Notes under the pieces: generated by a model
The model's database searches: none
What the model was told of the DNA's origin: nothing
The model's input: only the letters and a program-made list of their open reading frames with translations
Made by a program: the position numbers and the translations under genes
In this document: positions 1 through 64,000 of the stretch, piece after piece
How positions within the stretch are numbered: position 1 is the stretch's first letter
Layout of the letters: each line of letters begins with the position of its first letter
Assembly (NCBI GenBank): GCA_030431255.1
Contig: JAUIJL010000001.1
Location: 496,001-560,000, forward strand
Origin: Thermoanaerobaculia bacterium
GTDB taxonomy: Bacteria > Acidobacteriota > Thermoanaerobaculia > Multivoradales > J023
Direction of reading: 5' to 3'
DNA: 64,000 nt

Positions 1-1632
1 GCTCACAGCTTCCAAGGCTGCGGCGAAGCGGGTCCAACCCGCAAAACCGGTCGGGTTGTTCCAATGCTGCAGCAGGCCGGTCCAATCCAAGGCGAAGTCG
101 AGCATCAGCACGGGCACACCGACCGCTTCAACCAGGTTGTTCGCTAGGCGGATGCCGCCGCTGCCGGTGACCGGACCCCAGGTCACCGGGATGTCCTCGT
201 TGCGAGGTCGGCTATAGGTGAAATCCGCGGGCTCGCCGTAACCCAGACGGTGGGTGAGCTCATGGGCGGTCTCAAAGGGCAACGGCACTGAGCCGTCACC
301 CTCGTCCTCGGTGAACATCTTGACCATGTTGCTTTGGCCGATCGCGGCGATCACCATGCCGACGCCGAAGCGATTCCCGGCCAGGGCGGCTGCCTGGGGT
401 CGATCGACCTTGCGGGCTTCCACCCGGTACCAGCCACCTTGGGGCACCGACGGCAGCAAGCCCGACCAGGATCCTGCGCTCGGCGTGGGGTCGACGGTCG
501 TCCAAGGGGTAACCGGTGCCAAGGTCTCGGCCTCCACGACACGCGCCTCGACAGCCGTGGTCGGACCGTCGAAGGTGCCGGAGATGGAGAAATCGGCCTG
601 CCATTGGCCGCCGGCGGCGTCGTAGCGCCGTTGGGCGACGTATTTGTCGGTCGGCGAATCGATGCCCAGGCGGCCGAGGCTCGAGCTCGGTCCGACGTCG
701 TAGAGGTCCGCAAGATATTGGTGCATGTCGGCACGCTCGGACCCGTCGAGCACCCGATCGTAGAGCCAAGTCGCGGCCATCTGACCGACGAAGGCGTCGT
801 CACCTTTGAAGGAGCTCATCAAGTAGCTGACGATGAAGCTCTTGTCGGAATTCGACGGGGATCCGAAAGTCGCTTCCTGCCCGTCGATCCACACCCGCAG
901 CGCCCCGGCCGAGCGGGACACCTCGAGGGAGATCCAAGCGCCGAGGGGCACCCCGGCGGCCTCGGTCAACGACGCGGACCAAGTGTCGAGCCGCAGGAAA
1001 AGACTGCCGTCCGGCTCGACACAAAGGTGGTGTCGAGCGGAGCCAAGGAGGCATTCTCGCGCGGCTGGCGGAGCGATTCTGATCACGGTCCACAGATGAA
1101 AATCCGCTCCCGCGCTGATGGTCACCGGCGAGCTCGACGGCAGCTCTAGGGTCGCCCCTTGGGCCCACAGCTCATTGGAGGGCGATCCGCGATGGCCCTC
1201 GAAGCAAGGCTGATCCCCGGCACAGGTCCGCAATACACACAGCTTTTGGGGGTCGTCCATGCTCCAGCTGAAGGGCAAGACTCGATCGACGGCAAAGCGG
1301 GCACAACCAAAAGCCTCGTGGCTGCCGAGCTCGGGCGGCGCGTCGCCGGCGGTCGTGGCTGGGGCCGGGCAGCTGCCCTCGGCGCCCGGAACGATCGCCG
1401 GAGAGGTGTCGCAGAAGCTCTCGTCTGCGGTCGAGCCCTCATCGTCATTGCCTTGGCACTCGGAGGTATTGCAGGTCGCGATCAGCGCGGCCCGATCCAC
1501 GACCGAGTCCCGGGCTTCGACCGAGATTCGAGCGCCGGGAACCTCCGAGGGCATGGATTGAGCTTCGGCGATGGAAAGTAGAAAAGTTGCAATAAGAAGA
1601 AATGTCAATGAATATCTTTTGTTCCGAGCCAT
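1..1632 (-). CDS. Secreted LamG-like / SASA-type carbohydrate esterase, C-terminus outside window
   Basis: The frame is open from an ATG at 1632 to the left edge, so about 544 residues are visible and the C-terminus is missing. Residues 1-25 (MARNKR, then a hydrophobic run ending AEAQS) form a signal peptide. Residues about 130-310 look like a concanavalin-A/LamG-like fold, closing with the pattern DRVLDGSERADMHQYL seen at the end of such domains. Near residue 430 the motif AIGQSNM (nucleophile candidate Ser434) marks a SASA-type, sialate O-acetylesterase-like SGNH esterase, a family that deacetylates glycans. GGAGG lies 7 nt before the ATG. The fold assignment is by motif only. The second catalytic block (Asp-His) would lie outside the window. 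Confidence 0.8.
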   Translation of the reverse strand, partial: MARNKRYSLTFLLIATFLLSIAEAQSMPSEVPGARISVEARDSVVDRAALIATCNTSECQGNDDEGSTADESFCDTSPAIVPGAEGSCPAPATTAGDAPPELGSHEAFGCARFAVDRVLPFSWSMDDPQKLCVLRTCAGDQPCFEGHRGSPSNELWAQGATLELPSSSPVTISAGADFHLWTVIRIAPPAARECLLGSARHHLCVEPDGSLFLRLDTWSASLTEAAGVPLGAWISLEVSRSAGALRVWIDGQEATFGSPSNSDKSFIVSYLMSSFKGDDAFVGQMAATWLYDRVLDGSERADMHQYLADLYDVGPSSSLGRLGIDSPTDKYVAQRRYDAAGGQWQADFSISGTFDGPTTAVEARVVEAETLAPVTPWTTVDPTPSAGSWSGLLPSVPQGGWYRVEARKVDRPQAAALAGNRFGVGMVIAAIGQSNMVKMFTEDEGDGSVPLPFETAHELTHRLGYGEPADFTYSRPRNEDIPVTWGPVTGSGGIRLANNLVEAVGVPVLMLDFALDWTGLLQHWNNPTGFAGWTRFAAALEAVS

Positions 1633-1745
1633 GATCCGTCCTCCCGCGGATTCGTGGCAGGACCCGGATAGGACGGCGCCGAAGCTGCCCAAACCTGAGG
1701 TCTCTTCGGCGGTTTTGGGGCCGAGCCGATAAATCGCGCGTGACC

Positions 1746-1773
1746 AAAAAGGGCCCGTCGATTGATCGGGCCT
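1746..1773 (-). terminator. Rho-independent terminator
   Basis: Read on the minus strand, GGCCCG and CGGGCC pair as a 6-bp GC stem around a 9-nt loop, followed by CTTTTT. It lies about 140 nt downstream of the DUF418 gene and in its direction, so it probably ends that transcript before the secreted esterase gene. Confidence 0.6.
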
Positions 1774-1913
1774 AGTCACTCAATTTGAAAGGAATAGTAT
1801 TTAAGAGCGAGTGTTAAAGTGAGTTACTTCTATTCTAGCGAGTGACATCGTCCAACGATATCGGACACCGGCCCATCTTGCTATAGGACATCTTTTGACA
1901 GAAGCCTAGGACA

Positions 1914-3062
1914 TCAACCGACATCGCCCCTCCTTGGGCTTGGACGTGGATCCACGGAGCGCAGCAGCCGCTCGAACGGGCCACGGTGAAAATTGGCGCA
2001 CCAAAGCAAGGAAAGACCCACGGTGACGCCGCACCAAATGAGAGCGCTTTGGACGGCGAAGACGAAGCTCTGGCCTTCCAGCAGGCCCATGGCCTGCAGC
2101 ATGCCCATGCCTAGGACCACATGGATCACGTAGTGGCTCAACGCCAGCCGGCCCGTGGCAATCAGGCCGCGACAGATCCAAAGGTCCGGCCGGCGCTCTT
2201 GGAGCTCGATGCTCAAGCAGATCACCACCACCGCCGTGCCAGCACCCGCCAGGAGATAGAAGGGCAGGGGAGGGATCATGCCGCTGCCCAGCAGGAGCGA
2301 AGCGTCTTCGGCCCCCAGCTCCTCGGAAGCGGCGCGGACCAGAGCGTAGGAAAGACCTTCGACGAGCACGGCGAGCATGGCCGCTCGGGTCGCCAATGCC
2401 CGGCGTTGGGAGGCGTTTCGGAGATCTTGCCTTCCGAGCCATAGGCCGAAGACCAGGAATGCAGCCCACGGGATCACGGGATGGAAGCCGTTGAAGAAGA
2501 GATGCCGGAGGAAGCCCGCAGGCGTCCAAAGCTCGGTGTACGTGAGGGTCGACCAATCCCAGCCGCGCTCGTAGTCGAAGATCAAGAGCAGGATTGGGAA
2601 GGCGAAAACCAACGCTGAAGAGATGGCCGGCAGGATGCGATCCTGTGCCGTCAACAGCAAAGTGCCGAGGGCGATGTATACGCCGTAATAGTGCAGGATA
2701 TCCGGCGGCCAAATGGTGGCGAAGGCCAATCCGCCGACGAAAAGCACCGCCGACCGTCGCCATAGGGTCCGGCGGATTCGTCGCATCGCTTGGGAGTCAT
2801 CGGATTCGCGGGCGCGCCTCGACATCAACGACATGCCGACGCCCGCCAAGACCACAAAGGTGGCCGCGGCCCGGCCGTCCACCAGACCGGTGGTGGCCAC
2901 CAGCCAGGGAGGACCCTCTTTGCCGAGAGCCATCGTGGTTTTGAAGTTGACCACGATCATGCCGAGGATCGCAGCCCCGCGGGCCAAATCTAAACCCAAA
3001 ATCCGTCCGAAACGGGACGGACGATCCTTCTCTTGAATGTCCATTCGTTGCGTCGCCTCCAT
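1914..3062 (-). CDS. DUF418-family multi-pass membrane protein
   Basis: A 382-residue protein with about ten hydrophobic segments. The N-terminal signature LGLDLARGAAILGMIVVNF and the C-terminal ALSHYVIHVVLGMG...HRGPFERLLR are hallmarks of DUF418 proteins, which are related to heparan-glucosaminide/acyltransferase-type membrane proteins; their substrate is generally unknown. The start could be ATG 3062 or the internal ATG at 3044; GGAGG lies 11 nt before the latter. The AraC-type regulator gene lies 105 nt upstream on the same strand and is the obvious candidate regulator. A terminator follows at 1746-1773. Confidence 0.8.
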   Translation of the reverse strand: MEATQRMDIQEKDRPSRFGRILGLDLARGAAILGMIVVNFKTTMALGKEGPPWLVATTGLVDGRAAATFVVLAGVGMSLMSRRARESDDSQAMRRIRRTLWRRSAVLFVGGLAFATIWPPDILHYYGVYIALGTLLLTAQDRILPAISSALVFAFPILLLIFDYERGWDWSTLTYTELWTPAGFLRHLFFNGFHPVIPWAAFLVFGLWLGRQDLRNASQRRALATRAAMLAVLVEGLSYALVRAASEELGAEDASLLLGSGMIPPLPFYLLAGAGTAVVVICLSIELQERRPDLWICRGLIATGRLALSHYVIHVVLGMGMLQAMGLLEGQSFVFAVQSALIWCGVTVGLSLLWCANFHRGPFERLLRSVDPRPSPRRGDVG

Positions 3063-3167
3063 GGTTGTAGTGGATCCGACGCGTCACGTGACGGTATGGA
3101 AGTGTCGAATCCAACAACAGGCTAGGGTGCCGGCGGCGTCGCGGCGACCCAACCCATCGGCTGGGTC

Positions 3168-4373
3168 CTATGGGTGGCTCTGGGACTTGACGAAGGCGGA
3201 CGGGGTTTGGCCGGTGGCCTTCTTGAAGATGCGATTGAAGGACGACTTGGCGTTGAACCCACAGTCCAAGGCGATCGCCAGAAGGGTCCGGGTCTGATGA
3301 TGGCCCGCGACGATTCGGTGTTTGAAGGCTTCGACCCGATATCCGTTCACGAAGTCGTAGAAGCTCGTCTTCAGGTGCTCGTTGATCAGCTGGGAGAGGT
3401 GGTGAGTAGACAAGTCGGCCTGACGGGCGAGATCTCCGAGGGAAAGCCTCGGATCGAGGTAGGGCCGATCCTGAGCCATGACCTCCTCCAGCCGTCGCAA
3501 CATTTCCTGTGCAGCGGATCGATCGAGGCCTGCCTTGCGATACTTCTCGACGGATGCCGCCGGCGCCTCGGCGGGTTTCCGTGGTTGATTTGCCGGAGAC
3601 TGGGAATTCTCAACGGTCGTTTCCGAGCTCGACACCGGCTCGGCCAATGAGGCCGTCAGGCTCGGATCCTGAAAGACCGAGGTTTGACGCAGACCAAAGA
3701 AACCCAAATAGAAGACCAGAGGCGTTGCCGCGACGAAGCTCCAGCGCAACGTCCAGGTCATCTCCGGGCCCCAGCCGTGTTGGCTCAGGAAGTCAGGGAT
3801 GGCCAGCAGCGCCCACAAAGCCAGGACGGCCCTGGCCAAAGAGGCCAGCCACCGATAGTCGACCCCCTCCCGATAGGCGAGACGTCCCGCGATGAACCTT
3901 CGATGGGCCTCGAGCTTGCGCAGGCTTAAAAACACGTAGATCGGAATGGAGATGAGCTCAGCGAGCAGAATGGCGTTGAACCACAGTGAGCGCGCCGTGA
4001 ATCGACTCTCCAGAAAATATGCGTCGAGCCGTATTTCGAGGCCGGCGAGAATCATCCCGAGCCAATAAAGCCAGGAGAGCCCGTAGGCCGAGAAGTGGAG
4101 CAGGTCCCGCCGCCGGAGGCCAGGGTTTGGGCTCAGGAGACTGCGGGTGTAAAGAAAGAAAACAGGCGCGGTCAACAAACCGGCGTTGGTCAACAGGAGC
4201 AGCAAATCGGGCAGATCGTAGGCCAGAGCTGCATACGCCGTGGCGAAAATCGCGGCGAGCAAAACCAGGAGCAGGCTCAGCAGCAAGTCGGACCAGGAAC
4301 GCCGAGTTTTGGCGAATACCAGGGCCGCAAGAAAAAGGGCTTGCACCGAGCCGATCGCGATCAGGGTCGTCAT
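3168..4373 (-). CDS. Membrane-anchored AraC-family transcriptional regulator
   Basis: A 401-residue protein. Residues 1-235 carry about seven hydrophobic segments (for example DLLLSLLLVLLAAIFATAY). A polar linker rich in Ser/Pro/Ala follows, then a C-terminal AraC/XylS DNA-binding domain from about residue 295 with two helix-turn-helix units; the second ends CGFNAKSSFNRIFKKATGQTPSAF, the family signature. This 7TM-AraC layout is known from Bacteroidetes and Acidobacteria, where the membrane part is presumed to sense a signal. It sits upstream of the DUF418 membrane protein in the same orientation, so joint transcription or local regulation is likely. Confidence 0.87.
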   Translation of the reverse strand: MTTLIAIGSVQALFLAALVFAKTRRSWSDLLLSLLLVLLAAIFATAYAALAYDLPDLLLLLTNAGLLTAPVFFLYTRSLLSPNPGLRRRDLLHFSAYGLSWLYWLGMILAGLEIRLDAYFLESRFTARSLWFNAILLAELISIPIYVFLSLRKLEAHRRFIAGRLAYREGVDYRWLASLARAVLALWALLAIPDFLSQHGWGPEMTWTLRWSFVAATPLVFYLGFFGLRQTSVFQDPSLTASLAEPVSSSETTVENSQSPANQPRKPAEAPAASVEKYRKAGLDRSAAQEMLRRLEEVMAQDRPYLDPRLSLGDLARQADLSTHHLSQLINEHLKTSFYDFVNGYRVEAFKHRIVAGHHQTRTLLAIALDCGFNAKSSFNRIFKKATGQTPSAFVKSQSHP

Positions 4374-4779
4374 TTCAGGATTCTATGGGATGCGGCTTCC
4401 TGGCGAGCTCGGACCATCCCGATGCCGGCACCAGCGAAGAGTAAAGACCGTCCGGACATGCCGATGTTCGACACCACCCGTCTGCATTGTGAGGCGGCGG
4501 TGGAGATGGCTCTGGCGGAAGCCGATTGATCGGAGCGAAGACGAGCAGGCCCACGGTCCCGAAGCCATGGGCCTTTCTCGACACGTGCACTGGGCCTTGA
4601 TGGTGACCCAGCGGACGTGCCCGTCCCACTCGGTGCAGCCATGCTGGACGGCCGGCTTCACCCGGTAGACGGTGCCACCGCCAAAGTCGGTGAAGCTGTG
4701 CCCTTTCAACTCGGATAGGATCCGCGTCGTCAACGAGCCGACCACGGTTGGCCATCAAACCGGATTCATGGAGATGAGC
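4374..4779. other. Gene-poor stretch with a racemase relic
   Basis: About 400 nt lie between the AraC gene and the lipoprotein gene. The only part I can interpret is a short fossil of an Asp/Glu racemase tail near 4446-4550. The rest (4551-4745) has a minus-strand frame with protein-like composition (GHSFTDFGGGTVYRVKPAV) but no recognisable family and no convincing start. Confidence 0.4.
4446..4550 (+). pseudogene. Fossil of an Asp/Glu racemase C-terminus
   Basis: The plus-strand frame encodes RPDMPMFDTTRLHCEAAVEM and a few further residues before TGA at 4527-4529. The same residues form the end of the intact racemase at 14607-15353 (there at about 15263-15340). DNA similarity continues past the stop (TGATCGGA...AGAC...GAG). 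Nothing upstream of about 4446 resembles the racemase, and a stop lies immediately upstream. This is a decayed duplicate of which only the tail survives. Confidence 0.75.
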
Positions 4780-5229
4780 ATGTTGAAGACGTCCAATTTT
4801 TTTCTCGTATCGGGAGTGATGTGTGTGCTGCTTGCGGTGGGATGCGGAGGCGGCAGCCCGGAACCAGACGCGCCCTCAAACGCGCCGACGGAGGCGGTCA
4901 CGGACAGTGGCACCGACGGTACGGAGCCCGCTGAGACGACCTCCGGAGAGCAAACACCCTCGGCCGAGGACCCTGCACCTGAAGTGGCCGCTGAAGACGG
5001 AAAGATCGGCGTGGAAGCCTGCGATGACTTCGTCGCCAAATTCGACGCTTGTCGCGACAAGCTGCCCGAAGACCAACGTGAAGCCTTGGCCAGCGTCATC
5101 GACTTCACCATCCAGGAATGGCGAGAATCAGCGAAGGATCCGGCGGCCCGCGCGGCGCTACCCGAGACCTGCCAACAGGCGATCGAGAACCAACGAGGAT
5201 CGATGGAGTATTTCGGCTGCGAGTGGTGA
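4780..5229 (+). CDS. Small lipoprotein of unknown function
   Basis: A 149-residue protein starting at ATG 4780, chosen because GGAG lies 6 nt upstream; two in-frame ATGs lie just before it at 4768 and 4774. The N-terminus has a lipoprotein signal ending in the lipobox LAVGC, followed by a disordered Pro/Glu/Thr/Ser-rich linker (about residues 25-75). A compact C-terminal helical region follows with four Cys (ACDDFVAKFDACRDKL, ETCQQA, YFGCEW). The Cys spacing suggests two disulfides in a small periplasmic domain. I do not recognise a family. It lies about 90 nt upstream of the large DUF4062-nSTAND gene on the same strand. Confidence 0.75.
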   Translation: MLKTSNFFLVSGVMCVLLAVGCGGGSPEPDAPSNAPTEAVTDSGTDGTEPAETTSGEQTPSAEDPAPEVAAEDGKIGVEACDDFVAKFDACRDKLPEDQREALASVIDFTIQEWRESAKDPAARAALPETCQQAIENQRGSMEYFGCEW

Positions 5230-5309
5230 ACGGGTAGACCCTCGCAGTCGGCAAGGCATCAGTGAGCCCCTCGGCTCGCAGATGCGGCCCTGAAGCGACC
5301 CGCGTGTAT

Positions 5310-5313
5310 GGAG
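5310..5313 (+). promoter_or_regulatory. Shine-Dalgarno GGAG that points to a CTG start
   Basis: GGAG at 5310-5313 is followed after 7 nt by CTG at 5321. The frame is open from a TGA at 5291-5293, contains no ATG, GTG or TTG before 5384, and conserved domain sequence already begins at 5321. Confidence 0.55.
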
Positions 5314-5320
5314 TCTCGAC

Positions 5321-8300
5321 CTGCGCATCTTCATCACTTCCGTTCCAGATGAGCTGGAAACCTGCCAGGCGATCGCCGAGCAGGTGGCGCAAGAGCTGGG
5401 GCATGAGCCGGTATTGCGCGACCCGGTGCCTCGTCTCGGGCTGGATCCTGTAACCGCTTGCCGTCGGCAGGTCACCCGAGCCGACGCCGTGCTCGCCATC
5501 GTCGGTTTTCGGCGCGCGGGCGTGCCGGCAGGAGAGCTGGGGGGCGACGGCTTGCGGCCGTGGACTTCTTGGGAGCTGGGTCATGGCTTCGAGCACCGTC
5601 TGCCGGTGGTGGCGTTGCTGGCGGGGGAGGCCTTTGGGCCGGAACGGGAGGGTGATCCCGAAGCCGCGGCTCTGATGTCGGATCTGCGGGGTGAGCTGAT
5701 GCGCATCGCGCGGGTTTTCGACGACGAGAGCAGTTTTCGAACGCAGGTCGAGGCGGCGCTTAGGACCGTGCAGAGGCCATCCTGGACGCCAGGGCTGAGC
5801 GTCGGCGATTTACGCTTGCGTCGACACCGGGCGCCCGTGCTGCCGTCCACGCCCTATCCCGTGCTGTTGCCCTATACCCATCCGGAGCTGATGGCCGGAC
5901 GGGACGGGGACTTGACGGATTTGCGCCGGACCTTGGGCCTACCGGTGACGGTGGTGGGATTGCACGCGGCCTCGGGCATCGGCAAGAGCTCCCTCTTGGC
6001 CGGCGGTCTGGTGCCGACGTTGCGCGCCGAAGGGCGACCCGTGGCCTTTGAGCGCCATCCCACGGAGCCGGGCCTGATCGCGCGGTTGCTCGGGGATTTG
6101 CTGGAAGGTGAGGATTTCGAGCCGGCCGAGGAGAGCGGCAATGTCCGTTATTTCGTCGACTATTTTGTCGACCGGCTGCTGATCGCGCGCCGTCTGGCGG
6201 ACGGATTGACGCCGATTCTGGTGATCGATCAATTCGAAGATCTTTTGAAAGACGGCGGCGAAGGAACCCTGGCGGAGCTCGGACCTTTGCTGGCCGGGTC
6301 CGCCCAGCGCCTACCGGGCATCGATGGCCCCGCCTGTTGTTGGTTGTTGGCTTATCGCCAGGAGTACAACGGCCGGGTGATGGAGTGGCTGGAAGACGTC
6401 CTGCGCCAGGCACGGGCAGCGGGGCAACCAGGCGCCGGGCGACCGGGACTCGACGCACTGCCCCATGACCTCAGCAGCTCCCGCCGGTTCGTGGATTGGC
6501 CCTTGCTGCCCTTGGGAACGCCCCCTTCCGGCTCTGGGGATGCTCTGGAGCAGGCGTCCCGGGTTTTTTTGCGGGCGATCCAAAAACCCTTAAGTCACGA
6601 TGCGTTCCCCTGGGTCTTTGCCCCGGGCCATGCCGAGCGCCTGGCTCACGCTTTCGCAAGGGCTCGTTTGCGCTCACCCGACGACCCTCTGGCGCCCGAG
6701 CTGCAAGTGGTGTTGGCCCATCTCTTGGAGCAGGCGGGGGAGCCGGATTCGGATCGACCCTTGACGGTCACCGTTCCTGAAGAGACCGACGAGCTCATGG
6801 ATCGAGCTCTGCAACAGCATCTGCGCCGTGCTCTCGATCGCGCCTTTCCCCGAGATTTCGACGCCGCGGCGCGCTCGGCCCGTACCCGCGCTCTGCTGGT
6901 GTTGCGGGAGCTGGCGGACGAGCACGGACGTCGCGATCAGGCCGTCGATCCCGCGATCCAGGACCTTTCCGAGCAGGGGCACGAGATCTTGGAAAAGCTC
7001 TCTACGCCCCAGACTCGCCTGGTGCTGTTGCGCCGCCGGGACGATACCCAAGCTTTCGTTTTGGCCCATGATCGCTTGGCGGAGGTCTTGGTGCAGGCGG
7101 TGGACGCCGGGGGCTGGGCGGAGCTGGAGATCGACGAGCGGCTACTCTCCCTACGCCGTTTCGTGGCGTTGCAAAGCCGTCTTTTTGCGTCGGGCGACGT
7201 GCAACAGGCGGCCACCGTATCCGCGGACGTCTACCGGAGCATCGAGGCCCATCAGGAAGTGCTGCTATGGACTGACGGCCATCGAGCTTGGTGGCGAGCC
7301 TGCGTCCATCGTCGGCGTGAGCAACGTCGTCGCCTCCTGCTGAGAAGGACCGTCGCGGGGGTGCTCTTGGTGGTGGCGGCAGCCCTGGCCTGGTACTTCG
7401 CCGACCGGCGAGCCCGCTATCTGGCGGAGCTGGAAACGGTGGCCGTCGGCGAGCCCGAGGTCGCCTTCGCGACCCTCGCTCGGCTGACCCGAGCCGGTCA
7501 CGATTCCGCGGCTCTTGTCGATCGGCTGCGCCGCCGTGAGGCGCCTTTCGATGTTTTCGAGAAGGGATTGGGCGGCGCGGAAGCATCCGGGAGAGCTGAA
7601 GCGTTGGTAGAAGTCGCCGAGCTGGCGATGCCGATCTTGGAAGCATCGCCTGAGGATCCCGTGCTGATTGCGAGCCTGGTGTGGGCGCTCGATTTCTTCG
7701 CGCGAGATGCGGGTGTTGCCGATCGTGCTCTGGAGTTGCGGAATGAAGCGCTGGCTCCTCTGCGTCAGACCCATCCACCGCCGGGGCCGCCCGTTTCCGA
7801 CGATCCCCATTGGGTGGATATTCCAGCGGGCACCTTCTGGATGGGCGCCGGACCGGACGAAGGTCGGGACGAGCCGAATATGCAAGACGAGCATCCTCGC
7901 CACCAAGTTTCGCTTTCACGATTTCGCATGATGACCCGCGAGGTCACCAACGCGGAGTACCGCCGCCTCGTGCCCGACCACGGGGGAGCCGGCGAGCTAC
8001 CCGCCGTGTGGATCAATTGGTTCGAAGCCTATACCTATGCGGCTTGGCTGGGAGGTCGCCTCCCCACGGAAGCGGAATGGGAGTATTCGGCTCGGCTCGG
8101 ATGCGCTTTTCGATATTGCAAACGGGACGGCAGCGAGGCGACCCTAAGCGAGGTCGCTTGGTGGGTGGAAAATTCCACCGATCCTACTGCCGGCGTTTCG
8201 GCCGTTCGGCCCGTCAAACAGTTGGAGCCGAATCCCTTGGGGCTGTGGGATATCTACGGCAACGTGTTCGAGTGGAGCGCCAATTGGTATTCCCCCTATC

Positions 8301-8491
8301 CAAACGAGCCGGCGACGGATCCCACCGGAGGCCCGGCGAGCCGGTCGGCTCAGCGCGCGTATCGCTCGGGCGCCGTGGTCTCCCCTGACATGTGGATCGG
8401 AGCCGGCGTTCGAGGGTCCACCGCGCCGAGCAAAGAAGCGGACTCGCTCGGGTTGCGTGTGGTTCTCGCAGCCGGCAACCCGAGCGGTTGA
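5321..8491 (+). CDS. DUF4062 (TIR-like)-nSTAND ATPase-TM-FGE/sulfatase-modifying domain protein
   Basis: A 1056-residue protein. Residues 1-125 (RIFITSVPDELETCQAIAEQ..., then SWELGHGFEHRLPVVALL) resemble DUF4062, a TIR-like domain often found in bacterial conflict systems. From about 180 comes an nSTAND ATPase with Walker A GIGKSS (about 219-224) and Walker B ILVIDQFEDLL. A TM helix sits near 675-695. Residues about 825-1056 form an FGE-sulfatase domain (PAGTFWMGAG, WINWFEAYTYAAWLGGRLPTE, NVFEWSANWY), a C-type-lectin-like fold. The start is taken as CTG 5321; the GTG at 5384 would delete the first 21 domain residues. It is convergent with a paralogous nSTAND-FGE protein and is probably a signalling or defence switch. 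Confidence 0.82.
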   Translation: MRIFITSVPDELETCQAIAEQVAQELGHEPVLRDPVPRLGLDPVTACRRQVTRADAVLAIVGFRRAGVPAGELGGDGLRPWTSWELGHGFEHRLPVVALLAGEAFGPEREGDPEAAALMSDLRGELMRIARVFDDESSFRTQVEAALRTVQRPSWTPGLSVGDLRLRRHRAPVLPSTPYPVLLPYTHPELMAGRDGDLTDLRRTLGLPVTVVGLHAASGIGKSSLLAGGLVPTLRAEGRPVAFERHPTEPGLIARLLGDLLEGEDFEPAEESGNVRYFVDYFVDRLLIARRLADGLTPILVIDQFEDLLKDGGEGTLAELGPLLAGSAQRLPGIDGPACCWLLAYRQEYNGRVMEWLEDVLRQARAAGQPGAGRPGLDALPHDLSSSRRFVDWPLLPLGTPPSGSGDALEQASRVFLRAIQKPLSHDAFPWVFAPGHAERLAHAFARARLRSPDDPLAPELQVVLAHLLEQAGEPDSDRPLTVTVPEETDELMDRALQQHLRRALDRAFPRDFDAAARSARTRALLVLRELADEHGRRDQAVDPAIQDLSEQGHEILEKLSTPQTRLVLLRRRDDTQAFVLAHDRLAEVLVQAVDAGGWAELEIDERLLSLRRFVALQSRLFASGDVQQAATVSADVYRSIEAHQEVLLWTDGHRAWWRACVHRRREQRRRLLLRRTVAGVLLVVAAALAWYFADRRARYLAELETVAVGEPEVAFATLARLTRAGHDSAALVDRLRRREAPFDVFEKGLGGAEASGRAEALVEVAELAMPILEASPEDPVLIASLVWALDFFARDAGVADRALELRNEALAPLRQTHPPPGPPVSDDPHWVDIPAGTFWMGAGPDEGRDEPNMQDEHPRHQVSLSRFRMMTREVTNAEYRRLVPDHGGAGELPAVWINWFEAYTYAAWLGGRLPTEAEWEYSARLGCAFRYCKRDGSEATLSEVAWWVENSTDPTAGVSAVRPVKQLEPNPLGLWDIYGNVFEWSANWYSPYPNEPATDPTGGPASRSAQRAYRSGAVVSPDMWIGAGVRGSTAPSKEADSLGLRVVLAAGNPSG

Positions 8492-8528
8492 TAGCGATCC
8501 GTAGCGAGCCTCAGCGGGCATTAATTAA

Positions 8529-11500
8529 TTAGTTGAAAGATTGCGATGCTTGCTCCGGGCAGGCTGGAGCCACGACTCGAAATCCGATGCCCCCAGAGAC
8601 GTTGTCCATGAGGATGTCTTGTCGGCTGGCGACACGGGACGCCGCGGCTTCGTAATTGAAGGCACCTCCACGGGTCACCCGTCGTCCGTTTTGGGGAATC
8701 GGAGGCGAGCTCCAGGGATCTTGCCGAGGCGTCTGGGGATATTCAGCGAACGCATCGGTGGTCCATTCCCACACATTGCCCAACATGTCGTAAAAGCCCC
8801 AAGGGTTCGGCTCCAGCTGCATCACAGCCTTGGGATCCGAGCTTTCCGACGTCGCGGTCCATGCCACTTGCTCTAAGGTGGCTGCTCGCCCGTCACTTCC
8901 GCAGGGGTCGACCTCGCAGTCGGCTCGGGCCGCGTATTCCCACTCGGCTTCCGTGGGCAAGCGACCTCCGAGCCACGCGGCGTAGGTATAGGCTTCAAAC
9001 CAGCTGACGAAGGATGCCGGCAGGTCGGCCTGCGACGAAGGTCGGTGTTGCGGCACGAGCCGGCGATATTGCTCGACGGTCACCTCGTGCCGCAGCATGC
9101 GGAATCCCGAAATCGTCACTTCGTGTTGTGGACGTTCTTCGCTTCGCCCGCTTTCATTCGGAGCCGAGCCCATGAGAAATCTACCGGATGGAACCTCGAT
9201 CCAGTCTGGGTCGCCGGATTCGGAAGGCTGAGGGGGAGGTCGAATCTGCCACAGGGGCTCCAGGGCTCGACGGCGCAGGTCTTGCGCTTGGGCGACGAGC
9301 TCCGGATCTCGACAGGGCCCGAAGTCCAGGGCCCAGATCAGGCCGGCTATCACCATCGGATCCTCGGGTGAGGCTTCGGTCAACGGCAGCAGCAGCTCCA
9401 CCATGCTCAGCACGGCCTCGTTGCGCGCTCTGCCTTCGAGCTCGACCAGGGCCCATTCCAAGATGTCCATGGGCGCGCTACGTGTTTGAATCAAGGGAAA
9501 TACCTGGGAGCCCTCGGGCTTCGTCTCGTCCGATAGACGGCGAACAGCTTGAAATGCTTCTTTGGGCTCCGCTCGGGTCACCTGCTCCCGCCAAGCCCGG
9601 CGCTCGGCGTTTCGCTCGGTCCAGGCCCAAGTGCCGGCGGCGATCGAGATCAGGAGCAACAGCGCCACGCTCCCCACCGTGGCCGCTCGTCGACGGTCGG
9701 CGCGTCGACGAGCCTTGCAGGCCGTGAACCAGGCTTGCTTTTCCTCGTTCCAAAGCAGGGTTTCGGCGTTTTCGTGGATCTTCCGGAAGCGGTGCCCGGA
9801 AATCTGAGTCGACGCCTCGCTCTGTCTCCCCTCCTTCCGGCCCGTGCGAAAAAGCTCGGTGCGCAGGGTCACGAATCGACGCAGGGCCAAGAGCTCGTCG
9901 TCGATGACCAACCGCCCTTGTCGATCCTGCTCGTCCACCAAGCGCACCACCGCTTCGGCCAACCGATCGTGGGAAAGGGTCCAGCGCAGCCCGTCCGACG
10001 CCTCACGAACCCAAACCAGTCGGGTCAGGGGCGTCGAGAGCTGCTCCAAGACCGCCTGACCATCGTTGCCGATGGCTCGGCTCAATTGCTCGGCGCTCAA
10101 ACCCTCTTCCCGTCGACCCGTGGAAGTAGCCAGCTCTCGTAGGGCGAGCAAGGCTCGGGCTCGGCGTGTGGCGCTATCCGGCCGATCGATGGGGAAGGCT
10201 TGCTCCAGGGCGCGCCGCAGGTGCTGGTCGAGGGCTTGCTCGATCAGCGGACCGACGTCTTCCGGCACGTGGAGGCGGCCGTCCGGGTCGGCGTGGCTCA
10301 GCACATGGGCCAAGACCACTTGCAGCTCCGGAGCCAGGGGAGCGTCGGGACGGGCAAGGCGCGCCTCGGCAAAAGCGCGGGCCAAGCGCTCGGCGTCACC
10401 CGCAGCGAAAAACCAGGGAAATCGCGGGCCTTGGTCCCCGTGCTTCAAGGACAACGGCGTCTCGATGGCCGACAACAAGGTCTCGGTCGAGGTCCGCAGT
10501 GGATCCTCGGACCTGGGCGGAGGCGTCGCCAATGGGGTCAAGGCCAAACGCTGGAAGCGCTCGGGTGCCGACAAATCATGGGGCAAGGAACCTACCGGGG
10601 AATCTGCCGCGTCCACGTCCGCGGCGCGGGCTTCCCTCAGCACGTCCCGAAGCCAGGCGCGCAATCGACCGTCGAATTCCTGTCGGTAGGCGAGCAGCCA
10701 CCGGCAAGGCGCCGACGACCGTCCGGCACGCCGGGTGAGACTGGTCGCCATCAGCAGGCCGAGGGTCCGGCGCGCGGCCGTGGCCTCGGGGCGCAAGACA
10801 TCCTCGAATGGATCGAGCACTAGGACCGGTGGTTTGCCCGCCAAACCCTCCACTTCCGTCAACCGGTCGACAAAAGCCCTCGCGTCGAGATCGTCCGGCG
10901 GATCGGCGCCGTCCAACAGATCACCGATGAGGCTTGCCCCGAGACCGGCCTCCGCCGGGTGGCGGGCTACGGCCACGGGCACCCCGGCAGCCCGCAACCG
11001 AGGCACCAAGCCCGCCAGGAGCAGCGAGCTCTTACCCGTGCCTGAGGGCGCCGACAAGCCGAGGATGGGCACCTGGGTCTCCAGCAGGCGTCTTAGCTTG
11101 GAAATCTCGGCGTCCCGCCCTTTGAGCAGATCCGGATGGTGATAAGGCAAGAGCACGGGATAGGGGTGCTCCGGCAGGTCGGCAGTCGGCTGAGCCCGCA
11201 GAGTGACCGCAGCCCGCAGCGGCTCGGCGGGCGGTAATTCCACCACCCGATGGACCTTCTTTGAACCCGATGGCCGGATCAAAGGCGCTCGCTCCGGGGA
11301 GCCCACCTCGAAGACCTCCACCGCTTCAGCGAGGCCTTGAAACCGGTAGCGGCCATGGTCGGGCCATTGCAGGTCGTCGACGTGCCATCCGTCCATGGAG
11401 CTGCGCCGCGCCACCTCGTAGGCGGCTCGGGTCAAGAGGGTCTGGCCGCCCACGGCCAACGACATCAAACGGGCGGCCGTGGGTTTGGCCAAGCCTTCCA

Positions 11501-12824
11501 CCTCCAAGGGTTTGGCCCCCCGTCGCACGTCGCTTTCGAGGTTGCGATGGAGCACCACCTCCCCGAGGTGAATGCCCACCCGGGCTTTCAACTCCAGGTC
11601 GGCCAAAACCCGGTGATACGCCAAGGCATAGGCCACGGCGCTCCAGGTCCGCTCGAATAGCAGCAAGAATCCGTCGGTTTTGTCGATCTCCCGACCGCCG
11701 TGCTCGTGCATGAGATCTCGCGCCAATCGATCATGGCGCTGAAAAAGTGACGCGGCCCGGCGATCCCCGAGCTCTTCCACCAGCCGAGTAGAGCCCACCA
11801 AATCACTCACCAAGAGGGTGGTCACCACCACGGTGTCGTGGTTCGGCCCCGACGACATCGATGCGCCCATCACGGACGGCCCCGAGTCGTTCCCGACCGC
11901 TGAGCCGTCGATGGTTGCGATCTGCGATAGGCCGTCACCGACGGCGCTGAGCAGGGGATCCCCCGAGGCCATGGCCTGCAGGGATGCTTCCACCTCCGTG
12001 GCCGTCGCCGGGCGGTGAGCCGATTCTTTCTCCAACAGGCGATCCACCAGCTGCGAGAGCGCCCGGGGCACCATGGGATTGAGCCGTCGGGTTGTGGGTG
12101 GGTGGTGCTCCACCACCCGGCGTAAGGTCTCGCCCGTGTTGCGAGCGGCAAACGGCGAGCGGCTGGTCAAGAGCTCGTAAAGCAGGACACCTAGGGAAAA
12201 AAGGTCCGTACGGGCGTCCACCTCACGGCCCAGGGCTTGCTCCGGGGACATGGCGCGGGGCGTGCCCACAATTCGACCCGCTTTGGATTTGAGGGCTATA
12301 GAGTGGTGAGGATCCGTCCGCTCTGGATGCCCATGGGCCGGCGTCCCGTTCAGATGTCGTGCCAGGCCGAAGTCGAGCACCTTGACGTGGCCTGAGGGCA
12401 AGACCATGACGTTTTCGCTCTTGAGATCGCGATGCACCACGCCACTGCCGTGGGCGGCGGCCAGGGCCGAGGCGATCTGTCGCCCGTAGTCCACCACCAG
12501 GGTCGGCAAAAGAGGGCCGGACCGCCGCAGCTCCGCCAGGGTCGGACCGTCGATCAGCTCCATGACGATCCAATCCCCGTCGTCGTCTTGCAACCAATCG
12601 AAAATCTGCACGATGCCGGGATGCCCGAGCTGGGCCAGGGTGCGGGCCTCGCGTCGAAAGCGCGCTTTTGCTGTGTCCCCAGCTTCCCCGCGAATCCGCT
12701 TCACCGCCACCCAACGTCCGAGACGATCATCAAAAGCCTTATAAACCTCGCCCATGCCGCCCTCGCCGAGCAGCAAGCCGAGTTGATAAGGCCCTAGCTT
12801 TTGGGCCGATTCGTTCGGTTCCAT
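8529..12824 (-). CDS. Ser/Thr kinase-nucleotidyl cyclase-nSTAND ATPase-TM-FGE domain protein
   Basis: A 1431-residue protein starting at ATG 12824; a longer frame exists but the kinase begins right here. Kinase residues 12-285 show LGEGGMGEVYK, Lys42, HRDLKSEN (131-138), DFG (151-153) and TPRAMSPEQ. Residues 332-508 form a class III nucleotidyl cyclase with metal Asp candidates D341 (VSDLVGST) and D384 (KTDGFLLLF). The nSTAND ATPase begins near 553, with Walker A SGTGKSSLL (594-602) and Walker B PVLVLDPFEDVL. A TM helix follows (VALLLLISIAAGTWAW). The last ~190 residues are an FGE-sulfatase domain (PSGRFLMGSAPNE, WFEAYTYAAWLGGRLPTEAEWEY, GNVWEWTTD). Phosphorylation and cyclic-nucleotide output would thus sit on one sensor chassis. 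Confidence 0.88.
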   Translation of the reverse strand: MEPNESAQKLGPYQLGLLLGEGGMGEVYKAFDDRLGRWVAVKRIRGEAGDTAKARFRREARTLAQLGHPGIVQIFDWLQDDDGDWIVMELIDGPTLAELRRSGPLLPTLVVDYGRQIASALAAAHGSGVVHRDLKSENVMVLPSGHVKVLDFGLARHLNGTPAHGHPERTDPHHSIALKSKAGRIVGTPRAMSPEQALGREVDARTDLFSLGVLLYELLTSRSPFAARNTGETLRRVVEHHPPTTRRLNPMVPRALSQLVDRLLEKESAHRPATATEVEASLQAMASGDPLLSAVGDGLSQIATIDGSAVGNDSGPSVMGASMSSGPNHDTVVVTTLLVSDLVGSTRLVEELGDRRAASLFQRHDRLARDLMHEHGGREIDKTDGFLLLFERTWSAVAYALAYHRVLADLELKARVGIHLGEVVLHRNLESDVRRGAKPLEVEGLAKPTAARLMSLAVGGQTLLTRAAYEVARRSSMDGWHVDDLQWPDHGRYRFQGLAEAVEVFEVGSPERAPLIRPSGSKKVHRVVELPPAEPLRAAVTLRAQPTADLPEHPYPVLLPYHHPDLLKGRDAEISKLRRLLETQVPILGLSAPSGTGKSSLLLAGLVPRLRAAGVPVAVARHPAEAGLGASLIGDLLDGADPPDDLDARAFVDRLTEVEGLAGKPPVLVLDPFEDVLRPEATAARRTLGLLMATSLTRRAGRSSAPCRWLLAYRQEFDGRLRAWLRDVLREARAADVDAADSPVGSLPHDLSAPERFQRLALTPLATPPPRSEDPLRTSTETLLSAIETPLSLKHGDQGPRFPWFFAAGDAERLARAFAEARLARPDAPLAPELQVVLAHVLSHADPDGRLHVPEDVGPLIEQALDQHLRRALEQAFPIDRPDSATRRARALLALRELATSTGRREEGLSAEQLSRAIGNDGQAVLEQLSTPLTRLVWVREASDGLRWTLSHDRLAEAVVRLVDEQDRQGRLVIDDELLALRRFVTLRTELFRTGRKEGRQSEASTQISGHRFRKIHENAETLLWNEEKQAWFTACKARRRADRRRAATVGSVALLLLISIAAGTWAWTERNAERRAWREQVTRAEPKEAFQAVRRLSDETKPEGSQVFPLIQTRSAPMDILEWALVELEGRARNEAVLSMVELLLPLTEASPEDPMVIAGLIWALDFGPCRDPELVAQAQDLRRRALEPLWQIRPPPQPSESGDPDWIEVPSGRFLMGSAPNESGRSEERPQHEVTISGFRMLRHEVTVEQYRRLVPQHRPSSQADLPASFVSWFEAYTYAAWLGGRLPTEAEWEYAARADCEVDPCGSDGRAATLEQVAWTATSESSDPKAVMQLEPNPWGFYDMLGNVWEWTTDAFAEYPQTPRQDPWSSPPIPQNGRRVTRGGAFNYEAAASRVASRQDILMDNVSGGIGFRVVAPACPEQASQSFN

Positions 12825-12988
12825 GAATCTCTCGCCATTCGATGAATTGGGAACAGGCGAATAGAGAATACCAGGTAGCCAAATCATCGCGGTGTCCAGC
12901 AAGGTTCTCAGCTCCCAGGGTAAGTGAAGCGCGCCAACCTGGGAATCCTTGGCGCTCCTGGAATGGCCCGATACGATAGAATCCTCTC

Positions 12989-13285
12989 ATGCGCCCGATG
13001 ACCACCGACCTTGATCGCCGCGACGCCAGGCCCTATTTCCTGTGGGACGAGGACTTGAGTATCGCCGAGCTCCAAGAGCGTCTTCACGGCGACGATCCCC
13101 AAGAAAGATTGCGGCTACTCGCCAAGCTTCTCCGAGAAGCTCGAGATATCGATGTCTGGAGCTTCGTTACGCCTCAAGAAGTGGCGGAAGCGTTGCCGTT
13201 GGTGGCTGGGCGTCTGGGACGACGCCTCGATTTTTGGGAATTCCTCATCAGAGGATGGCAAGAAGATGGCCTCCTTCCCTCCTAG
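12989..13285 (+). CDS. Small acidic partner protein of an AbiEii-like nucleotidyltransferase
   Basis: A 98-residue helical protein (DLSIAELQERLHGDDPQERL...) with no membrane or export signal. Its 3' end overlaps the start of the nucleotidyltransferase gene by 20 nt, so the two are translated together. Proteins of this size and look commonly precede AbiEii/AbiGii-type nucleotidyltransferase genes, which suggests an antitoxin or partner role by context only. It has no recognisable DNA-binding motif, so it is not a typical AbiEi antitoxin. The gene runs divergently from the kinase-cyclase gene at 12824. Confidence 0.7.
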   Translation: MRPMTTDLDRRDARPYFLWDEDLSIAELQERLHGDDPQERLRLLAKLLREARDIDVWSFVTPQEVAEALPLVAGRLGRRLDFWEFLIRGWQEDGLLPS

Positions 13286-13925
13286 CCGGCTGTCTCCGTT
13301 CCAATCCGAGCTGCTGCGGGCCTTCTTTCAGCAGGAGCAAGGCTTTTTCCTGACGGGTGGCGCTGCTCTCGTCGGTTTTCATCTACGGCATCGTTTCACC
13401 GATGACCTTGATTTCTTTACCGATCAAGAAGCAGTCTTCGAACGAGCACCCCATGTTTTGGCGGCAGTGGTTGCGGATCTAGGAGCGTCGATGGTCGCTC
13501 GACAGCAGGCGACGGGGTTTCATCGATATTTTGTCAGTCGGGGCGATGAAGCGGTGATTGTCGATCTCGTCCTCGACAGGGTTCCGCAGATTCATGCCGA
13601 AAAGCTTAAGTTCGATGAGCTCAGAGTCGACCTTCCAGAAGAGATTATCGTCAACAAGCTGAATACGATCGTCTCGCGGTGCGAGGTTCGAGATTTAGTC
13701 GATATTCTGATGTTGGAACGTGCGGGATTTTCGGTCGAGGATTTCCTGGAAGACGCACTCACCAAGGATGGTGGTTGTACAGCCGCAACCCTAGCCTGGG
13801 TACTCTCTCAGGTTGAAGTAGGTAGTCAAGCAAAGCTTCCGGGAGGAATCTCTGGACCTGAAATGGATGAGTATCTCGGCAAGCTTATCAGGAGGCTCCG
13901 CCGTCTCGCTTTACCTGAATCTTAG
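13266..13925 (+). CDS. AbiEii/AbiGii-family nucleotidyltransferase (putative toxin)
   Basis: A 219-residue protein starting at ATG 13266 (MASFPPSRL), inside the last codons of the preceding gene. It contains the nucleotidyltransferase core GGAALVGFHLRHRFTDDLDFF (Gly-Gly then the Asp-x-Asp metal pair DLD) and, further on, RDLVDILML typical of the AbiEii-type fold. AbiEii proteins transfer nucleotides onto RNA or other targets and act as toxins in abortive-infection or toxin-antitoxin modules. With the 98-residue upstream protein it forms a compact two-gene unit. The family is well supported. The toxic role is inferred from relatives. Confidence 0.82.
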   Translation: MASFPPSRLSPFQSELLRAFFQQEQGFFLTGGAALVGFHLRHRFTDDLDFFTDQEAVFERAPHVLAAVVADLGASMVARQQATGFHRYFVSRGDEAVIVDLVLDRVPQIHAEKLKFDELRVDLPEEIIVNKLNTIVSRCEVRDLVDILMLERAGFSVEDFLEDALTKDGGCTAATLAWVLSQVEVGSQAKLPGGISGPEMDEYLGKLIRRLRRLALPES

Positions 13926-14059
13926 CCGACCTAGGGTGGCGCGAAGCGAGCCGCGTATCCGTTTCCTTTGGTGCGACACGAGAAAGACCGCTCACCGAGA
14001 TCTTTGGGATCCCAAGAGAGCGGCCTTGCAGCAGGTTTGCTGTGGTGAAGTTTTATCTT

Positions 14060-14359
14060 TTATTTGGACCAAGCCGGGGCGGGAAAGAGCACCGGGCCAT
14101 CATCATCTTCGCAATTCTGACCATTCAAGTCGGAGCAGCTGCCACCTGCGGGCTTGTCGACGTCGACGAAAATCCCGCCGCCATTGGAGTAGGTGCACAT
14201 GCAGTTGCAGGTAGTACCGTCCGTATTGGCGATACAGGCGCTGAGCGTACCTGGATCTTCCTCCTGAGGAATCGGGGCGGGGGAAGCTAGGGTGGCGGAG
14301 CTTCCCACCACGAAGAGAACCAGTAAGCAAAGACAGATTTTAGCCAAGGATTGTTTCAT
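14060..14359 (-). CDS. Small secreted Cys-rich protein
   Basis: A 99-residue protein with a clear signal peptide (MKQSLAKICLCLLVLFVVGSS). The mature part of about 75 residues holds six Cys (ACIAN, TTCNCMCTY, GSCSD, QNCEDD) and a Gly-rich middle, suggesting a disulfide-stabilised exported miniprotein. AAAGG lies about 8 nt before the start, after an AT-rich intergenic region shared with the divergent racemase gene. No family recognised. Confidence 0.72.
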   Translation of the reverse strand: MKQSLAKICLCLLVLFVVGSSATLASPAPIPQEEDPGTLSACIANTDGTTCNCMCTYSNGGGIFVDVDKPAGGSCSDLNGQNCEDDDGPVLFPAPAWSK

Positions 14360-14606
14360 CGTTCGACCTTTCAGATTGGGTTGACGGGATCGAGGCCAGG
14401 TGAATTGTAATAATTATAGGTTGTTTATGCAATTTGAACCCGTTCTTGAGCTCTTTGGATCACCGCAGCCCTTCAGGCTGCACGCGAAGCGCACCACCCT
14501 CGGACTCATTGATGACGGCACCGTGTCTAGAACATGAAAAATTCTCAATCCAGACAAAGTAGCGCGCCCTAGGACGCACTAAAATGCTCCCATCGAATCA
14601 CAATGC
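14360..14606. promoter_or_regulatory. Divergent promoter region
   Basis: A 247-nt intergenic region separates a minus-strand secreted-protein gene from the plus-strand racemase gene. The segment around 14400-14440 is markedly AT-rich (TAATAATTATAGG) compared with its surroundings. A small hairpin (GCAGCC-5 nt-GGCTGC, 14465-14481) sits in the middle without a T-run. No specific regulator site could be named. Confidence 0.35.
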
Positions 14607-15353
14607 ATGGAGCACAACTTGCGGCATAGACCTTTCCAACAAAGAACCATCGGCATACTCGGCGGATGCAGCAATGTGGCCACGGGAGTCTACTATCGGG
14701 TGATCAATGAGGTGTCCAACGCCCGCTTGGGGGGCTGGGACATGGCCGAGACCCTGATCGCCGGCATGAACTTCGGCAACATCGAGTCCACCCTGCGCCA
14801 AGAGCAGTGGGACATCATGCAAGCCTACATGTCGGAGAAAATTGACCGTTTGATCGCGGCCGACGTCGATCTCTTGCTTTGCGCCTCGAATACTTTGCAC
14901 ATGCCGCTCAGCAAGATCATGGCGGATCGGGACACGCCTTGGATTCACATTGCCGATCCCACGGGTCGGGCGATCCGTGATGCCGGCCTAAAGCGAGTGC
15001 TGCTCTTGGGCACTCGTTCGGTGATGCAGCTCGACTATCTAAAAGATTATTATGGCGATCATTTCGGTTTAGAGATCGTGGTGCCCAATGACTCGGAGCA
15101 GGACGAGATCGACGGCATCATTTTCCGCGAGCTGGTGAAAGATCGAGTGGTTCCGGAATCGAAGGCGCGAACGTTGGAGATCGCCGATCGCATGGCACGG
15201 GATGAAGGCGCGGAATGCCTGGTGATGGGTTGCACTGAGATCTGCCTGCTGTTGGATCAGGGCGATCGCCCGGACATGCCGATGTTCGACACCACCCGTT
15301 TACACTGTGAGGCGGCCGTGGAAATGGCCTTGGCGGGATCGATGAAGAGCTGA
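14607..15353 (+). CDS. Aspartate/glutamate racemase family protein
   Basis: A 248-residue protein of the PLP-independent Asp/Glu racemase superfamily, which interconverts L- and D-amino acids with two Cys acting as acid and base. The signature TIGILGGCSNVAT opens the fold. The two catalytic Cys are visible in LLCASNT (C92) and MGCTEI (C209), so it should be active. The length is normal for the family. A fossil of its last ~26 codons lies at 4446-4550, so the genome held at least two copies. The substrate (Asp versus Glu) cannot be read from the sequence. Confidence 0.87.
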   Translation: MEHNLRHRPFQQRTIGILGGCSNVATGVYYRVINEVSNARLGGWDMAETLIAGMNFGNIESTLRQEQWDIMQAYMSEKIDRLIAADVDLLLCASNTLHMPLSKIMADRDTPWIHIADPTGRAIRDAGLKRVLLLGTRSVMQLDYLKDYYGDHFGLEIVVPNDSEQDEIDGIIFRELVKDRVVPESKARTLEIADRMARDEGAECLVMGCTEICLLLDQGDRPDMPMFDTTRLHCEAAVEMALAGSMKS

Positions 15354-15538
15354 TCGGAAGACACGAGATCGGGCAGGTCGGCTGTTTGCAACTCCGTCTT
15401 TCAGGTGAAAAACTCCAAGCACCAAAATTCCGGAGATGATGCAGCTGGCGCCTCGGGTTGTAGGGGTGATTCCCCTCGTGTTTTGCCCTGTCCACTGGAG
15501 GGTGATCCCGGGCGTGGCGAAACACCAGGAGGTTGATT

Positions 15539-16630
15539 TTGAAGCAGAGATGGCTCGTCGCGATGTTGTGGATGTTGCTGATCACCGGCTCCGCGTCCTG
15601 GGCTGTGGGCGACAGCGGACCTTGGGAGATTGCGCCGCCGGATGCCCACGGAGCCAATTGGGACAACGGTCTGTTGGCCAATGCTTGCCAGCCGCCGGAG
15701 AATGCCGGCAAAAAGAATCTCACCAAGGCCTTCGCGTGTCCCCGGTTGATGTTGGGCAGCGGGGAAATGCTCGCCGGCGCGGCCTATGACGCCAAGAAGA
15801 ATTCGAGCTGGTCTGCCGGAGGAAAGCCGATCTTTGCCTATGGCGTGGTCGGTCGCGATGCCGCGCCGGGAGCGGGCGACGAGCCCTGCACCTGCTATCA
15901 GCTCGAGCCGGCCACCGCCGGCGCCTTTCAACCCCTCATCGTTCAATGGGCGAATACCGGAGCGAACGGCTGCCAAGATCCCAAAACTGGTCAATGCGAT
16001 TTCGATCTCTTCATGGGTCTGGGTGGAACCGGCAATTTCAACGCCTGCATCGGCGGTCGATCCAATAGCTCCACCTTCGGAGACTTCATGTACAGCGCCT
16101 ATCCCTGGGCGGGACAGCCGTGGGGTGGAGGGGCGTCGGAAACCTCGGAATGCGCGGTGACGGGGTTGAGCTCCTATGCCACAACAACCACAAATGAGTC
16201 CTGCAAATTCGGCCTCGACGGCCACTACAAAGGCAATCCCGAAATCGTGTGGCAGCAGGTCCAATGCCCCATCGGCCTGATTCGGGTCACCGGCTGCGAG
16301 CTGGCCGACAACTCCACCCAGCCTGTGGCTAGTCCCAATCCCCAAACCGGGAGCTGGCTCAAGGGTTACATCACGTCCATGCAGGATTGTTGCTTGCCCT
16401 CGGCGGGGTGGGTCAACAACGTCTCCAATGCTCAATCTCCATGGCTCGCCATCTACAGTTGTGACGCCCAAGGAATCCCTTGGACGGTGAACAATCCGGT
16501 TCAGCCCCCGCCGCCCAAAGTGAAAAATTGTTGCTCATGGGATGGTTGTCAAACCTGTGGCACCAGTACTTGGTGCAATGAGAATAAATCCCAATGCACG
16601 GGTAGCTGCAACGGCGCTTGGTGTGCATGA
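15539..16630 (+). CDS. Secreted Cys-rich protein with C-terminal CCSWDG module
   Basis: A 363-residue exported protein. The start is TTG at 15539 because a perfect AGGAGG lies 6 nt upstream, giving the signal peptide MKQRWLVAMLWMLLITGSASWA. The mature protein contains many Cys and Trp. The middle region (GKPIFAYGVVGRDAAPGAGDEPCTCYQLEP) may be a beta-barrel domain of carbohydrate-active type. The last ~33 residues form a compact module beginning CCSWDGCQTCGTSTWC with ten Cys, preceded by a Pro-rich linker (NPVQPPPPK), the layout of a catalytic domain plus binding module. Role suggested: extracellular polysaccharide binding or cleavage, family unknown to me. Confidence 0.75.
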   Translation: MKQRWLVAMLWMLLITGSASWAVGDSGPWEIAPPDAHGANWDNGLLANACQPPENAGKKNLTKAFACPRLMLGSGEMLAGAAYDAKKNSSWSAGGKPIFAYGVVGRDAAPGAGDEPCTCYQLEPATAGAFQPLIVQWANTGANGCQDPKTGQCDFDLFMGLGGTGNFNACIGGRSNSSTFGDFMYSAYPWAGQPWGGGASETSECAVTGLSSYATTTTNESCKFGLDGHYKGNPEIVWQQVQCPIGLIRVTGCELADNSTQPVASPNPQTGSWLKGYITSMQDCCLPSAGWVNNVSNAQSPWLAIYSCDAQGIPWTVNNPVQPPPPKVKNCCSWDGCQTCGTSTWCNENKSQCTGSCNGAWCA

Positions 16631-16703
16631 GCCGTGTGTTCCTTAAGCCGTGTGCTGAAGATCGGATTCTGCCCTACCGAAAAGAGGGACGTGGTTTTTC
16701 ACG

Positions 16704-17858
16704 ATGAGCGACCGCCTAGCCAAAACGATCCGCGATCAAATCCTCGACGAGATCGTTGAGGGTGAAACGGGCCGTGCGATGGAAACCTACCGCCAGGCGA
16801 CCGGCGCCGATCTGGCCGAAGCCGAGCGCATCGTGCTCCGGCTGCAGGATCTGCTTCAGGCAACGGACCAGCTGAGCGCCGCAGATCAGGTCTTTCTCGA
16901 CAATTTTCGCGCCGGGCTAAGGCCGATTTCCTCGACGGACCTGCTCGACCGCCCCCATGGCTCAGCGGTCAAGCAGTTGATGGCCCTCGGCAGCTATGTG
17001 CTCTTGGCCCTGGCGACCTTCAATGTGGTCTGCGCCTTGATCTTGCTGGTCACCGGCTGCGTTGGTTTTTGGCTGAATCCTTGGGCTGGATTTTTTGTGG
17101 CTCTGCTGCTGGCCGGCCCGATGTTCATCGTTTTTCCAGGACTCTTGCGTGGGCTGGTAGTGCGAAGCTTGGGGGTTGAAGAATTCGCTCGATCCCCCGG
17201 CTTCGGCTGGGAAATCGCCCTCGGATTCGTGCTCGTCATCGGCGGTATCCTCGGCTCGGTTCTCAGCGAAAGGCTCGTGTGGCTGGCGCGAGCAGAGGTC
17301 GTGGAGCTGTCGGCCCCGGTGGACCTCGGGCTGGATGAAATCGACAGATCGGCGATTCTGTGGATCCAGAGGTCTAGAGTGCTGGATCATCCAGTCGGCA
17401 CCCTGACCGAGACCCGGCGCGATCGCCACGGCAATGTTTCCAGATTCGAGTACCTGGTCCAGCCTTTGGTGGAAGATCGGGGCCTGGCGCCCCGGGTCCT
17501 CGCCGAATCCGATCACTGTTGGTGGGTCGGCCAGGCGGACAGCGCCTACAACAGGTTGCAGCACCCGGTCTTGCCTCCGGACTCGGAAAGCCCCTACTTC
17601 GTCGACAACCCGATCCATCGATCCGAGTACGAGGAGGCGGTGGCAAAGGCCCTCGGTGGCCCCGAGTCCCGAGACACACCGATTCCCCTCTGCACCCGCG
17701 TGCTCGAACGAGTCCCGCATCCCGATGAGATCCGAAGCGCCCTGCTGAGCAAGCTGCGACGTTTCGGGCTGACCGTCAACGGGGCGTTCGGGGTGCTGCT
17801 CGGCCTTTGGGGCGTGGCTTGGGGCGTTCGTCGGGTGAGGGGTGCCGCGCCCCAATAG
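16704..17858 (+). CDS. Multi-pass membrane protein of unknown function
   Basis: A 384-residue protein. Residues 1-90 are soluble and helical. Three TM segments follow at about 92-120, 125-150 and 170-193 (GWEIALGFVLVIGGILGSVL). A soluble region of about 150 residues (SAPVDLGLDEIDRSAILWIQRSRVLDHPVG) comes next, probably outside the membrane. A last TM helix (GAFGVLLGLWGVAWGVRRV) closes the protein. No family recognised. A decayed copy of the 3' ~110 bp of this gene is present at 24114-24222. Confidence 0.72.
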   Translation: MSDRLAKTIRDQILDEIVEGETGRAMETYRQATGADLAEAERIVLRLQDLLQATDQLSAADQVFLDNFRAGLRPISSTDLLDRPHGSAVKQLMALGSYVLLALATFNVVCALILLVTGCVGFWLNPWAGFFVALLLAGPMFIVFPGLLRGLVVRSLGVEEFARSPGFGWEIALGFVLVIGGILGSVLSERLVWLARAEVVELSAPVDLGLDEIDRSAILWIQRSRVLDHPVGTLTETRRDRHGNVSRFEYLVQPLVEDRGLAPRVLAESDHCWWVGQADSAYNRLQHPVLPPDSESPYFVDNPIHRSEYEEAVAKALGGPESRDTPIPLCTRVLERVPHPDEIRSALLSKLRRFGLTVNGAFGVLLGLWGVAWGVRRVRGAAPQ

Positions 17859-18137
17859 GCGGTCCATCAACCCACCTAGGGGTGCCGAGCGACCTCTTCG
17901 TGGGGGCTCCGTCTTGATGACTAGCGAGGTTCCATCCAGTTTTGGCGTTTTCGAGGATCTGGAAGGCGCGGCGCACCGAGCACGGCAGCGAAGCTTGTCT
18001 GAGCGATTCACCCGTTGAATCGGCATAAGGGTTTACACATCAGCAACTTGCAGCGGAAAGTCAGTGGTGGCGCGAGCTCGTAGCCACGCGCGCAGGGCGC
18101 CGCGCCGCCCCACCCGAGATGCATTTCTGGATGGAAC

Positions 18138-19331
18138 CTAGCGAGGCTCCACTTTTTGTCCGTGCTCACGGACCAGCCGTCCTCGGACATCGAAGATGCG
18201 GCTCGCGCTTTCAAAAAACTCGAACGGGATCTTCAGCCCGATATCGTGCGCTTTTTTAAAGTTGATCGAGATGTCGGGTGGCAGGATCACTCCGACGTCG
18301 AGGGAGCCCGGATCCACCGATCCGCGCAGGATCCGAATGCCGTAAAGGGCCGCAAGCTTAGCGTTGCTTTCAAAGCTGGTTCCGATGGAGAGCAGGGCAC
18401 TGTGATCACCGGAGGTCACGAGGCTGGGAGTCACCGCTAGAACCGGCACATTGCCGGTATGTTGGAGAATGGTGTCCATTTCCTCGAAGACCGAGGTGCT
18501 GCCGGTGATCCAAAAGACGCTTTTCTCTACCCTCGGGTCGTGGTCCCGCATGGCTTTCACCGCGCGCCGGATTCGCCATTTCAGCTCCCCTTGGGCTCGG
18601 TCGCGGTTGCCGACCACCACGCGATGGATCTCGATGCCGGCCTCCTGGGCTTTGTCGGCCATGGGCTTGACTTGGGTTCGCACCGCGCTAACGTTGTCCC
18701 GCGCGTAGACGATGGCGATCTGCGAAAGATTTGGACGCAGGGTTCGCAGGTAGTTCATTTGAACTTCCACGGGAACATTGAGCGAGGTATAGGCGAAGTT
18801 CGTACCGCTGCCGCCTTCGTAGCTATCCACCAGGCCCATGAGGACCGGATCCTTCGAGCACACGGTGACCACGGGAGTCGAGCTGCCGGCCATCCTTCGG
18901 TGCAGGTAGTCGGTGGCGCCTGAGCCCATGGCAAAGACGATTTGGTACTCACCCTTGCGGGCCTTGGCGGTTTCGGCGGCGGCTCGGGCCGGATCTTCGT
19001 GAAAATTGAATAAGGTCCAAGCGACCCTCATCTTTTTCTGCTGGAAAACAGCCAACATTCGATTCATCGAGATCTGATAGGCCGAAGACGTCTTGGCAAA
19101 GAGCACCAAAGCCTTTGGGTCGGAATCCGACGGCTGAGGTGGGTGGATCAAGATGTGATCGGGAGAAGGACCCATCTGCTGAAGCCACGAGCGGCCCGAT
19201 TCCGGAGACAAGCTGAACCATTCAGCAGCGGGATCGGAAACCGGCTCGAGGGCGGGGCACGGGGTGGAAGCAACGGCCGCGACCAGCCCCACCGCGACGA
19301 GCATGCAGAGAGCCTTAAGGGTGGATTTCAT
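18138..19331 (-). CDS. Periplasmic ABC-type substrate-binding protein (PF04392-like)
   Basis: A 397-residue protein with a signal peptide (ALCMLVAVGLVAAVASTPCPA) followed by a two-lobed periplasmic binding fold. The core (LVLFAKTSSAYQISMNRMLAVF, VFAMGSGATDYLHRRM, LSQIAIVYARDNVSA, INFKKAHDIGLKIP) matches the ABC_sub_bind family (PF04392). The 10-nt gap after the MFS-sensor gene and an AGGAG before the start indicate one operon. No ABC ATPase or permease is present nearby, so it more likely feeds a ligand to the MFS-sensor protein. Confidence 0.82.
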   Translation of the reverse strand: MKSTLKALCMLVAVGLVAAVASTPCPALEPVSDPAAEWFSLSPESGRSWLQQMGPSPDHILIHPPQPSDSDPKALVLFAKTSSAYQISMNRMLAVFQQKKMRVAWTLFNFHEDPARAAAETAKARKGEYQIVFAMGSGATDYLHRRMAGSSTPVVTVCSKDPVLMGLVDSYEGGSGTNFAYTSLNVPVEVQMNYLRTLRPNLSQIAIVYARDNVSAVRTQVKPMADKAQEAGIEIHRVVVGNRDRAQGELKWRIRRAVKAMRDHDPRVEKSVFWITGSTSVFEEMDTILQHTGNVPVLAVTPSLVTSGDHSALLSIGTSFESNAKLAALYGIRILRGSVDPGSLDVGVILPPDISINFKKAHDIGLKIPFEFFESASRIFDVRGRLVREHGQKVEPR

Positions 19332-19341
19332 CGTCAGCTCC

Positions 19342-21753
19342 TTATTTCTTGGATCGAGTTTTGAGAATGCTGAACAGCAGGCCGAAGGTGAAGACTCCGG
19401 CGCCGATCTGCGCCACAGTCCACAGACTTTGATCGTTCAGGGTGAGCAGCGGAGCCACGATGAGCGGTCCGAGCAAGGTGCCGAGTCGTTCGAGAAAGCG
19501 GTAGGTGGACGTGACGGTGGCCGAGCCCATCCGATCCGCCAGCTCCGAGGACGCGACATAAGTCAGGATGGGCGCGTGGATCAAGCCGTGAAAGAGGCCG
19601 AGCAACCCGATACCGGCGACCAGAAATATGGCCTCTAGCCACGGTGCCCAAACGAAGAGACCCGGCCACAAGAAATGTCCACCGCCGATGAGGATGAGGC
19701 TACCCCCGCCGCCGCACGCTCCAACCACCAAGAGCTTGCCGGGGTGAGCTTTGCGTTGCAGCCAATCGCCGCAGGTATTCGAGGCCAAGACGCCGGCGGC
19801 GTAGAACATCAAGATCATGCCGATGTCGTCGGCGGAATAACCCAGGGAGTTCAACATGAGCGGCATGCCGAAGATGACGACGCCGGCGAGCAACGCCTTG
19901 GTCGGAACCCCGACGAGCAGCACGGCTTGAATGACCTCGCGGTCTTTCAATACGGCCCAGAGATCGGACCAGAACCCGCCGTCTTTCTTGGTCGGGCTCG
20001 GCGAGTCGGCTTGCGGCTCGGCGGTCTCCTGCAAGCGGTCGAATTCCGGGATCAGAATGCGGCGGGCGAATAGCAGATTGAGCAGACCGAGCAGGCCGGC
20101 CATCAGGAAGACCGCACGGGGTCCCGTGTACACCACCAGCAGAGCTCCCAGGGCGTTGCCGGCGATCATTCCGGTTTGATAACCGAGCACAATGAGGGCC
20201 GAACCCCGGGCCGTCAGAGCTGGGATCACCGCGACCGTCCTGAGGATGTAAGACTGAGCGGCGACCAACGACATCCCCTGCCCGGCGCCGGAAAGCACCC
20301 TCATCGCCGCCAGCCCTACCGGATCCTCGATCAAGGTCAATCCCCAAAGGCCGATGGCCGAAAATAGGATCGACATCTGGAATAGAGCGCGCGGTCCGTA
20401 TTTTTGGGCAAAGCGTCCGGAAGGAATGAGACTGAAGGCGAATGCCGCGAAATAGAGGAGAAAGAGGGTGGACAGCCCACCGGCTCCGACGCCGCTGCGC
20501 TGCAAGACGTCCTGGAAGTACACCGGCAAGAAGGAAACGCAGAGGCCTTCCATGAGCACGGAGACGGTATAGAACGGCCTGACGAGCTCCAGCTGGTGGC
20601 GGGCCCGGATTGCCGTGTCCTCCGTCGCAGAGCCTTTGAGCGACAGAAATAAATTCAGGAACAGCTGTGAAAGAAGCCAGACGCCGCCGAAGAGAGCCAA
20701 GAAGTTCTTGGCGCTTTTGCTCAGCTTGGAATAGACGACCTGTTTGGGAATTCTGACCACGACCTCATAGCGGGAGTCGTTGGGCGCCCCGACCGGAATC
20801 ACCGTCACGTAGTCGTCTCCCTGAAGCGATGCTTCCGAGCCGGTGGGTTGTTTGGAGCTGAACACCTTGCCGGTGAGCGAGCGGAGCTGCAAGCTGCGAA
20901 GGTCCGGATTGAGCTTGGTGTATTTGTTGAGGATCCGATCGATGCCTTCGAGATCTTTTTCCGGATCCAGCTCGAGCTGCAGGGCCACGCCGACTCTTGA
21001 GGACAAGGATTCTCCGAGCGCCCGCGCCTTTCCGCGGATGCCGTCCGAATAGATCGCCATGAGGGTGTAGATCACCGCCATCGACATTGCGATGAAGGTC
21101 ACACTGTAGATGAGGTTGAGAAATAGCTCATAACGCCGAGCTTGCCGGATCGAGAACACCACGAAGGTGGAGATCAAGATGGAAGCCGTGCAGACCAAAG
21201 CCAGGATTAAAAAGGCTTTTTTGAGGGTGCCCGCAATGGCAGACCAGGCCATGCTGATCTCCAGTCGACCCACCTGCTCGAAGCGGCTCTGCAGAGGTAA
21301 TTGGATCGAGTCGAGCTCCTCACCTGCCTCAGCCGCATCGTGGTCGGTAGCGGTCGACGCGGATTCGGCTTCCGCGACGAAGACGACCGATTCCTCCGGG
21401 TCGACCACCTCGATGCGTCGCAGTGACGGATCAGAAGCGAGCAAAGGCGACACCATGGTCTGGAAGCCCGGGAATTGATCGAGAGGCAAATCCGCTTTAA
21501 GAAAGCGCTCCAGAGAGTTTTGAACGATTTCACCCTGGGATTGAAGCCGCTCACGGGCGATGTCGGGGTAGACGCGATACGCTTCCGCCAACCCCACGCT
21601 GAGCAACAAGACCAGGGAGATGGTCAGAGACAAGCAGAAGGCGATGGCGCCCGCCGCCGGTGATCGGCTCCAGCCGGCCCGATTCGATGCTTTAGAAGTC
21701 ATGATTTTCTGCTTTCTTAAGAGTTTGAGGGGCACAAAAACCGCCCGGTTCAT
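19342..21753 (-). CDS. MFS transporter with fused N-terminal periplasmic sensor region
   Basis: An 803-residue protein. After a TM at about 33-55 comes an extracytoplasmic region (to about 165). One or two TMs follow, then a second extracytoplasmic segment (about 245-345). The C-terminal ~430 residues form a 12-TM major facilitator domain (for example GLSTLFLLYFAAFAFSLIPSGRFAQKYGPRALF, where RFAQKYG is the loop 2-3 signature). The N-terminal part resembles the double-sensor input of histidine kinases or chemoreceptors. Its ATG overlaps the upstream DUF2490 stop (ATGA), so translation is coupled. It may be a transporter gated by a periplasmic ligand, perhaps delivered by the downstream binding protein. 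Confidence 0.8.
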   Translation of the reverse strand: MNRAVFVPLKLLRKQKIMTSKASNRAGWSRSPAAGAIAFCLSLTISLVLLLSVGLAEAYRVYPDIARERLQSQGEIVQNSLERFLKADLPLDQFPGFQTMVSPLLASDPSLRRIEVVDPEESVVFVAEAESASTATDHDAAEAGEELDSIQLPLQSRFEQVGRLEISMAWSAIAGTLKKAFLILALVCTASILISTFVVFSIRQARRYELFLNLIYSVTFIAMSMAVIYTLMAIYSDGIRGKARALGESLSSRVGVALQLELDPEKDLEGIDRILNKYTKLNPDLRSLQLRSLTGKVFSSKQPTGSEASLQGDDYVTVIPVGAPNDSRYEVVVRIPKQVVYSKLSKSAKNFLALFGGVWLLSQLFLNLFLSLKGSATEDTAIRARHQLELVRPFYTVSVLMEGLCVSFLPVYFQDVLQRSGVGAGGLSTLFLLYFAAFAFSLIPSGRFAQKYGPRALFQMSILFSAIGLWGLTLIEDPVGLAAMRVLSGAGQGMSLVAAQSYILRTVAVIPALTARGSALIVLGYQTGMIAGNALGALLVVYTGPRAVFLMAGLLGLLNLLFARRILIPEFDRLQETAEPQADSPSPTKKDGGFWSDLWAVLKDREVIQAVLLVGVPTKALLAGVVIFGMPLMLNSLGYSADDIGMILMFYAAGVLASNTCGDWLQRKAHPGKLLVVGACGGGGSLILIGGGHFLWPGLFVWAPWLEAIFLVAGIGLLGLFHGLIHAPILTYVASSELADRMGSATVTSTYRFLERLGTLLGPLIVAPLLTLNDQSLWTVAQIGAGVFTFGLLFSILKTRSKK

Positions 21754-22400
21754 CGGCGTAAGATAAAAAAGGTTCCTAGAACGTGAATGTGCTCGCGTCC
21801 GTCCGGTCGATCCCGGCTCCGTTGGAGGTAGAAAAGATCGAGAGAGCCCCTCTCGGAAAGCTTGAATCGGGCACCGATGGGAATGACGCGGTCCTCGGTG
21901 AAGTCGCCGAAGCCGTCACCGTCTTGATGAAAGAGCTCCGCGCTGAAGAAGAGCCGATCGAGCCATTCCTTTTTCAGCAGCCAAGTCAGGCGCAGGCGAT
22001 GGCGAAAGCGCGTGGAATCTGATTCCCTGCGCTCGTGAAAGACTTCGACACGATTGCGAAAATCCAGGCGGAGATGCTCCGAAAGCTTCCAACGCGGAAT
22101 GAATTCGAGCTCCAACCTGCCGTCGATGTTGTCGTTTCCTTTCAGCTCAATATGTTTCAGAGCGCCGCCCAACCAAAGGTTGTCGTGCAAGTAGTAGGTC
22201 ACTTTTGGGCCGGTGAACCAGCCGAATGCCTGTGACCCATCGTTTTGAAGCCGGGTCTCATGGTAAAGAGATAGATGGACTTTGTCGTTTTGGTAGAGAC
22301 TGAAGAGATATTGAGACCACAGCCTGAAATCGTCGGCCGAAACCGGCTTGGGTGATAGCAAGCAAAGGGCGAGGATCAAAATAACGAATGTTTTTTTCAT
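21750..22400 (-). CDS. DUF2490-like outer-membrane beta-barrel protein
   Basis: A 216-residue protein with a signal peptide (MKKTFVILILALCLLSPKPVSA). The mature part is an alternating beta pattern (FRLWSQYLFSLYQNDKVHLSLYHETRL...LGTFFILRR) ending in an aromatic/hydrophobic strand, as in small outer-membrane barrels. The run DFRNRVEVFHERRESDSTRFRHRLRL, with R-x-R arrays in adjacent strands, is typical of DUF2490. It overlaps the MFS-sensor gene by 4 nt, so the two products are probably made in fixed ratio and may form a path across both membranes. Confidence 0.78.
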   Translation of the reverse strand: MKKTFVILILALCLLSPKPVSADDFRLWSQYLFSLYQNDKVHLSLYHETRLQNDGSQAFGWFTGPKVTYYLHDNLWLGGALKHIELKGNDNIDGRLELEFIPRWKLSEHLRLDFRNRVEVFHERRESDSTRFRHRLRLTWLLKKEWLDRLFFSAELFHQDGDGFGDFTEDRVIPIGARFKLSERGSLDLFYLQRSRDRPDGREHIHVLGTFFILRR

Positions 22401-22534
22401 GACACCTCCAGATCACCGAGAAGTCTTTGCGCAGGCGTCGGCACACTTGTCCGGTATGCGCACCGCCTCCGGTGCCCCGGGCAATTCCTGGCGATCGACG
22501 GATCGGAAGATTGGCGAATCGAAAAATTAAAGTC

Positions 22535-23827
22535 TTAGGCGTTCAGCTGGATCCCGGCCTCGACCAATAGGTCTTTTACCGGCCCTAGCGCGCGCGGGCA
22601 GAATTCCGCTCCAAGCCGCACCCGATGCATGATTTGGCAGGCGATCAAATCATCGTAGCTCAGCCCTTTTTCCTTGAGCCCCAAAGCGATGAGACTGCCT
22701 TTCCCGTCGGCGCGGCAGGAGGCAAGGTCGGGTTTTGGATTGGCTTCCATCACCATCAGCTGCCCGTGTTGGTTCTCGCGCAAATCGAGCCTGATCAAGA
22801 AGTCCAACGACAGCTCGTTGAACACCCTTCGCGCGATGTGCTCGAGGGAGTTGATCAGCTCGCCGTCTTGCTCGGCGTCCAGGATGCGAGCTCGATCTCT
22901 TTTGATCGGTCGCAGATCGGCGGAAGTGAAAATCTTTTCATCCGGATCGAGTCGGCGCTCGATCGCCGCCACGCAAACGGGACTGGATGTGATCTCGAAT
23001 CGATCGCCGGCTCGCGCCATGGGTGGACCGACCGCCACGCAGAGCTCACGCCCCGGCAAGAAAGGCTCGATCATCACCCGATCTTTGGTCTGCCCGTGCA
23101 CCTCGTGCACAGCCTCGGCGAGCTCATCGGCCGACGACACCCAAACCACATGGCGTGAGGCCCGCCCGCTCGCGGGTTTGACGATCAAAGGGCCGCCACT
23201 CTCGGTTTGCAGCGCCAGAACCCTCGGATCCTCAGAACGTGGAGCCGATCCCGTTTTCGGATGCCAGACGATGAACGGGGTAGTGGGTAGGCCCATGCCG
23301 GAGAGCCATGCTTTGAACAAGGGTTTGTCGTCGAGCAGCGCTGCTGCCGCCGGGCTGTGCCCCACGTAGGGGATGCCGAGACTCTCCAAGGCAGCGGAGG
23401 CGTGGCACATGGGACCGTGCCCCTGAACACCGCCGGTATTGAGCCACGTCATCTGCACGTCCTTGCTCTGTAGAGCTGCGGCTAAGCCGAGCCCCTCGGC
23501 CACCTGAGAGACATGCCTAAAACCAACGCGTTCGAGAGCCTCGCTGACGTCGGCCGCGACCGACGAATAGCTCTTCCAAGTGCGTGGATTGTGGGTGCGA
23601 TAGATGACGGTGTCCGGGCTTTCGTTGCTGGCCCCGTGCACCACCGCAATCTTCAGGCGTGAGAGCAAAATATCGAAGGCGTGATCGAGATCAAATCGGA
23701 CGGGCGAGCTCGGCCGCGTTTTCTGTCTCGTCGCCATCTGTTGAAGAGGGGAATTGGCTTTCGACCCCGCAGCTTTTAGTGGGTACGGTACTTTGGTGGG
23801 GGGGCGGTGAGAAACTGAGGTCAACAT
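22535..23827 (-). CDS. ATP-grasp ligase, D-alanine-D-alanine ligase-like
   Basis: A 430-residue protein. ATG 23827 is chosen because AGGAG lies 4 nt upstream; an upstream in-frame ATG at 23893 lacks a ribosome site. After about 70 low-complexity residues comes a Ddl-like fold: an N-terminal domain (LKIAVVHGASNE), the substrate/ATP region (YVGHSPAAAALLDDKPLFKAWL), a Gly-Arg-rich loop (KPASGRASRHV) and the metal-binding strand FLIRLDLREN...LMVMEANPKPDL. It differs from housekeeping Ddl in the extended N-terminus and diverged termini, so it may join other amino acids. It lies 134 nt upstream of the DUF2490/MFS/binding-protein operon in the same direction. Confidence 0.78.
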   Translation of the reverse strand: MLTSVSHRPPTKVPYPLKAAGSKANSPLQQMATRQKTRPSSPVRFDLDHAFDILLSRLKIAVVHGASNESPDTVIYRTHNPRTWKSYSSVAADVSEALERVGFRHVSQVAEGLGLAAALQSKDVQMTWLNTGGVQGHGPMCHASAALESLGIPYVGHSPAAAALLDDKPLFKAWLSGMGLPTTPFIVWHPKTGSAPRSEDPRVLALQTESGGPLIVKPASGRASRHVVWVSSADELAEAVHEVHGQTKDRVMIEPFLPGRELCVAVGPPMARAGDRFEITSSPVCVAAIERRLDPDEKIFTSADLRPIKRDRARILDAEQDGELINSLEHIARRVFNELSLDFLIRLDLRENQHGQLMVMEANPKPDLASCRADGKGSLIALGLKEKGLSYDDLIACQIMHRVRLGAEFCPRALGPVKDLLVEAGIQLNA

Positions 23828-24199
23828 CGATCTCCTCGATTCTTTCAAGTCGAACATGGTCCCATCTGTGGTCTCGGCAGGCTGAGCGCTCATTCTGCTT
23901 TTGGATTTGAGACAGAACGCGGGAAAGTCCTGAGAGGGGGACCATTTTTGTTTTGTTCACTTTCTCTGAAAGTTTTGCCCGGTATGGATCGACCTCGGCC
24001 CCCCCGATCGCGCGATGTTTGATGCAAGGCATCTTGGCCGGTCCGCGAGGTATCCGGCGCCGAGCCCCACAACATGCCGTTGTCGGCCCGCCTATGCGTG
24101 TTTGATTGAACCAGGTATCCCGAAGCGTCCTCTCGAGCCGGCTGCGGTGCTTCGTGCCGCCCGTCAACGGGGTTTCGGGGTGCTGCTCACCCTTAGGGC
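23828..24199. other. Intergenic region with a gene relic
   Basis: About 370 nt lie between the ATP-grasp gene and the ECF41 sigma gene. No credible complete gene is present. The right third (24114-24222) is a fossil of the tail of the membrane-protein gene at 16704-17858. The rest shows nothing I can interpret. Confidence 0.45.
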
Positions 24200-24222
24200 T
24201 CAGCTTGGGCCGTTCGTGGTGT
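24114..24222 (+). pseudogene. Fossil of a membrane-protein gene 3' end
   Basis: The segment CGAAGCGTCCTCTCGAG... through GTCAACGGGG, CGGGGTGCTGCTC, GCTTGGGCCGTTCGT and GTGAGG aligns nearly base for base with 17731-17841, the last ~110 bp of the intact gene at 16704-17858. Scattered substitutions and small indels break the frame. It is a decayed duplicate. Its right end overlaps the last codons of the sigma factor gene on the other strand. Confidence 0.65.
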
Positions 24223-25111
24223 GAGGAGCGCGGCTGAAGATCTCTAATTTGTCCGGATTTCGCACGGCGAAAATTCGGTGAATTCGCCCTTCCTCAACTT
24301 CGAGGGTGATGGCCGTGGCCGGTGCGCCGTCTTCCAGAATGAGCAGGCCCGGAGAGCCGTTGAGCCAGTGCGAGGCGGCGCTCACCGGAGTGCCTCGACG
24401 TCGATATTGGCCGAAGACCGCGACCAAGAAAGCCGCCACATCCTCTGCGCCTCGCAGCATTTTGGGCAACGCGGACACCTTGCCGCCGCCGTCGGAATAG
24501 AGCTCCACCTCGTCCGCCAGCAGAGTGGAGAAGCGATGCAGATCACCTTCCCGCGCCGCATCGAAGAATCCTTCCAGGAGCAGACGGTGCTCCGTGGGAG
24601 AAGAGCGGAAACGGGGTCTGTCGCTTCGGACGCGCCTACGGGCCCGGCTCGCCAGCTTGCGGCAGCCGGCGCTGGTTTTCTGCAGCACCTTGCCGACCTC
24701 GGCGAAGCTGAGGTCGAAAACGTCGTGCAGAAGGAAAGCCGCGCGCTCGGCGGGTGTCAGCTTTTCGAGCACCATCAGCAAGGCGACCGAGAGGGTCTCG
24801 TCGAGCTCGGCCCGGTCGACCGGATCGCGGTCGCTGCCAACGGTTTGTGGGAAGGGCTCGGGGAGCCACTCGCCGACATAGATTTCTCGGCGGGCGCGGG
24901 CGGAGGTCAGCTGATTCAGGGCCAGGCGGCTACAGACGGTGATCAACCAGGCTCGCGGGCTCTGCAACCGATCCAGCACGACCTCGTCGAATTTCAGATA
25001 GGTGTCCTGCACCACATCCCGGGCCTCGTCGAGGGTGCCCAACATGCGGTAGGCGATGCCCTCGAGCGTGCCCCGGTATTGCTCGAAAATAGCGGCTTTT
25101 TCGTCTTGCAT
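24200..25111 (-). CDS. ECF41-family sigma factor with C-terminal SnoaL-like domain
   Basis: A 303-residue extracytoplasmic-function sigma factor. Sigma2 covers about residues 8-75 (YRMLGTLDEARDVVQDTYLKF) and sigma4 about 110-165. The three ECF41 signatures are all present: WLPEP in the linker, DGGGK in the C-terminal extension and NPDKL near the end. ECF41 factors need no separate anti-sigma; their SnoaL-like C-terminal domain acts as a built-in regulator. It is the second gene of an operon, 6 nt after the azoreductase fusion gene. The ECF41-type promoter at 26175-26201 before that gene predicts autoregulation. Confidence 0.9.
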   Translation of the reverse strand: MQDEKAAIFEQYRGTLEGIAYRMLGTLDEARDVVQDTYLKFDEVVLDRLQSPRAWLITVCSRLALNQLTSARARREIYVGEWLPEPFPQTVGSDRDPVDRAELDETLSVALLMVLEKLTPAERAAFLLHDVFDLSFAEVGKVLQKTSAGCRKLASRARRRVRSDRPRFRSSPTEHRLLLEGFFDAAREGDLHRFSTLLADEVELYSDGGGKVSALPKMLRGAEDVAAFLVAVFGQYRRRGTPVSAASHWLNGSPGLLILEDGAPATAITLEVEEGRIHRIFAVRNPDKLEIFSRAPHTTNGPS

Positions 25112-25117
25112 CGAAGA

Positions 25118-26140
25118 TCACTCGCTCGGGTTCGACATCAGCACGGCGAAACGCCAGCCGACGGGGGTGCGACGAAGTATATGGGTGTATTTCTGCTGCG
25201 CCGAGAAGACGCCGGCGGTGTCGCCGGCAAGGTCGGTCGTGGCCTGCTGACGACCGATTTCCACGGCGAGCTCGCCCTGCCTTTCCACCCGCAGAGGGTA
25301 TTTGTCAAAGCTCGAAAACGAGGCCCGGGCGAAGAGAGCACGCTCCGCGTCGAGGAAGGCGTCGCGGCCGGAGATCAAGTCGTTGCCGGGGATCAGAAGC
25401 TGGATATCTTCGGTGCAAAGATCGGCATAGGCCTCCGCATCACCGTTGACGATCGCCGTCGCCTGCGCCCGTCGCAGGGCAGCGATCTGCTCCTGGTCGG
25501 CCCTATCGAACGGACCTTTCCAAAGGGGGATATCCGCCTCTTCATTCGTCTCTTTGAAGTGCCGAGCCACCTGCCGTCGGGCTCGGGAGATCGCTTCCTC
25601 TCGGCTTGCGTCGCCCAGGGCAGTGCCGTCGACAGCGATCACGTCCACGGCCTCAATGCCGATGAAAGCCAGAATGGCTTTCAAATAACCCGTCTGAAAA
25701 TCTCCCGCGTCCCCAGGATCTCCCGGACCGCCCCGGGCGGTGACGAGGGTCGCCGTCTTGCCTTTCAGCAGCCCGCAGTAGCCGTCTTCCTTCGCCTCGA
25801 AAGTAAGCCCCGCCCGCACCACATGGTCGAAATAGGCCTTGAGGGTCGAAGGCAGCGTCAGATTGTAGAGCGGGCTGGCGATCAGAAGGTAGTCGGCATC
25901 CATCAGCTCGCGGACCAAGAGGTCCGAAAGAGCGAGGCCTTCATCACCCGCCTCCGGCTGCTGGAAGCCCTCGATCGTTGGGCTCGAAAGGTGGGGCATC
26001 GCCTCGATCGCGAGATCTCGCCGCACGATCCTTCCGGCGGGTTCGAGGGTCTGCCACCTGGATTGGAATTCGTCGGCGATCTCGCGGGTGGCGGAGCCGT
26101 GGGTTCGGACGCTGGCATCGATACGGAGAAGTGTCTTCAT
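25118..26140 (-). CDS. FMN-dependent NADH-azoreductase fused to a SnoaL/DUF4440-like domain
   Basis: A 340-residue protein starting at ATG 26140 with AGGCGG 5 nt upstream. Residues 1-205 are an AzoR-type flavodoxin-like quinone/azo reductase: LLRIDASVRTHGSATREIADEF (FMN phosphate loop), SPLYNLTLPSTLKAYFDHVVRAGLTF and LVTARGG. Residues about 213-340 form a SnoaL/DUF4440-like domain (QIAALRRAQATAIVNGDAEAYADLCTEDIQLLIPG). AzoR proteins are normally about 200 residues, so this is a fusion. It is transcribed from an ECF41-type promoter with the sigma factor that also bears a SnoaL-like domain, suggesting a shared small-molecule signal or redox-stress role. Confidence 0.87.
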   Translation of the reverse strand: MKTLLRIDASVRTHGSATREIADEFQSRWQTLEPAGRIVRRDLAIEAMPHLSSPTIEGFQQPEAGDEGLALSDLLVRELMDADYLLIASPLYNLTLPSTLKAYFDHVVRAGLTFEAKEDGYCGLLKGKTATLVTARGGPGDPGDAGDFQTGYLKAILAFIGIEAVDVIAVDGTALGDASREEAISRARRQVARHFKETNEEADIPLWKGPFDRADQEQIAALRRAQATAIVNGDAEAYADLCTEDIQLLIPGNDLISGRDAFLDAERALFARASFSSFDKYPLRVERQGELAVEIGRQQATTDLAGDTAGVFSAQQKYTHILRRTPVGWRFAVLMSNPSE

Positions 26141-26174
26141 GATTCCGCCTCGTAGGGTCAGTGTGTGCCCATGA

Positions 26175-26201
26175 GACAAGATAGGCCCGAAGAATGTGAC
26201 A
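26175..26201 (-). promoter_or_regulatory. ECF41-type promoter
   Basis: On the minus strand TGTCACA (26201-26195) is followed by 16 nt and then TGTC (26178-26175). The published ECF41 promoter is TGTCACA-16 nt-CGTC, so only one base differs. It ends 34 nt before the azoreductase start codon, in the correct orientation for the operon that encodes the ECF41 factor itself. Confidence 0.75.
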
Positions 26202-26281
26202 CGATCCGAGGCTTGAAAGCTCATTGGGCTCTCGAACGGCGCAGGTAGGCTCGGTGGGGCCGTCAACTCTTGGAGAATCGT

Positions 26282-27163
26282 ATGAAATCCGTCACGACAA
26301 TGATCCTGCCGACACCGCTTTTGCTCGGTCTCCTTGTGCTCGCATTTCCGACGTTCGCCGAAAAACCACGAGCCACCCTCGACTGCCGCGAGATGGTGGA
26401 GCTCGAATCGCTATTCGAGCCGGGCATTGTGATCCTTTTCGGTGAGCTGCACGGCACGCAGGAAGCGCCCGCGTTCATCGCCGACGCGGCGTGTTTGGTG
26501 GCGAAGGCGGGGCATCGAGTGCGGGTGGGCCTGGAGATGAATCAGGAAGAGATGGAGCGCATAGAAAGCTTTATGGGCTCCAAAGGCACCGATGCGGACC
26601 GGAGCCGGTTGCTCGAAGGTAGCTTTTGGCATCCGAAGGCACAGGACGGGCGCAGCAGCGCGGCTATGTTGGATCTTCTCGATGCCCTTCGGAAGCTGCG
26701 TCGCGGTGGCCATTCCGTGAGCTTGACCCTCTTCGATTCGGTCGAGTTTCATCAGCCGAATAAGGATCGCGACGCTTTGATGGCGGCGCGCCTCAGCGAT
26801 GAGATCGGGCCGGATCTCGAGACGATCACCCTAGTTCTGACGGGCAATATCCATTCGCGGGTCGCCCAAGGCACGCCTTGGGATGAGGATTTTCAGCCCA
26901 TGGGGCTGTACATGTCGAAGGGGCTTTCCAAGCACCGATTGGTGGCTCTGGATCTTTCCTGGAGCGGGGGCTCGGCCTGGATGTGCAAGGGCCCCGAGCC
27001 TGAAGACTGCGGTGCTGCTGAGCTTCGTCTGAAGCGAGAGGGCAAGGATCGGCAGCTGAAGGTAGAGAACCCAAAGGAGCCGGGAGCGAACAAACACCAC
27101 GGGTGGTATCACTTGGGTCGGCTGAGCCCTTCGCCTCCGGCGATCGACGGGGCGGGGAGCTGA
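26282..27163 (+). CDS. ChaN/Tiki-like (haem-binding uptake superfamily) exported protein
   Basis: A 293-residue protein starting at ATG 26282, chosen because GGAG lies 6 nt upstream. A signal peptide (MILPTPLLLGLLVLAFPTFA region) is followed by IVILFGELHGTQEAPAFIAD, the GExHG motif of the TraB/ChaN/Tiki fold. The later VLTGNIHSRVAQG supplies the second conserved Asn-x-His block. Relatives act as metalloproteases or bind haem in the periplasm or outer membrane. It stands alone, divergent from the azoreductase operon and upstream of the TonB receptor in the same direction. A link to haem uptake is possible but unproven. Confidence 0.7.
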   Translation: MKSVTTMILPTPLLLGLLVLAFPTFAEKPRATLDCREMVELESLFEPGIVILFGELHGTQEAPAFIADAACLVAKAGHRVRVGLEMNQEEMERIESFMGSKGTDADRSRLLEGSFWHPKAQDGRSSAAMLDLLDALRKLRRGGHSVSLTLFDSVEFHQPNKDRDALMAARLSDEIGPDLETITLVLTGNIHSRVAQGTPWDEDFQPMGLYMSKGLSKHRLVALDLSWSGGSAWMCKGPEPEDCGAAELRLKREGKDRQLKVENPKEPGANKHHGWYHLGRLSPSPPAIDGAGS

Positions 27164-27378
27164 TTTCTGGGGAGCCGAAGGAGGTTGCGGACCTTTTGGC
27201 CAGCCTTTGGGACGAGAGGGCGGCTCTTGCGGTCGGAGTGGTCTTCTCGTCTGCGTGAGTCTGGTCTACGCTCGACCCAGCCCGCAGGTCGACTCGCGAG
27301 TGGACGGCAGGCGAATCGCCAATGGCTAAGGTTGTAGTGGTCGTTGCCGATCACTTCTGAGAAATACGAGGTTCGCTG

Positions 27379-29874
27379 ATGCACGAAACGACAGACGCCC
27401 TTTCCACAAACGCCTTCTCTTCCGGCCGCTTCGCCCTGATCGCTTTATGCCTCGGCCTCTTGGTCGGCACGCCGGTCGCTGGGGTCGCTCAGGGCGATTC
27501 CGGATCGAGGGACGAAGCGGCGGACCTGCAGTCGGGGTCCGATGCCGGCGAGGAGATCGTTTCGGACGAGATCACGGTCACCGCCCGCAAGCGGGAGGAG
27601 GCGCTGATCGAGGTGCCCATCGCCATCACCCACCTCGACGGCGAGATGATGCGGCAGTCCAATATCTCCGATCTCTCCGAGCTGTCCCTCAGCGCCCCGA
27701 GCTTTATCCACGCCGAGGACGTCAACAGCTTCGATCGCTTCATCGTCCGCGGTCTCGGCACCACGGGCTCGAACCTCGGTTTCGAGGAGGCCGTCGGTCA
27801 GGTGGTCAACGGCTACTACTTCGGCCGGAGCCGTTTCGGCCGGACCATGTTCCTCGATGTCGAGCAGGTCGAGATTCTGAAAGGGCCGCAAGGGGCGCTG
27901 ATTGGCAAGAACAATAGCGTTGGAGCGATCAACATCACCACCCGCAAGCCGGGGCAGACCTTCGGCGGGCACCTGACCTCGACCTACGACTTCGAGGACG
28001 GGCAGGGCTTCACGGTGGAGTCGGCGGTGGACGTTCCCTTTTCCGACGCCCTCAAGGGGCGATTCGCGGTCCGCTTTGAGGACCGTGAGGGATATGTGCA
28101 AAACCTCGGCACGGGGCGCAACGAACAAGAAAAGGACGACGTCACGGCCCGCGGTATCTTGGCCTGGCAAATCAACGAGACTTTGCAGGCCGAGATGATG
28201 GTCCAGGTCGGCGATCTGCAACGCAACGGTCGCGGTCGGGAGATCTACAACTGCCGGGGCGACGCCACCTCACCCAATCCGCGAGATCCGTCTGAGGATT
28301 GCCTGTTCAACGGCGTGAAGGACGTGCGCTTCCTGATCAACGGAGAGCTCAGCCCGGAGCCCCACAACACCGAGTACTCGATGGTGGGTCTAACGCTTAA
28401 TAAATATTTCGACAGCTTTTACCTCAGCTATCTCGGCAACGTCGCCGAATACGACTCGCGGGACGATTGGGATTCGGATCACAGCGACTTGGAGTGGACC
28501 CACATTTTTGTTCGCGATGATTGGCAGCAGACCTCCCATGAGCTGCGCATCACCTCCATCGGCGGTGAGCGATTCGACTATCTCGCGGGTCTCTACTACA
28601 GCGATCAAACCAACGATTTCATTCAGAGCTTCATGTTCTGCCGCGGACCCTTCGGCCTGTGCACCGGCGGCAATACCAACCCCAATTTCCGTGGCCTGCA
28701 GCGCCACGGCTGGTCGACCCTCGACACTGAGTCTCTGGCGCTCTTCGCCCAGGTCGACTGGCACCTGAACGACCAGCTGACCCTGACGGTCGGCGGTCGG
28801 TTCACGGAGGAAGATCGCGCTACGGACTCCAACGCCACGGTGCTGACGCCCTATTCTTTGGAGGTTGCGGGCAATCAGGTGGACTGCCCGAACGTCACCG
28901 ACGAGCTCGACGGGGTCGGCATCCCGATCGATTTTCCTTGCGGCCCGGCCCGGTTCACCAGCTCCGGCTTCTTCGATCGCTCGGAAGACGACTTCAGCCC
29001 CAACGTTACCCTGCGTTGGCTGTCGTCGGACGCCGGCATGCTCTATGCGACCTACGCGGAAGGCTTCAAAAGCGGGGGTTTCCAATTCCCGAATTACGTG
29101 CCCCAGGCGGCGCTCACCCGCGACTTGGTGGAATACGATTCCGAGACCACGACCCATTTCGAGATCGGTGGCAAACGAGCCTTCGCCGACGATCGCGCGC
29201 GCCTGAGCTGGGCCGCCTGGTCCACCGACTTTGAGGACATCCAGGTCTCCGGCTTCGACGCGGTCACCCTCATTCAGAACGTCAACAACGCGGCACAAGC
29301 CAATTCCACCGGCATCGAGCTCGATCTCGTCACGCAGATTGCCGAACGTCTCACCCTCTCGACGTCGGTGGCTTGGACGGAGGCGGAATACGACGACTTC
29401 CCGAACGGGCCGTGTTACGCCGGTCAAACTGAGGCGTTGGGCTGCGTTGCCGTGACCTTCCCGGACGGCACCGTCACCGAGGTGCAGGATCTCGCCGGAA
29501 CGCCCCTCGCTTACGCCCCGGAGTGGCAATTCAATGTGCGGCTAAGCGGTGGCGGCATGCCCGTGGGCAGGGGCATGGAGCTCGGCTACGACCTCTTCTA
29601 CTATTGGATCGACGACGTGCACTTCAAGCTGACCAACGATCCGCTCGACACCCAGGAAGCCTACGGCAAGGTCAACGCGGCGATCCGCTTGGATCTACCG
29701 AGCAGCGGTTGGAGTGCCACCTTGATCGGCAAAAACCTCACCGACGAGCTGACCTCCAGCCTCGGCGACTCGACCACCGGCGTCGGTCAGGTCGGGGACA
29801 TCGGCCCGACTCCGAATTACAAATTCGTCGATCCGGGTCGCCAAATCGCGCTCCAGCTGGCCTATCAATTCTGA
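27379..29874 (+). CDS. TonB-dependent outer-membrane receptor
   Basis: An 831-residue protein. A signal peptide (LIALCLGLLVGTPVAGVA) is followed by a TonB-box-like region (SDEITVTARKREEALIEVPIAIT), a plug domain at about 75-185 (FIVRGLGTTGSNLG, VEILKGPQGALIGKNNSVGAINI) and a 22-strand barrel ending in YKFVDPGRQIALQLAYQF with the terminal Phe needed for barrel assembly. The plug and barrel signatures resemble the subfamily used for catechol siderophores, pigments or carbohydrates in Sphingomonas-like degraders. The ligand cannot be deduced. GAGG lies 7 nt before the ATG. A terminator follows at 29915-29942. Confidence 0.93.
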   Translation: MHETTDALSTNAFSSGRFALIALCLGLLVGTPVAGVAQGDSGSRDEAADLQSGSDAGEEIVSDEITVTARKREEALIEVPIAITHLDGEMMRQSNISDLSELSLSAPSFIHAEDVNSFDRFIVRGLGTTGSNLGFEEAVGQVVNGYYFGRSRFGRTMFLDVEQVEILKGPQGALIGKNNSVGAINITTRKPGQTFGGHLTSTYDFEDGQGFTVESAVDVPFSDALKGRFAVRFEDREGYVQNLGTGRNEQEKDDVTARGILAWQINETLQAEMMVQVGDLQRNGRGREIYNCRGDATSPNPRDPSEDCLFNGVKDVRFLINGELSPEPHNTEYSMVGLTLNKYFDSFYLSYLGNVAEYDSRDDWDSDHSDLEWTHIFVRDDWQQTSHELRITSIGGERFDYLAGLYYSDQTNDFIQSFMFCRGPFGLCTGGNTNPNFRGLQRHGWSTLDTESLALFAQVDWHLNDQLTLTVGGRFTEEDRATDSNATVLTPYSLEVAGNQVDCPNVTDELDGVGIPIDFPCGPARFTSSGFFDRSEDDFSPNVTLRWLSSDAGMLYATYAEGFKSGGFQFPNYVPQAALTRDLVEYDSETTTHFEIGGKRAFADDRARLSWAAWSTDFEDIQVSGFDAVTLIQNVNNAAQANSTGIELDLVTQIAERLTLSTSVAWTEAEYDDFPNGPCYAGQTEALGCVAVTFPDGTVTEVQDLAGTPLAYAPEWQFNVRLSGGGMPVGRGMELGYDLFYYWIDDVHFKLTNDPLDTQEAYGKVNAAIRLDLPSSGWSATLIGKNLTDELTSSLGDSTTGVGQVGDIGPTPNYKFVDPGRQIALQLAYQF

Positions 29875-29914
29875 GGTGCTCACAGGGAGAACCGTATCTG
29901 CGCCGTGGAGCGAG

Positions 29915-29942
29915 AAATCCCGTCAAGAGCAATGGGATTTTT
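29915..29942 (+). terminator. Terminator hairpin after the TonB receptor gene
   Basis: AAATCCC and GGGATTT form a 7-bp stem around a 12-nt loop and are followed by further T residues. The stop codon of the convergent kinase gene lies inside the loop, so the element probably serves both genes. Confidence 0.6.
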
Positions 29943-32691
29943 CCCGGGCACATACCTCTTGCAATCTTGCGAGGAGCTGGGTGACGCCCGTGGTCAGGGT
30001 GTGCTGCTCGCCGTAAGAATCGGCAAGCTGACGCTGAAGATCCCGGAGATGGTCCAAGGCTTCGTCCGTCCTACCTCGGCGAAAGATCAATCCGTCCAGC
30101 TCCGTGGAACTGTTGACCGACTCGAAATGTAGCTCACCGAGCTCGCGGATTTGAATGTGGAGGGCTTGGCGAAGCAAGGTTTCGGAGGTGTCCCACCTTC
30201 CTTGAGCCCGTTCGAGTCGCGCCATCTCCCGCAAGGTCAGGCCGTGGACCGCGTGCTCCGCTCCGTAGTAAACCTGCCGGATCGCATGGCTGCGGCGTAG
30301 GGAGATTTCCGCCTGGCCATAGTCGGCTTCCACGCGTTGGGCCATGGCTAAATAGAAGAGCGCGCTGGCGGTGCGGAAGTGGTCGGCCCCGAGCTCGGCT
30401 TCGAAGATGCTCACCGCGTGCTCCAGGGGCTCTCGGGCTTCCTGGGGAGATCCACAGTTGAAGCGGGCGATGCCGAGGTATTGGTGGGCCAGGCCGATCA
30501 ACGGATGTTGCTCGCGAAAGGCCTTGTGTCCGGCCTCCAAAGCACGTTGCAAGAGGGATCGGCTTTCACCGCATTGGCCGAGCCGGAGGTAGGTCATGCT
30601 GAGCTCGAGAGCCGTTTGCACCGATCGCGGGTGGTCGGCCCCGAGAACTTTTTCGAACGATCCTCGGGCGGCCTCGAGCCGACGCCCACTCTCGGGAATA
30701 TTGCCGAGTCGGATCGCAGCGATGGCCATTTCGAGGTGGACCTCGGCGACGTCGGAATGCTCGGGACCCAGCTGCTGGGCTCGGACTTTGAGGGCCTTGG
30801 CCATCAGCGCCTCCCCCTGCTCGAGCTCACCGACGATGACCTTGCAGGAGCCTAGCTGGAGCCAAGCTTGTGCCAAACGCAGATCGTCATCGGGCACACG
30901 ACCTTCCAGGATGGACACCGCTCTTTGCGCCATGTCGACCGCCGCCACGGCATCGTCGAGACGCGCCGCCGATTCCGCCGAGTCGAGCAGGCTTTGGGCG
31001 ATGCGGGGATCGTTCTCCGGCAATAAGCGCCGGCGAATGTCGAGGGCCAACCGTTGCAAGGCGGCGCCGCGGGCCCACTGGCCGTTGTCGGCAGCCACTA
31101 GGCTCAAGTGTCTCAGGCTCGACGCGGTGTCTAGATGATCGAGCCCGAGCTCTCGGCGGCGCAGCCGGACGGCTTCGGACAAGGCCTGATCGGCCTTCAC
31201 ATACTCACCCAGCTTGCCGTAGGCCACTCCCAACGTGTGCAGGAGGGCGGCGCGCACCTCGGGCTCGGAGGCCACCTCGTCGATACGGCGGGCATTGCGA
31301 TCGAGCCGCTGACGAATCTCGAGACCCTGGCCCGGGCTCAGGTCGGGATCAAAGTCCTCAAACATCTCCGCCAGCAGATCGGCCACCTGCTGGGAACGTG
31401 CACGTTCCACCTCGGCCCGGTCGCGCTCCCGAGCTGTCTCCCGAGCTTGAGCCACGTAGGCTAAGGCTCCGGCGACCGTCGCCACGGTGAGCATGAGAGC
31501 GACTCCCAAACCACGCCAATGGCGATGGAGGAAGCGGTCGAAACGATAGCCGAGGGTGGGTCGTCGAGCTCGGATCGGCCGCTGGTCGAGGTGGCGGCGT
31601 AGATCTTCCGCCAACGCTTCGACGGACGGATACCGACGTTCCGGTTTTTTCGCCATGGCCGTCGCCACGATGGTGTCGAGATCGCCGCGCAGGCGTCGAG
31701 CTGTCGACGGATGGTCGTCCGCCACGACCCGGCTCGGCAGCTCCACCGTCTCCTCGATGACCACCCGCGCCATGGCCACGGGATTTCGGCTGGTGAACCG
31801 GTGGGGAGAGCGGCCGGTCAGCAGGGTGTAGAGCACCGCGCCCAGAGCGTAGATGTCGGTGGCCGTCGAAATCGAATCGCCGCTCATCTGCTCGGGGCTG
31901 GCATAGTCGGGGCTGCACCATTGGCGAGCGGTGGGCACGTCGGCGTTGCCGCCGACAGTTGATGGGGTGGCGTTGCCGCCGACAGTTGATGGGGTGGCGT
32001 TGCCGCCGACAGTTGATGGGGTGGCGTTGCCGCCGACAGTTGATGGGGTGGTGGTGACGCCGACTTCTGATTGGGCGTCGTCCAAGAGCTTGGCGGTGCC
32101 GAAATCCAGCAGCCTCGGCCGACCCTCGTTGTCGACGAGAATGTTGCCGGGTTTGAGATCCCGGTGCACCACGAGCCGTCGGTGGGCGTAGGCGACCGCC
32201 TCGCAGATCCCCAACATGAGATGGAGACGGGCCTCCACTCCCAAGCCGAGGCGGTCACAATGGGTCGACAAGAGCTCGCCTTCGATCAGCTCCATGACCA
32301 AAAACGGTCGACCGTCGTCCGTGGCGCCACCGTCGAGCAGCCGGGCGATGCCGGGATGGTCGAGGTCGGCGAGAATCTGCCGCTCGCGCACGAAACAGGC
32401 GACCATGGCTTGGCCCGCCAGACCGTCGCGGATCACCTTGACGGCGACCTCTCGGTCGAAATGGCCATCGGATCGTCGGGCTCGGTAGACCCGGCCCATG
32501 CCACCCTGACCCAATAAGCCGAGGATCTCGTAGGGCCCTACTCTTTGACCCGCCCGCAGCGCTCTGTCAGATCCGGCCGGTCCGGCCCAGGTCCGGGTCA
32601 GCTCGTCGTCCGGCACCTCTCGGCGCAGGGTGGAGGAGATTTCCTCTTGGGGCTCAGGTGCGATTTCGGGCTGTGGCATACAGCCCATCAT
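29923..32691 (-). CDS. Membrane-anchored Ser/Thr protein kinase with C-terminal TPR array
   Basis: A 922-residue protein; ATG 32691 has GGAG 10 nt upstream. The kinase domain (about 50-345) shows LGQGGMGRVYRA, VAVKVI, HRDLKPGNIL, DFGTAKLL and SPDYASPEQM. It is followed by a TM helix (LGVALMLTVATVAGALAYVA). About 480 residues of TPR/Kinesin-light-chain-like repeats then run to the end, presumably outside the cytoplasm or as a docking surface. Within the activation segment, four perfect copies of TPSTVGGNA (a 27-bp tandem repeat) are inserted between DFG and the SPEQ motif. All catalytic residues are intact. It is convergent with the TonB receptor gene. Confidence 0.9.
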   Translation of the reverse strand: MMGCMPQPEIAPEPQEEISSTLRREVPDDELTRTWAGPAGSDRALRAGQRVGPYEILGLLGQGGMGRVYRARRSDGHFDREVAVKVIRDGLAGQAMVACFVRERQILADLDHPGIARLLDGGATDDGRPFLVMELIEGELLSTHCDRLGLGVEARLHLMLGICEAVAYAHRRLVVHRDLKPGNILVDNEGRPRLLDFGTAKLLDDAQSEVGVTTTPSTVGGNATPSTVGGNATPSTVGGNATPSTVGGNADVPTARQWCSPDYASPEQMSGDSISTATDIYALGAVLYTLLTGRSPHRFTSRNPVAMARVVIEETVELPSRVVADDHPSTARRLRGDLDTIVATAMAKKPERRYPSVEALAEDLRRHLDQRPIRARRPTLGYRFDRFLHRHWRGLGVALMLTVATVAGALAYVAQARETARERDRAEVERARSQQVADLLAEMFEDFDPDLSPGQGLEIRQRLDRNARRIDEVASEPEVRAALLHTLGVAYGKLGEYVKADQALSEAVRLRRRELGLDHLDTASSLRHLSLVAADNGQWARGAALQRLALDIRRRLLPENDPRIAQSLLDSAESAARLDDAVAAVDMAQRAVSILEGRVPDDDLRLAQAWLQLGSCKVIVGELEQGEALMAKALKVRAQQLGPEHSDVAEVHLEMAIAAIRLGNIPESGRRLEAARGSFEKVLGADHPRSVQTALELSMTYLRLGQCGESRSLLQRALEAGHKAFREQHPLIGLAHQYLGIARFNCGSPQEAREPLEHAVSIFEAELGADHFRTASALFYLAMAQRVEADYGQAEISLRRSHAIRQVYYGAEHAVHGLTLREMARLERAQGRWDTSETLLRQALHIQIRELGELHFESVNSSTELDGLIFRRGRTDEALDHLRDLQRQLADSYGEQHTLTTGVTQLLARLQEVCAREKSHCS
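31943..32050 (-). repeat. Four perfect 27-bp tandem repeats in the kinase activation segment
   Basis: Units 31943-31969, 31970-31996, 31997-32023 and 32024-32050 are identical and in frame, encoding TPSTVGGNA four times. The unit length keeps the frame, so copy-number change alters only the length of a Thr-rich loop. Confidence 0.95.
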
Positions 32692-32772
32692 ATCGCCCAA
32701 GCTCCATAGAGCGGCGCCCCACCAAGCTTTCGGGCCGAGCTCTTGTAGACGACATCGCGATGGTGCTCCAGC

Positions 32773-33535
32773 TCAAAGCTCAGAGGGCATCGGCGGCTGC
32801 CACATTTCATCCGGCTTTGCTTTCAGCTCGTCTCGGTTCAACACCTTGCCGCGCTGGATCACCAGATGGATGTCCTGGGTGTGGGTGATGTCGTGGATCG
32901 GCGATTCGTTCAGGACCACAACCGTGCCCTCGGCCCCCGGCGACACCCCGTAGTCGAGCTTGAGGAAGTCGGCGGCGTGGGTCGTGGTGGCGGCCAGCGC
33001 ATGCCAGGGGTCGATACCGGCTTCCACCATCAACGCCATTTGTCGATGCACCGAGAATCCGTGCACGGTCAGGGGATTTCCGGCGTCGGTTCCCGATGCG
33101 ATTCGAACACCGGCCTCGGCCAGCTTGCGGAGGCTCCTGAGCACGTGCGGTTTCGAGGCGTTCATGCCCCGGCTCATCCGGCCGCCGTTCTCCGTGGTGG
33201 CGAAGGTGGTGTAGGCATCCAACACCGCGTCGTTGGACACACCCTGGACCAGCTCCGAGCTTCGCAGCTCGGGATCGTCGAGGAAGGCGATGTCGGGAAT
33301 CGTCGGAATGAAGAGGGTGTTCGAGCTCGCGAAGAGCTTGACGACGTCCGCTGGGACTTCCTCTTGATAGGGAAGGTGAGTGACCGCGTCGGCTCCCGCT
33401 TCGATCGCGTCCCGGATGTCCTGCCAGCTGCCGACATGGATGACCGTGGGGAGATCGTGCGTTTTCGCGGCTTGGATGGCGGCTTGAAAGGTTTTCTTAT
33501 CGATGGTGGGCACGAAGCTGCGCCAAGTGAGTGAG
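32773..33535 (-). pseudogene. N-terminally truncated imidazolonepropionase-like amidohydrolase
   Basis: About 250 residues match the second half of a metal-dependent amidohydrolase: TVIHVGSW and VTHLPY (metal/substrate His), SGTDAGNP (catalytic Asp), then the C-terminal beta-sandwich part (GTVVVLNESP...VIQRGKVL). The N-terminal sandwich and the HxH metal pair, normally about 120-150 residues, are absent. Recognisable homology stops at about 33535, where the upstream region of the sigma factor gene begins. No ribosome site or start is evident at the break. It is most likely a headless gene left by a deletion or rearrangement and is not expected to be active. Confidence 0.75.
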
Positions 33536-33602
33536 AGCTTTTTAGACTTTGCCGGTAGCGAAAAGTTCCGGTGAGCTTCGCGTGGTGATCTACGATAGGA
33601 CC

Positions 33603-34340
33603 ATGAAAGATCGATCAATCCGCGGCCCTCGGCATTTTGCCACCACCCATTGGAGCCTGGTGCTCGCCACCCAGCCGGATGAAGTCGGGCAATCCCAGGC
33701 GCGCCATGCGTTGGCAGCGTTGTGTGGCATGTATTGGTATCCGCTCTATGCCTTTGTGAGGTTTCGTGGTTATGAACCGGAACAGGCTCAGGACTTGACC
33801 CAGGCTTTCTTCACGCGTCTGGTGGAGACCGATGGCTTGGCCGGTGCGGATCCCGAGCGTGGACGCTTTCGCTCCTATCTCTTGGGGGCGATGAAGCATT
33901 TTTTGGCCAACGCTCGGCACCGGGAGCTGACCAAGAAGCGAGGTGGAGAGGTTCATTTCGTAGACCTGGATGCCCTCGAGCCGGAGGCCCGCTACGCCTT
34001 GGCGCCGGCGCCAAACGATGATCCCGATGCTGTCTTCGATCGCGAATGGGCCATGGCGATCCTCGATCGAGCCTTGGAGCGTTTGCAGGCGGAAAGCGAA
34101 GCCAAGGGTCGGGGGCCGCTGTTTGCTGAGCTGAAAGGGAGCTTGACCGGAGGCGAGCCGGACCGGGGGAGTGTGGCCGAGCGCTTGGGGCTCAGCGAAG
34201 GCGCAGTCAAGGTGGCCGTCCACCGATTGCGCAAGCAATTCCGCGCGGTCATTCGAGCCGAAATCGCTGAAACCGTGGCGGACCCCCGGGATATCGATGA
34301 GGAAATGCGCTATTTGGTCGACATTCTCAGAAAAAATTAG
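33603..34340 (+). CDS. ECF sigma factor of the Ser/Thr-kinase-linked type
   Basis: A 245-residue protein starting at ATG 33603 (MKDRSIRGPRHF). The opening FATTHWSLVLATQ, then YWYPLYAFVRFRGYEPEQAQDLTQAFFTRL (sigma2) and SVAERLGLSEGAVKVAVHRLRKQF (sigma4 helix-turn-helix), place it with the ECF factors that in Acidobacteria and Planctomycetes sit next to Ser/Thr kinase genes. A kinase gene follows after 85 nt on the same strand, so phosphorylation-controlled activity is a reasonable inference. The final codons (LRKN stop) are tandemly repeated directly after the gene. Confidence 0.87.
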   Translation: MKDRSIRGPRHFATTHWSLVLATQPDEVGQSQARHALAALCGMYWYPLYAFVRFRGYEPEQAQDLTQAFFTRLVETDGLAGADPERGRFRSYLLGAMKHFLANARHRELTKKRGGEVHFVDLDALEPEARYALAPAPNDDPDAVFDREWAMAILDRALERLQAESEAKGRGPLFAELKGSLTGGEPDRGSVAERLGLSEGAVKVAVHRLRKQFRAVIRAEIAETVADPRDIDEEMRYLVDILRKN

Positions 34341-34368
34341 CTCAGAAAAAATTAGCTCAGAAAAAATT
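34326..34368 (+). repeat. 15-bp tandem repeat spanning the sigma factor stop codon
   Basis: CTCAGAAAAAATTAG occurs at 34326-34340 and 34341-34355 and is matched over 13 bases at 34356-34368. Each full unit encodes LRKN-stop in the same frame, so the gene's last five codons including TAG were duplicated. It sits in the leader of the following kinase gene. Confidence 0.92.
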
Positions 34369-34425
34369 GCGCCGTTCTGTAACCCGATCTTCTTTTTCCT
34401 TCAGTAAGGGGTGAAAGGAAATCGG

Positions 34426-37245
34426 ATGGTGAATGAAACGTTGAAGAAATCCTCGTCTTGCCCGCGCTGTGGCTCGTCGATTCCGGCCCATGCCAAAGAC
34501 GCACTTTGCCCGGCCTGCCTGATGTCCCAGGCCTTGGCCATGCCGGACGACGAGACCTGGAGCCTGGACGGCTTGTCGCTCCACGGGATGCTGCCCGCTG
34601 GGGCGTCGGCCGGTGGGTTGCCGTCGGATGGGCTGCCGTCCGAAGGTCTCTCGATCACGGATCTGGTGGGGGCAGGGCCGCAGAAGACGGCATCGTTACC
34701 GCGAGATTTTGGCGATTACCGGCTGCTGCGCCTTTTGGGTAGCGGTGGCATGGGCAAGGTCTTTGAGGCCGAGCATCGGCCCACGGGACGTCGAGTCGCC
34801 CTCAAGCGGTTGGCCCTGCGGTTGGACTCGCCGGAGATGCGTCGGCGCTTCTTGCGTGAAGGACGTCTGGCGGCGAGTGTCAACCACCCCCACAGCCTTT
34901 ATGTCTTCGGGTCTGAAGACATCGACGGCACACCGGTGATCACCATGGAGATCGCCGCCGGGGGCACGCTCAAAGACGAGCTGGACCAGCGCGGTCCTCT
35001 GCCCGTTCGCCAAGCGGTGGACGCCATGCTCGATGTGATCGCGGGCCTTCAAGCCGCCGGCGAGGTGGGGGTTCTGCATCGCGACATCAAACCGTCGAAT
35101 TGTTTCGTCATGCCCGACGGCTCGGTGAAGATCGGTGATTACGGTCTTTCCATTTCGTCTTTGCGCCGAGAAGACACCCATCTCACCGCGTCGGGCCGCA
35201 TCATGGGCACCCCGGCCTATGCGTCTCCAGAGCAATTGCGTGGTGACGAATTGGACCTGCGGGCCGATATCTATTCCGTGGGTGCGACCCTCTACACCTT
35301 GCTCACCGGTAGGGCCCCCTTCGACGGCCGCAACGCCGTGCAAGTGGTTGCAAACGCCGTGAAGATGTCTCCCAAGAAACCCAGCGAGCTGAGGGCCGAG
35401 CTTCCGGCAGGCCTGGAGAGCATCGTTTGCCGGTGCTTGGAGAAAGAGCCGGGCAGCAGATTCACCGACTACCGATCGCTGAGCGAAGCTTTGTTGCCGT
35501 TCAGCTCGAGGGAGAGCGAATCCGTACCGCTGGATGATCGGAGCGCCGCGGGTTGGATCGATTTCTTGATCGCCTGTTTCGTCCCTTACATCGCGATGCG
35601 GCTTTGGGTCGGAGGGACCGAGCTCCATTTCGGCTGGCAGATGGAGCGCACCCTCTATTCGGCCCGCTTCTACCTGGCTTTTCTCGCGTTCGCCATGCTC
35701 TATTTCACGGTGGTCGAAGGATTTTTCGGGGGCGGGCTCGGCAAAAAACACAAAGGTCTGTTGGTGATCCGCGCCGCCGATGGCGGTCGGCCCGGACCTC
35801 TGCGGGCTTGGATTCGCATTGCCGTCCCCTTGCTGAGCACCGAGGCGGTGCGCGTGCCGTTGGTCTTCACATTCATCTCCGCCACGCGGGTGGAGGAGCT
35901 GACCTTCTGGCAAATCATGTCTTACATCGGGCTCGCCATCGTCTGTCCGTGGGTGCCGATTCTGTTGGATTGGATCTTCCGGCGGGCCGGTAGCCAGGCG
36001 ACACTGTGGGATCGGTTGAGCGGCACGCGGGTGGTGGCTCGTCCGAAGGCCGAATCTCGTCCCGCGGTGGTGCCGGTCGCAGTGCCTGAGGCCCTGCATT
36101 TCCAAGCCGAGGATTCCCGCGCCGACTCGGCTCGGCTCGGTCCTTACGAGATCCAGGGGGAAATTGTGCCCGGCCAGTGGTTGCAGGGAGTCGATCCCGT
36201 GCTGGATCGCCCTGTGTGGCTGCTGAGGCGGCCGGGCGCAGGGCCTTCGGCTTCAAGGCGGGCGGCGTCCCGGCCTGGACGCCCCCGGTGGTTGCAGAAG
36301 ACCCAAGACCGGCAAGGGGTCGCGTGGGATGCCTTCGAAGGGTGCCCGGGCGTGCCGTTCCGCCTGCGAGCCGCCGAGGGACCCATTCCGTGGGTTGAGC
36401 TGCGTCATTGGCTGCACGATTTGGCTTCGGAGCTGTGGGCTTCCGAGCAGGCCGATGGGCAGATCGACCCTGAGGCGTCGGCGTCTCAGCTCAGCCTGGA
36501 TCATATTTGGCTCACCACCTCCGGGCGGGCGCTCTTGCTCGATCTGCCCTGGCCGTCCGGGACCTCCGAGACGGCTGCTCACAGGCCTGCTGAATGCTTT
36601 GAAGCGGGGGAGCTTGCGGGCCAACAGCAGCTCCTCGCTGCGGTCGGCGAGTGTGTGGAGACCACCAGCTTGCCTCTCCACGCTCGCCCGGTGCTGAGCA
36701 ACCTGAGCGAAGGACGGTTCGAGAAGCTCAGTTTCTTGGCGGGAACCTTGAGAGGTTTGATGGATCGACCCGCCGAGCTTGGTCGTCCGTCCAGGGCCGG
36801 GGCCCTCTTCCTGCTGCCGGTCTACAACTTTCTCATGACCCTGGTCGGCTCTTGGGAGACCGCCACAGAGCTCGAAGGCCTCTCCCGCCACTTCGGCTCG
36901 ATCACCTTCTTGGTGCTCTTCGTGATCGTCGCCTGCGCGGCCGTGACGCAGCTCCTGCTCGTCCCCTTCCGCACCACCGTCGGACATGCTCTTTTCCGTC
37001 TAGCGGTGGTGGACGGCGAGGGTCGATCGGCGAGCCGTCGACGTCTGTTGGCACGGTGGTCCGTGGCCTGGGTGCCGTTGATCCTGGCCGCCGCCATCTC
37101 GATGGAGCTCGCACCGTCCGGCCTGGCGTCTCCGTGGCTTCTCGCAGCTTTTGCCTTGTGGCTCGCGGCTGCTCTCTACGCCGCCCTCGACCCCCACCGG
37201 GGTCTGCACGATCGCTTGGCCGGAACCTGGATCGTGCTGCGCTAG
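34426..37245 (+). CDS. Ser/Thr protein kinase with zinc ribbon and two RDD-like membrane domains
   Basis: A 939-residue protein; ATG 34426 has AAGGAA about 6 nt upstream. Residues 12-31 form a zinc ribbon (CPRC...CPAC). The kinase domain (about 92-360) shows LGSGGMGKVFEA, VALKRL, HRDIKPSN and TPAYASPEQL, but the metal motif reads DYG instead of DFG. Residues about 370-530 are an RDD-like membrane domain (GWIDFLIACFVPYIAMRLW, LGKKHKGLLVI). After a soluble stretch, a second RDD-like region closes the protein (GHALFRLAVVDGEGR...LHDRLAGTWIVLR). It follows the ECF sigma gene and probably controls it or is co-expressed with it. Confidence 0.87.
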   Translation: MVNETLKKSSSCPRCGSSIPAHAKDALCPACLMSQALAMPDDETWSLDGLSLHGMLPAGASAGGLPSDGLPSEGLSITDLVGAGPQKTASLPRDFGDYRLLRLLGSGGMGKVFEAEHRPTGRRVALKRLALRLDSPEMRRRFLREGRLAASVNHPHSLYVFGSEDIDGTPVITMEIAAGGTLKDELDQRGPLPVRQAVDAMLDVIAGLQAAGEVGVLHRDIKPSNCFVMPDGSVKIGDYGLSISSLRREDTHLTASGRIMGTPAYASPEQLRGDELDLRADIYSVGATLYTLLTGRAPFDGRNAVQVVANAVKMSPKKPSELRAELPAGLESIVCRCLEKEPGSRFTDYRSLSEALLPFSSRESESVPLDDRSAAGWIDFLIACFVPYIAMRLWVGGTELHFGWQMERTLYSARFYLAFLAFAMLYFTVVEGFFGGGLGKKHKGLLVIRAADGGRPGPLRAWIRIAVPLLSTEAVRVPLVFTFISATRVEELTFWQIMSYIGLAIVCPWVPILLDWIFRRAGSQATLWDRLSGTRVVARPKAESRPAVVPVAVPEALHFQAEDSRADSARLGPYEIQGEIVPGQWLQGVDPVLDRPVWLLRRPGAGPSASRRAASRPGRPRWLQKTQDRQGVAWDAFEGCPGVPFRLRAAEGPIPWVELRHWLHDLASELWASEQADGQIDPEASASQLSLDHIWLTTSGRALLLDLPWPSGTSETAAHRPAECFEAGELAGQQQLLAAVGECVETTSLPLHARPVLSNLSEGRFEKLSFLAGTLRGLMDRPAELGRPSRAGALFLLPVYNFLMTLVGSWETATELEGLSRHFGSITFLVLFVIVACAAVTQLLLVPFRTTVGHALFRLAVVDGEGRSASRRRLLARWSVAWVPLILAAAISMELAPSGLASPWLLAAFALWLAAALYAALDPHRGLHDRLAGTWIVLR

Positions 37246-37293
37246 CCGACTAAAGCCTCCTAACCCAGTCTCTATCAACCATTAATTTTTTCG

Positions 37294-37310
37294 GTGTGGA
37301 TCGTCCACAC
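37294..37310 (+). promoter_or_regulatory. Perfect palindrome abutting a Shine-Dalgarno site
   Basis: GTGTGGATCGTCCACAC has 7-bp perfect arms around TCG and ends one base before AGGAG (37311-37315) of the acyltransferase gene. It could be an operator or an mRNA hairpin that controls access to the ribosome site. Confidence 0.5.
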
Positions 37311-37322
37311 AGGAGATCTCTC

Positions 37323-39185
37323 ATGTCTCTATTTACTGGAAATACGATTGCCGGAAACACAGTGGTTGCCGGAAATACGGTGGCCGAAAAAGCAGCTGTG
37401 ACGCCGACCCTGGCCGCCGCGATCGAGCGTCGCCATGATCTCGACGCCTTGAGAGCCTTCGCCATGCTTTTGGGCATTGTGCTGCACGGAGCCCTGTCGT
37501 TCATGCCGGCGCTTTGGCCGATCCGAGATGCTCAGCAGAATGAGCTTCTCGCTTGGATGGTGGGCATCATCCACGGTTTTCGCATGCCGGTTTTCTTCGT
37601 CATGAGCGGATTTTTCACCGCCATGTTGTGGCGTCGCAGGGGCCTCCAAGCCCTGCTCAATCATCGATTCCGTCGCATCTTCTTGCCCCTGCTGCTCGGT
37701 ATGCTGACCGTGGTGCCGGCCGTGGAGTGGGTGTCCAAGAAAGGCCTCGAGCTGGGGCCCGGTACGCCTCCGGCCTCGGCGGAATCGTCCGCGGATGCCG
37801 AGCCGAGCCCCGCGACCGGCTTTTCCGAAAAGAGCCTGGAGGAGCTGAACGCGGTGGATCCGGTGACCACTTTGACGCCCCTTTCATTGGCTTCGGTGCA
37901 GGGCACCACGGATTCGATGCGTGAGCTCTTGACGTTGGGCGTCGAGGTGAACGGCACCAACCGTGACGGCTCCACCGCGTTGGTGCTCGCCGCCCTTGCC
38001 GGTCATGTCGAAGCCGCGGAGCTGTTGCTCGAAGCGGGTGCGGATTGGAGCTTGGCCGGTGCCGACGGATCCACTCCTCTTCACACGGCCGCCTTCTTCG
38101 GCCGATTCGAGGTGGTGGAGCTGTTGTTGGCAGCGGGAGCCGACCCCGGCATTAGGAACGGCTACGGTCAAACCGTGCCCGAGGTGCTCGCAGCCGATTG
38201 GCAGACCACCTCCTTTATCGCCGGCATGGTGGGTCAGAAGCTCGAACGCGAGCTGTTGGAGGCGGGGCGAGCCAAAATCGCCGAAGCCTTGGCGGCCCAC
38301 GCCGACGCAGAGCTGGACGGGCAGAGCTCCGGTGAAGCCGGCTCGCAGGTCTCGGGAGCCGGAGGCTCGCAGGTTTCGGGAGCCAGAGGCTCCAATGCCG
38401 AGGTCTCGGGCTGGGTCGTCCAGCTGATGATCCGCCCCTTCTTCCATCATCTGTGGTTCTTGTGGTTCCTCTGCTGGTTCATGGTGGCCTTCGCAGCCTA
38501 CGCTTGGGTGTCTGACCGCAGAGCCGAAGACGATTCGGAGGGTGGAATCGTGAGACTTCTGGTGCTGTCACCCTTCCGCCTTCTGTGGTGGGTGCCGATC
38601 ACCTGCGTGCCGCAATTCTGGATGGGACGGCAGATGCCGGGATTCGGTGCCGACACCTCCGTCGGCTTGCTGCCCATGCCTCACGTGCTGGCGTTCTACG
38701 CCATCTTTTTCTTCTTTGGCGCCCTTTATTTCGACGCCGACGATAGCCAGGGCCGGGTCGGCCGATGGTGGTGGCTCTGCTTGCCCTCGGGCCTGTTGCT
38801 CTTTCCCGTCGGTGCGGGTTTGGCCATGGCTGGGGCTCACAACGTGGAGCCCGGAGTCCGAGCCATGGCCGTCTTGCTGCAGGCGATCTACCCGTGGATC
38901 ATGATCTTCGGCCTGATGGGCCTCTTCCGTCGTCTGTTGAGCACTGAACGCCCGGCCTTGCGCTATCTGTCGGACGCTTCCTACTGGCTCTACTTGGCCC
39001 ATCTGCCACTGATCATGGGTGCTCAGATTTTGGTGCGGAATATGAATCTACCCGCGTCGGCGAAATTCACTCTGATCTGCGTGGTGGTCACGGCCATTCT
39101 GTTGATGATCTATCAAACCGCCGTTCGCTACACATGGTTGGGTCGGCTTTTGAACGGTCCCCGGCGTCGGTCGGCGGTTGGATGA
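37323..39185 (+). CDS. Acyltransferase-3/OpgC-like membrane protein with inserted ankyrin repeats
   Basis: A 620-residue protein; ATG 37323 has AGGAG 7 nt upstream. The first part (RRHDLDALRAFAMLLGIVLHGALSFM, then MPVFFVMSGFFTAML...RRIFLPLLLG) is the start of an acyltransferase-3 domain, a 10-TM family that O-acylates envelope glycans. Residues about 181-290 are three to four ankyrin repeats (DGSTALVLAALAGHVEAAELLLEAGA, DGSTPLHTAAFFGRFEVVELLLAAGA) inserted between TM3 and TM4. A low-complexity run of SQVSG units follows, then the remaining TMs (HHLWFLWFLCWFMVAF...SDASYWLYLAHLPLIM). The N-terminus has imprecise GNTVA repeats. Confidence 0.87.
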   Translation: MSLFTGNTIAGNTVVAGNTVAEKAAVTPTLAAAIERRHDLDALRAFAMLLGIVLHGALSFMPALWPIRDAQQNELLAWMVGIIHGFRMPVFFVMSGFFTAMLWRRRGLQALLNHRFRRIFLPLLLGMLTVVPAVEWVSKKGLELGPGTPPASAESSADAEPSPATGFSEKSLEELNAVDPVTTLTPLSLASVQGTTDSMRELLTLGVEVNGTNRDGSTALVLAALAGHVEAAELLLEAGADWSLAGADGSTPLHTAAFFGRFEVVELLLAAGADPGIRNGYGQTVPEVLAADWQTTSFIAGMVGQKLERELLEAGRAKIAEALAAHADAELDGQSSGEAGSQVSGAGGSQVSGARGSNAEVSGWVVQLMIRPFFHHLWFLWFLCWFMVAFAAYAWVSDRRAEDDSEGGIVRLLVLSPFRLLWWVPITCVPQFWMGRQMPGFGADTSVGLLPMPHVLAFYAIFFFFGALYFDADDSQGRVGRWWWLCLPSGLLLFPVGAGLAMAGAHNVEPGVRAMAVLLQAIYPWIMIFGLMGLFRRLLSTERPALRYLSDASYWLYLAHLPLIMGAQILVRNMNLPASAKFTLICVVVTAILLMIYQTAVRYTWLGRLLNGPRRRSAVG

Positions 39186-39463
39186 ACGACCCTAGGTCTC
39201 CCGACGAGGTCGAGAGCGGGCGACTGTTCAGAGGTGGTGAGCCGTCAATTGACAAGAGAGATGGGTTTCACCACAATTGGGCGGTCAAATGGGCAGGACA
39301 GCTCGCAAATAACCCAGAGTTATCTGTCGCGTGTTCAGCCCGTTTCCCTACCGCGTCAGAGGTAACGGTAGGAGCTGTTTTAGGTTGAGTCATGCGGCTG
39401 ATCTCTTGAGAATCGACCTCTGAGGCCGTGCTGAATCCCACATCCTTCCCCAAGGAGCCCGTC

Positions 39464-39646
39464 ATGAAAAAGCGTGAAGTTTCCAAAGAGCTGGTTGAGA
39501 AGACCGTAGAGACCCTCGACCAGCTCGAGAACGCAGTCCTCGACATCAAAACCGGTGTGACCGCCGGCGGCACCGGCGATCGTCCCACGTTCCCTGCTCC
39601 CACGCCGGACTACGGCTGCCCGACTCCCTGCACCGCGGAGTACTGA
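39464..39646 (+). CDS. RiPP precursor peptide (putative radical SAM substrate)
   Basis: A 60-residue peptide; ATG 39464 has AAGGAG 6 nt upstream. Residues 1-35 are a charged helical leader (MKKREVSKELVEKTVETLDQ...). A Gly-Gly (TAGG) follows, then a short Pro/Thr/Tyr/Cys-rich core ending PTPDYGCPTPCTAEY with a C-x3-C pair. A radical SAM/SPASM enzyme gene begins 173 nt downstream on the same strand. Leader-GG-core plus an adjacent SPASM maturase is the layout of ribosomally made, post-translationally modified peptides. No exporter or peptidase gene is adjacent. No known precursor family recognised. Confidence 0.75.
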   Translation: MKKREVSKELVEKTVETLDQLENAVLDIKTGVTAGGTGDRPTFPAPTPDYGCPTPCTAEY

Positions 39647-39731
39647 TATCAGCAACGAAGCATTGAAGGTCTCCGCCGTGCCCCGAGTGCTGCGGGCGTA
39701 ACCTGAGCGTGCCTCGAACCGATTCAGTTTG

Positions 39732-39760
39732 AGACGCGGGATCTAGCGGGTCCCGCGTCT
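39732..39760 (+). terminator. Terminator/attenuator between RiPP precursor and maturase
   Basis: AGACGCGGGA and TCCCGCGTCT form a perfect 10-bp stem with a 9-nt loop, followed by TTCGCTTTCTT. It lies 85 nt after the precursor stop and 59 nt before the maturase ATG. Partial read-through would give more precursor than enzyme, as is usual in RiPP loci. Confidence 0.7.
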
Positions 39761-39819
39761 TTCGCTTTCTTGTCACCTCTCATTTTTTTCTACTCATTTT
39801 TTCCACAGAAAGAACCGAC

Positions 39820-41166
39820 ATGGCTGAAGCCGTCCGTGATCCGAATTATCTCCGGTCTACCTATGCGGTGTGGGAGATCACCCTCAAATGCAACCTGGGC
39901 TGCATTCACTGCGGATCGCGAGCCGGAGATGCGCGCACGAACGAGCTGGACACCGCCGAAGCGCTCGATTTGGTCGGCCAATTGGCCGGTGTCGGAGTCC
40001 GTGAGGTGACCCTGATCGGCGGGGAGTCTTTCCTCAGGCCCGACTGGCTCGACATCGCCAGGGAAGTTCGCAAACAGGGCATGCGGCTGACCATGACCAC
40101 CGGCGGGTTTGGTCTCGGGCCCAAGCTAGCCGATCAGATGGCAGACGTCGGCTTTTCGAGGGTCAGCGTTTCGATCGACGGTCTGGAAGCGACCCACGAC
40201 TATCTGCGAGGAAAGAAAGACTCCTGGAATTGGTGCTTCAAGGCGATCGAATCCCTGCAAAACGTAGGCATCGACGTCACGGCCAACACTCAGCTCAATC
40301 GGTTGAACGCCCCCGAGCTGCCCCGTCTATACGAAGCTATCTACCAAGCCGGGGTGAGGGTGTGGCAAGTGCAAAAAACCTCTCCCATGGGCAATGCCGC
40401 GGACCGGCCGGAGATCATTTTCCAGCCGTACGACATGTTGGAGCTCTTCCCGGTGCTCCACTACATCTTGATGCGCGGGCTGGATGAAGGATTCCAAATG
40501 GCGCCCAGCGACAGCCTCGGCTATTTCGGTCCCTACGAGCGCCGCCTCCGGCAGCATCGAAACACACCCAATCCCGACACCGCGTTCTGGGTCGGCGATT
40601 TGGGTGGGGTGATGAGTCTCGGCATCGAGTCCGACGGCACGATCAAGGCCGATCCGTCCCTGCCCACGGACGACTATGCCGGCGGCAATATTCGCGAAAC
40701 GTCCCTCGAAGAAATCATTTACGAAGCCGACCGGCTGGCGATCAACGACGAACGGGGTCTCGAGCACCTTTGGGGATTCTGCAAGAGCTGCGAGTTCGCC
40801 GAGATCTGCCGCGGCGGTCAAGTCTGGAGCTCCCACGTCTTCTTCGATCGGCGTGGCAACAATCCGCTCTGTCACCATCGGTCGCTGATTCACGCCGCCC
40901 AAGGGTTACAAGAGCATCTGCGATTGGCAGAGCGAGCTGAAGGCGTGCCGTTCGACAACGGCGTCTTCGAGATCTCGGTGGAAAAAGCTTCCGACCCATC
41001 CCCGGAAGCCTTCACCATCGACAGGGTCGACTGGCCCGAAGCCTGGCTCGAAGCCGAGCCCGACCTGTCCGCAAGGCTCAAAGCAGAGCGCGATCGCACG
41101 ATCGAGGTCTGGCGTCAGACCCGGCTGTCCAAGATGCCGGCTGTAGTGGAGACGGCGTCTGTCTGA
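39820..41166 (+). CDS. Radical SAM/SPASM peptide maturase lacking AuxI ligands
   Basis: A 448-residue enzyme. C24-x3-C28-x2-C31 (KCNLGCIHC) binds the SAM [4Fe-4S] cluster; GGES (67-70) is the SAM-binding motif. The C-terminal SPASM-like region keeps C321-x2-C324-x5-C330 and C351, the ligand set of AuxII. The three recognisable AuxI positions are changed: D260 (GDLGG), D278 (G273-x4-D in TIKADPSLP) and Q334 (C330-x3-Q). The frame PSLPTDDYAGGNIR and LWGFCKSCEFAEICRGG and GNNPLCHHR resembles maturases paired with short peptides in myxobacteria. It probably modifies the peptide encoded at 39464-39646. No RRE/PqqD domain is seen. Confidence 0.9.
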   Translation: MAEAVRDPNYLRSTYAVWEITLKCNLGCIHCGSRAGDARTNELDTAEALDLVGQLAGVGVREVTLIGGESFLRPDWLDIAREVRKQGMRLTMTTGGFGLGPKLADQMADVGFSRVSVSIDGLEATHDYLRGKKDSWNWCFKAIESLQNVGIDVTANTQLNRLNAPELPRLYEAIYQAGVRVWQVQKTSPMGNAADRPEIIFQPYDMLELFPVLHYILMRGLDEGFQMAPSDSLGYFGPYERRLRQHRNTPNPDTAFWVGDLGGVMSLGIESDGTIKADPSLPTDDYAGGNIRETSLEEIIYEADRLAINDERGLEHLWGFCKSCEFAEICRGGQVWSSHVFFDRRGNNPLCHHRSLIHAAQGLQEHLRLAERAEGVPFDNGVFEISVEKASDPSPEAFTIDRVDWPEAWLEAEPDLSARLKAERDRTIEVWRQTRLSKMPAVVETASV

Positions 41167-41225
41167 AGACGGATCGAGCCGTCGACCCTTCGCAACACCA
41201 GTAGCAGAAGAGTGATTGCCGGGTC

Positions 41226-42329
41226 CTAGTCGGTTCTGTCGGCTGAAGAGTCTGGATTCGAGAAGATTTCGTCGAGGGTCGTCGCCGAGAGCATCCTACG
41301 GCTCCACTGGAGAAGCTCGTCCGTGGAAGCCTTCCGGAGGCGGACTTCCAGCTCCGGCGCGACTTCTCCGAATTTGTGCTCGATCAGCTCCTTGAGCATT
41401 TCTTGCCGGCCTTCCTGCAAACCCAGCCGGAGTCCTTCTTTCCTGCCGCTTTGCAGGCCTTCGGAACGTGCTTGAGCGGCAATGTCTTCTCTCATGCGCT
41501 CAGCGATGTCTTCTCTCATGCGTTCTTTGATGCGTTCTATGCGTTGGCCGATCATGTTGGGAACCTCCTGCAGATCTCTGATTGTCGGTAGTTTATCTCC
41601 CTCGGAGATTAAACGGGGCAAGACTGCTTGGTTGATGAAGGTGACGAAGGCGTCGGCCAGCTCTTGATCGGCCAGATTCAGCACCACTTTCAGATCGTCG
41701 ACGGCTTCGCTCAGGCCTTCCATATCTTCGAGCTGCTCGAGACGGAAGAGCCCTAAGAGTGGGCTTTTCGATCCGATCAAGGGGCTCAGATCGTGGCGCT
41801 GAGCGTCGATCAGGTGGTAGCTCCAGACATCTAATCCTTCGGGACCGTCGTGCAGGGGCTCCAGGAGGTCCAACAGCGAGGTGGCGGCCGTCCACGGTTG
41901 GTCGTGGTTGTAAAACACCACCGACAAAATGGTCGGCAGCTTATCTCCGGGGGATAGGGCCTTCCGTCGCGCCAAGTCGTGCAGGGCCAAGAGTTTATAG
42001 GTGACCATGTCGAGGGCCATGAGCTTTCTCGGACGACTCTGGTGCTCGAGATGAAGGTAAACGTAGAACCAATCGGACGGCTTTGTGAGTGCTGCTCGTG
42101 GACTCGGCTCACGGTTTTCGAAGGGGCTCTGCCGGATTGCCACCCGCCAGAGGATGTCTTGTTCCCTCCGTTTGAGCTCTGGGCTGAGCAGCCTCTCTGG
42201 AACCTTGTCGAGAGTGCTGAAATCCAATCGATCAACCCACTCGCCGGTTAGGCAATAACGAACCAAATCCTCGACCATACGCGGAAAATGAAACAGTAGC
42301 CGGTGGGTCTTATCCTGTTCCTCAGCCAT
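41226..42329 (-). CDS. Rpn/YhgA-like PD-(D/E)XK nuclease family protein
   Basis: A 367-residue protein; ATG 42329 has AGGAGG 8 nt upstream. The N-terminal region (HRLLFHFPRMVEDLVRYCL..., DWFYVYLHLEHQSRPRKLMALDMVTYKLL) follows the Rpn/YhgA pattern in which E and Q of a PD-(D/E)xK-like site sit in hLhlEhQS. The C-terminal part has a charged helix with a near-perfect duplication ERMREDIA-ERMREDIA and a GLRLGLQEGRQEML segment, as common in this family. Relatives are recombination-promoting DNA endonucleases once called transposases. It is an orphan between the RiPP locus and a long intergenic hairpin. Confidence 0.82.
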   Translation of the reverse strand: MAEEQDKTHRLLFHFPRMVEDLVRYCLTGEWVDRLDFSTLDKVPERLLSPELKRREQDILWRVAIRQSPFENREPSPRAALTKPSDWFYVYLHLEHQSRPRKLMALDMVTYKLLALHDLARRKALSPGDKLPTILSVVFYNHDQPWTAATSLLDLLEPLHDGPEGLDVWSYHLIDAQRHDLSPLIGSKSPLLGLFRLEQLEDMEGLSEAVDDLKVVLNLADQELADAFVTFINQAVLPRLISEGDKLPTIRDLQEVPNMIGQRIERIKERMREDIAERMREDIAAQARSEGLQSGRKEGLRLGLQEGRQEMLKELIEHKFGEVAPELEVRLRKASTDELLQWSRRMLSATTLDEIFSNPDSSADRTD

Positions 42330-42740
42330 GCCGTGAGCCTCCTGAATACGCTTTTTGTGCTCGCTCTTGCCGGGCGTCGGGTAGAGCGAGGGACGGCCGA
42401 GCACCATCAGGCTCGTCGACCCTTAAGCCGTTTCAGGAAACTTGATCAATATCTGTACCGGGTGACTGAGAGGGTGTTAAAGGTTGAGAATAATAGATTT
42501 ACTGGATTCTTTGCCGCGTCCTGTCGTCTCTTGCTGTCAGAAGGTTTTGACGGCGACGGGCTCTGCAGCAGAAATCCCGCTGATCGAGCCCCTTTTGGTA
42601 TGTCCAATGATTCTGCGGGGGCGCACAATCATTGGACACCCATCTCCTTCGATCAATGGCAGCTCAGGCCAATGTGCTCTTTCTTTCGCCCAACGGCAGG
42701 GTGGGCGCCCTGAGGACGAGGAACCCGGTGGGCAGTAGAG
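42330..42740. other. Gene-free stretch with a long hairpin
   Basis: About 410 nt lie between two minus-strand genes. I see no protein-like frame with a start and ribosome site. The clear structure is the inverted repeat at 42601-42638. The left part (42440-42530) is AT-richer than its surroundings and may hold the promoter of the Rpn-like gene. Confidence 0.4.
42601..42638. repeat. 38-nt near-perfect hairpin
   Basis: TGTCCAATGATT and AATCATTGGACA are perfect 12-bp arms. Inside them, after one C-C mismatch, TGCG and CGCA extend the stem by 4 bp around a GGGG loop. No T-run follows on either strand, so a standard terminator is unlikely. Confidence 0.85.
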
Positions 42741-43865
42741 TCAGTCGGCGGCCGGGAGAGCCGGGGAGAGGCGATCGGCCAACGCTTCAGCGAGGGACAA
42801 ATGCCCCGCTTCCGACAAGTAATCACCGATCTTGGCCCAAGGGGTCGAGCCCCGAAGCCGGCTGTGGTGGTCGAGCAGGTCCGTGCCGGTGATCACCACC
42901 GCACCTAAGGCTTCGAGCTCCCGACGAAGGTAGTTGTGGAGCTGACGACGCTCGGCTGAGAGAGCCCACGATCCCGATTCGTTTTGGGTGGCTTGCTCGG
43001 GAAAGATCACGACCAAGCACGAGATCGATTCGGTGCGGAGCGCTTCGATCAAGTCGCGCCAGACCGCCAACTTATTTTCGTACTCCCCGCTGGATACCCC
43101 CGCCAGCGCAGAGGGCGCCAGGTCGGCGTGGATCACGGCTTCGTCCGGAGCCGGATGGGGAAGGGGATGGGGGGATGATCTCTGCTGTGCTCTTTTCCAG
43201 GTCAGTGACCAAATCGCGTTGGCTAGAGCGGAATTTGCCTTGAGCACCTTGCGAAAGTTGCCCGGGGCGTCGGCGAAGGGTCGCTCGATCCACTGCCCGT
43301 CTGCCGATTTCCATCGGATTCCCGAGTCGTCGAAAAAATCGTTAGGGGTGTAGATACCCAAAACGACCGTGTCCGGCTCGAAGTCCCGGGCAAAATTGAG
43401 GTATACCCCCAAATGGGCCACCGGCCCGGTGCCGGGGATGCCGAAATTGAGCACCTGAGCCGGAGTCTCTCGGCTCAGCTTCGCTTCCAGCAGAGTCCGA
43501 TAGTGCGACTCCGAGGCGACCTGCAAGCCGGCCGTGAGCGAATCCCCCAACAGCGCCACTCGCCGAACCTCAGCCGGTTTTTCCTTCGGGTAGTCCGGGA
43601 ACCGGAATCCCCATCGATTGCTTTGCACCGGCACCGGATCCCAGTCCGGATGAAACGAAAAGACTCCTGACCACCCTGGCGTGAACCGAGCACCGGCATG
43701 GGGATCATGGATCCAGGCCGGTGATTGCAGGAGGCGGCCTGGTTGGTAGAGCTTGCGTTTCCAGGAGCTGGAGCTTTCTACCGCGCGCAAAACCATCTCC
43801 GCCAGAAACAACGAGAGCGTGGTGGAGATCAGCAGCAATAAAAAATTCGGATGAAGTCGTGGCAT
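42741..43865 (-). CDS. Membrane-anchored SGNH/GDSL hydrolase
   Basis: A 374-residue protein; ATG 43865 has AGGAA 5 nt upstream. An N-terminal TM anchor (FLLLLISTTLSLFLAEMVL) is followed by a lumenal region beginning HDPHAGARFTPG. The SGNH block I is RRVALLGDSLTAG (Ser nucleophile), block II contains NFGIPGTGPVAHLGVYL, and the last block is DYLSEAGHLSLAEALA with the His. Such proteins deacetylate or acetylate envelope polysaccharides. The Asp normally three residues before the His is not obvious. The gene is orphan; the truncated kinase genes lie just upstream in the same direction. Confidence 0.78.
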   Translation of the reverse strand: MPRLHPNFLLLLISTTLSLFLAEMVLRAVESSSSWKRKLYQPGRLLQSPAWIHDPHAGARFTPGWSGVFSFHPDWDPVPVQSNRWGFRFPDYPKEKPAEVRRVALLGDSLTAGLQVASESHYRTLLEAKLSRETPAQVLNFGIPGTGPVAHLGVYLNFARDFEPDTVVLGIYTPNDFFDDSGIRWKSADGQWIERPFADAPGNFRKVLKANSALANAIWSLTWKRAQQRSSPHPLPHPAPDEAVIHADLAPSALAGVSSGEYENKLAVWRDLIEALRTESISCLVVIFPEQATQNESGSWALSAERRQLHNYLRRELEALGAVVITGTDLLDHHSRLRGSTPWAKIGDYLSEAGHLSLAEALADRLSPALPAAD

Positions 43866-43911
43866 GAAGGTTCCTTGGGCCCGTAGCTCTTTTTCAGGAT
43901 ATTTTACCGCC

Positions 43912-44628
43912 TCAGTCTTGCGGCTCCGACCGCCAGAGCTCGATGTCGAAATCCTCATCCCAAGGTAAAGGCACCTCGGGCAGGGAGTCGACATAGCTGC
44001 GGAGCTTTGGCGGGAGCTCCGTTTTCAGGCGCAGGGGCGGGGACATCACGGTGGGAAGCGCGCCTTTTTCGGCGGCGATCTCTATGAGGTCCGGCCGCCT
44101 CCAACCCCTCCAAAGGAGCTCCTTGACCACGGGTTTGGCGAGCTCGATCTCGCCTTGCATCAGGAGGGTGATGGCATAGGCATTGTGGAGGAAGGGAGAA
44201 TCTTTCTCTTGCAACAGCGCTTCAAGAACTGTTCTGGAGCGCTGCAAGTCGGCATCCCGATTTTCTGGGTCCCCGGCGCTTTCATGCACCATGGCGCGAT
44301 ATTGATAGCCGAACCCCTCCTGGTATTTGGCTCTGAAGTCGCCCGGGGACATGCTCAAGAGATCGAAAGTGCCTTGTAGCCCCTCGTCGATCGCCTCCAG
44401 ACCTCGAGCGGTGTCGCCGGCGGCGCCCAGGCTACGGCCCAGAATAAAGAGCTGGAAGGAGCGATCCACGGAGTGACGATGCGAGCGCCCTCTGTCGTGG
44501 GCCTCGACGATTCTCTCGGAGGCCTTGGCGCACATCCGGCTTCTATGGGTGTACATCAAGGATCCGGACAAGTTTCTCGACGTGAGCAGCACCTTTTTAA
44601 AACCTTTGACCCCATCGATTCGGTACAC
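43912..44628 (-). pseudogene. C-terminal TPR fragment of a broken Ser/Thr kinase gene
   Basis: An open frame of about 238 residues with helical TPR-like character (LFILGRSLGAAGDTARGLEAIDEGL, FGYQYRAMVHESAG), as found at the C-terminus of acidobacterial TPR kinases. Its frame overlaps the end of the kinase fragment at 44597. Read through at the junction, codons encoding PHQAALDVYRIDGVK join it to the kinase sequence ILKAS. The parts between the kinase C-lobe and this tail (kinase end, TM helix, most TPRs) are missing. A frameshift plus internal deletion of an ancestral long kinase is the simplest reading. Confidence 0.6.
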
Positions 44629-45715
44629 ATCTAGGGCAGCCTGGTGAGGCTTTGAGGATGATGTTGTCCAGATCTCCTTGGACTTGGCGCTTGATTCGTT
44701 TGAGGTCTTCCCTCGGCCAGTTTTCTGCTGTCGCTGCTTGCTCGGGGTCGGCTAAGAAGCGGCTGGGCCGGGTGGGCGCATCGGTTTCGAAGCTCCGAAG
44801 GGCCAGATCGAGGAGAGATAGATCCGGGTCGTGGGGTAGGCGTCCCGAAACCAGCTTGTAGAGCAGAAGCCCCAGGCTGTAGACGTCCGTCGAGGTGGTG
44901 ATGAGCTCCCCCCGGAGTTGCTCGGGACTGGCCCATTTCGGGGTCATCACTTGGGCGGTGCGGGTCGCGTTGCTGCCGGCTGACGGGTCGATGAGCTTGG
45001 CGATTCCGAAATCCAAAAGCTTGGGCTCGCCTTGTGGGTCCACCAAAATATTCGACGGTTTCAAATCCCGGTGCACCACCAACCGTTGATGGGCGTGGGC
45101 GACCGCCGAAGCGACTTTCTTGAACAGCTCCAATCGCTGAGCCAGGTTGTAGCCGTTTACAACACAGAACTGGTCGATGGGCAGGCCGTCGACTTTTTCC
45201 ATCACCAAAAATGAAAGGTCGTCATCGGTAGTGCCCGCATCGAACATGCTGGCGATATTGGCGTGGTCCAATCCCGCCAAGATCTGGCGCTCCGCCAAGA
45301 AGCGTCGATGCAGCTCGGGATCCGCTTTCCGTCGCGCGATCACCTTGATCGCCACCTGACGTTGCACCTCACCGTCGGCCCGTTCCGCGGCGTAAACTTC
45401 TCCCATACCCCCTTCACCGAGCGTTTCGAGCACCCGGTAGGGCCCTATGCGATCTCCCTTTTTCCGGAGCCGTGCCCGGCCGAGCGACGTGGGGTGGTGC
45501 CGCGGCTCTGAGCCCTGGCCTGCGTCTGAGTCTTCATGCTCAGATGAGCGAGGTTGAAGGTCGAGCCACTCGAGCAGCTGACCGATGTCCGAATCGGCCC
45601 TGGACTCGGAATCGAGAAGGTCGTCTCGCTCCTTCGGCTCGAGGGTCGCCGCTTCCTCCGCCACTCGCATGGCGCGACGCATTTTCTCGATCCTCGTCGG
45701 GTCGGGCCGTTTCAT
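44597..45715 (-). pseudogene. Ser/Thr kinase, truncated by frameshift/deletion
   Basis: ATG 45715 has GGAGG 4 nt upstream. The 372-residue product has a kinase domain from about residue 90: LGEGGMGEVYAA, VAIKVIARRK, HRDLKPSNIL, DFGIAKLID and TPKWASPEQL. It then ends abruptly after GDLDNIILKA with an out-of-frame tail PGCPRCVPNRWGQRF. Relatives continue from ILKAL with the last kinase helices, a TM segment and TPRs. All N-lobe and catalytic-loop residues are present, so a short soluble kinase lacking its last helices could still be made, but the gene is best regarded as broken. See the C-terminal fragment at 43912-44628. Confidence 0.72.
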
Positions 45716-45899
45716 GCCACCTCCATAGGTAGATTTTGCCATGGACGCCTTCGATTCCAACCTAAACAGATAAACCGGGAAGAGCGTAAATTGCCTTCGA
45801 AGGCTCAAGCGGCGGGCGAGTCGATATCGATCGTCTGCCCTGGAATATCGTTAGTCCTTCTAGCATGTCTTTCTGATGTTCGCTTCCTGAGGAGCACCT

Positions 45900-46934
45900 A
45901 TGCCCAGATTTACCAGCCATCGCCGTCCGAGCTACCGGCTCGGCCCATTCGCCATGCCTCGATTTCTGATCGTGTGCTTTGCCGGGGCGAGCCTTCTCAC
46001 GATGCCCGCGAGCTTTGCCGAGGGAGGGGAGGGCTCGGCGAAATCGCCGGATGCATATGTCGCTCTGGCCAATGCCGCCTACCACAGCGGTGATCCGAGC
46101 ACCTGCTCCGAGATGTTCGGCAAGGCCCTGGACGCCGGCCTCGACGGATTCCTAGGGCCCTTCAACGGTGCATGCTGTGCCGCCCTTGCGGGAGATCCTG
46201 AGACGGCGTTCCAGCGGTTGGGGATCTTAGTGGAGCGAGGCTATCGCCAAGTGGCGAGCCTGGAGGGCGACGAGGATCTGAATTCCCTGCGCGACGACCC
46301 CCGATGGAAAGAGATCGTGGCGCGCGTGCAGGCGAATCGGGACGCTTTCGTCGAGTCGGTCCACGGCGAGCTGTTAGAGCTCTATGAAGCGGACCAAGCG
46401 GACCGATCCGGCGATATGCGGAATTTCGATTGGGCGGCGATCTCTGCCCGGGACGAAGCCCGGCGCCAACGGGTTTTCGAGCTGATCGAGGAGGGGGCTC
46501 CCAAGGTCGGATCGGATTACTTCCACGCCGCCATGGTCTTGCAGCACGGCAACGAGCCGGATCACTATAAGAAAGCCCACGAGCTGGCCAAGAAGGCCGC
46601 GGAGCTCGATCCGACCCTTGATACCGCCAAATGGCTGTCAGCGGCTGCCTGGGATCGATATCTGTGGAATACGGATCAGCCCCAGATCTACGGCACCCAA
46701 TACTCTCGCCCGAACGGCGGGGCCTGGACCATGGAGCCCTTTGATCGTGAGGCGGTCACCGACGATGAGCGTCGAGCCTTGAACGTTCCCGTGCTCGCCG
46801 ACGCCGAGAAGCGCCTGGAGTCGATGAATGCTCAGCTCGAGAAGCAGCAGGAAGAGGCTGCGAAAGCAGAGGCGAGTGCCGACGAAGCACACGAAGAGCC
46901 GCACGCTGGGCAGCGGCTGCCAAGCGAGCAATAG
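45900..46934 (+). CDS. Exported DUF6624-like helical-repeat protein
   Basis: A 344-residue protein; ATG 45900 has AGGAG 5 nt upstream, and a second ATG at 45954 begins the hydrophobic export signal (MPRFLIVCFAGASLLTMPASFA). Residues about 50-125 form TPR-like helix pairs (VALANAAYHSGDPSTCSEMFGKAL). From about 150 the sequence has a DUF6624 pattern (EARRQRVFELIEEG, DYFHAAMVLQHGNEPDHYKKAHELAKKAAELDP, AAWDRYLWNTDQPQIYGTQY). DUF6624 proteins are uncharacterised, mostly periplasmic. It ends in a Glu/Ala-rich coiled tail. It is convergent with the TPR gene of the CHAT operon. Confidence 0.72.
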   Translation: MPRFTSHRRPSYRLGPFAMPRFLIVCFAGASLLTMPASFAEGGEGSAKSPDAYVALANAAYHSGDPSTCSEMFGKALDAGLDGFLGPFNGACCAALAGDPETAFQRLGILVERGYRQVASLEGDEDLNSLRDDPRWKEIVARVQANRDAFVESVHGELLELYEADQADRSGDMRNFDWAAISARDEARRQRVFELIEEGAPKVGSDYFHAAMVLQHGNEPDHYKKAHELAKKAAELDPTLDTAKWLSAAAWDRYLWNTDQPQIYGTQYSRPNGGAWTMEPFDREAVTDDERRALNVPVLADAEKRLESMNAQLEKQQEEAAKAEASADEAHEEPHAGQRLPSEQ

Positions 46935-47048
46935 ATACGCTACAGCTCGGCGAGCGGTGGCGAGAATCTTTGCCACTCTAGAGGTGAACGGGTCCTTGCT
47001 CGTGGGCCCGACGACAGCATTGAGGGATTGGGAGGCCTACATCTTGAG

Positions 47049-49970
47049 CTATTTGTATTCCGATTCTCTTTCTGCTCTGAGCTCCTCCGCATTCCAGATC
47101 AGCTGGGGTGCTACCTCCGGATCTCTCTGAATTCGGAGATATGGAGCGTCGTGTTGTCGGTATTCCTTGAGCCGTTGGTTCACGAAATGCTTGGAAAAGG
47201 CCTGGGCAAATCGTTCCATCATGAGCTGGGGATCGGTGGGTGAAATGCGCTCTGCTTGGACCTTGTTCAGAGACCGCAGAAGAATTTGCTCGGCTTCGAG
47301 AAAGCTCCCGGCTTTAAAACCGACGGCTCTTTCAATGATGCGGACGATCAGCCCCGATACGCTCGCCAGTTGATCCGGGGTGACCTTGAAAGGTAGATCG
47401 AAAGCTTGCCCTAGGGCAAGCGCGGCTTGTCGTGAGCCTTCTTTGCTCTCGGGGTTCAGCAGCAAATGGGCGACTGCTTTGTCACCGAAACTTTTGAACT
47501 TGCTGAAAATAGCCGTCGGTTCGTCGCTCTGCTGAAAAGTGCGGGCGGCGTTGTCGAAACAATCGATGGCCCGCTGGATGTTTTCGTCGCGATTTCCCCG
47601 CAGTCTCAGAAGGAGAGCCTCGCCGAGGTCTTGCTCGATCTTGGCCCACAAATTCGGTACCCAGCTCTCTGTGAGCTCTTCCTGGGCCAGACGCAAGGCC
47701 GTGATGACACGCTCGACGTTTTCAGCCATGTCACCTGCCCGACGAGTCAGGTAGGCCACTGCCAGGTTGTTTTGGTGGATCGCCCATCTCAGGGAGGAAC
47801 TGACTCTCCTCGGCTCCAGGAGGAGCTTGGCCCGTTCTCCTTTTTCAATAGCGACTTCCACGTGAGCTAAGGAGTCGGGGTGCTTCAAACAGGCGGTAGT
47901 CCAATCGGAAAGCACCTCGGCCAACAGATCCGGGGGGTAGCTACCGTTCTCGTTCTCATCAAGAGTCGACTCGAGCTGCCGGTAGATCGAGAGAGCCTTA
48001 TCCAGCTCCGCGGGTTGGCCGTGCTCGTGGTAAGCGTTGGCTAGCTCAAGCATCGATTTTGCCCATTCGACCGGCTGGTCGGAGGGTTTGAGAGCCTCCA
48101 AGCTTTTGTTGAAACACTGGATGGCTTGAGCGTAGATACTGTCGTTTTCGAAGCCGTTCCGTCTGATCAGAGCCTGGCCGAGCAGACGCTGGGCCTTCGC
48201 CCAGTGCAGGGGCGAGCTATTCTGGGGTCCCGCATCGATGATCTTCTTGCACCATTCAGCTGCCTGGGTGAGATTCGTCTCGTGGTTTCCTCGCGTGCTT
48301 TCCAGGATTGCCTGGGCATAGCCGACGGCGAGCTGTGCTGAAGGAGATATCTCTAGCCTTTGTTGATAGAGAAGAATCACCCGCTCTTGGATGGATCCAT
48401 AGCTCGAAGCTGCGAGGTCTCGGCGCTCGCGGACTCCGATTCGATTCCAGACTCCCATCGTCTGGTGCCAAATAAGGGCTGCCCTCTGGAGTTTTTCCAG
48501 GTTTTCTCCCTGTTCGGATTCACACAGAGCTTTAGCAAGTGCTTCCGATAACTGGGCCCATCGCTCCGGCGAGACCTCGGGAGCTTGGAGATCCAGGGCT
48601 CTCTCCAGGACCTGCACCGCGGATTGGAGGCGGTCTTCCGGATTGAGCCAGGAAGCCAGACGGTAGGCCTGGGCCAAGAGCAGGGTGGCTTGGGTATGGA
48701 TTTCCGGCTTCGGCTCCAGGTCGAGCAGCTCCTCGAGCAGCTCAATCCCCCTGCGACAATTGGTCTCTTCGTCCGAGACTTTCCTCATGAGATAGAGACC
48801 CCCCAAGCACATCCTGCTGGTGATGAGGAGGTCGAGATCGAAGTCTTCCTGCGGCGGCGCTGCTAGGAACCGCTCATGAGCTTCGATCGAAAGCTCGATA
48901 TCGGATTCTGGGGACTCTGACTCTCGGTATTGATACGCCAGAGCGAGATAGTGGGTGGCCCGTCCCCAATCCCTGGCATGCAGCTCTGGATTCAGGATCC
49001 CTAAGCAAGATTCAAAATCAGTGACGGCCGCATCGAGGTTCTCGGCAGGGCTCAAGTACCGGACGAGGCCCGATTGAAGACGATTCATGGCCCGGTCCAA
49101 AGGCGCTTCATCAGGGGATAGCCGTTCGACGGCTCGCTCATACAGGGCGAGGGACGTCTTGGTATTCACCATCTCGTCGCCTTCGGCCCGGCGGAAGAAT
49201 GCATGGGCGAGGCTGGAGGTTGTTCTGGCCCATTCGAGAGGGAATCGATCGGGCGGGGTGATCTCTCGGGATTGGTCGAAGAGTTGGATAGCCGTTTCGG
49301 CATGACTCGCGGCGTGGCTCGCCAGCTTCAGATGCGCCTTCGCCAAAGCGCGCAGTGAGTCGGCCAGCTCCAAGGGATGCGCCTTTTCTTGACGCAGATC
49401 GACCACGTGCTCGAGCAGATCAACCGCCTCCAGATGCTCTTCCCTTCGCCCTTCGGACTGGCTGAGGGCTAGCCCAAGGTAGTGAGCCGTTTCCGCCCAG
49501 GGGTTCGGATCTCCGAGCTTCTCTCGGGTCTCGAGGGCGATACGTAGGGACTCGATGGCCATTTGCACGTTTTGGGTCGGCTCGCCCTTCCAGCGGGTTC
49601 TAAATGCCTCTGCTCGCAATGTGACGGATTCCGCCCAAGCCTCAGGAGTCCCTTCCCTGGAGCGAATCGATAAGGCCGCTGAAAATGCCTCGATCGCCTC
49701 TTCGATGTTGCGGCTTCGATCGAGAGATAGGGAAGCCAGGAGCGCACGCCCGAGCTGGTGCTGAAGCCAAGCCCAGAGCTCCGGATGCTCGGCTTTCGGA
49801 AAGCCGGCCATGGCGGTGTGCAGACCCTGGCTAAGGGCTGGAATTCGCGACTCCTCCAGGGTCTCGGGATAGTCCATGAGCAGCTCAAGCTCGGAGGCTT
49901 CGGTCTTGGATCCGAGCGCTCCTTGGAGCTGCTCTCGAGCCCACGGATAGTCACGGGCGATGAGAATCAC
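47049..49970 (-). CDS. Large TPR protein, third gene of CHAT/STAND operon
   Basis: A 973-residue protein that starts at GTG 49970. The GTGA overlap with the stop of the STAND gene (49967-49969), plus AAGGA upstream, fixes this start. The N-terminus (MILIARDYPWAREQLQGAL) is followed by about twenty helical TPR-type units. Their recurring WA(E/R/K) signatures and phrases such as PLEWAKAQRLLGQAL and EESIDLLEHV-type helices are typical of the tetratricopeptide arrays that accompany CHAT proteases. No catalytic motif is seen. It is probably the target, adaptor or sensor of the CHAT/nSTAND pair. Confidence 0.8.
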   Translation of the reverse strand: MILIARDYPWAREQLQGALGSKTEASELELLMDYPETLEESRIPALSQGLHTAMAGFPKAEHPELWAWLQHQLGRALLASLSLDRSRNIEEAIEAFSAALSIRSREGTPEAWAESVTLRAEAFRTRWKGEPTQNVQMAIESLRIALETREKLGDPNPWAETAHYLGLALSQSEGRREEHLEAVDLLEHVVDLRQEKAHPLELADSLRALAKAHLKLASHAASHAETAIQLFDQSREITPPDRFPLEWARTTSSLAHAFFRRAEGDEMVNTKTSLALYERAVERLSPDEAPLDRAMNRLQSGLVRYLSPAENLDAAVTDFESCLGILNPELHARDWGRATHYLALAYQYRESESPESDIELSIEAHERFLAAPPQEDFDLDLLITSRMCLGGLYLMRKVSDEETNCRRGIELLEELLDLEPKPEIHTQATLLLAQAYRLASWLNPEDRLQSAVQVLERALDLQAPEVSPERWAQLSEALAKALCESEQGENLEKLQRAALIWHQTMGVWNRIGVRERRDLAASSYGSIQERVILLYQQRLEISPSAQLAVGYAQAILESTRGNHETNLTQAAEWCKKIIDAGPQNSSPLHWAKAQRLLGQALIRRNGFENDSIYAQAIQCFNKSLEALKPSDQPVEWAKSMLELANAYHEHGQPAELDKALSIYRQLESTLDENENGSYPPDLLAEVLSDWTTACLKHPDSLAHVEVAIEKGERAKLLLEPRRVSSSLRWAIHQNNLAVAYLTRRAGDMAENVERVITALRLAQEELTESWVPNLWAKIEQDLGEALLLRLRGNRDENIQRAIDCFDNAARTFQQSDEPTAIFSKFKSFGDKAVAHLLLNPESKEGSRQAALALGQAFDLPFKVTPDQLASVSGLIVRIIERAVGFKAGSFLEAEQILLRSLNKVQAERISPTDPQLMMERFAQAFSKHFVNQRLKEYRQHDAPYLRIQRDPEVAPQLIWNAEELRAERESEYK

Positions 49971-52900
49971 CTTTTTCTTCCTTCTGCCCGTCGAGCCGGC
50001 AGCAGCGAGCTCCTTCGGCTCTCGTCGTCGAGCTCGCGGGGTAAATGCCTTTGGGCATGATGCACCAGGGATTGCACGTCTTTGAAGAAGGGCCACAACT
50101 TGCTTTGGGCATTCCAATAGGAAGTCAAGAGGTAGTCGCCGGTCTCGCTGACTGCACCGTCGCTGATTTTCTCGTCACCCTCATCTCGGCCGACGACGGC
50201 TTTCATTCCGCCGGACGCAAGGTCCCACACCTGAAGCTGCCCCTCGGAGACCACCGAAATGAGACCGAGCTCGGGGATGATTTTGGCATTGGAGAATTGC
50301 TCGGGAGTTTGGATCGATTTCTTCTTGTACCGCTCCGACGTATCCCAAACGGATAGGGTGCGATAGTGGGCCGTGATCAGCTCGCGGCCATCTTTCGAAA
50401 ATGCGACGGCGTCACAACTCTCATTGACCACGTCGAGGAGCTCGGCCGTGGAGAGCTTCCAAAAATACAAGGTGGAAAAGGAGACCGTCACCGCCAGATC
50501 CTCCACCGGAGAAACCACGATGCGGTTCAAATAAGGCTCTTGCTCTAGCTGGACCTCAGCTAGTGCTTTGCCACGGTCGGCCTCATAAAAGCGAAGGCGG
50601 TTGCGATCGGTCGCGACCACGAGATAAGCGTCTTCCAATCCGATTCCGACCGACTGGATCTCCTCTCCTTCCAAATCGAGACGGCCTAAGATCTGATCGG
50701 TTTTCAGTGAAACCATGTACACGGAGTGCTCGGAAGCCACCAGCAGGCGGTCGCGACGGGCCGGGAGCTGCATAGACTTCAGCCGTTGATCGAAGCGGAT
50801 ATATCTCACCTTGAAGTCGTCGAGCTGAATGATTTTTAGGGCATTGCCGACGATGAAAGATACGTTCCGACTCTCGCGGTCGAAGAGGACACCATTAATA
50901 GGCTGAAAGCGCTCGAGATCCAAGGTGCTGTGGGTGGCTGTTTCGATCAAGCGATAGCCTCGGTCTCGCAGCAGGATGGCGGCGTAGCGTCCGTCCGGTG
51001 AGAAAAGAACCGTGTGGGCGGTCTCTCCAGGGGTGCCGAGGAGCCTTGATTCACCTTCTTTGTGAAGATCCCACAGGTGCGCTCCCTTGGTTCCGTAGGC
51101 CAGCAGGATTCGGTTGGCAGGGTCGATCGACAGATGCTTGACCTGTCTCGACGTTTGATTCAAGTCCTTGAGCTTACTCCAGGACTCCGTGTCCCAGACG
51201 GAGGCGTGGCCGCCGTCGGACGACACCGTGATGATGAGCTTTCCTTCGTGATCGAAGACTCCGTCGGAGACGCTGTCTGAGTGATCTAAAACCGCCAGGC
51301 AGCGCTGATCGTAGGGGTCCCAAACCTCTGCGTGATCGCCGGCGCCTATCAACAACCGTTTTCCGGCTGCGTCGAATCGGAGGAATCGGATGAAGGTCTT
51401 CGACTGCCCCAACAAACCGAGCAACTTGCCCGATTTGCCATCGTAGACCCCAACCTTGCTGTCCTCCATGGGGACGGCAAGTAGCTTTTCCGAGTTACAG
51501 AATCGCGGAATGCACAGGCCGGCTTTGGGCTTGGGCGTGGATAGAAAGGCGATCTCTTCGAAGGTGCTTCCGTCCAGCATCCGGCCGTGTGCCTTGCCGT
51601 AGAGGAAGATCCTGGTGCCTTTCTGGGGAGACAGGACCGCGCCGGTGAGAGACTCATCTTTCCCTCCTGTCCACAGGAGGGGGCCGCTGGTGGCGTCCCA
51701 CAGGGCGGCCGTTCCGCCACCGACCGACAGCACCCAGTCCCGGCTTGCGTGAAACATCAGGCTGTCGATGGCCGAGCTATGCCCCTCGAAGCGGTAGAGC
51801 TCTCGTCCGCTGCGGCTGTCCCAGATCCTTACCGTCGCGTCTTCGGAGCCCGTGGCCACGAGACTGCAGTCGTGGTTGAACCGCGCGAATCGGATATTGT
51901 CGCTGTGGCCTTTAAATTCTGTGAGAATAGAGCGCTTTTCAATATCCCAGATTCGCGCGACGTCATCGCCGTATGCGGACAACAAGAGTTTTCCGTCGTT
52001 GCTGAAGTGTGACTCGTAATGGTAAGCGTCGGTCTCCAGGTAGGCCGTCTCCCGGCAATGGGTCAATCCGTAATATAGGGCCGTTTCGGCTTCCCAGATG
52101 AAGGGGCGATCGGGGGCGCTGAAATCCGAGGGCAGGGCTTCGAGCGCCAGCCCCATACCTTCCACGGGAAATCCCATATCGACCTGCCGACGACCGAGGT
52201 GGCTCAAGAAACGAGATTGATATTCCAGAGTGCGATGAGATCGAGATAGGGCCTGTTGCTCGTCTCGCTCCGATTTGCTGACGCAGGCTTGGATGTACTC
52301 GCTGATGGATCCGACTTGGTGGCCGGCGCTGGTCTTTTCTGAAAGCTTGGGCAGGATCTCCCAGAGCTCGCAGCTTGCTTCCGTAAGGGTCAGAAGCCGG
52401 GTCTGGTTGAAATCCAATTGAGCGGCGAGCGTCGAGACTCCGGCGAGCTTTCGCGATGTTATTTTTTGCCCTGTGGAGAATTCGTAAATGGTGATCTCGC
52501 AGCAGCAAGATACCGTCAAGACGAGCTGATCCTGCCCACAAAGCTCGAGCAATGCGACGCGGCTTCCGGTGCCTGTGACTTGGGCAATGGGTTCTTCTGT
52601 GTCCATCTCCCAGAATGTCAAGGTTCCGTCGGAAGCCGCGGTAGCACACCGGTGACCCTTCGCGCTGAGCACTCCGGCTGTGAGCGTCAAACCCTTGCCC
52701 ACCGCCGGGAAGACTCGATAGTCGGACCCGGAGTGGGGGTCGACCAAGCGTGCAACTCCGTCCAGAGAGGTGCAGAGCAGCCGGGTTCCGCATTCGGAGA
52801 AACAGGCGGAAGAGAAGCTCTCGACCCGGCTCGAGATGACCGCCTTATTCCTGCCGCTCTGGAGATCCCAGATTCTTATGCTGGGACCGATGGAGGCCCA

Positions 52901-54985
52901 CAGCTCGGCATCGTGGCTGAAAGTGCCACTGACAGCACAACCTCCACCATAACCTGGGAAGACGCCTCTAGAGCCGGTTTCGGGGTCCCAAAGCAGCTCG
53001 GTATAAACTCGATTCTCGTCACGGATGGCTTGGTCATAGGCTTTGGCTAAGGTCAGGGCTTGGCTGCCGTCTCGGCTGAAGATCGCTTGGTGGACGGCCG
53101 CTGAGTGACCGCGGAGCTCGAGAATAGGCTCACTGCGATGGACATCCCACAGCAGGGTCTGCTCTTGGTCTGCGGTGATCGCCCGTTGTCCGTCCGGTGA
53201 TATGGCAACGGCGGAGATCCGGCCCTGGTGGGCCTTGCACAGGTTCAACAGCTCTGCCTTTTCGAGGTCGACGAGAAGGACCTCGCCGGCATTGTTGCCG
53301 ACGATGGCTCGATGGGAGCCCTCCGAGGCGATGGCGGCCGTGGTCCAAGATCCAGAATCGAGAGACGGGATCTCTAAACGTCGTTCGATGCCGACGGTCT
53401 TGAGCTGATGCTGCCCACGGCTTCGGGCTTGAGGAGCGAGCTGAGCTGCGAAGTGGGGAACTCTCTCCAACCAGTCGGTCGCCTGCTCGAGGCGGCTGCC
53501 GTGAAGCACTAGATTGTCGGCGCTGCGATCGGCGTTGAGCCAAAGCGAGGTCTCTCTTTCGAAGAGGTTGCGCAAGAATAGATCGTTGCGCATGCGTTCG
53601 ATCAACCCCTGGATCCGCTGCCAATATTGCAACAGAGCTTCGTGGGCCACTTCCAGGGTGGGCCGATTTCCTTCCTCCTGATTGCTGACCACCAGTCGAC
53701 TTTCGATCAGCGCGTCAAACACCGGAGATGCTTGCGGGAACTGGCTTCTCAGCACCTCGCGATCGGCACGCCTGCGGGTGGGGGGGCGATCCGGAGCCAG
53801 ATCCACCAGATGCGAAAAGGCTTTCTCAAAGGCTGAGACCTCAGCTTTGGCGAAGCCCTCGAGCACACTTTCTGCACGTCGACCCAGGACGGTTTTGAGG
53901 CCTAGGTAGTGTTGGGCTCGTACCATTTCGGAGCCGCTCTCGTCGCGACGAAATCGGCGATAGGTATCTTCGAGTGCGAAGGCCAGCAAGGCCAGATTTC
54001 CGGGCTCGGTCCCAGTGTCTGCGATGAGTCGACCCAGCAGCTCCGGCTCGATCTCGTAGCCTGCGCTCTCCAGCGGACGTTGGATGATGGCGGCTAGGCC
54101 CGGCTCGTCCGGCAGCCCTAAGGGAAAGTGTGCCCCTTCCAGCTTAGGTAAGAGGTGGTCGCGCTCCTCCAGACAGCGATGGTAAAACTCTGCTCTCAGG
54201 GTACCGATGAGCCGGATCCGTTCTCCTGCGAGGGAGAAGAGCTCTCGCAACAACTCGCCGCGTTGAGCCCTGGAGAGTCCGGTGAAGATCTCCTCGAATT
54301 GATCGATCCAGATCAGCAACCGCTGATGATCCTTCAAATTGCCCTCGATGAGATCTAGGAGACCATTAGGCTGAGATATGGCTGCCTGGGTCTTTTTCTT
54401 GTTGTCCAGGTAGCGGGGGCCCGTCCAATCAAAAGCCCGGGTCACTGCACCCGCTAGACCGGCCAGCGGTCCTGCGTGGTCGTTTCCTGGGGCGAACCGT
54501 CCCCAAATCCAAGGGATGTTCTCATCCTCGATCAACGCGGGAAGGAGGCCCGCTCCCACCAGAGAGCTCTTTCCCGATCCGCTAGCCCCGACGATCAGGA
54601 TGAAGTCTGTGCGGGTCGGCCCTTCGATCCGAGACTTCAGCTCTTCGATTTCAGCATCGCGCCCGAAAAACCGGTCGCGGTCCCCGACCCCGAGGGGAAC
54701 GAGACCTCGAAAAGGGCTTCCTTCGAGGTTACCGGTCCGTCGAACCACCGCCCAGACTGCGGGATACTCTTGGCGTAGGGCTTGGGTCAGCTGACGCTCT
54801 CGCCCCGCGATGCGCGCTCGCTCGGTGAGGGAGACGGAAAGTCGAATGATATTTCCCGGCTCCAGCTCGGACCGTCGAATGCCGACCGTTTCACCGAGAA
54901 AAAATAAATCTTCTATGTCCAGCCGGCGCAAGGCCTGCAACAGAAAACGGGCGTTGTTCCGGTTCTTTTTAGAGTCCGATTCCAT
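49967..54985 (-). CDS. nSTAND ATPase with N-terminal adaptor domain and C-terminal WD40 propellers
   Basis: A 1672-residue protein. Residues 10-78 (NNARFLLQALRRLDIEDLFFL...) are an effector-associated (EAD/Death-like) domain closely related to the C-terminus of the upstream CHAT protein. The nSTAND ATPase follows: Walker A GASGSGKS (133-140), Walker B LLIWIDQFEEIFTGL, and a winged-helix region to about 480. From about 510 to the end come two or more WD40 propellers (VAISPDGQRAITADQEQTLLWDV, VATGSEDATVRIWDSRSG, LLTSYWNAQSKLW). STAND proteins oligomerise when the propeller senses a signal. Here the adaptor domain probably recruits the CHAT protease. Confidence 0.9.
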   Translation of the reverse strand: MESDSKKNRNNARFLLQALRRLDIEDLFFLGETVGIRRSELEPGNIIRLSVSLTERARIAGRERQLTQALRQEYPAVWAVVRRTGNLEGSPFRGLVPLGVGDRDRFFGRDAEIEELKSRIEGPTRTDFILIVGASGSGKSSLVGAGLLPALIEDENIPWIWGRFAPGNDHAGPLAGLAGAVTRAFDWTGPRYLDNKKKTQAAISQPNGLLDLIEGNLKDHQRLLIWIDQFEEIFTGLSRAQRGELLRELFSLAGERIRLIGTLRAEFYHRCLEERDHLLPKLEGAHFPLGLPDEPGLAAIIQRPLESAGYEIEPELLGRLIADTGTEPGNLALLAFALEDTYRRFRRDESGSEMVRAQHYLGLKTVLGRRAESVLEGFAKAEVSAFEKAFSHLVDLAPDRPPTRRRADREVLRSQFPQASPVFDALIESRLVVSNQEEGNRPTLEVAHEALLQYWQRIQGLIERMRNDLFLRNLFERETSLWLNADRSADNLVLHGSRLEQATDWLERVPHFAAQLAPQARSRGQHQLKTVGIERRLEIPSLDSGSWTTAAIASEGSHRAIVGNNAGEVLLVDLEKAELLNLCKAHQGRISAVAISPDGQRAITADQEQTLLWDVHRSEPILELRGHSAAVHQAIFSRDGSQALTLAKAYDQAIRDENRVYTELLWDPETGSRGVFPGYGGGCAVSGTFSHDAELWASIGPSIRIWDLQSGRNKAVISSRVESFSSACFSECGTRLLCTSLDGVARLVDPHSGSDYRVFPAVGKGLTLTAGVLSAKGHRCATAASDGTLTFWEMDTEEPIAQVTGTGSRVALLELCGQDQLVLTVSCCCEITIYEFSTGQKITSRKLAGVSTLAAQLDFNQTRLLTLTEASCELWEILPKLSEKTSAGHQVGSISEYIQACVSKSERDEQQALSRSHRTLEYQSRFLSHLGRRQVDMGFPVEGMGLALEALPSDFSAPDRPFIWEAETALYYGLTHCRETAYLETDAYHYESHFSNDGKLLLSAYGDDVARIWDIEKRSILTEFKGHSDNIRFARFNHDCSLVATGSEDATVRIWDSRSGRELYRFEGHSSAIDSLMFHASRDWVLSVGGGTAALWDATSGPLLWTGGKDESLTGAVLSPQKGTRIFLYGKAHGRMLDGSTFEEIAFLSTPKPKAGLCIPRFCNSEKLLAVPMEDSKVGVYDGKSGKLLGLLGQSKTFIRFLRFDAAGKRLLIGAGDHAEVWDPYDQRCLAVLDHSDSVSDGVFDHEGKLIITVSSDGGHASVWDTESWSKLKDLNQTSRQVKHLSIDPANRILLAYGTKGAHLWDLHKEGESRLLGTPGETAHTVLFSPDGRYAAILLRDRGYRLIETATHSTLDLERFQPINGVLFDRESRNVSFIVGNALKIIQLDDFKVRYIRFDQRLKSMQLPARRDRLLVASEHSVYMVSLKTDQILGRLDLEGEEIQSVGIGLEDAYLVVATDRNRLRFYEADRGKALAEVQLEQEPYLNRIVVSPVEDLAVTVSFSTLYFWKLSTAELLDVVNESCDAVAFSKDGRELITAHYRTLSVWDTSERYKKKSIQTPEQFSNAKIIPELGLISVVSEGQLQVWDLASGGMKAVVGRDEGDEKISDGAVSETGDYLLTSYWNAQSKLWPFFKDVQSLVHHAQRHLPRELDDESRRSSLLPARRAEGRKR

Positions 54986-55004
54986 GGGATCCGAGCAGAA
55001 GGAT

Positions 55005-55862
55005 TCAACCTGGTCGCAAACGTCGCCGGCCGGCGACCTGCGGATATTGTTGGCAGAGCATCTGCACGAGCAACGGCAGCTTGCCTTCGATGACTGCTCG
55101 CTCCTTGATGTTGACCGCTAAAGCCAAGATATTTCCGCTCCCGAGCTCTGCCCGCCGGATGCCGACTAGGCTACCAAGAAGGTAGATGTCTTCTATTTCG
55201 AGATCGCGAAGCGCCAAGAGAAGGTTTCCCGCGTCCTGCTCATAGATGTCCGCGAGGCATGGCTCGGTTGAGAAATCTTCAATGGCATCCTCTCGAGCCC
55301 AAAGCCGATATGGAGAATTCTGGTCGTCTGGGGTCGCCCAAAGGAGTGCGTTACAAGCAATTCGATGGGCTGCTCGAAGTCCGCTGCCGCTTCCAAGAGC
55401 CTGGTAGAACGCCTCCGCGTAGGTTAGAGCGAGTTGATCCTCTAACGGTGATTGAGTTCCGATCACAAAATCAATGTGCTCAGAGATCATTTCAGCCTGA
55501 AGTGCAGTGGAGCAGGCATTCAATACGACACATCTAATTCGGTCTCGAAAAATCTGAAAGAAGTCTGCCACGGCTCGCGCGCTCGCCGCTTCAGCAGTGC
55601 CGCTCTCGCCTTCGATGATCAGGCCGCTCGGGCTTGCATGGCCGCAGAAGTGCACCATGGCGGGTTGCAGATCCAGCACGGCATTGAGGATGTCTCGTCG
55701 TCGCACAGCAATTCTGGTTTCCAGCCTGAATCGGCTTCTGTGCTTTGAGCCTTCAATGGCGTCTCGAATCTTGCGCGCTTCCTCGCCTAGGCGCAGCTGA
55801 GGCTGTTGCTCTACATCGGCTTGAAGAAGGAGGATCACTCGAGGCAGGGCAGTGGTCTTCAT
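55005..55862 (-). CDS. CHAT-domain cysteine protease with C-terminal adaptor domain
   Basis: A 285-residue protein. Residues 1-200 form a caspase-like CHAT domain with catalytic His in HFCGH (H75) and Cys in LNACSTA (C117); the G-x-Q motif (VIGTQSPL) and the YAEAFYQAL helix are typical. Residues about 210-276 form a domain about 54 percent identical (36 of 67 aligned positions by hand) to the N-terminus of the nSTAND-WD40 protein encoded 19 nt downstream. Homotypic pairing is the predicted link: ATPase oligomer to clustered, activated protease. CHAT enzymes include the fungal/bacterial TPR-CHAT proteases of Craspase-type systems. Confidence 0.9.
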   Translation of the reverse strand: MKTTALPRVILLLQADVEQQPQLRLGEEARKIRDAIEGSKHRSRFRLETRIAVRRRDILNAVLDLQPAMVHFCGHASPSGLIIEGESGTAEAASARAVADFFQIFRDRIRCVVLNACSTALQAEMISEHIDFVIGTQSPLEDQLALTYAEAFYQALGSGSGLRAAHRIACNALLWATPDDQNSPYRLWAREDAIEDFSTEPCLADIYEQDAGNLLLALRDLEIEDIYLLGSLVGIRRAELGSGNILALAVNIKERAVIEGKLPLLVQMLCQQYPQVAGRRRLRPG

Positions 55863-55988
55863 CGAGTGCGGATCTCCTGCACTTTTCGGTCTTCGACGGT
55901 CTTGTTGCGCAGGGAGATTATCAGTAGTTTTGATGAATCGGAATGATCCGGGCAGGGCGTTGACGTATCTCTACGAACAGCTGATCAC

Positions 55989-56030
55989 CTTGTTGCTTGT
56001 TGCTTGTTGCTCGTTGCTCGTTGCTCGTTG
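55989..56030. repeat. Heptanucleotide tandem repeat upstream of the CHAT operon
   Basis: Six 7-bp units: three CTTGTTG followed by three CTCGTTG, at 55989-56030, ending about 127 nt before the CHAT start codon in a non-coding region. Heptamer number changes could shift promoter spacing. Confidence 0.92.
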
Positions 56031-56088
56031 CCCGGGGGGAGATCTCGCACCCCGATCTACGGAGTACGCATTGCGTTTGATGGTCGGC

Positions 56089-56636
56089 TCAGATGGCCTG
56101 GTTGGTCGGGCGAATCAGGATTTCGCTGATCACCACCGTGTCCGGTGTTCCGAGGGCCTCAGCATATGACCCTGGCCGACGATCACGATTCCTGCGCTGT
56201 AGATCAGTGGCGTCCGAGGCACAGGCTCACCGATCCAGAAGAAGGTCACGCCCGACACTCCGGTCGGTGCCACGCCGGACTCCTCAAGGCTCTCAAGGCG
56301 TCGCGGAGCTGAGACAGTAGCGGTGCAAGCTTCGAAGCATCTTCCATGACTGCAATTGTAGCCCCAGTCGTCGCCCCCAAAGGCTAGGCGGTTGAGCGCA
56401 CCGTCGGATCTGAGCGACCGAAAGTCGATCGACATCGACCTCCAGCCTAAGTCGGCCCCGTGGGTCGGATCGGGTTGTCCGGTTCCCACCGTCGGGTATT
56501 TGCTTACCCGAAATATGCCTGTCACGGATGGAGCCGCTGGATTTCCGGGGCTCATCTCTTGGCACACGCCTTGCTCTTGTAGTCCTCGATTGTGCAAAAC
56601 CAGGACAGCTGCGACGGCACGGACCATGGCGGCCAT
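56089..56636 (-). pseudogene. Frameshifted small gene of unknown function
   Basis: The minus-strand frame from 56636 to about 56130 has protein-like sequence (WRSMSIDFRSLRSDGALNRLAFGGDDWGYNC, GVSGVTFFWIGEPVPRTPLIYSAGIVIVGQGHML). A one-base shift near 56158 moves the likely continuation (EALGTPDTVVISEILIRPTN, stop at 56089) into another frame. There is no clear ribosome site at the apparent start. It is either a decayed gene or a sequencing/assembly indel. No family recognised. Confidence 0.35.
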
Positions 56637-56678
56637 CCTTCTTCAACCGTGAGCCTTCGAGACCAAGAGGATTGAGCG

Positions 56679-56981
56679 ATGACGACTAAGAAACGACTGG
56701 TTTGTGCCCTCATTACCGCTGCCGCGATGACATTGATGGTCAGCCCGGCCATGGCTGTCGACAATTGCGACCAAGTGTGTGGTCCGGGCGTTCCGAGCAG
56801 CACCGCGTGCGCGGTGCCATGGTCCGGCAAGGTCATCAACTGCTACATTTGGGACCTGTTTTTCAGTATTTCGTTCCCGTTGACGGCGTCAGGGCCTACG
56901 CTTTCCGGCATGAGCGATACGGCAATGTGCGGGGTCGACGCTGAGTGGTTCGCTGAGCCGGATTTCATGGCCGCTGAATAG
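56679..56981 (+). CDS. Small secreted protein of unknown function
   Basis: A 100-residue protein with a signal peptide (MTTKKRLVCALITAAAMTLMVSPAMA) and a mature part of about 74 residues with five Cys (DNCDQVCGPG, TACAVP, NCYIWD, AMCGVD). AGAGG lies about 8 nt before the start. It could be a small disulfide-bonded surface or effector protein, but nothing shows its role. Confidence 0.55.
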   Translation: MTTKKRLVCALITAAAMTLMVSPAMAVDNCDQVCGPGVPSSTACAVPWSGKVINCYIWDLFFSISFPLTASGPTLSGMSDTAMCGVDAEWFAEPDFMAAE

Positions 56982-57255
56982 CTCCCGTTCCGTAAAAATC
57001 GCCAAGCCGAGATCGACGCCGGATACGGCGTCGATTTTGTTTTTGGCCATCGCCCCTTTGAATGAGCCGAATATCCACGCTGTGGGCTCCGGTCGACAGT
57101 GAAGTGATGGAGGCGCGACTAGAGCTGGACGATGACGATCCCTTGAAATCGACTGTGACAATCCGCCGGATTCTCACGCCAGGCTGATCGAGAGCATCGC
57201 GTCCGACGCCCGGAAGCTGATCGAGCGTCGGGGTCGAGCTCGATGGTGACCGGCG

Positions 57256-57681
57256 TCAAGGTCGCAGTGCCCACACTTCCGACGGGGCGTCGACGGAGGT
57301 TGCCACATCGTGTGGGCTCCAGGCGCCGCCGTCGCCGAGATTCTGCCACTGCTCGAGCTCTCCGAGCTCGTCGGCGTCGAGGAAATCCGCGTCGCCGTCC
57401 AGATCAGCGGCCTGAGCCGAGCCGGCGGCGGCGCTCGCGCCGACAGTGCGCTGGACCTCGCCGTCTTCAAACCAAGCAATCTCCGAGCCCGTCTCGCCCA
57501 GGAGGTCGAGGTCACCGTCGCCGTCGATGTCGACCAACGACCCATGGCGGACAGCGGCACCTATCGATTGAGCCTCAGAGAACGGAATCTCGGCACCCCA
57601 CGCCGGGCTGCCGAGCAGGGCGAGAATGATCGCGGCAAAGGTCTGCGGGGCGAAGACGGTTGACGAGAACGAGACGAGCAT
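57256..57681 (-). CDS. Short secreted FG-GAP/VCBS-repeat protein (possibly truncated)
   Basis: A 141-residue protein; AGGAGA about 8 nt upstream supports ATG 57681. A signal peptide (FAAIILALLGSPAWGA) precedes integrin-like calcium-binding repeats: DIDGDGDLDLLGETGSEIAWFEDGE and ADLDGDADFLDADELGELEQWQN. Normal FG-GAP proteins carry seven repeats in hundreds of residues, so this one, ending at ALRP, is likely a 5' remnant. No continuation is convincing in the following 270 nt. Confidence 0.6.
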   Translation of the reverse strand: MLVSFSSTVFAPQTFAAIILALLGSPAWGAEIPFSEAQSIGAAVRHGSLVDIDGDGDLDLLGETGSEIAWFEDGEVQRTVGASAAAGSAQAADLDGDADFLDADELGELEQWQNLGDGGAWSPHDVATSVDAPSEVWALRP

Positions 57682-57733
57682 CGATGGCTCTCCTTGAGCG
57701 ATGGGTGCCCTCTATACAGGGCACGGTTCACCA

Positions 57734-58063
57734 TCACTGGCGTGGAAAGCCGGCGATTTGTAACAAAATCTTCAGGTCGTAGGGCAGCCGTGGGTCTTGC
57801 CGCTCAAGCAGGGCTTGCATTTCCCGATCTGACAGTCTCCGCAGGAAGCTGCCGCGAAGCCAGACCAGATTCCAGGTCAGTGTGGCTCTCAAGGCGACGG
57901 GTAGGCTGATGGCCGGCTGAGACCGTGGAGCAGAAAGTGCCCGCATCCACTTGGTCTTCGGATCGGCCCACTCGGCACTTAGGACCTCGTGGGTCCACGG
58001 GTTGAGGGAGCGGGTGGTAATGGCAGGGAGGTAGTGGCCGGGGAGGAATTCAGAACCAACCAA
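57734..58063 (-). CDS. Small hypothetical protein
   Basis: A frame of about 109 residues that could start at TTG 58063, overlapping the end of the membrane-protein gene at 58050. The composition is protein-like (SLNPWTHEVLSAEWADPKTKWMRALS, LSDREMQALLERQDPRLPYDLKILLQIAG). No family, no clear ribosome site. It may instead be a fragment of a larger lost gene. Confidence 0.35.
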   Translation of the reverse strand: MVGSEFLPGHYLPAITTRSLNPWTHEVLSAEWADPKTKWMRALSAPRSQPAISLPVALRATLTWNLVWLRGSFLRRLSDREMQALLERQDPRLPYDLKILLQIAGFPRQ

Positions 58064-58574
58064 AGAAGGAGTTGATGAATAGGAGGGCTTCCCAAATAGG
58101 CACCAGAGCTGCACACAACCCCAGAATGACCAGAAGGAGTCTCGCCAAGAGATTCCTCTTCCAATAGCCCAAGACGAGCAAACCCAGCAGAAACCCGGCG
58201 CGGAACCACGGATAGACGGCCGTTGAAAAAGCGCTTTCAAGGAAGTAATCCAAGCCCACAGTCGCCAAATACACTAAAAATGTCCCGAAGAAGGCGATGA
58301 TGAAGCCGCCACCACCGGCCAAGATCAGGTCGTTCCCGCCGGCGGCAATCAGATCTCGAGCTGAATCTAGAATATGAATAGCGGCCCCGATCCACAGCAA
58401 GAAAATCGATACAAGAATAAAGACTGCAGACAGCTCGGAGCCGGCGAAAAAGCCGATGGCTACGACCGCCGGGCCGGTAAAAACCGCCCCGGAATAAAGA
58501 AGATTGGGATCTCGCTCTCCGCTTCGAGTCGATGTGTCCATAGTTTGCGTTCCGTCCATATTGCAGTCCGTCAC
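58050..58574 (-). CDS. Hypothetical membrane protein
   Basis: Up to 174 residues with four TM segments (GPAVVAIGFFAGSELSAVFILV, LLWIGAAIHI, GGGGFIIAFFGTFLVYLATV, RAGFLLGLLVLGYWKRNLLARLLLVILGLCAALV). The exact start (GTG 58574, ATG 58559 or ATG 58541) is undecided. No family recognised. The gene runs divergently from the exported methyltransferase gene. Confidence 0.6.
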   Translation of the reverse strand: MTDCNMDGTQTMDTSTRSGERDPNLLYSGAVFTGPAVVAIGFFAGSELSAVFILVSIFLLWIGAAIHILDSARDLIAAGGNDLILAGGGGFIIAFFGTFLVYLATVGLDYFLESAFSTAVYPWFRAGFLLGLLVLGYWKRNLLARLLLVILGLCAALVPIWEALLFINSFFGWF

Positions 58575-58807
58575 CCTTTCTATGATCGGTCTATACTTTT
58601 ATCGTCCAGTCGTTGAATGGGTTACGCCCGATCTGTGCGCCGTATTCGTCACCACTCGGGCCGTCCGGATCCGGCCCCCGAAACTATTGCGAGACCGTCT
58701 CGTACGATGGGCCAGACCCGAGGGTTTCGCCGCGGCACCCGGAGTGACCCACCTCAGGGGACGCGACAGCCTATCCCGATGTCGGCTGATCTGACTTGGA
58801 GAGCCCA

Positions 58808-59707
58808 ATGCCCACCTCATTCGCCAAATCCCTCGCCATGCTCCTCGTTCTGCTGCTCGCAACGACGGTCCAGGCGCACGCCCAGACCGCGGCCGAGCCG
58901 ATCGCGGCTGAAGCTCGACAAGCACCGGCCGCGGCGGAGGCCTCGGGGCAGCCGACCGCGGCCGAGATCTTTGAACGATTCAGAGCTTGGAGCAATCGGC
59001 AAGACTCGAATACTCAGGCGGGCCAGACTCCGCCTCTCGAGCTTTATCGTGGTGTCCTTGCGGATCAGGGCCTCGACGACGCAGAAATCGACGAACGATT
59101 GCGTCTGATCCGCGAGCACGAAGACACGCTCATTGCCGATCGTTGGAATCGGATTCTCACCTCGCCCAAACCCCGATTCAACACCGAGCCGAATGCCTTC
59201 TTGGCCTCGATCGTGGAGGGCGAGGTCGTTGGAAAGCCGGCACCCGGCAAAGCTCTCGATGTGGGCATGGGCCAGGGACGAAATGCCATCTACTTGGCGA
59301 GCCAGGGATGGCAAGTGACCGGCTTCGATCCAGCGGACAAAGCTGTGGCCGTGGCCGAGCAAGAGGCTCAGCGCCTCGGGCTCGAGCTCGAGACCTTCGT
59401 ACAACGGGACGACGAATTCGACTTCGGCACCGATCAATGGGATTTGATCGTGCTCAGCTACGTCAGCCTTCGGCACTTATTGCCGGACTTGCACCGCTCC
59501 CTCAAAGCCGGCGGGCTGGTGATGGTCGAGGCCTTCCATCGCGACGCCGCCGAGAATAGATCGATCGGAAGAGGCGTTGTTTTTGACACCAACGAGCTGT
59601 TGGAGCTCTTCGCTGAGTATCGAATTGTGCGATACGAAGATACCCCCGGAGCCGCAGATTTCGGCAGGCGAACGACTCGGCTCGTCCGTCTCCTGGCGCA
59701 AAAGTAA
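58808..59707 (+). CDS. Exported SAM-dependent methyltransferase
   Basis: A 299-residue protein; ATG 58808 has GGAG 6 nt upstream. It begins with a clear signal peptide (SLAMLLVLLLATTVQAHAQ) and an Ala-rich spacer. From about 125 a class I methyltransferase fold follows: GKALDVGMGQGRNAIYLASQGW (motif I), TGFDPADKAV (acidic strand-2 end), WDLIVLSYVSLRHLL and LKAGGLVMVEAF. Methyltransferases need cytosolic SAM, so export is unexpected. The fold is confident, the substrate is unknown, and the localisation is inferred from the leader. Confidence 0.82.
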   Translation: MPTSFAKSLAMLLVLLLATTVQAHAQTAAEPIAAEARQAPAAAEASGQPTAAEIFERFRAWSNRQDSNTQAGQTPPLELYRGVLADQGLDDAEIDERLRLIREHEDTLIADRWNRILTSPKPRFNTEPNAFLASIVEGEVVGKPAPGKALDVGMGQGRNAIYLASQGWQVTGFDPADKAVAVAEQEAQRLGLELETFVQRDDEFDFGTDQWDLIVLSYVSLRHLLPDLHRSLKAGGLVMVEAFHRDAAENRSIGRGVVFDTNELLELFAEYRIVRYEDTPGAADFGRRTTRLVRLLAQK

Positions 59708-59834
59708 GCTCTGAACTAGGCCCGGCTCAGGGTCTGTGAAGCTTGCACCATCTCTTGCGACTCAGCCCGGCGCGGGCATCAGCGGAAAGACCGACCGGTC
59801 GGATCTTGTCCGACCGGTCGGGTCGATCATGGGC

Positions 59835-62800
59835 TCAGCGCTCCGTGGGCTCTGTGCCGAGGGTCCAATTTTTATAAGTGGTTCCTCCATCGGTAACGGT
59901 CACCGTGTCGGTCACGGTGACGTAGGCCGAGTGAGAGCAGGTGGCCGTATGACGGCCCACTGGAACACCATGCAGGACATAGGTGCCTAATGCGTTGGTC
60001 CTGGCGGCTTTGCCTGCCACTCGCACCACGGCCCCGGAGACCGGGGAACCGAAGGCCCAGGCGGAGCCCCGAACCGTGCCGGTAGCTTCGACCGTCAGGG
60101 AGACGTCGACCTCCTGGTGATGGTTGGTGGCCTCGGGATCCTGGATTTCCAGAACGGTGGCATATGCGCCCGGAGGCAGGCCGGAGCTGGCATACGCCAC
60201 CGTGAGCAGCTGGGACGCCCCAGGTGCCAGGGTTCCGGACGACGGGGTCACACTCAGCCAGGAGGCGTCCTCGGCGATCGTGTAGTTGAGGTCGGCGTAG
60301 CCCGTATTGCTGAGCAGGATCACATCCCCGCTGGGCTCCGATCCCTGCACTGCGGCAGGGCTGAGCAGCCTCGGGGTTTGTTGGATGGTCGGCGCGCCCA
60401 GGGTGGCTACGAAGCTTTGCTCCCCCGGGGTCGTGCCCGCGGTCGAGGGGCAGATCCCACGGTTGACGTAAAAGGAATAGGTCTCTCCGGGGGTCAGGTC
60501 CGTCAGCACGATCGAGTGGTTAGGGGCGGAGATCCCGTCATGGACCGCGGTGTAGGGAACCGCAGGACGTGATCGATAGCGGACGAATCCGTATCGATCG
60601 GGCGATGTATCGAAAGTGATCGTGGCTTGGCCGGGCACGACGTTCTCCACTTGGACATTGCTCACCGTGTAGGGTGGGGACATGGAAGAAGAGGTAGAGA
60701 AGGAGCCTTCCTCGCTGCAGGTGGTTCCGTGTCCCGGGGCCGACGAACGGACCACGTAGTCGATGCTGGACGCGTGGTGTAGGGACATCACCATTTCGTG
60801 CTCGGTGACTGCTTCGTCGACGCATTCCTCGGTGATCCCTTCCCAGAAGTCGTTGTACCAAATACAGCTGTTGCTCGGCACGTCCGTGGTCCAATGCACC
60901 ACCGCGCAGTAGTGGGTCACCTCGCTGAGCTGGAGATTGGAGATCTGCACGGTTCCGCCACAACCGCTGGGATCCGGCTCGGTGTGAAAGCTGCCACCGG
61001 CGGTGTCGGTAGCACCGGTGGACGGATCACACACCCGCACCTCGAAAGCGTAGGGGCTGTCCTGATTCAAGGGGCCGCACGAAGCATCTGCCGGGAAGGT
61101 GAGGGTATGGCTGGTGGAACCCTCCCCACCCGCCGAGCACAGGTAGGTGGTTTCACAATCCCAGCTGCCGGCGGAAGGTCCGTGTTTTTGATGGGCGAGA
61201 CGGGTCGGGACGTTGGTGGTCACCTGGACCGTGGCGGACTCGTGGGTCACCTCGGTGACGGTGACGTCGGTGATCTCGGGAGCCGAGAGGGTGATGAAGG
61301 TGCGGCCCACCGATTGGGCCGGCACCCGGGTTCCGTCGTAGGTCCGGGCTTGGAAGTGGTAGGTGGTGCCCGGGCTCAGGCCTTCTAGGTCCAGGAAGTG
61401 GGAGGTGCCCGGGGTCAGATCCAGCTCGGCTTGATCGTAGGCAGCCGAGGTGCCCCAAGCGACCACCGCCGAGGACGGCTCGGTGGTGAAGACCTCAATG
61501 CGGGCGGAGTCGGCGGTGACCGCGGCCGCCTCCACGTGCCACATGTCGACCCGCTCCAACTCCACGAGCCGCAGATCGAGGCCGGTGCGCGTCTCCCCGG
61601 GCTGGAGGAAGCCCAAGTCGACGTCTAGTCGGCGTACCAGCTCCCCGTCGAGGATCAGATTGTAGGCCCCGGGCAAGACACCACTGAGGCTGAAACCGCC
61701 ACCGGCGTCGGTGGTGGTGGACGTTGCGGCGTCACGGGAGCCGTAGGGCACCAGGGATACGCCAACGCCGCCGAGGGTCGCGCCGGTAACCGAGCGCACC
61801 GAGCCTTCGATCCATGGGGAGGTGGTGGGCATCACGTAGACGTCGTCCACGGCCGCCACCAAGGATTCGGCTCGCAGGTTGCTCGATTGGGATCCCAGCT
61901 CGAGCTCGATCCGAACCTCCAGTTGCCCGGAGCTGCCCACGGTGGCCGCCGGTGTGTAGATCGGCTTCCACAACCGGTTGCTTTCCGTCCAATCGGAGTA
62001 GGCCCAGCCGTCCGCGCCAAGCACACCCAGGCGGACCTTGGCGTCCAGAGGCAGGCCCGCCGGCCGACCCAAAGCGTTCAATCGGCGGGTTTGGATCAGG
62101 GCCGAGGCTCGTAGCACGTCCCCGGAGGTGAGTCCCGAGAGGGTACGCCGCAAGGAGCCCGAAAAGGTTTCGTCGCCGTTCTTGCGGATGCCCACGAAGC
62201 GATTGCCACCCACCGCAGAGATTCCTTCCCAGGTACCGGTGCGATCGTAGGATGCGACCGGGCTGAGGGCCCATCCCGTGGAGCCCGACTCAAAACCGGC
62301 GTTGCCGCCACCGTGGGTGTCGATGTGGTTGTCGCTGGAGCGATCCAGCGGAACATTGTGGTAGGTCGTGCCGCTGACCGGAACCACGGATTCACGGCTG
62401 TCGTAGCCGGGCAGGGAAGCCCAAATCTTCAGGGTCGGCAAAGCGGTTGTCGCCTTGCTGATGGTCGCGGAGGGCCCGGAAGGCCCCAGGAGACGGTAGG
62501 AGGCGTCACTCTGGACTCGGTCGGCGCCCCCTTCGGCCAGGGTCAGGCGTCCTGCCTCTAAGGGGCTGCCGCTCGCGTCTACCACCGAGCCCTGGACCGC
62601 GCCGATGTCGGGAGAAAAATTCAGGTCGAGGGCATTGTCGGCGGTGGGGAAGGTGTGGGTCCCCAAGTCGAGGGTGGATCCGCCGACGTCGAGGTTGAGC
62701 CGATAGGGGCCCGGTCCGTTGACGTGCAGCTCATAAGATCCGCCGCTCCCCTGGGTGATCACGGTCCGATAGTTGCCGTTGTCGGTCCACAGGAGACCCT

Positions 62801-64000
62801 CGGTGACCGGGGTCGTGGCGCCGTCGATGGTCTGGGTGATGGTGCCGTAGACCCTGCGGTCGGCATTTTGCGCGGCCCAATACCCGGGCCATTGGATGTA
62901 GAGGTTGGAGATGACGCTGCGAAAGTCCTCGTTGGCCTGGTCCATGTCGTTAATAGGATCGACGCCGGGCTCGCGCCACATCTGAGACCAGCGGAAGCCG
63001 CCGGAGGTGTCGTACCACTGGAACCAAACCAGGGATCGGATGCGATGGCCGTTGGCGAGGTTCCAGTTGCGAACCCGCTGGAGGGCTTTGACATACCATT
63101 GGGGCACGCCGTCGGCGTATTCGGGGACGCCGTGGCCCTCGGGATCCAGGGTATTGGTTTCCGTGATGTAGAGGGGTTTGTCGGCAAAACCTTCATAGTC
63201 GATCCATTCCACGACCTTTTCGAAGGTGCGGAAGCCGCCGTCGAGGTATTCGGGGAAGGAACCGAGGCTGTCGGTGAGAGGTGAGCGGTCGGTAGGATCG
63301 TGGTAGCCATAGGTGTGGAGCGCAAATCCGTCGACCCAATCTCGGTAGGGACCGGTCTCCGGTGAAGAGCCGAGCTGTAGCTCATTCAGCATGTTCAAGT
63401 AATAGGAGCTCCAAAGGTACCGGACCCTGGGATCGACGTCGTTGGACCAGGTGGCGGGCTGCGCCACCAGCACCTTGGCCCATGGCTGCACGGACTTGAT
63501 GGCCTGAGACATGGTGGCGAAGACGTGGGCGTACCACTCCGGGGACACGGGGCCGTCCACGGTCTCTTCCTCGAGATTCATCTCGTTGCCGATCACGTAA
63601 ATGTGGGCGTAATCCTTGAGGGTGTGCTCACTCCAGTCCGCAGGGGATGTGATCATATTGATCACATCCGCCGCGAATTCGTCGAGAGCCTGGAAGTTCA
63701 GATCGTTGGGCACGGTTTGGAATTTGCGGGCGGTGGAATCCCACTTGTAATTCACCCGAATGATGTTGGTCATACCCCGTTCGTAGGCCAGCTTGACCGC
63801 CAAGTGGTGGGTCCTGTTCCGATATTCCTCGGGAAAGCCGGAGTGCACCAGCCAGCCGCGGTCGTGGATATGGTCCAGTCGATCGCCGAAGGGCTGGGCC
63901 TCCCCTCCCCACAATTGGGTGGGGTCGGTCTCGTCCCAGTCGTTGGTGTCGTAGGGATACCAATTGTGCACACCGAGCAGATATTGGGACTCCCGGTGGG
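59835..64000 (-). CDS. Large secreted clan GH-A-like glycoside hydrolase with multiple Ig/FN3-like domains, N-terminus outside window
   Basis: The frame is open past 63971 to the right edge, so the N-terminus is missing and at least 1387 residues are visible. The first ~400 residues form a (beta/alpha)8-type hydrolase: HIYVIGNEMN holds the likely acid/base Glu (NE), and PLYITETNTLDPEG the likely nucleophile Glu. Afterwards come carboxypeptidase-regulatory-like beta domains (GSVVDASGSPLEAGRLTLAEGG), a jelly-roll-like module, several fibronectin-III-like units (TYHFQARTYDG, ETYSFYVNRG) and C-terminal Ig-like repeats ending TYKNWTLGTEPTER. Probably extracellular, degrading a plant- or algal-type polysaccharide. 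The GH family number could not be assigned. Confidence 0.82.
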   Translation of the reverse strand, partial: HRESQYLLGVHNWYPYDTNDWDETDPTQLWGGEAQPFGDRLDHIHDRGWLVHSGFPEEYRNRTHHLAVKLAYERGMTNIIRVNYKWDSTARKFQTVPNDLNFQALDEFAADVINMITSPADWSEHTLKDYAHIYVIGNEMNLEEETVDGPVSPEWYAHVFATMSQAIKSVQPWAKVLVAQPATWSNDVDPRVRYLWSSYYLNMLNELQLGSSPETGPYRDWVDGFALHTYGYHDPTDRSPLTDSLGSFPEYLDGGFRTFEKVVEWIDYEGFADKPLYITETNTLDPEGHGVPEYADGVPQWYVKALQRVRNWNLANGHRIRSLVWFQWYDTSGGFRWSQMWREPGVDPINDMDQANEDFRSVISNLYIQWPGYWAAQNADRRVYGTITQTIDGATTPVTEGLLWTDNGNYRTVITQGSGGSYELHVNGPGPYRLNLDVGGSTLDLGTHTFPTADNALDLNFSPDIGAVQGSVVDASGSPLEAGRLTLAEGGADRVQSDASYRLLGPSGPSATISKATTALPTLKIWASLPGYDSRESVVPVSGTTYHNVPLDRSSDNHIDTHGGGNAGFESGSTGWALSPVASYDRTGTWEGISAVGGNRFVGIRKNGDETFSGSLRRTLSGLTSGDVLRASALIQTRRLNALGRPAGLPLDAKVRLGVLGADGWAYSDWTESNRLWKPIYTPAATVGSSGQLEVRIELELGSQSSNLRAESLVAAVDDVYVMPTTSPWIEGSVRSVTGATLGGVGVSLVPYGSRDAATSTTTDAGGGFSLSGVLPGAYNLILDGELVRRLDVDLGFLQPGETRTGLDLRLVELERVDMWHVEAAAVTADSARIEVFTTEPSSAVVAWGTSAAYDQAELDLTPGTSHFLDLEGLSPGTTYHFQARTYDGTRVPAQSVGRTFITLSAPEITDVTVTEVTHESATVQVTTNVPTRLAHQKHGPSAGSWDCETTYLCSAGGEGSTSHTLTFPADASCGPLNQDSPYAFEVRVCDPSTGATDTAGGSFHTEPDPSGCGGTVQISNLQLSEVTHYCAVVHWTTDVPSNSCIWYNDFWEGITEECVDEAVTEHEMVMSLHHASSIDYVVRSSAPGHGTTCSEEGSFSTSSSMSPPYTVSNVQVENVVPGQATITFDTSPDRYGFVRYRSRPAVPYTAVHDGISAPNHSIVLTDLTPGETYSFYVNRGICPSTAGTTPGEQSFVATLGAPTIQQTPRLLSPAAVQGSEPSGDVILLSNTGYADLNYTIAEDASWLSVTPSSGTLAPGASQLLTVAYASSGLPPGAYATVLEIQDPEATNHHQEVDVSLTVEATGTVRGSAWAFGSPVSGAVVRVAGKAARTNALGTYVLHGVPVGRHTATCSHSAYVTVTDTVTVTDGGTTYKNWTLGTEPTER

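Follow-up and report, generated by a model that had tools for sequence, protein, structure and literature searches.

What does a radical SAM/SPASM enzyme do to its peptide when the residues that hold one of its two auxiliary clusters are gone? The question is raised by two genes of an Acidobacteriota genome (Thermoanaerobaculia bacterium, GenBank assembly GCA_030431255.1), in which a small precursor peptide is followed by a SPASM maturase that keeps the cysteines of auxiliary cluster II (AuxII) and has none of the three cysteines of auxiliary cluster I (AuxI). A review describes direct evidence that the SPASM auxiliary clusters take part in catalysis as long out of reach, and calls it unclear what AuxII does (PMC9012708). 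The window is the whole stretch of DNA that was analysed, 64,000 nucleotides in length, and positions without a locus number refer to it.

The locus and its parts

39464..39643 (stop codon to 39646), + strand: precursor peptide, 60 aa; open reading frame and profile search
39464..39568, + strand: leader, residues 1-35, ending in T-G-V-T-A-G (family T-x-[VL]-x-A-G); alignments, putative cleavage site
39569..39643, + strand: core, residues 36-60; alignment, predicted boundary
39608..39616, + strand: D49-Y50-G51, the X-Tyr-Gly motif within P-D-Y-G-C-P; YG invariant in 9/9 precursors; PMC10533398
39731..39761, + strand: 14-bp hairpin followed by T-rich DNA, terminator- or attenuator-like, between the two genes; z -3.6 against shuffles
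39820..41166, + strand: radical SAM/SPASM maturase, 448 aa, without AuxI cysteines; profiles, alignment and model
39889..39912, + strand: radical SAM motif CX3CX2C (C24, C28, C31); sequence and alignment
40597..40599, + strand: D260, at an AuxI cysteine position; alignment
40651..40653, + strand: D278, at an AuxI cysteine position, G-x4-C slot; Asp in 5/5 of the clade
40819..40821, + strand: Q334, at an AuxI cysteine position, C-x3-C slot; alignment
40780..40872, + strand: AuxII cysteines C321, C324, C330 and C351 (CX2CX5CX20C); alignment
41065..41121, + strand: C-terminal helix, residues 416-434; alignment and predicted structure

The preliminary description had taken this DNA for a two-gene RiPP locus. 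Its coordinates proved exact, with the precursor starting at the ATG at 39464, and a precursor gene adjoins the enzyme gene in 5/5 loci of the AuxI-less group described below. The GG that it had placed at the end of the leader is not conserved; the conserved element is T-x-[VL]-x-A-G, which closes a short leader in all nine precursors that were aligned. The genes flanking the pair have no obvious link to it, one being a YhgA-like putative transposase and the other an acyltransferase with ankyrin repeats (an Acyltransferase_3 membrane protein at 37296-39182, with the repeats in the middle of the protein). A single sigma-70-like promoter match at 39249-39277 (0.5 expected) was set aside.

The hairpin between the two genes of the window folds better than shuffled sequences. 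A terminator-like hairpin at this place would allow the precursor to be made in excess over the enzyme. A hairpin is predicted in the precursor-enzyme interval of all five AuxI-less loci, but only those of the window and of L003 (z -3.0) clearly beat their shuffles and those of L002 (-1.5), L038 (-1.9) and L039 (-1.5) do not, so that it was not taken as a common feature of the clade.

Loss of the AuxI cysteines

The canonical SPASM motif reads CX9-15GX4C-gap-CX2CX5CX3C-gap-C (PMC6231123). In the window enzyme three of its seven cysteines are replaced, by D260, D278 and Q334, and the four AuxII cysteines and the three radical SAM cysteines are kept; the earlier reading that AuxI is lost with AuxII retained was confirmed residue by residue. 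Nor does the enzyme fit the Twitch definition. A Twitch domain is a truncated SPASM domain with one cluster at the AuxI site, and here the AuxI set is missing and the AuxII set is kept. The radical SAM domain PF04055 is matched at 85.7 bits (cut-off 29.5). The Pfam SPASM profile scores 13.9 bits against a cut-off of 21.5, and the AuxI-positive homologues L045 and L040 reach 25.9 and 22.4.

Homologues were taken from the genome itself, from 396 genomes of its own phylum and from 84,980 species genomes (best 80 of 561 relatives), and the family counts rest on this set. All three AuxI cysteines are absent from 8 of the 91 aligned rows, which represent five genes, two of them under several locus numbers. 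The five genes come from three genomes: three paralogues of the window genome (the window enzyme, L002 and L003), one of Plesiocystis pacifica (L039) and one of a Polyangia MAG (L038). The other 83 rows (81 distinct sequences, some near-identical, close relatives included) carry all three cysteines without exception, as do 80/80 non-clade rows when duplicates and the partial or divergent L034, L053 and L029 are taken out. AuxII cysteines are found in 91/91 rows and radical SAM cysteines in 89/91, the two remaining rows being truncated. The three AuxI columns are the sole columns of the alignment that are 100% conserved outside the clade yet absent inside it. Residues at 260/278/334 are D/D/Q in the window enzyme, D/D/E in L002 and S/D/D in L003, L038 and L039; thus, position 278 is Asp in 5/5, position 260 is D or S and position 334 is Q, E or D. 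The GGE motif, like the radical SAM and AuxII cysteines, is kept in all five enzymes. Other changes are also fixed in the clade, for example L90, A108, F112, A277, D285 and A287.

In 377 genomes of Myxococcota, three matched at E <= 1e-140, two of them AuxI-less (G432 and G433) and one AuxI-positive (G434). Among the 396 own-phylum genomes eight matched at E <= 1e-40, the window genome (G000) counted. The own-phylum loci outside it have the AuxI cysteines (L026-L031, L034 and L036, of which L030, L031 and L036 were judged by eye), with two exceptions: L032 has cysteines in another, unaligned spacing, and L037 is a fragment (positions 16-153) without the AuxI region. With L032 and L037 left aside, the matches in the 377 and 396 phylum genomes add no AuxI-less gene to the five. 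That the family lacked AuxI from its origin was rejected because the sampled near and distant relatives have the cysteines; among them are seven paralogues from related genomes, of greater distance and all C/C/C.

A clade under purifying selection

The five AuxI-less genes form one clade with 100/100 support in a tree of 83 rows, and again with 100/100 in a tree of 30 rows from which the three AuxI columns had been removed. AuxI-positive L040, 55% identical to the window enzyme, is the sister of the clade at 99/91 in the 83-row tree; the 30-row tree does not resolve this branch. As judged from the trees, all three AuxI cysteines were lost once, in the ancestor of the clade. The coordinated loss that had been read from one gene is therefore a property of a clade of five. 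NG86 dN/dS values for the ten pairs of the clade lie between 0.11 and 0.31, with synonymous sites partly saturated, and the clade is under purifying selection.

These results bear on the idea that the five enzymes are paralogues in decay and without activity. That three conserved cysteines have gone, and that G001, a genome of the same genus, lacks the enzyme, would be in keeping with decay. It is nevertheless hardly credible, as all five keep the GGE motif and the cysteines for both the radical SAM and the AuxII cluster, dN/dS is well below 1, the enzymes are present in two phyla and each has one precursor. A single damaged copy was likewise rejected, there being five genes in three genomes; the check for a lone mutated copy with a degraded active site, which had been proposed earlier, went against that possibility, and the check for a precursor conserved beside the enzyme came out in favour of the locus (5/5, and one per enzyme genome-wide).

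The grouping of the enzymes differs from that of the hosts. The partial RpoB of the window genome is 68-69% identical to those of Sulfidibacter, Acanthopleuribacter and a Holophagae MAG and 67% to that of same-phylum G250, as against 59% to those of Myxococcota G432 and G433, and on these values the genome is taken as one of Acidobacteriota. However, its three enzymes group with the enzymes of Myxococcota, to which L038 and L039 belong; the AuxI-positive enzymes from Sulfidibacter and Acanthopleuribacter lie elsewhere in the trees. An AuxI-less-type enzyme was not found in same-genus G001. An Acidobacteriota RpoB together with Myxococcota-grouped enzymes and this absence suggests horizontal transfer of the AuxI-less enzymes.

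Family assignment

The top NCBIfam match of the window enzyme is TIGR04103 (nif11-class peptide radical SAM maturase 3), with 540 bits and E 2.9e-162, below the curated cut-off of 725; TIGR03913 follows with 341 bits, and TIGR04545 (131) and TIGR04051 (125) are lower. AuxI-positive relatives L040 (687) and L026 (642.5) are also under the cut-off. The cyanobacterial homologue L045 from Hyella passes it with 843, and the annotation of a Nostoc plasmid homologue carries the family name of TIGR04103. We take IPR026482 to be the InterPro entry of TIGR04103. PlpX is assigned to IPR026482, and it excises tyramine from X-Tyr-Gly and rejoins the peptide (PMC11002830). The window enzyme shares with the PlpX/PlpY system of Pleurocapsa sp. 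PCC 7319 its best-scoring family, the radical SAM domain, the AuxII set and a small X-Tyr-Gly precursor adjoining the enzyme. It differs in its score below the cut-off, in the absence of AuxI cysteines and in having no adjacent PlpY-like ORF, three points that stand against a splicease reading, and its short leader ending in T-x-[VL]-x-A-G is unlike the nif11 or nitrile hydratase leaders of that system. On account of these three points the enzyme is best filed as splicease-type, outside TIGR04103 in the strict sense. The preliminary description had named neither the splicease family nor the X-Tyr-Gly motif.

The AlphaFold model of the window enzyme is confident, with a mean pLDDT of 89.2 and a pTM of 0.89, and so is that of L040 (89.9 and 0.90). 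The nearest solved chains are those of anSME, SkfB, SuiB and the sactipeptide maturase 5why/5wgg (CteB). SuiB, CteB, SkfB, PqqE and anSME have the same overall radical SAM and SPASM/twitch fold as the window enzyme; in all of them the AuxI site is described as binding a cluster (PMC6231123), and their reactions differ. In a literature search that covered few subscription papers, no AuxI-less splicease or RiPP maturase and no assay of one was found.

The former AuxI pocket

Loss of AuxI with oxygen-donor replacements is not new in itself, as it is published for archaeal AhbD. In this enzyme one Glu and two Ser, which may form hydrogen bonds, take the places of the three AuxI cysteines; Cys-to-Ala changes at two or three AuxI positions leave AhbD almost inactive, and a single variant blocks its second step (PMC10452713). 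The natural replacement is a precedent for an enzyme that works without AuxI, and the effect of the Ala variants speaks against such a reading of the window enzyme. AhbD of non-methanogenic archaea thus resembles the window enzyme as a SPASM protein with oxygen donors in the place of AuxI cysteines. It differs in belonging to a separate family, TIGR04545, and in having a porphyrin and not a peptide as substrate. NirJ has one auxiliary [4Fe-4S] cluster held by CX2CX5CX20-21C, a spacing retained in the window enzyme (PMC12505453), but it is a haem d1 enzyme (TIGR04051) and not a peptide maturase.

What could occupy the pocket? The preliminary description had offered an Asp-ligated variant cluster, and an Asp-ligated or mixed-ligand iron-sulfur cluster could in principle still sit at the AuxI site, given that Asp278 is invariant in 5/5 and that AuxII of PqqE has an Asp ligand (PMC6231123). 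Such a cluster is not supported, since positions 260 (D/S) and 334 (Q/E/D) vary, unlike a conserved ligand set, and no cysteine is found at 260, 278 or 334; we regard it as highly improbable. A mononuclear metal bound by carboxylates is very unlikely as well. In its favour, each of the three positions is occupied by an oxygen donor in 5/5, be it D, S, E or Q, but a tight metal site would not usually vary to Ser or Gln and the comparable pocket of AhbD was modelled with hydrogen bonds (PMC10452713).

Precursors and the X-Tyr-Gly motif

Nine precursors were aligned, namely those of the five AuxI-less loci, of L040 and of the AuxI-positive Sulfidibacter, Holophagae and Acanthopleuribacter loci. 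YG is invariant in all nine. The motifs of the AuxI-less precursors are PDYGCP (window), QAPYGNG (L002), RPLYGVW (L003), MPLYGVP (L038) and MPMYGIP (L039). The longer cores of the two Myxococcota members, CPMPLYGVPMP and CPMPMYGIPLP, are close to the published splice tag PIRPLYGLPI, and the same paper gives a mass loss of 135.0757, corresponding to C8H9NO, for splicing and describes the leader as dispensable (PMC10533398); the core of the window is TPDYGCPTP. Two AuxI-less cores diverge in ways that speak against a splicease reading: X is Asp in the window and Pro in L002, and Gly is followed by Cys in the former and by Asn in the latter. A pair of cysteines stands just before YG in 7/9 precursors, as C-x4-C in six and as C-x6-C in L003; the pair is missing from L040 and from the window precursor, which has two cysteines after the motif instead.

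The AuxI-positive Sulfidibacter, Holophagae and Acanthopleuribacter precursors (L041:4419-4580, L042:4066-4239 and L068:4127-4291) are 54-58 aa long and spliceotide-like, with a short leader ending in T-x-V-x-A-G, no nif11 leader, a CX4C pair and QPLYGV. Larger or repeat proteins with several xYG were seen at other splicease-type loci (the 280-aa upstream ORF of L060, L030:2445-3245 and L027:2686-3232), where the forms are QAMYGVIM repeats, RYGV/MYGV and LYGV.

The pattern [PAQ]-x-Y-G-[VILAPC], which was defined once the data had been seen, occurs in an ORF within 1.6 kb upstream at 74/88 loci, versus 3/71 downstream control stretches. Of the 14 loci without a match, the upstream stretch is incomplete in seven, and the YG motifs of L002 and L104 fall outside the pattern. 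A precursor profile, which includes the genome's own three copies, found three precursors in the window genome, one per enzyme, at E 1.7e-23 to 2.3e-21, the next hit being at 0.45. With E values of up to 10 allowed, the window precursor matches no NCBIfam family, its leader not being recognisable as one of the Nif11 or nitrile-hydratase type, and its one Pfam match, DUF3972, is non-significant (13.7 bits, cut-off 26.2).

It was proposed earlier that the loss of one cluster may point to a distinct reaction. This is possible, but X-Tyr-Gly is retained in all five AuxI-less precursors, which favours the same reaction. A related view is that Tyr of the motif is still the target and the outcome has changed, to a cross-link with Cys52, oxidation, epimerisation or simple cleavage. 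It gains from the electron-accepting role described for AuxI in SuiB (PMC9012708), from the clade-specific fixed changes beyond AuxI and from the Cys directly after YG in the window core. Both Myxococcota members, however, keep near-canonical PLYGVP and PMYGIP cores. Cys after YG occurs only in the window among the nine, yet AuxI-positive L104 (Rheinheimera) has D-Y-G-C in its putative precursor, so that this Cys is not tied to AuxI loss. A changed outcome is accordingly considered unlikely.

Partner proteins and export

PlpY is the small partner protein of PlpX, and PlpXY is the proven unit. A PlpY-like ORF is found at the enzyme in 66/66 cyanobacterial loci and in 0/22 others, and none adjoins the window enzyme; 57 of the counted ORFs went into the profile itself, and 7 of the 22 others have flanks of no more than about 1.5 kb. 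These ORFs (L043-L117), commonly of 50-80 aa and with LLPR-x-x-W, are placed close to the enzyme gene at its 3' end, and their identity with PlpY rests on position. The C-terminal tail of the enzyme is mostly longer in loci without a PlpY-like ORF. A fused PlpY in the C-terminal helical tail, an idea prompted by eye from this pattern of absence, was rejected for want of support in a profile comparison (hhalign probability 0.1, one aligned column).

No exporter or peptidase had been reported next to the pair, which is true beside the window genes and does not hold for the genome or the clade. A C39-peptidase ABC exporter lies near AuxI-less L038 and L039 and AuxI-positive L040, and the window genome has its counterpart on a different contig (G000:C50:380658-383417; 748 bits, with 46% identity over positions 3-920 of 928). 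An 882-aa ORF beside L041 is exporter-like by its first residues. In the 16-kb exporter stretch of G000:C50 no precursor of splicease type was found. An apparent operon lies there (L151:4322-10625), with a membrane-fusion-like protein (by eye), the C39 ABC exporter and a second ABC transporter (weak match). Near the third paralogue pair, a LodA-like (lysine epsilon-oxidase) gene is followed by a flavoprotein that matches tryptophan halogenase (L134:17363-20000 and L135:97-834).

Proposed reaction

The evidence taken together makes it fairly likely that the window protein is a splicease-type enzyme that acts on D-Y-G without AuxI, probably by tyramine excision. Tyramine would be excised from the D-Y-G substrate and the peptide rejoined with no AuxI cluster involved. 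Asp278 together with D/S260 and D/E/Q334 would turn the former AuxI pocket into a hydrogen-bond or salt-bridge patch, and AuxII could be retained as a structural or electron-relay cluster. After splicing, the leader would be cut near A-G, and the C39-ABC exporter from the other contig may then carry the peptide out of the cell. Loss of AuxI would be tolerable because C8H9NO equals the N, C-alpha and side chain of Tyr with all their hydrogens, and no net electron acceptor is needed. Judged from the published formula, tyramine excision is formally redox-neutral; hence AuxI as an electron acceptor is not needed stoichiometrically.

A bolder and less probable view is that of a lineage which splices the backbone with the radical SAM and AuxII clusters alone, or which has evolved a new reaction at the same Tyr, next to Cys52 in the window, with the oxygen-donor site positioning the substrate or binding another metal.

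Significance

Short-leader loci of splicease type that have no adjacent PlpY-like ORF occur in Acidobacteriota and Myxococcota. Splicease ketoamide products are already in use for protein labelling (PMC10533398). Engineered removal of AuxI can wreck the protein, as described for AhbD (PMC10452713). The present branch offers a natural test of the purpose of AuxI, since it has lost the residues that hold this cluster. As AuxI-less enzymes occur in nature as a clade next to AuxI-positive relatives, each with its own precursor, the question of what auxiliary clusters do becomes directly testable in the splicease family.
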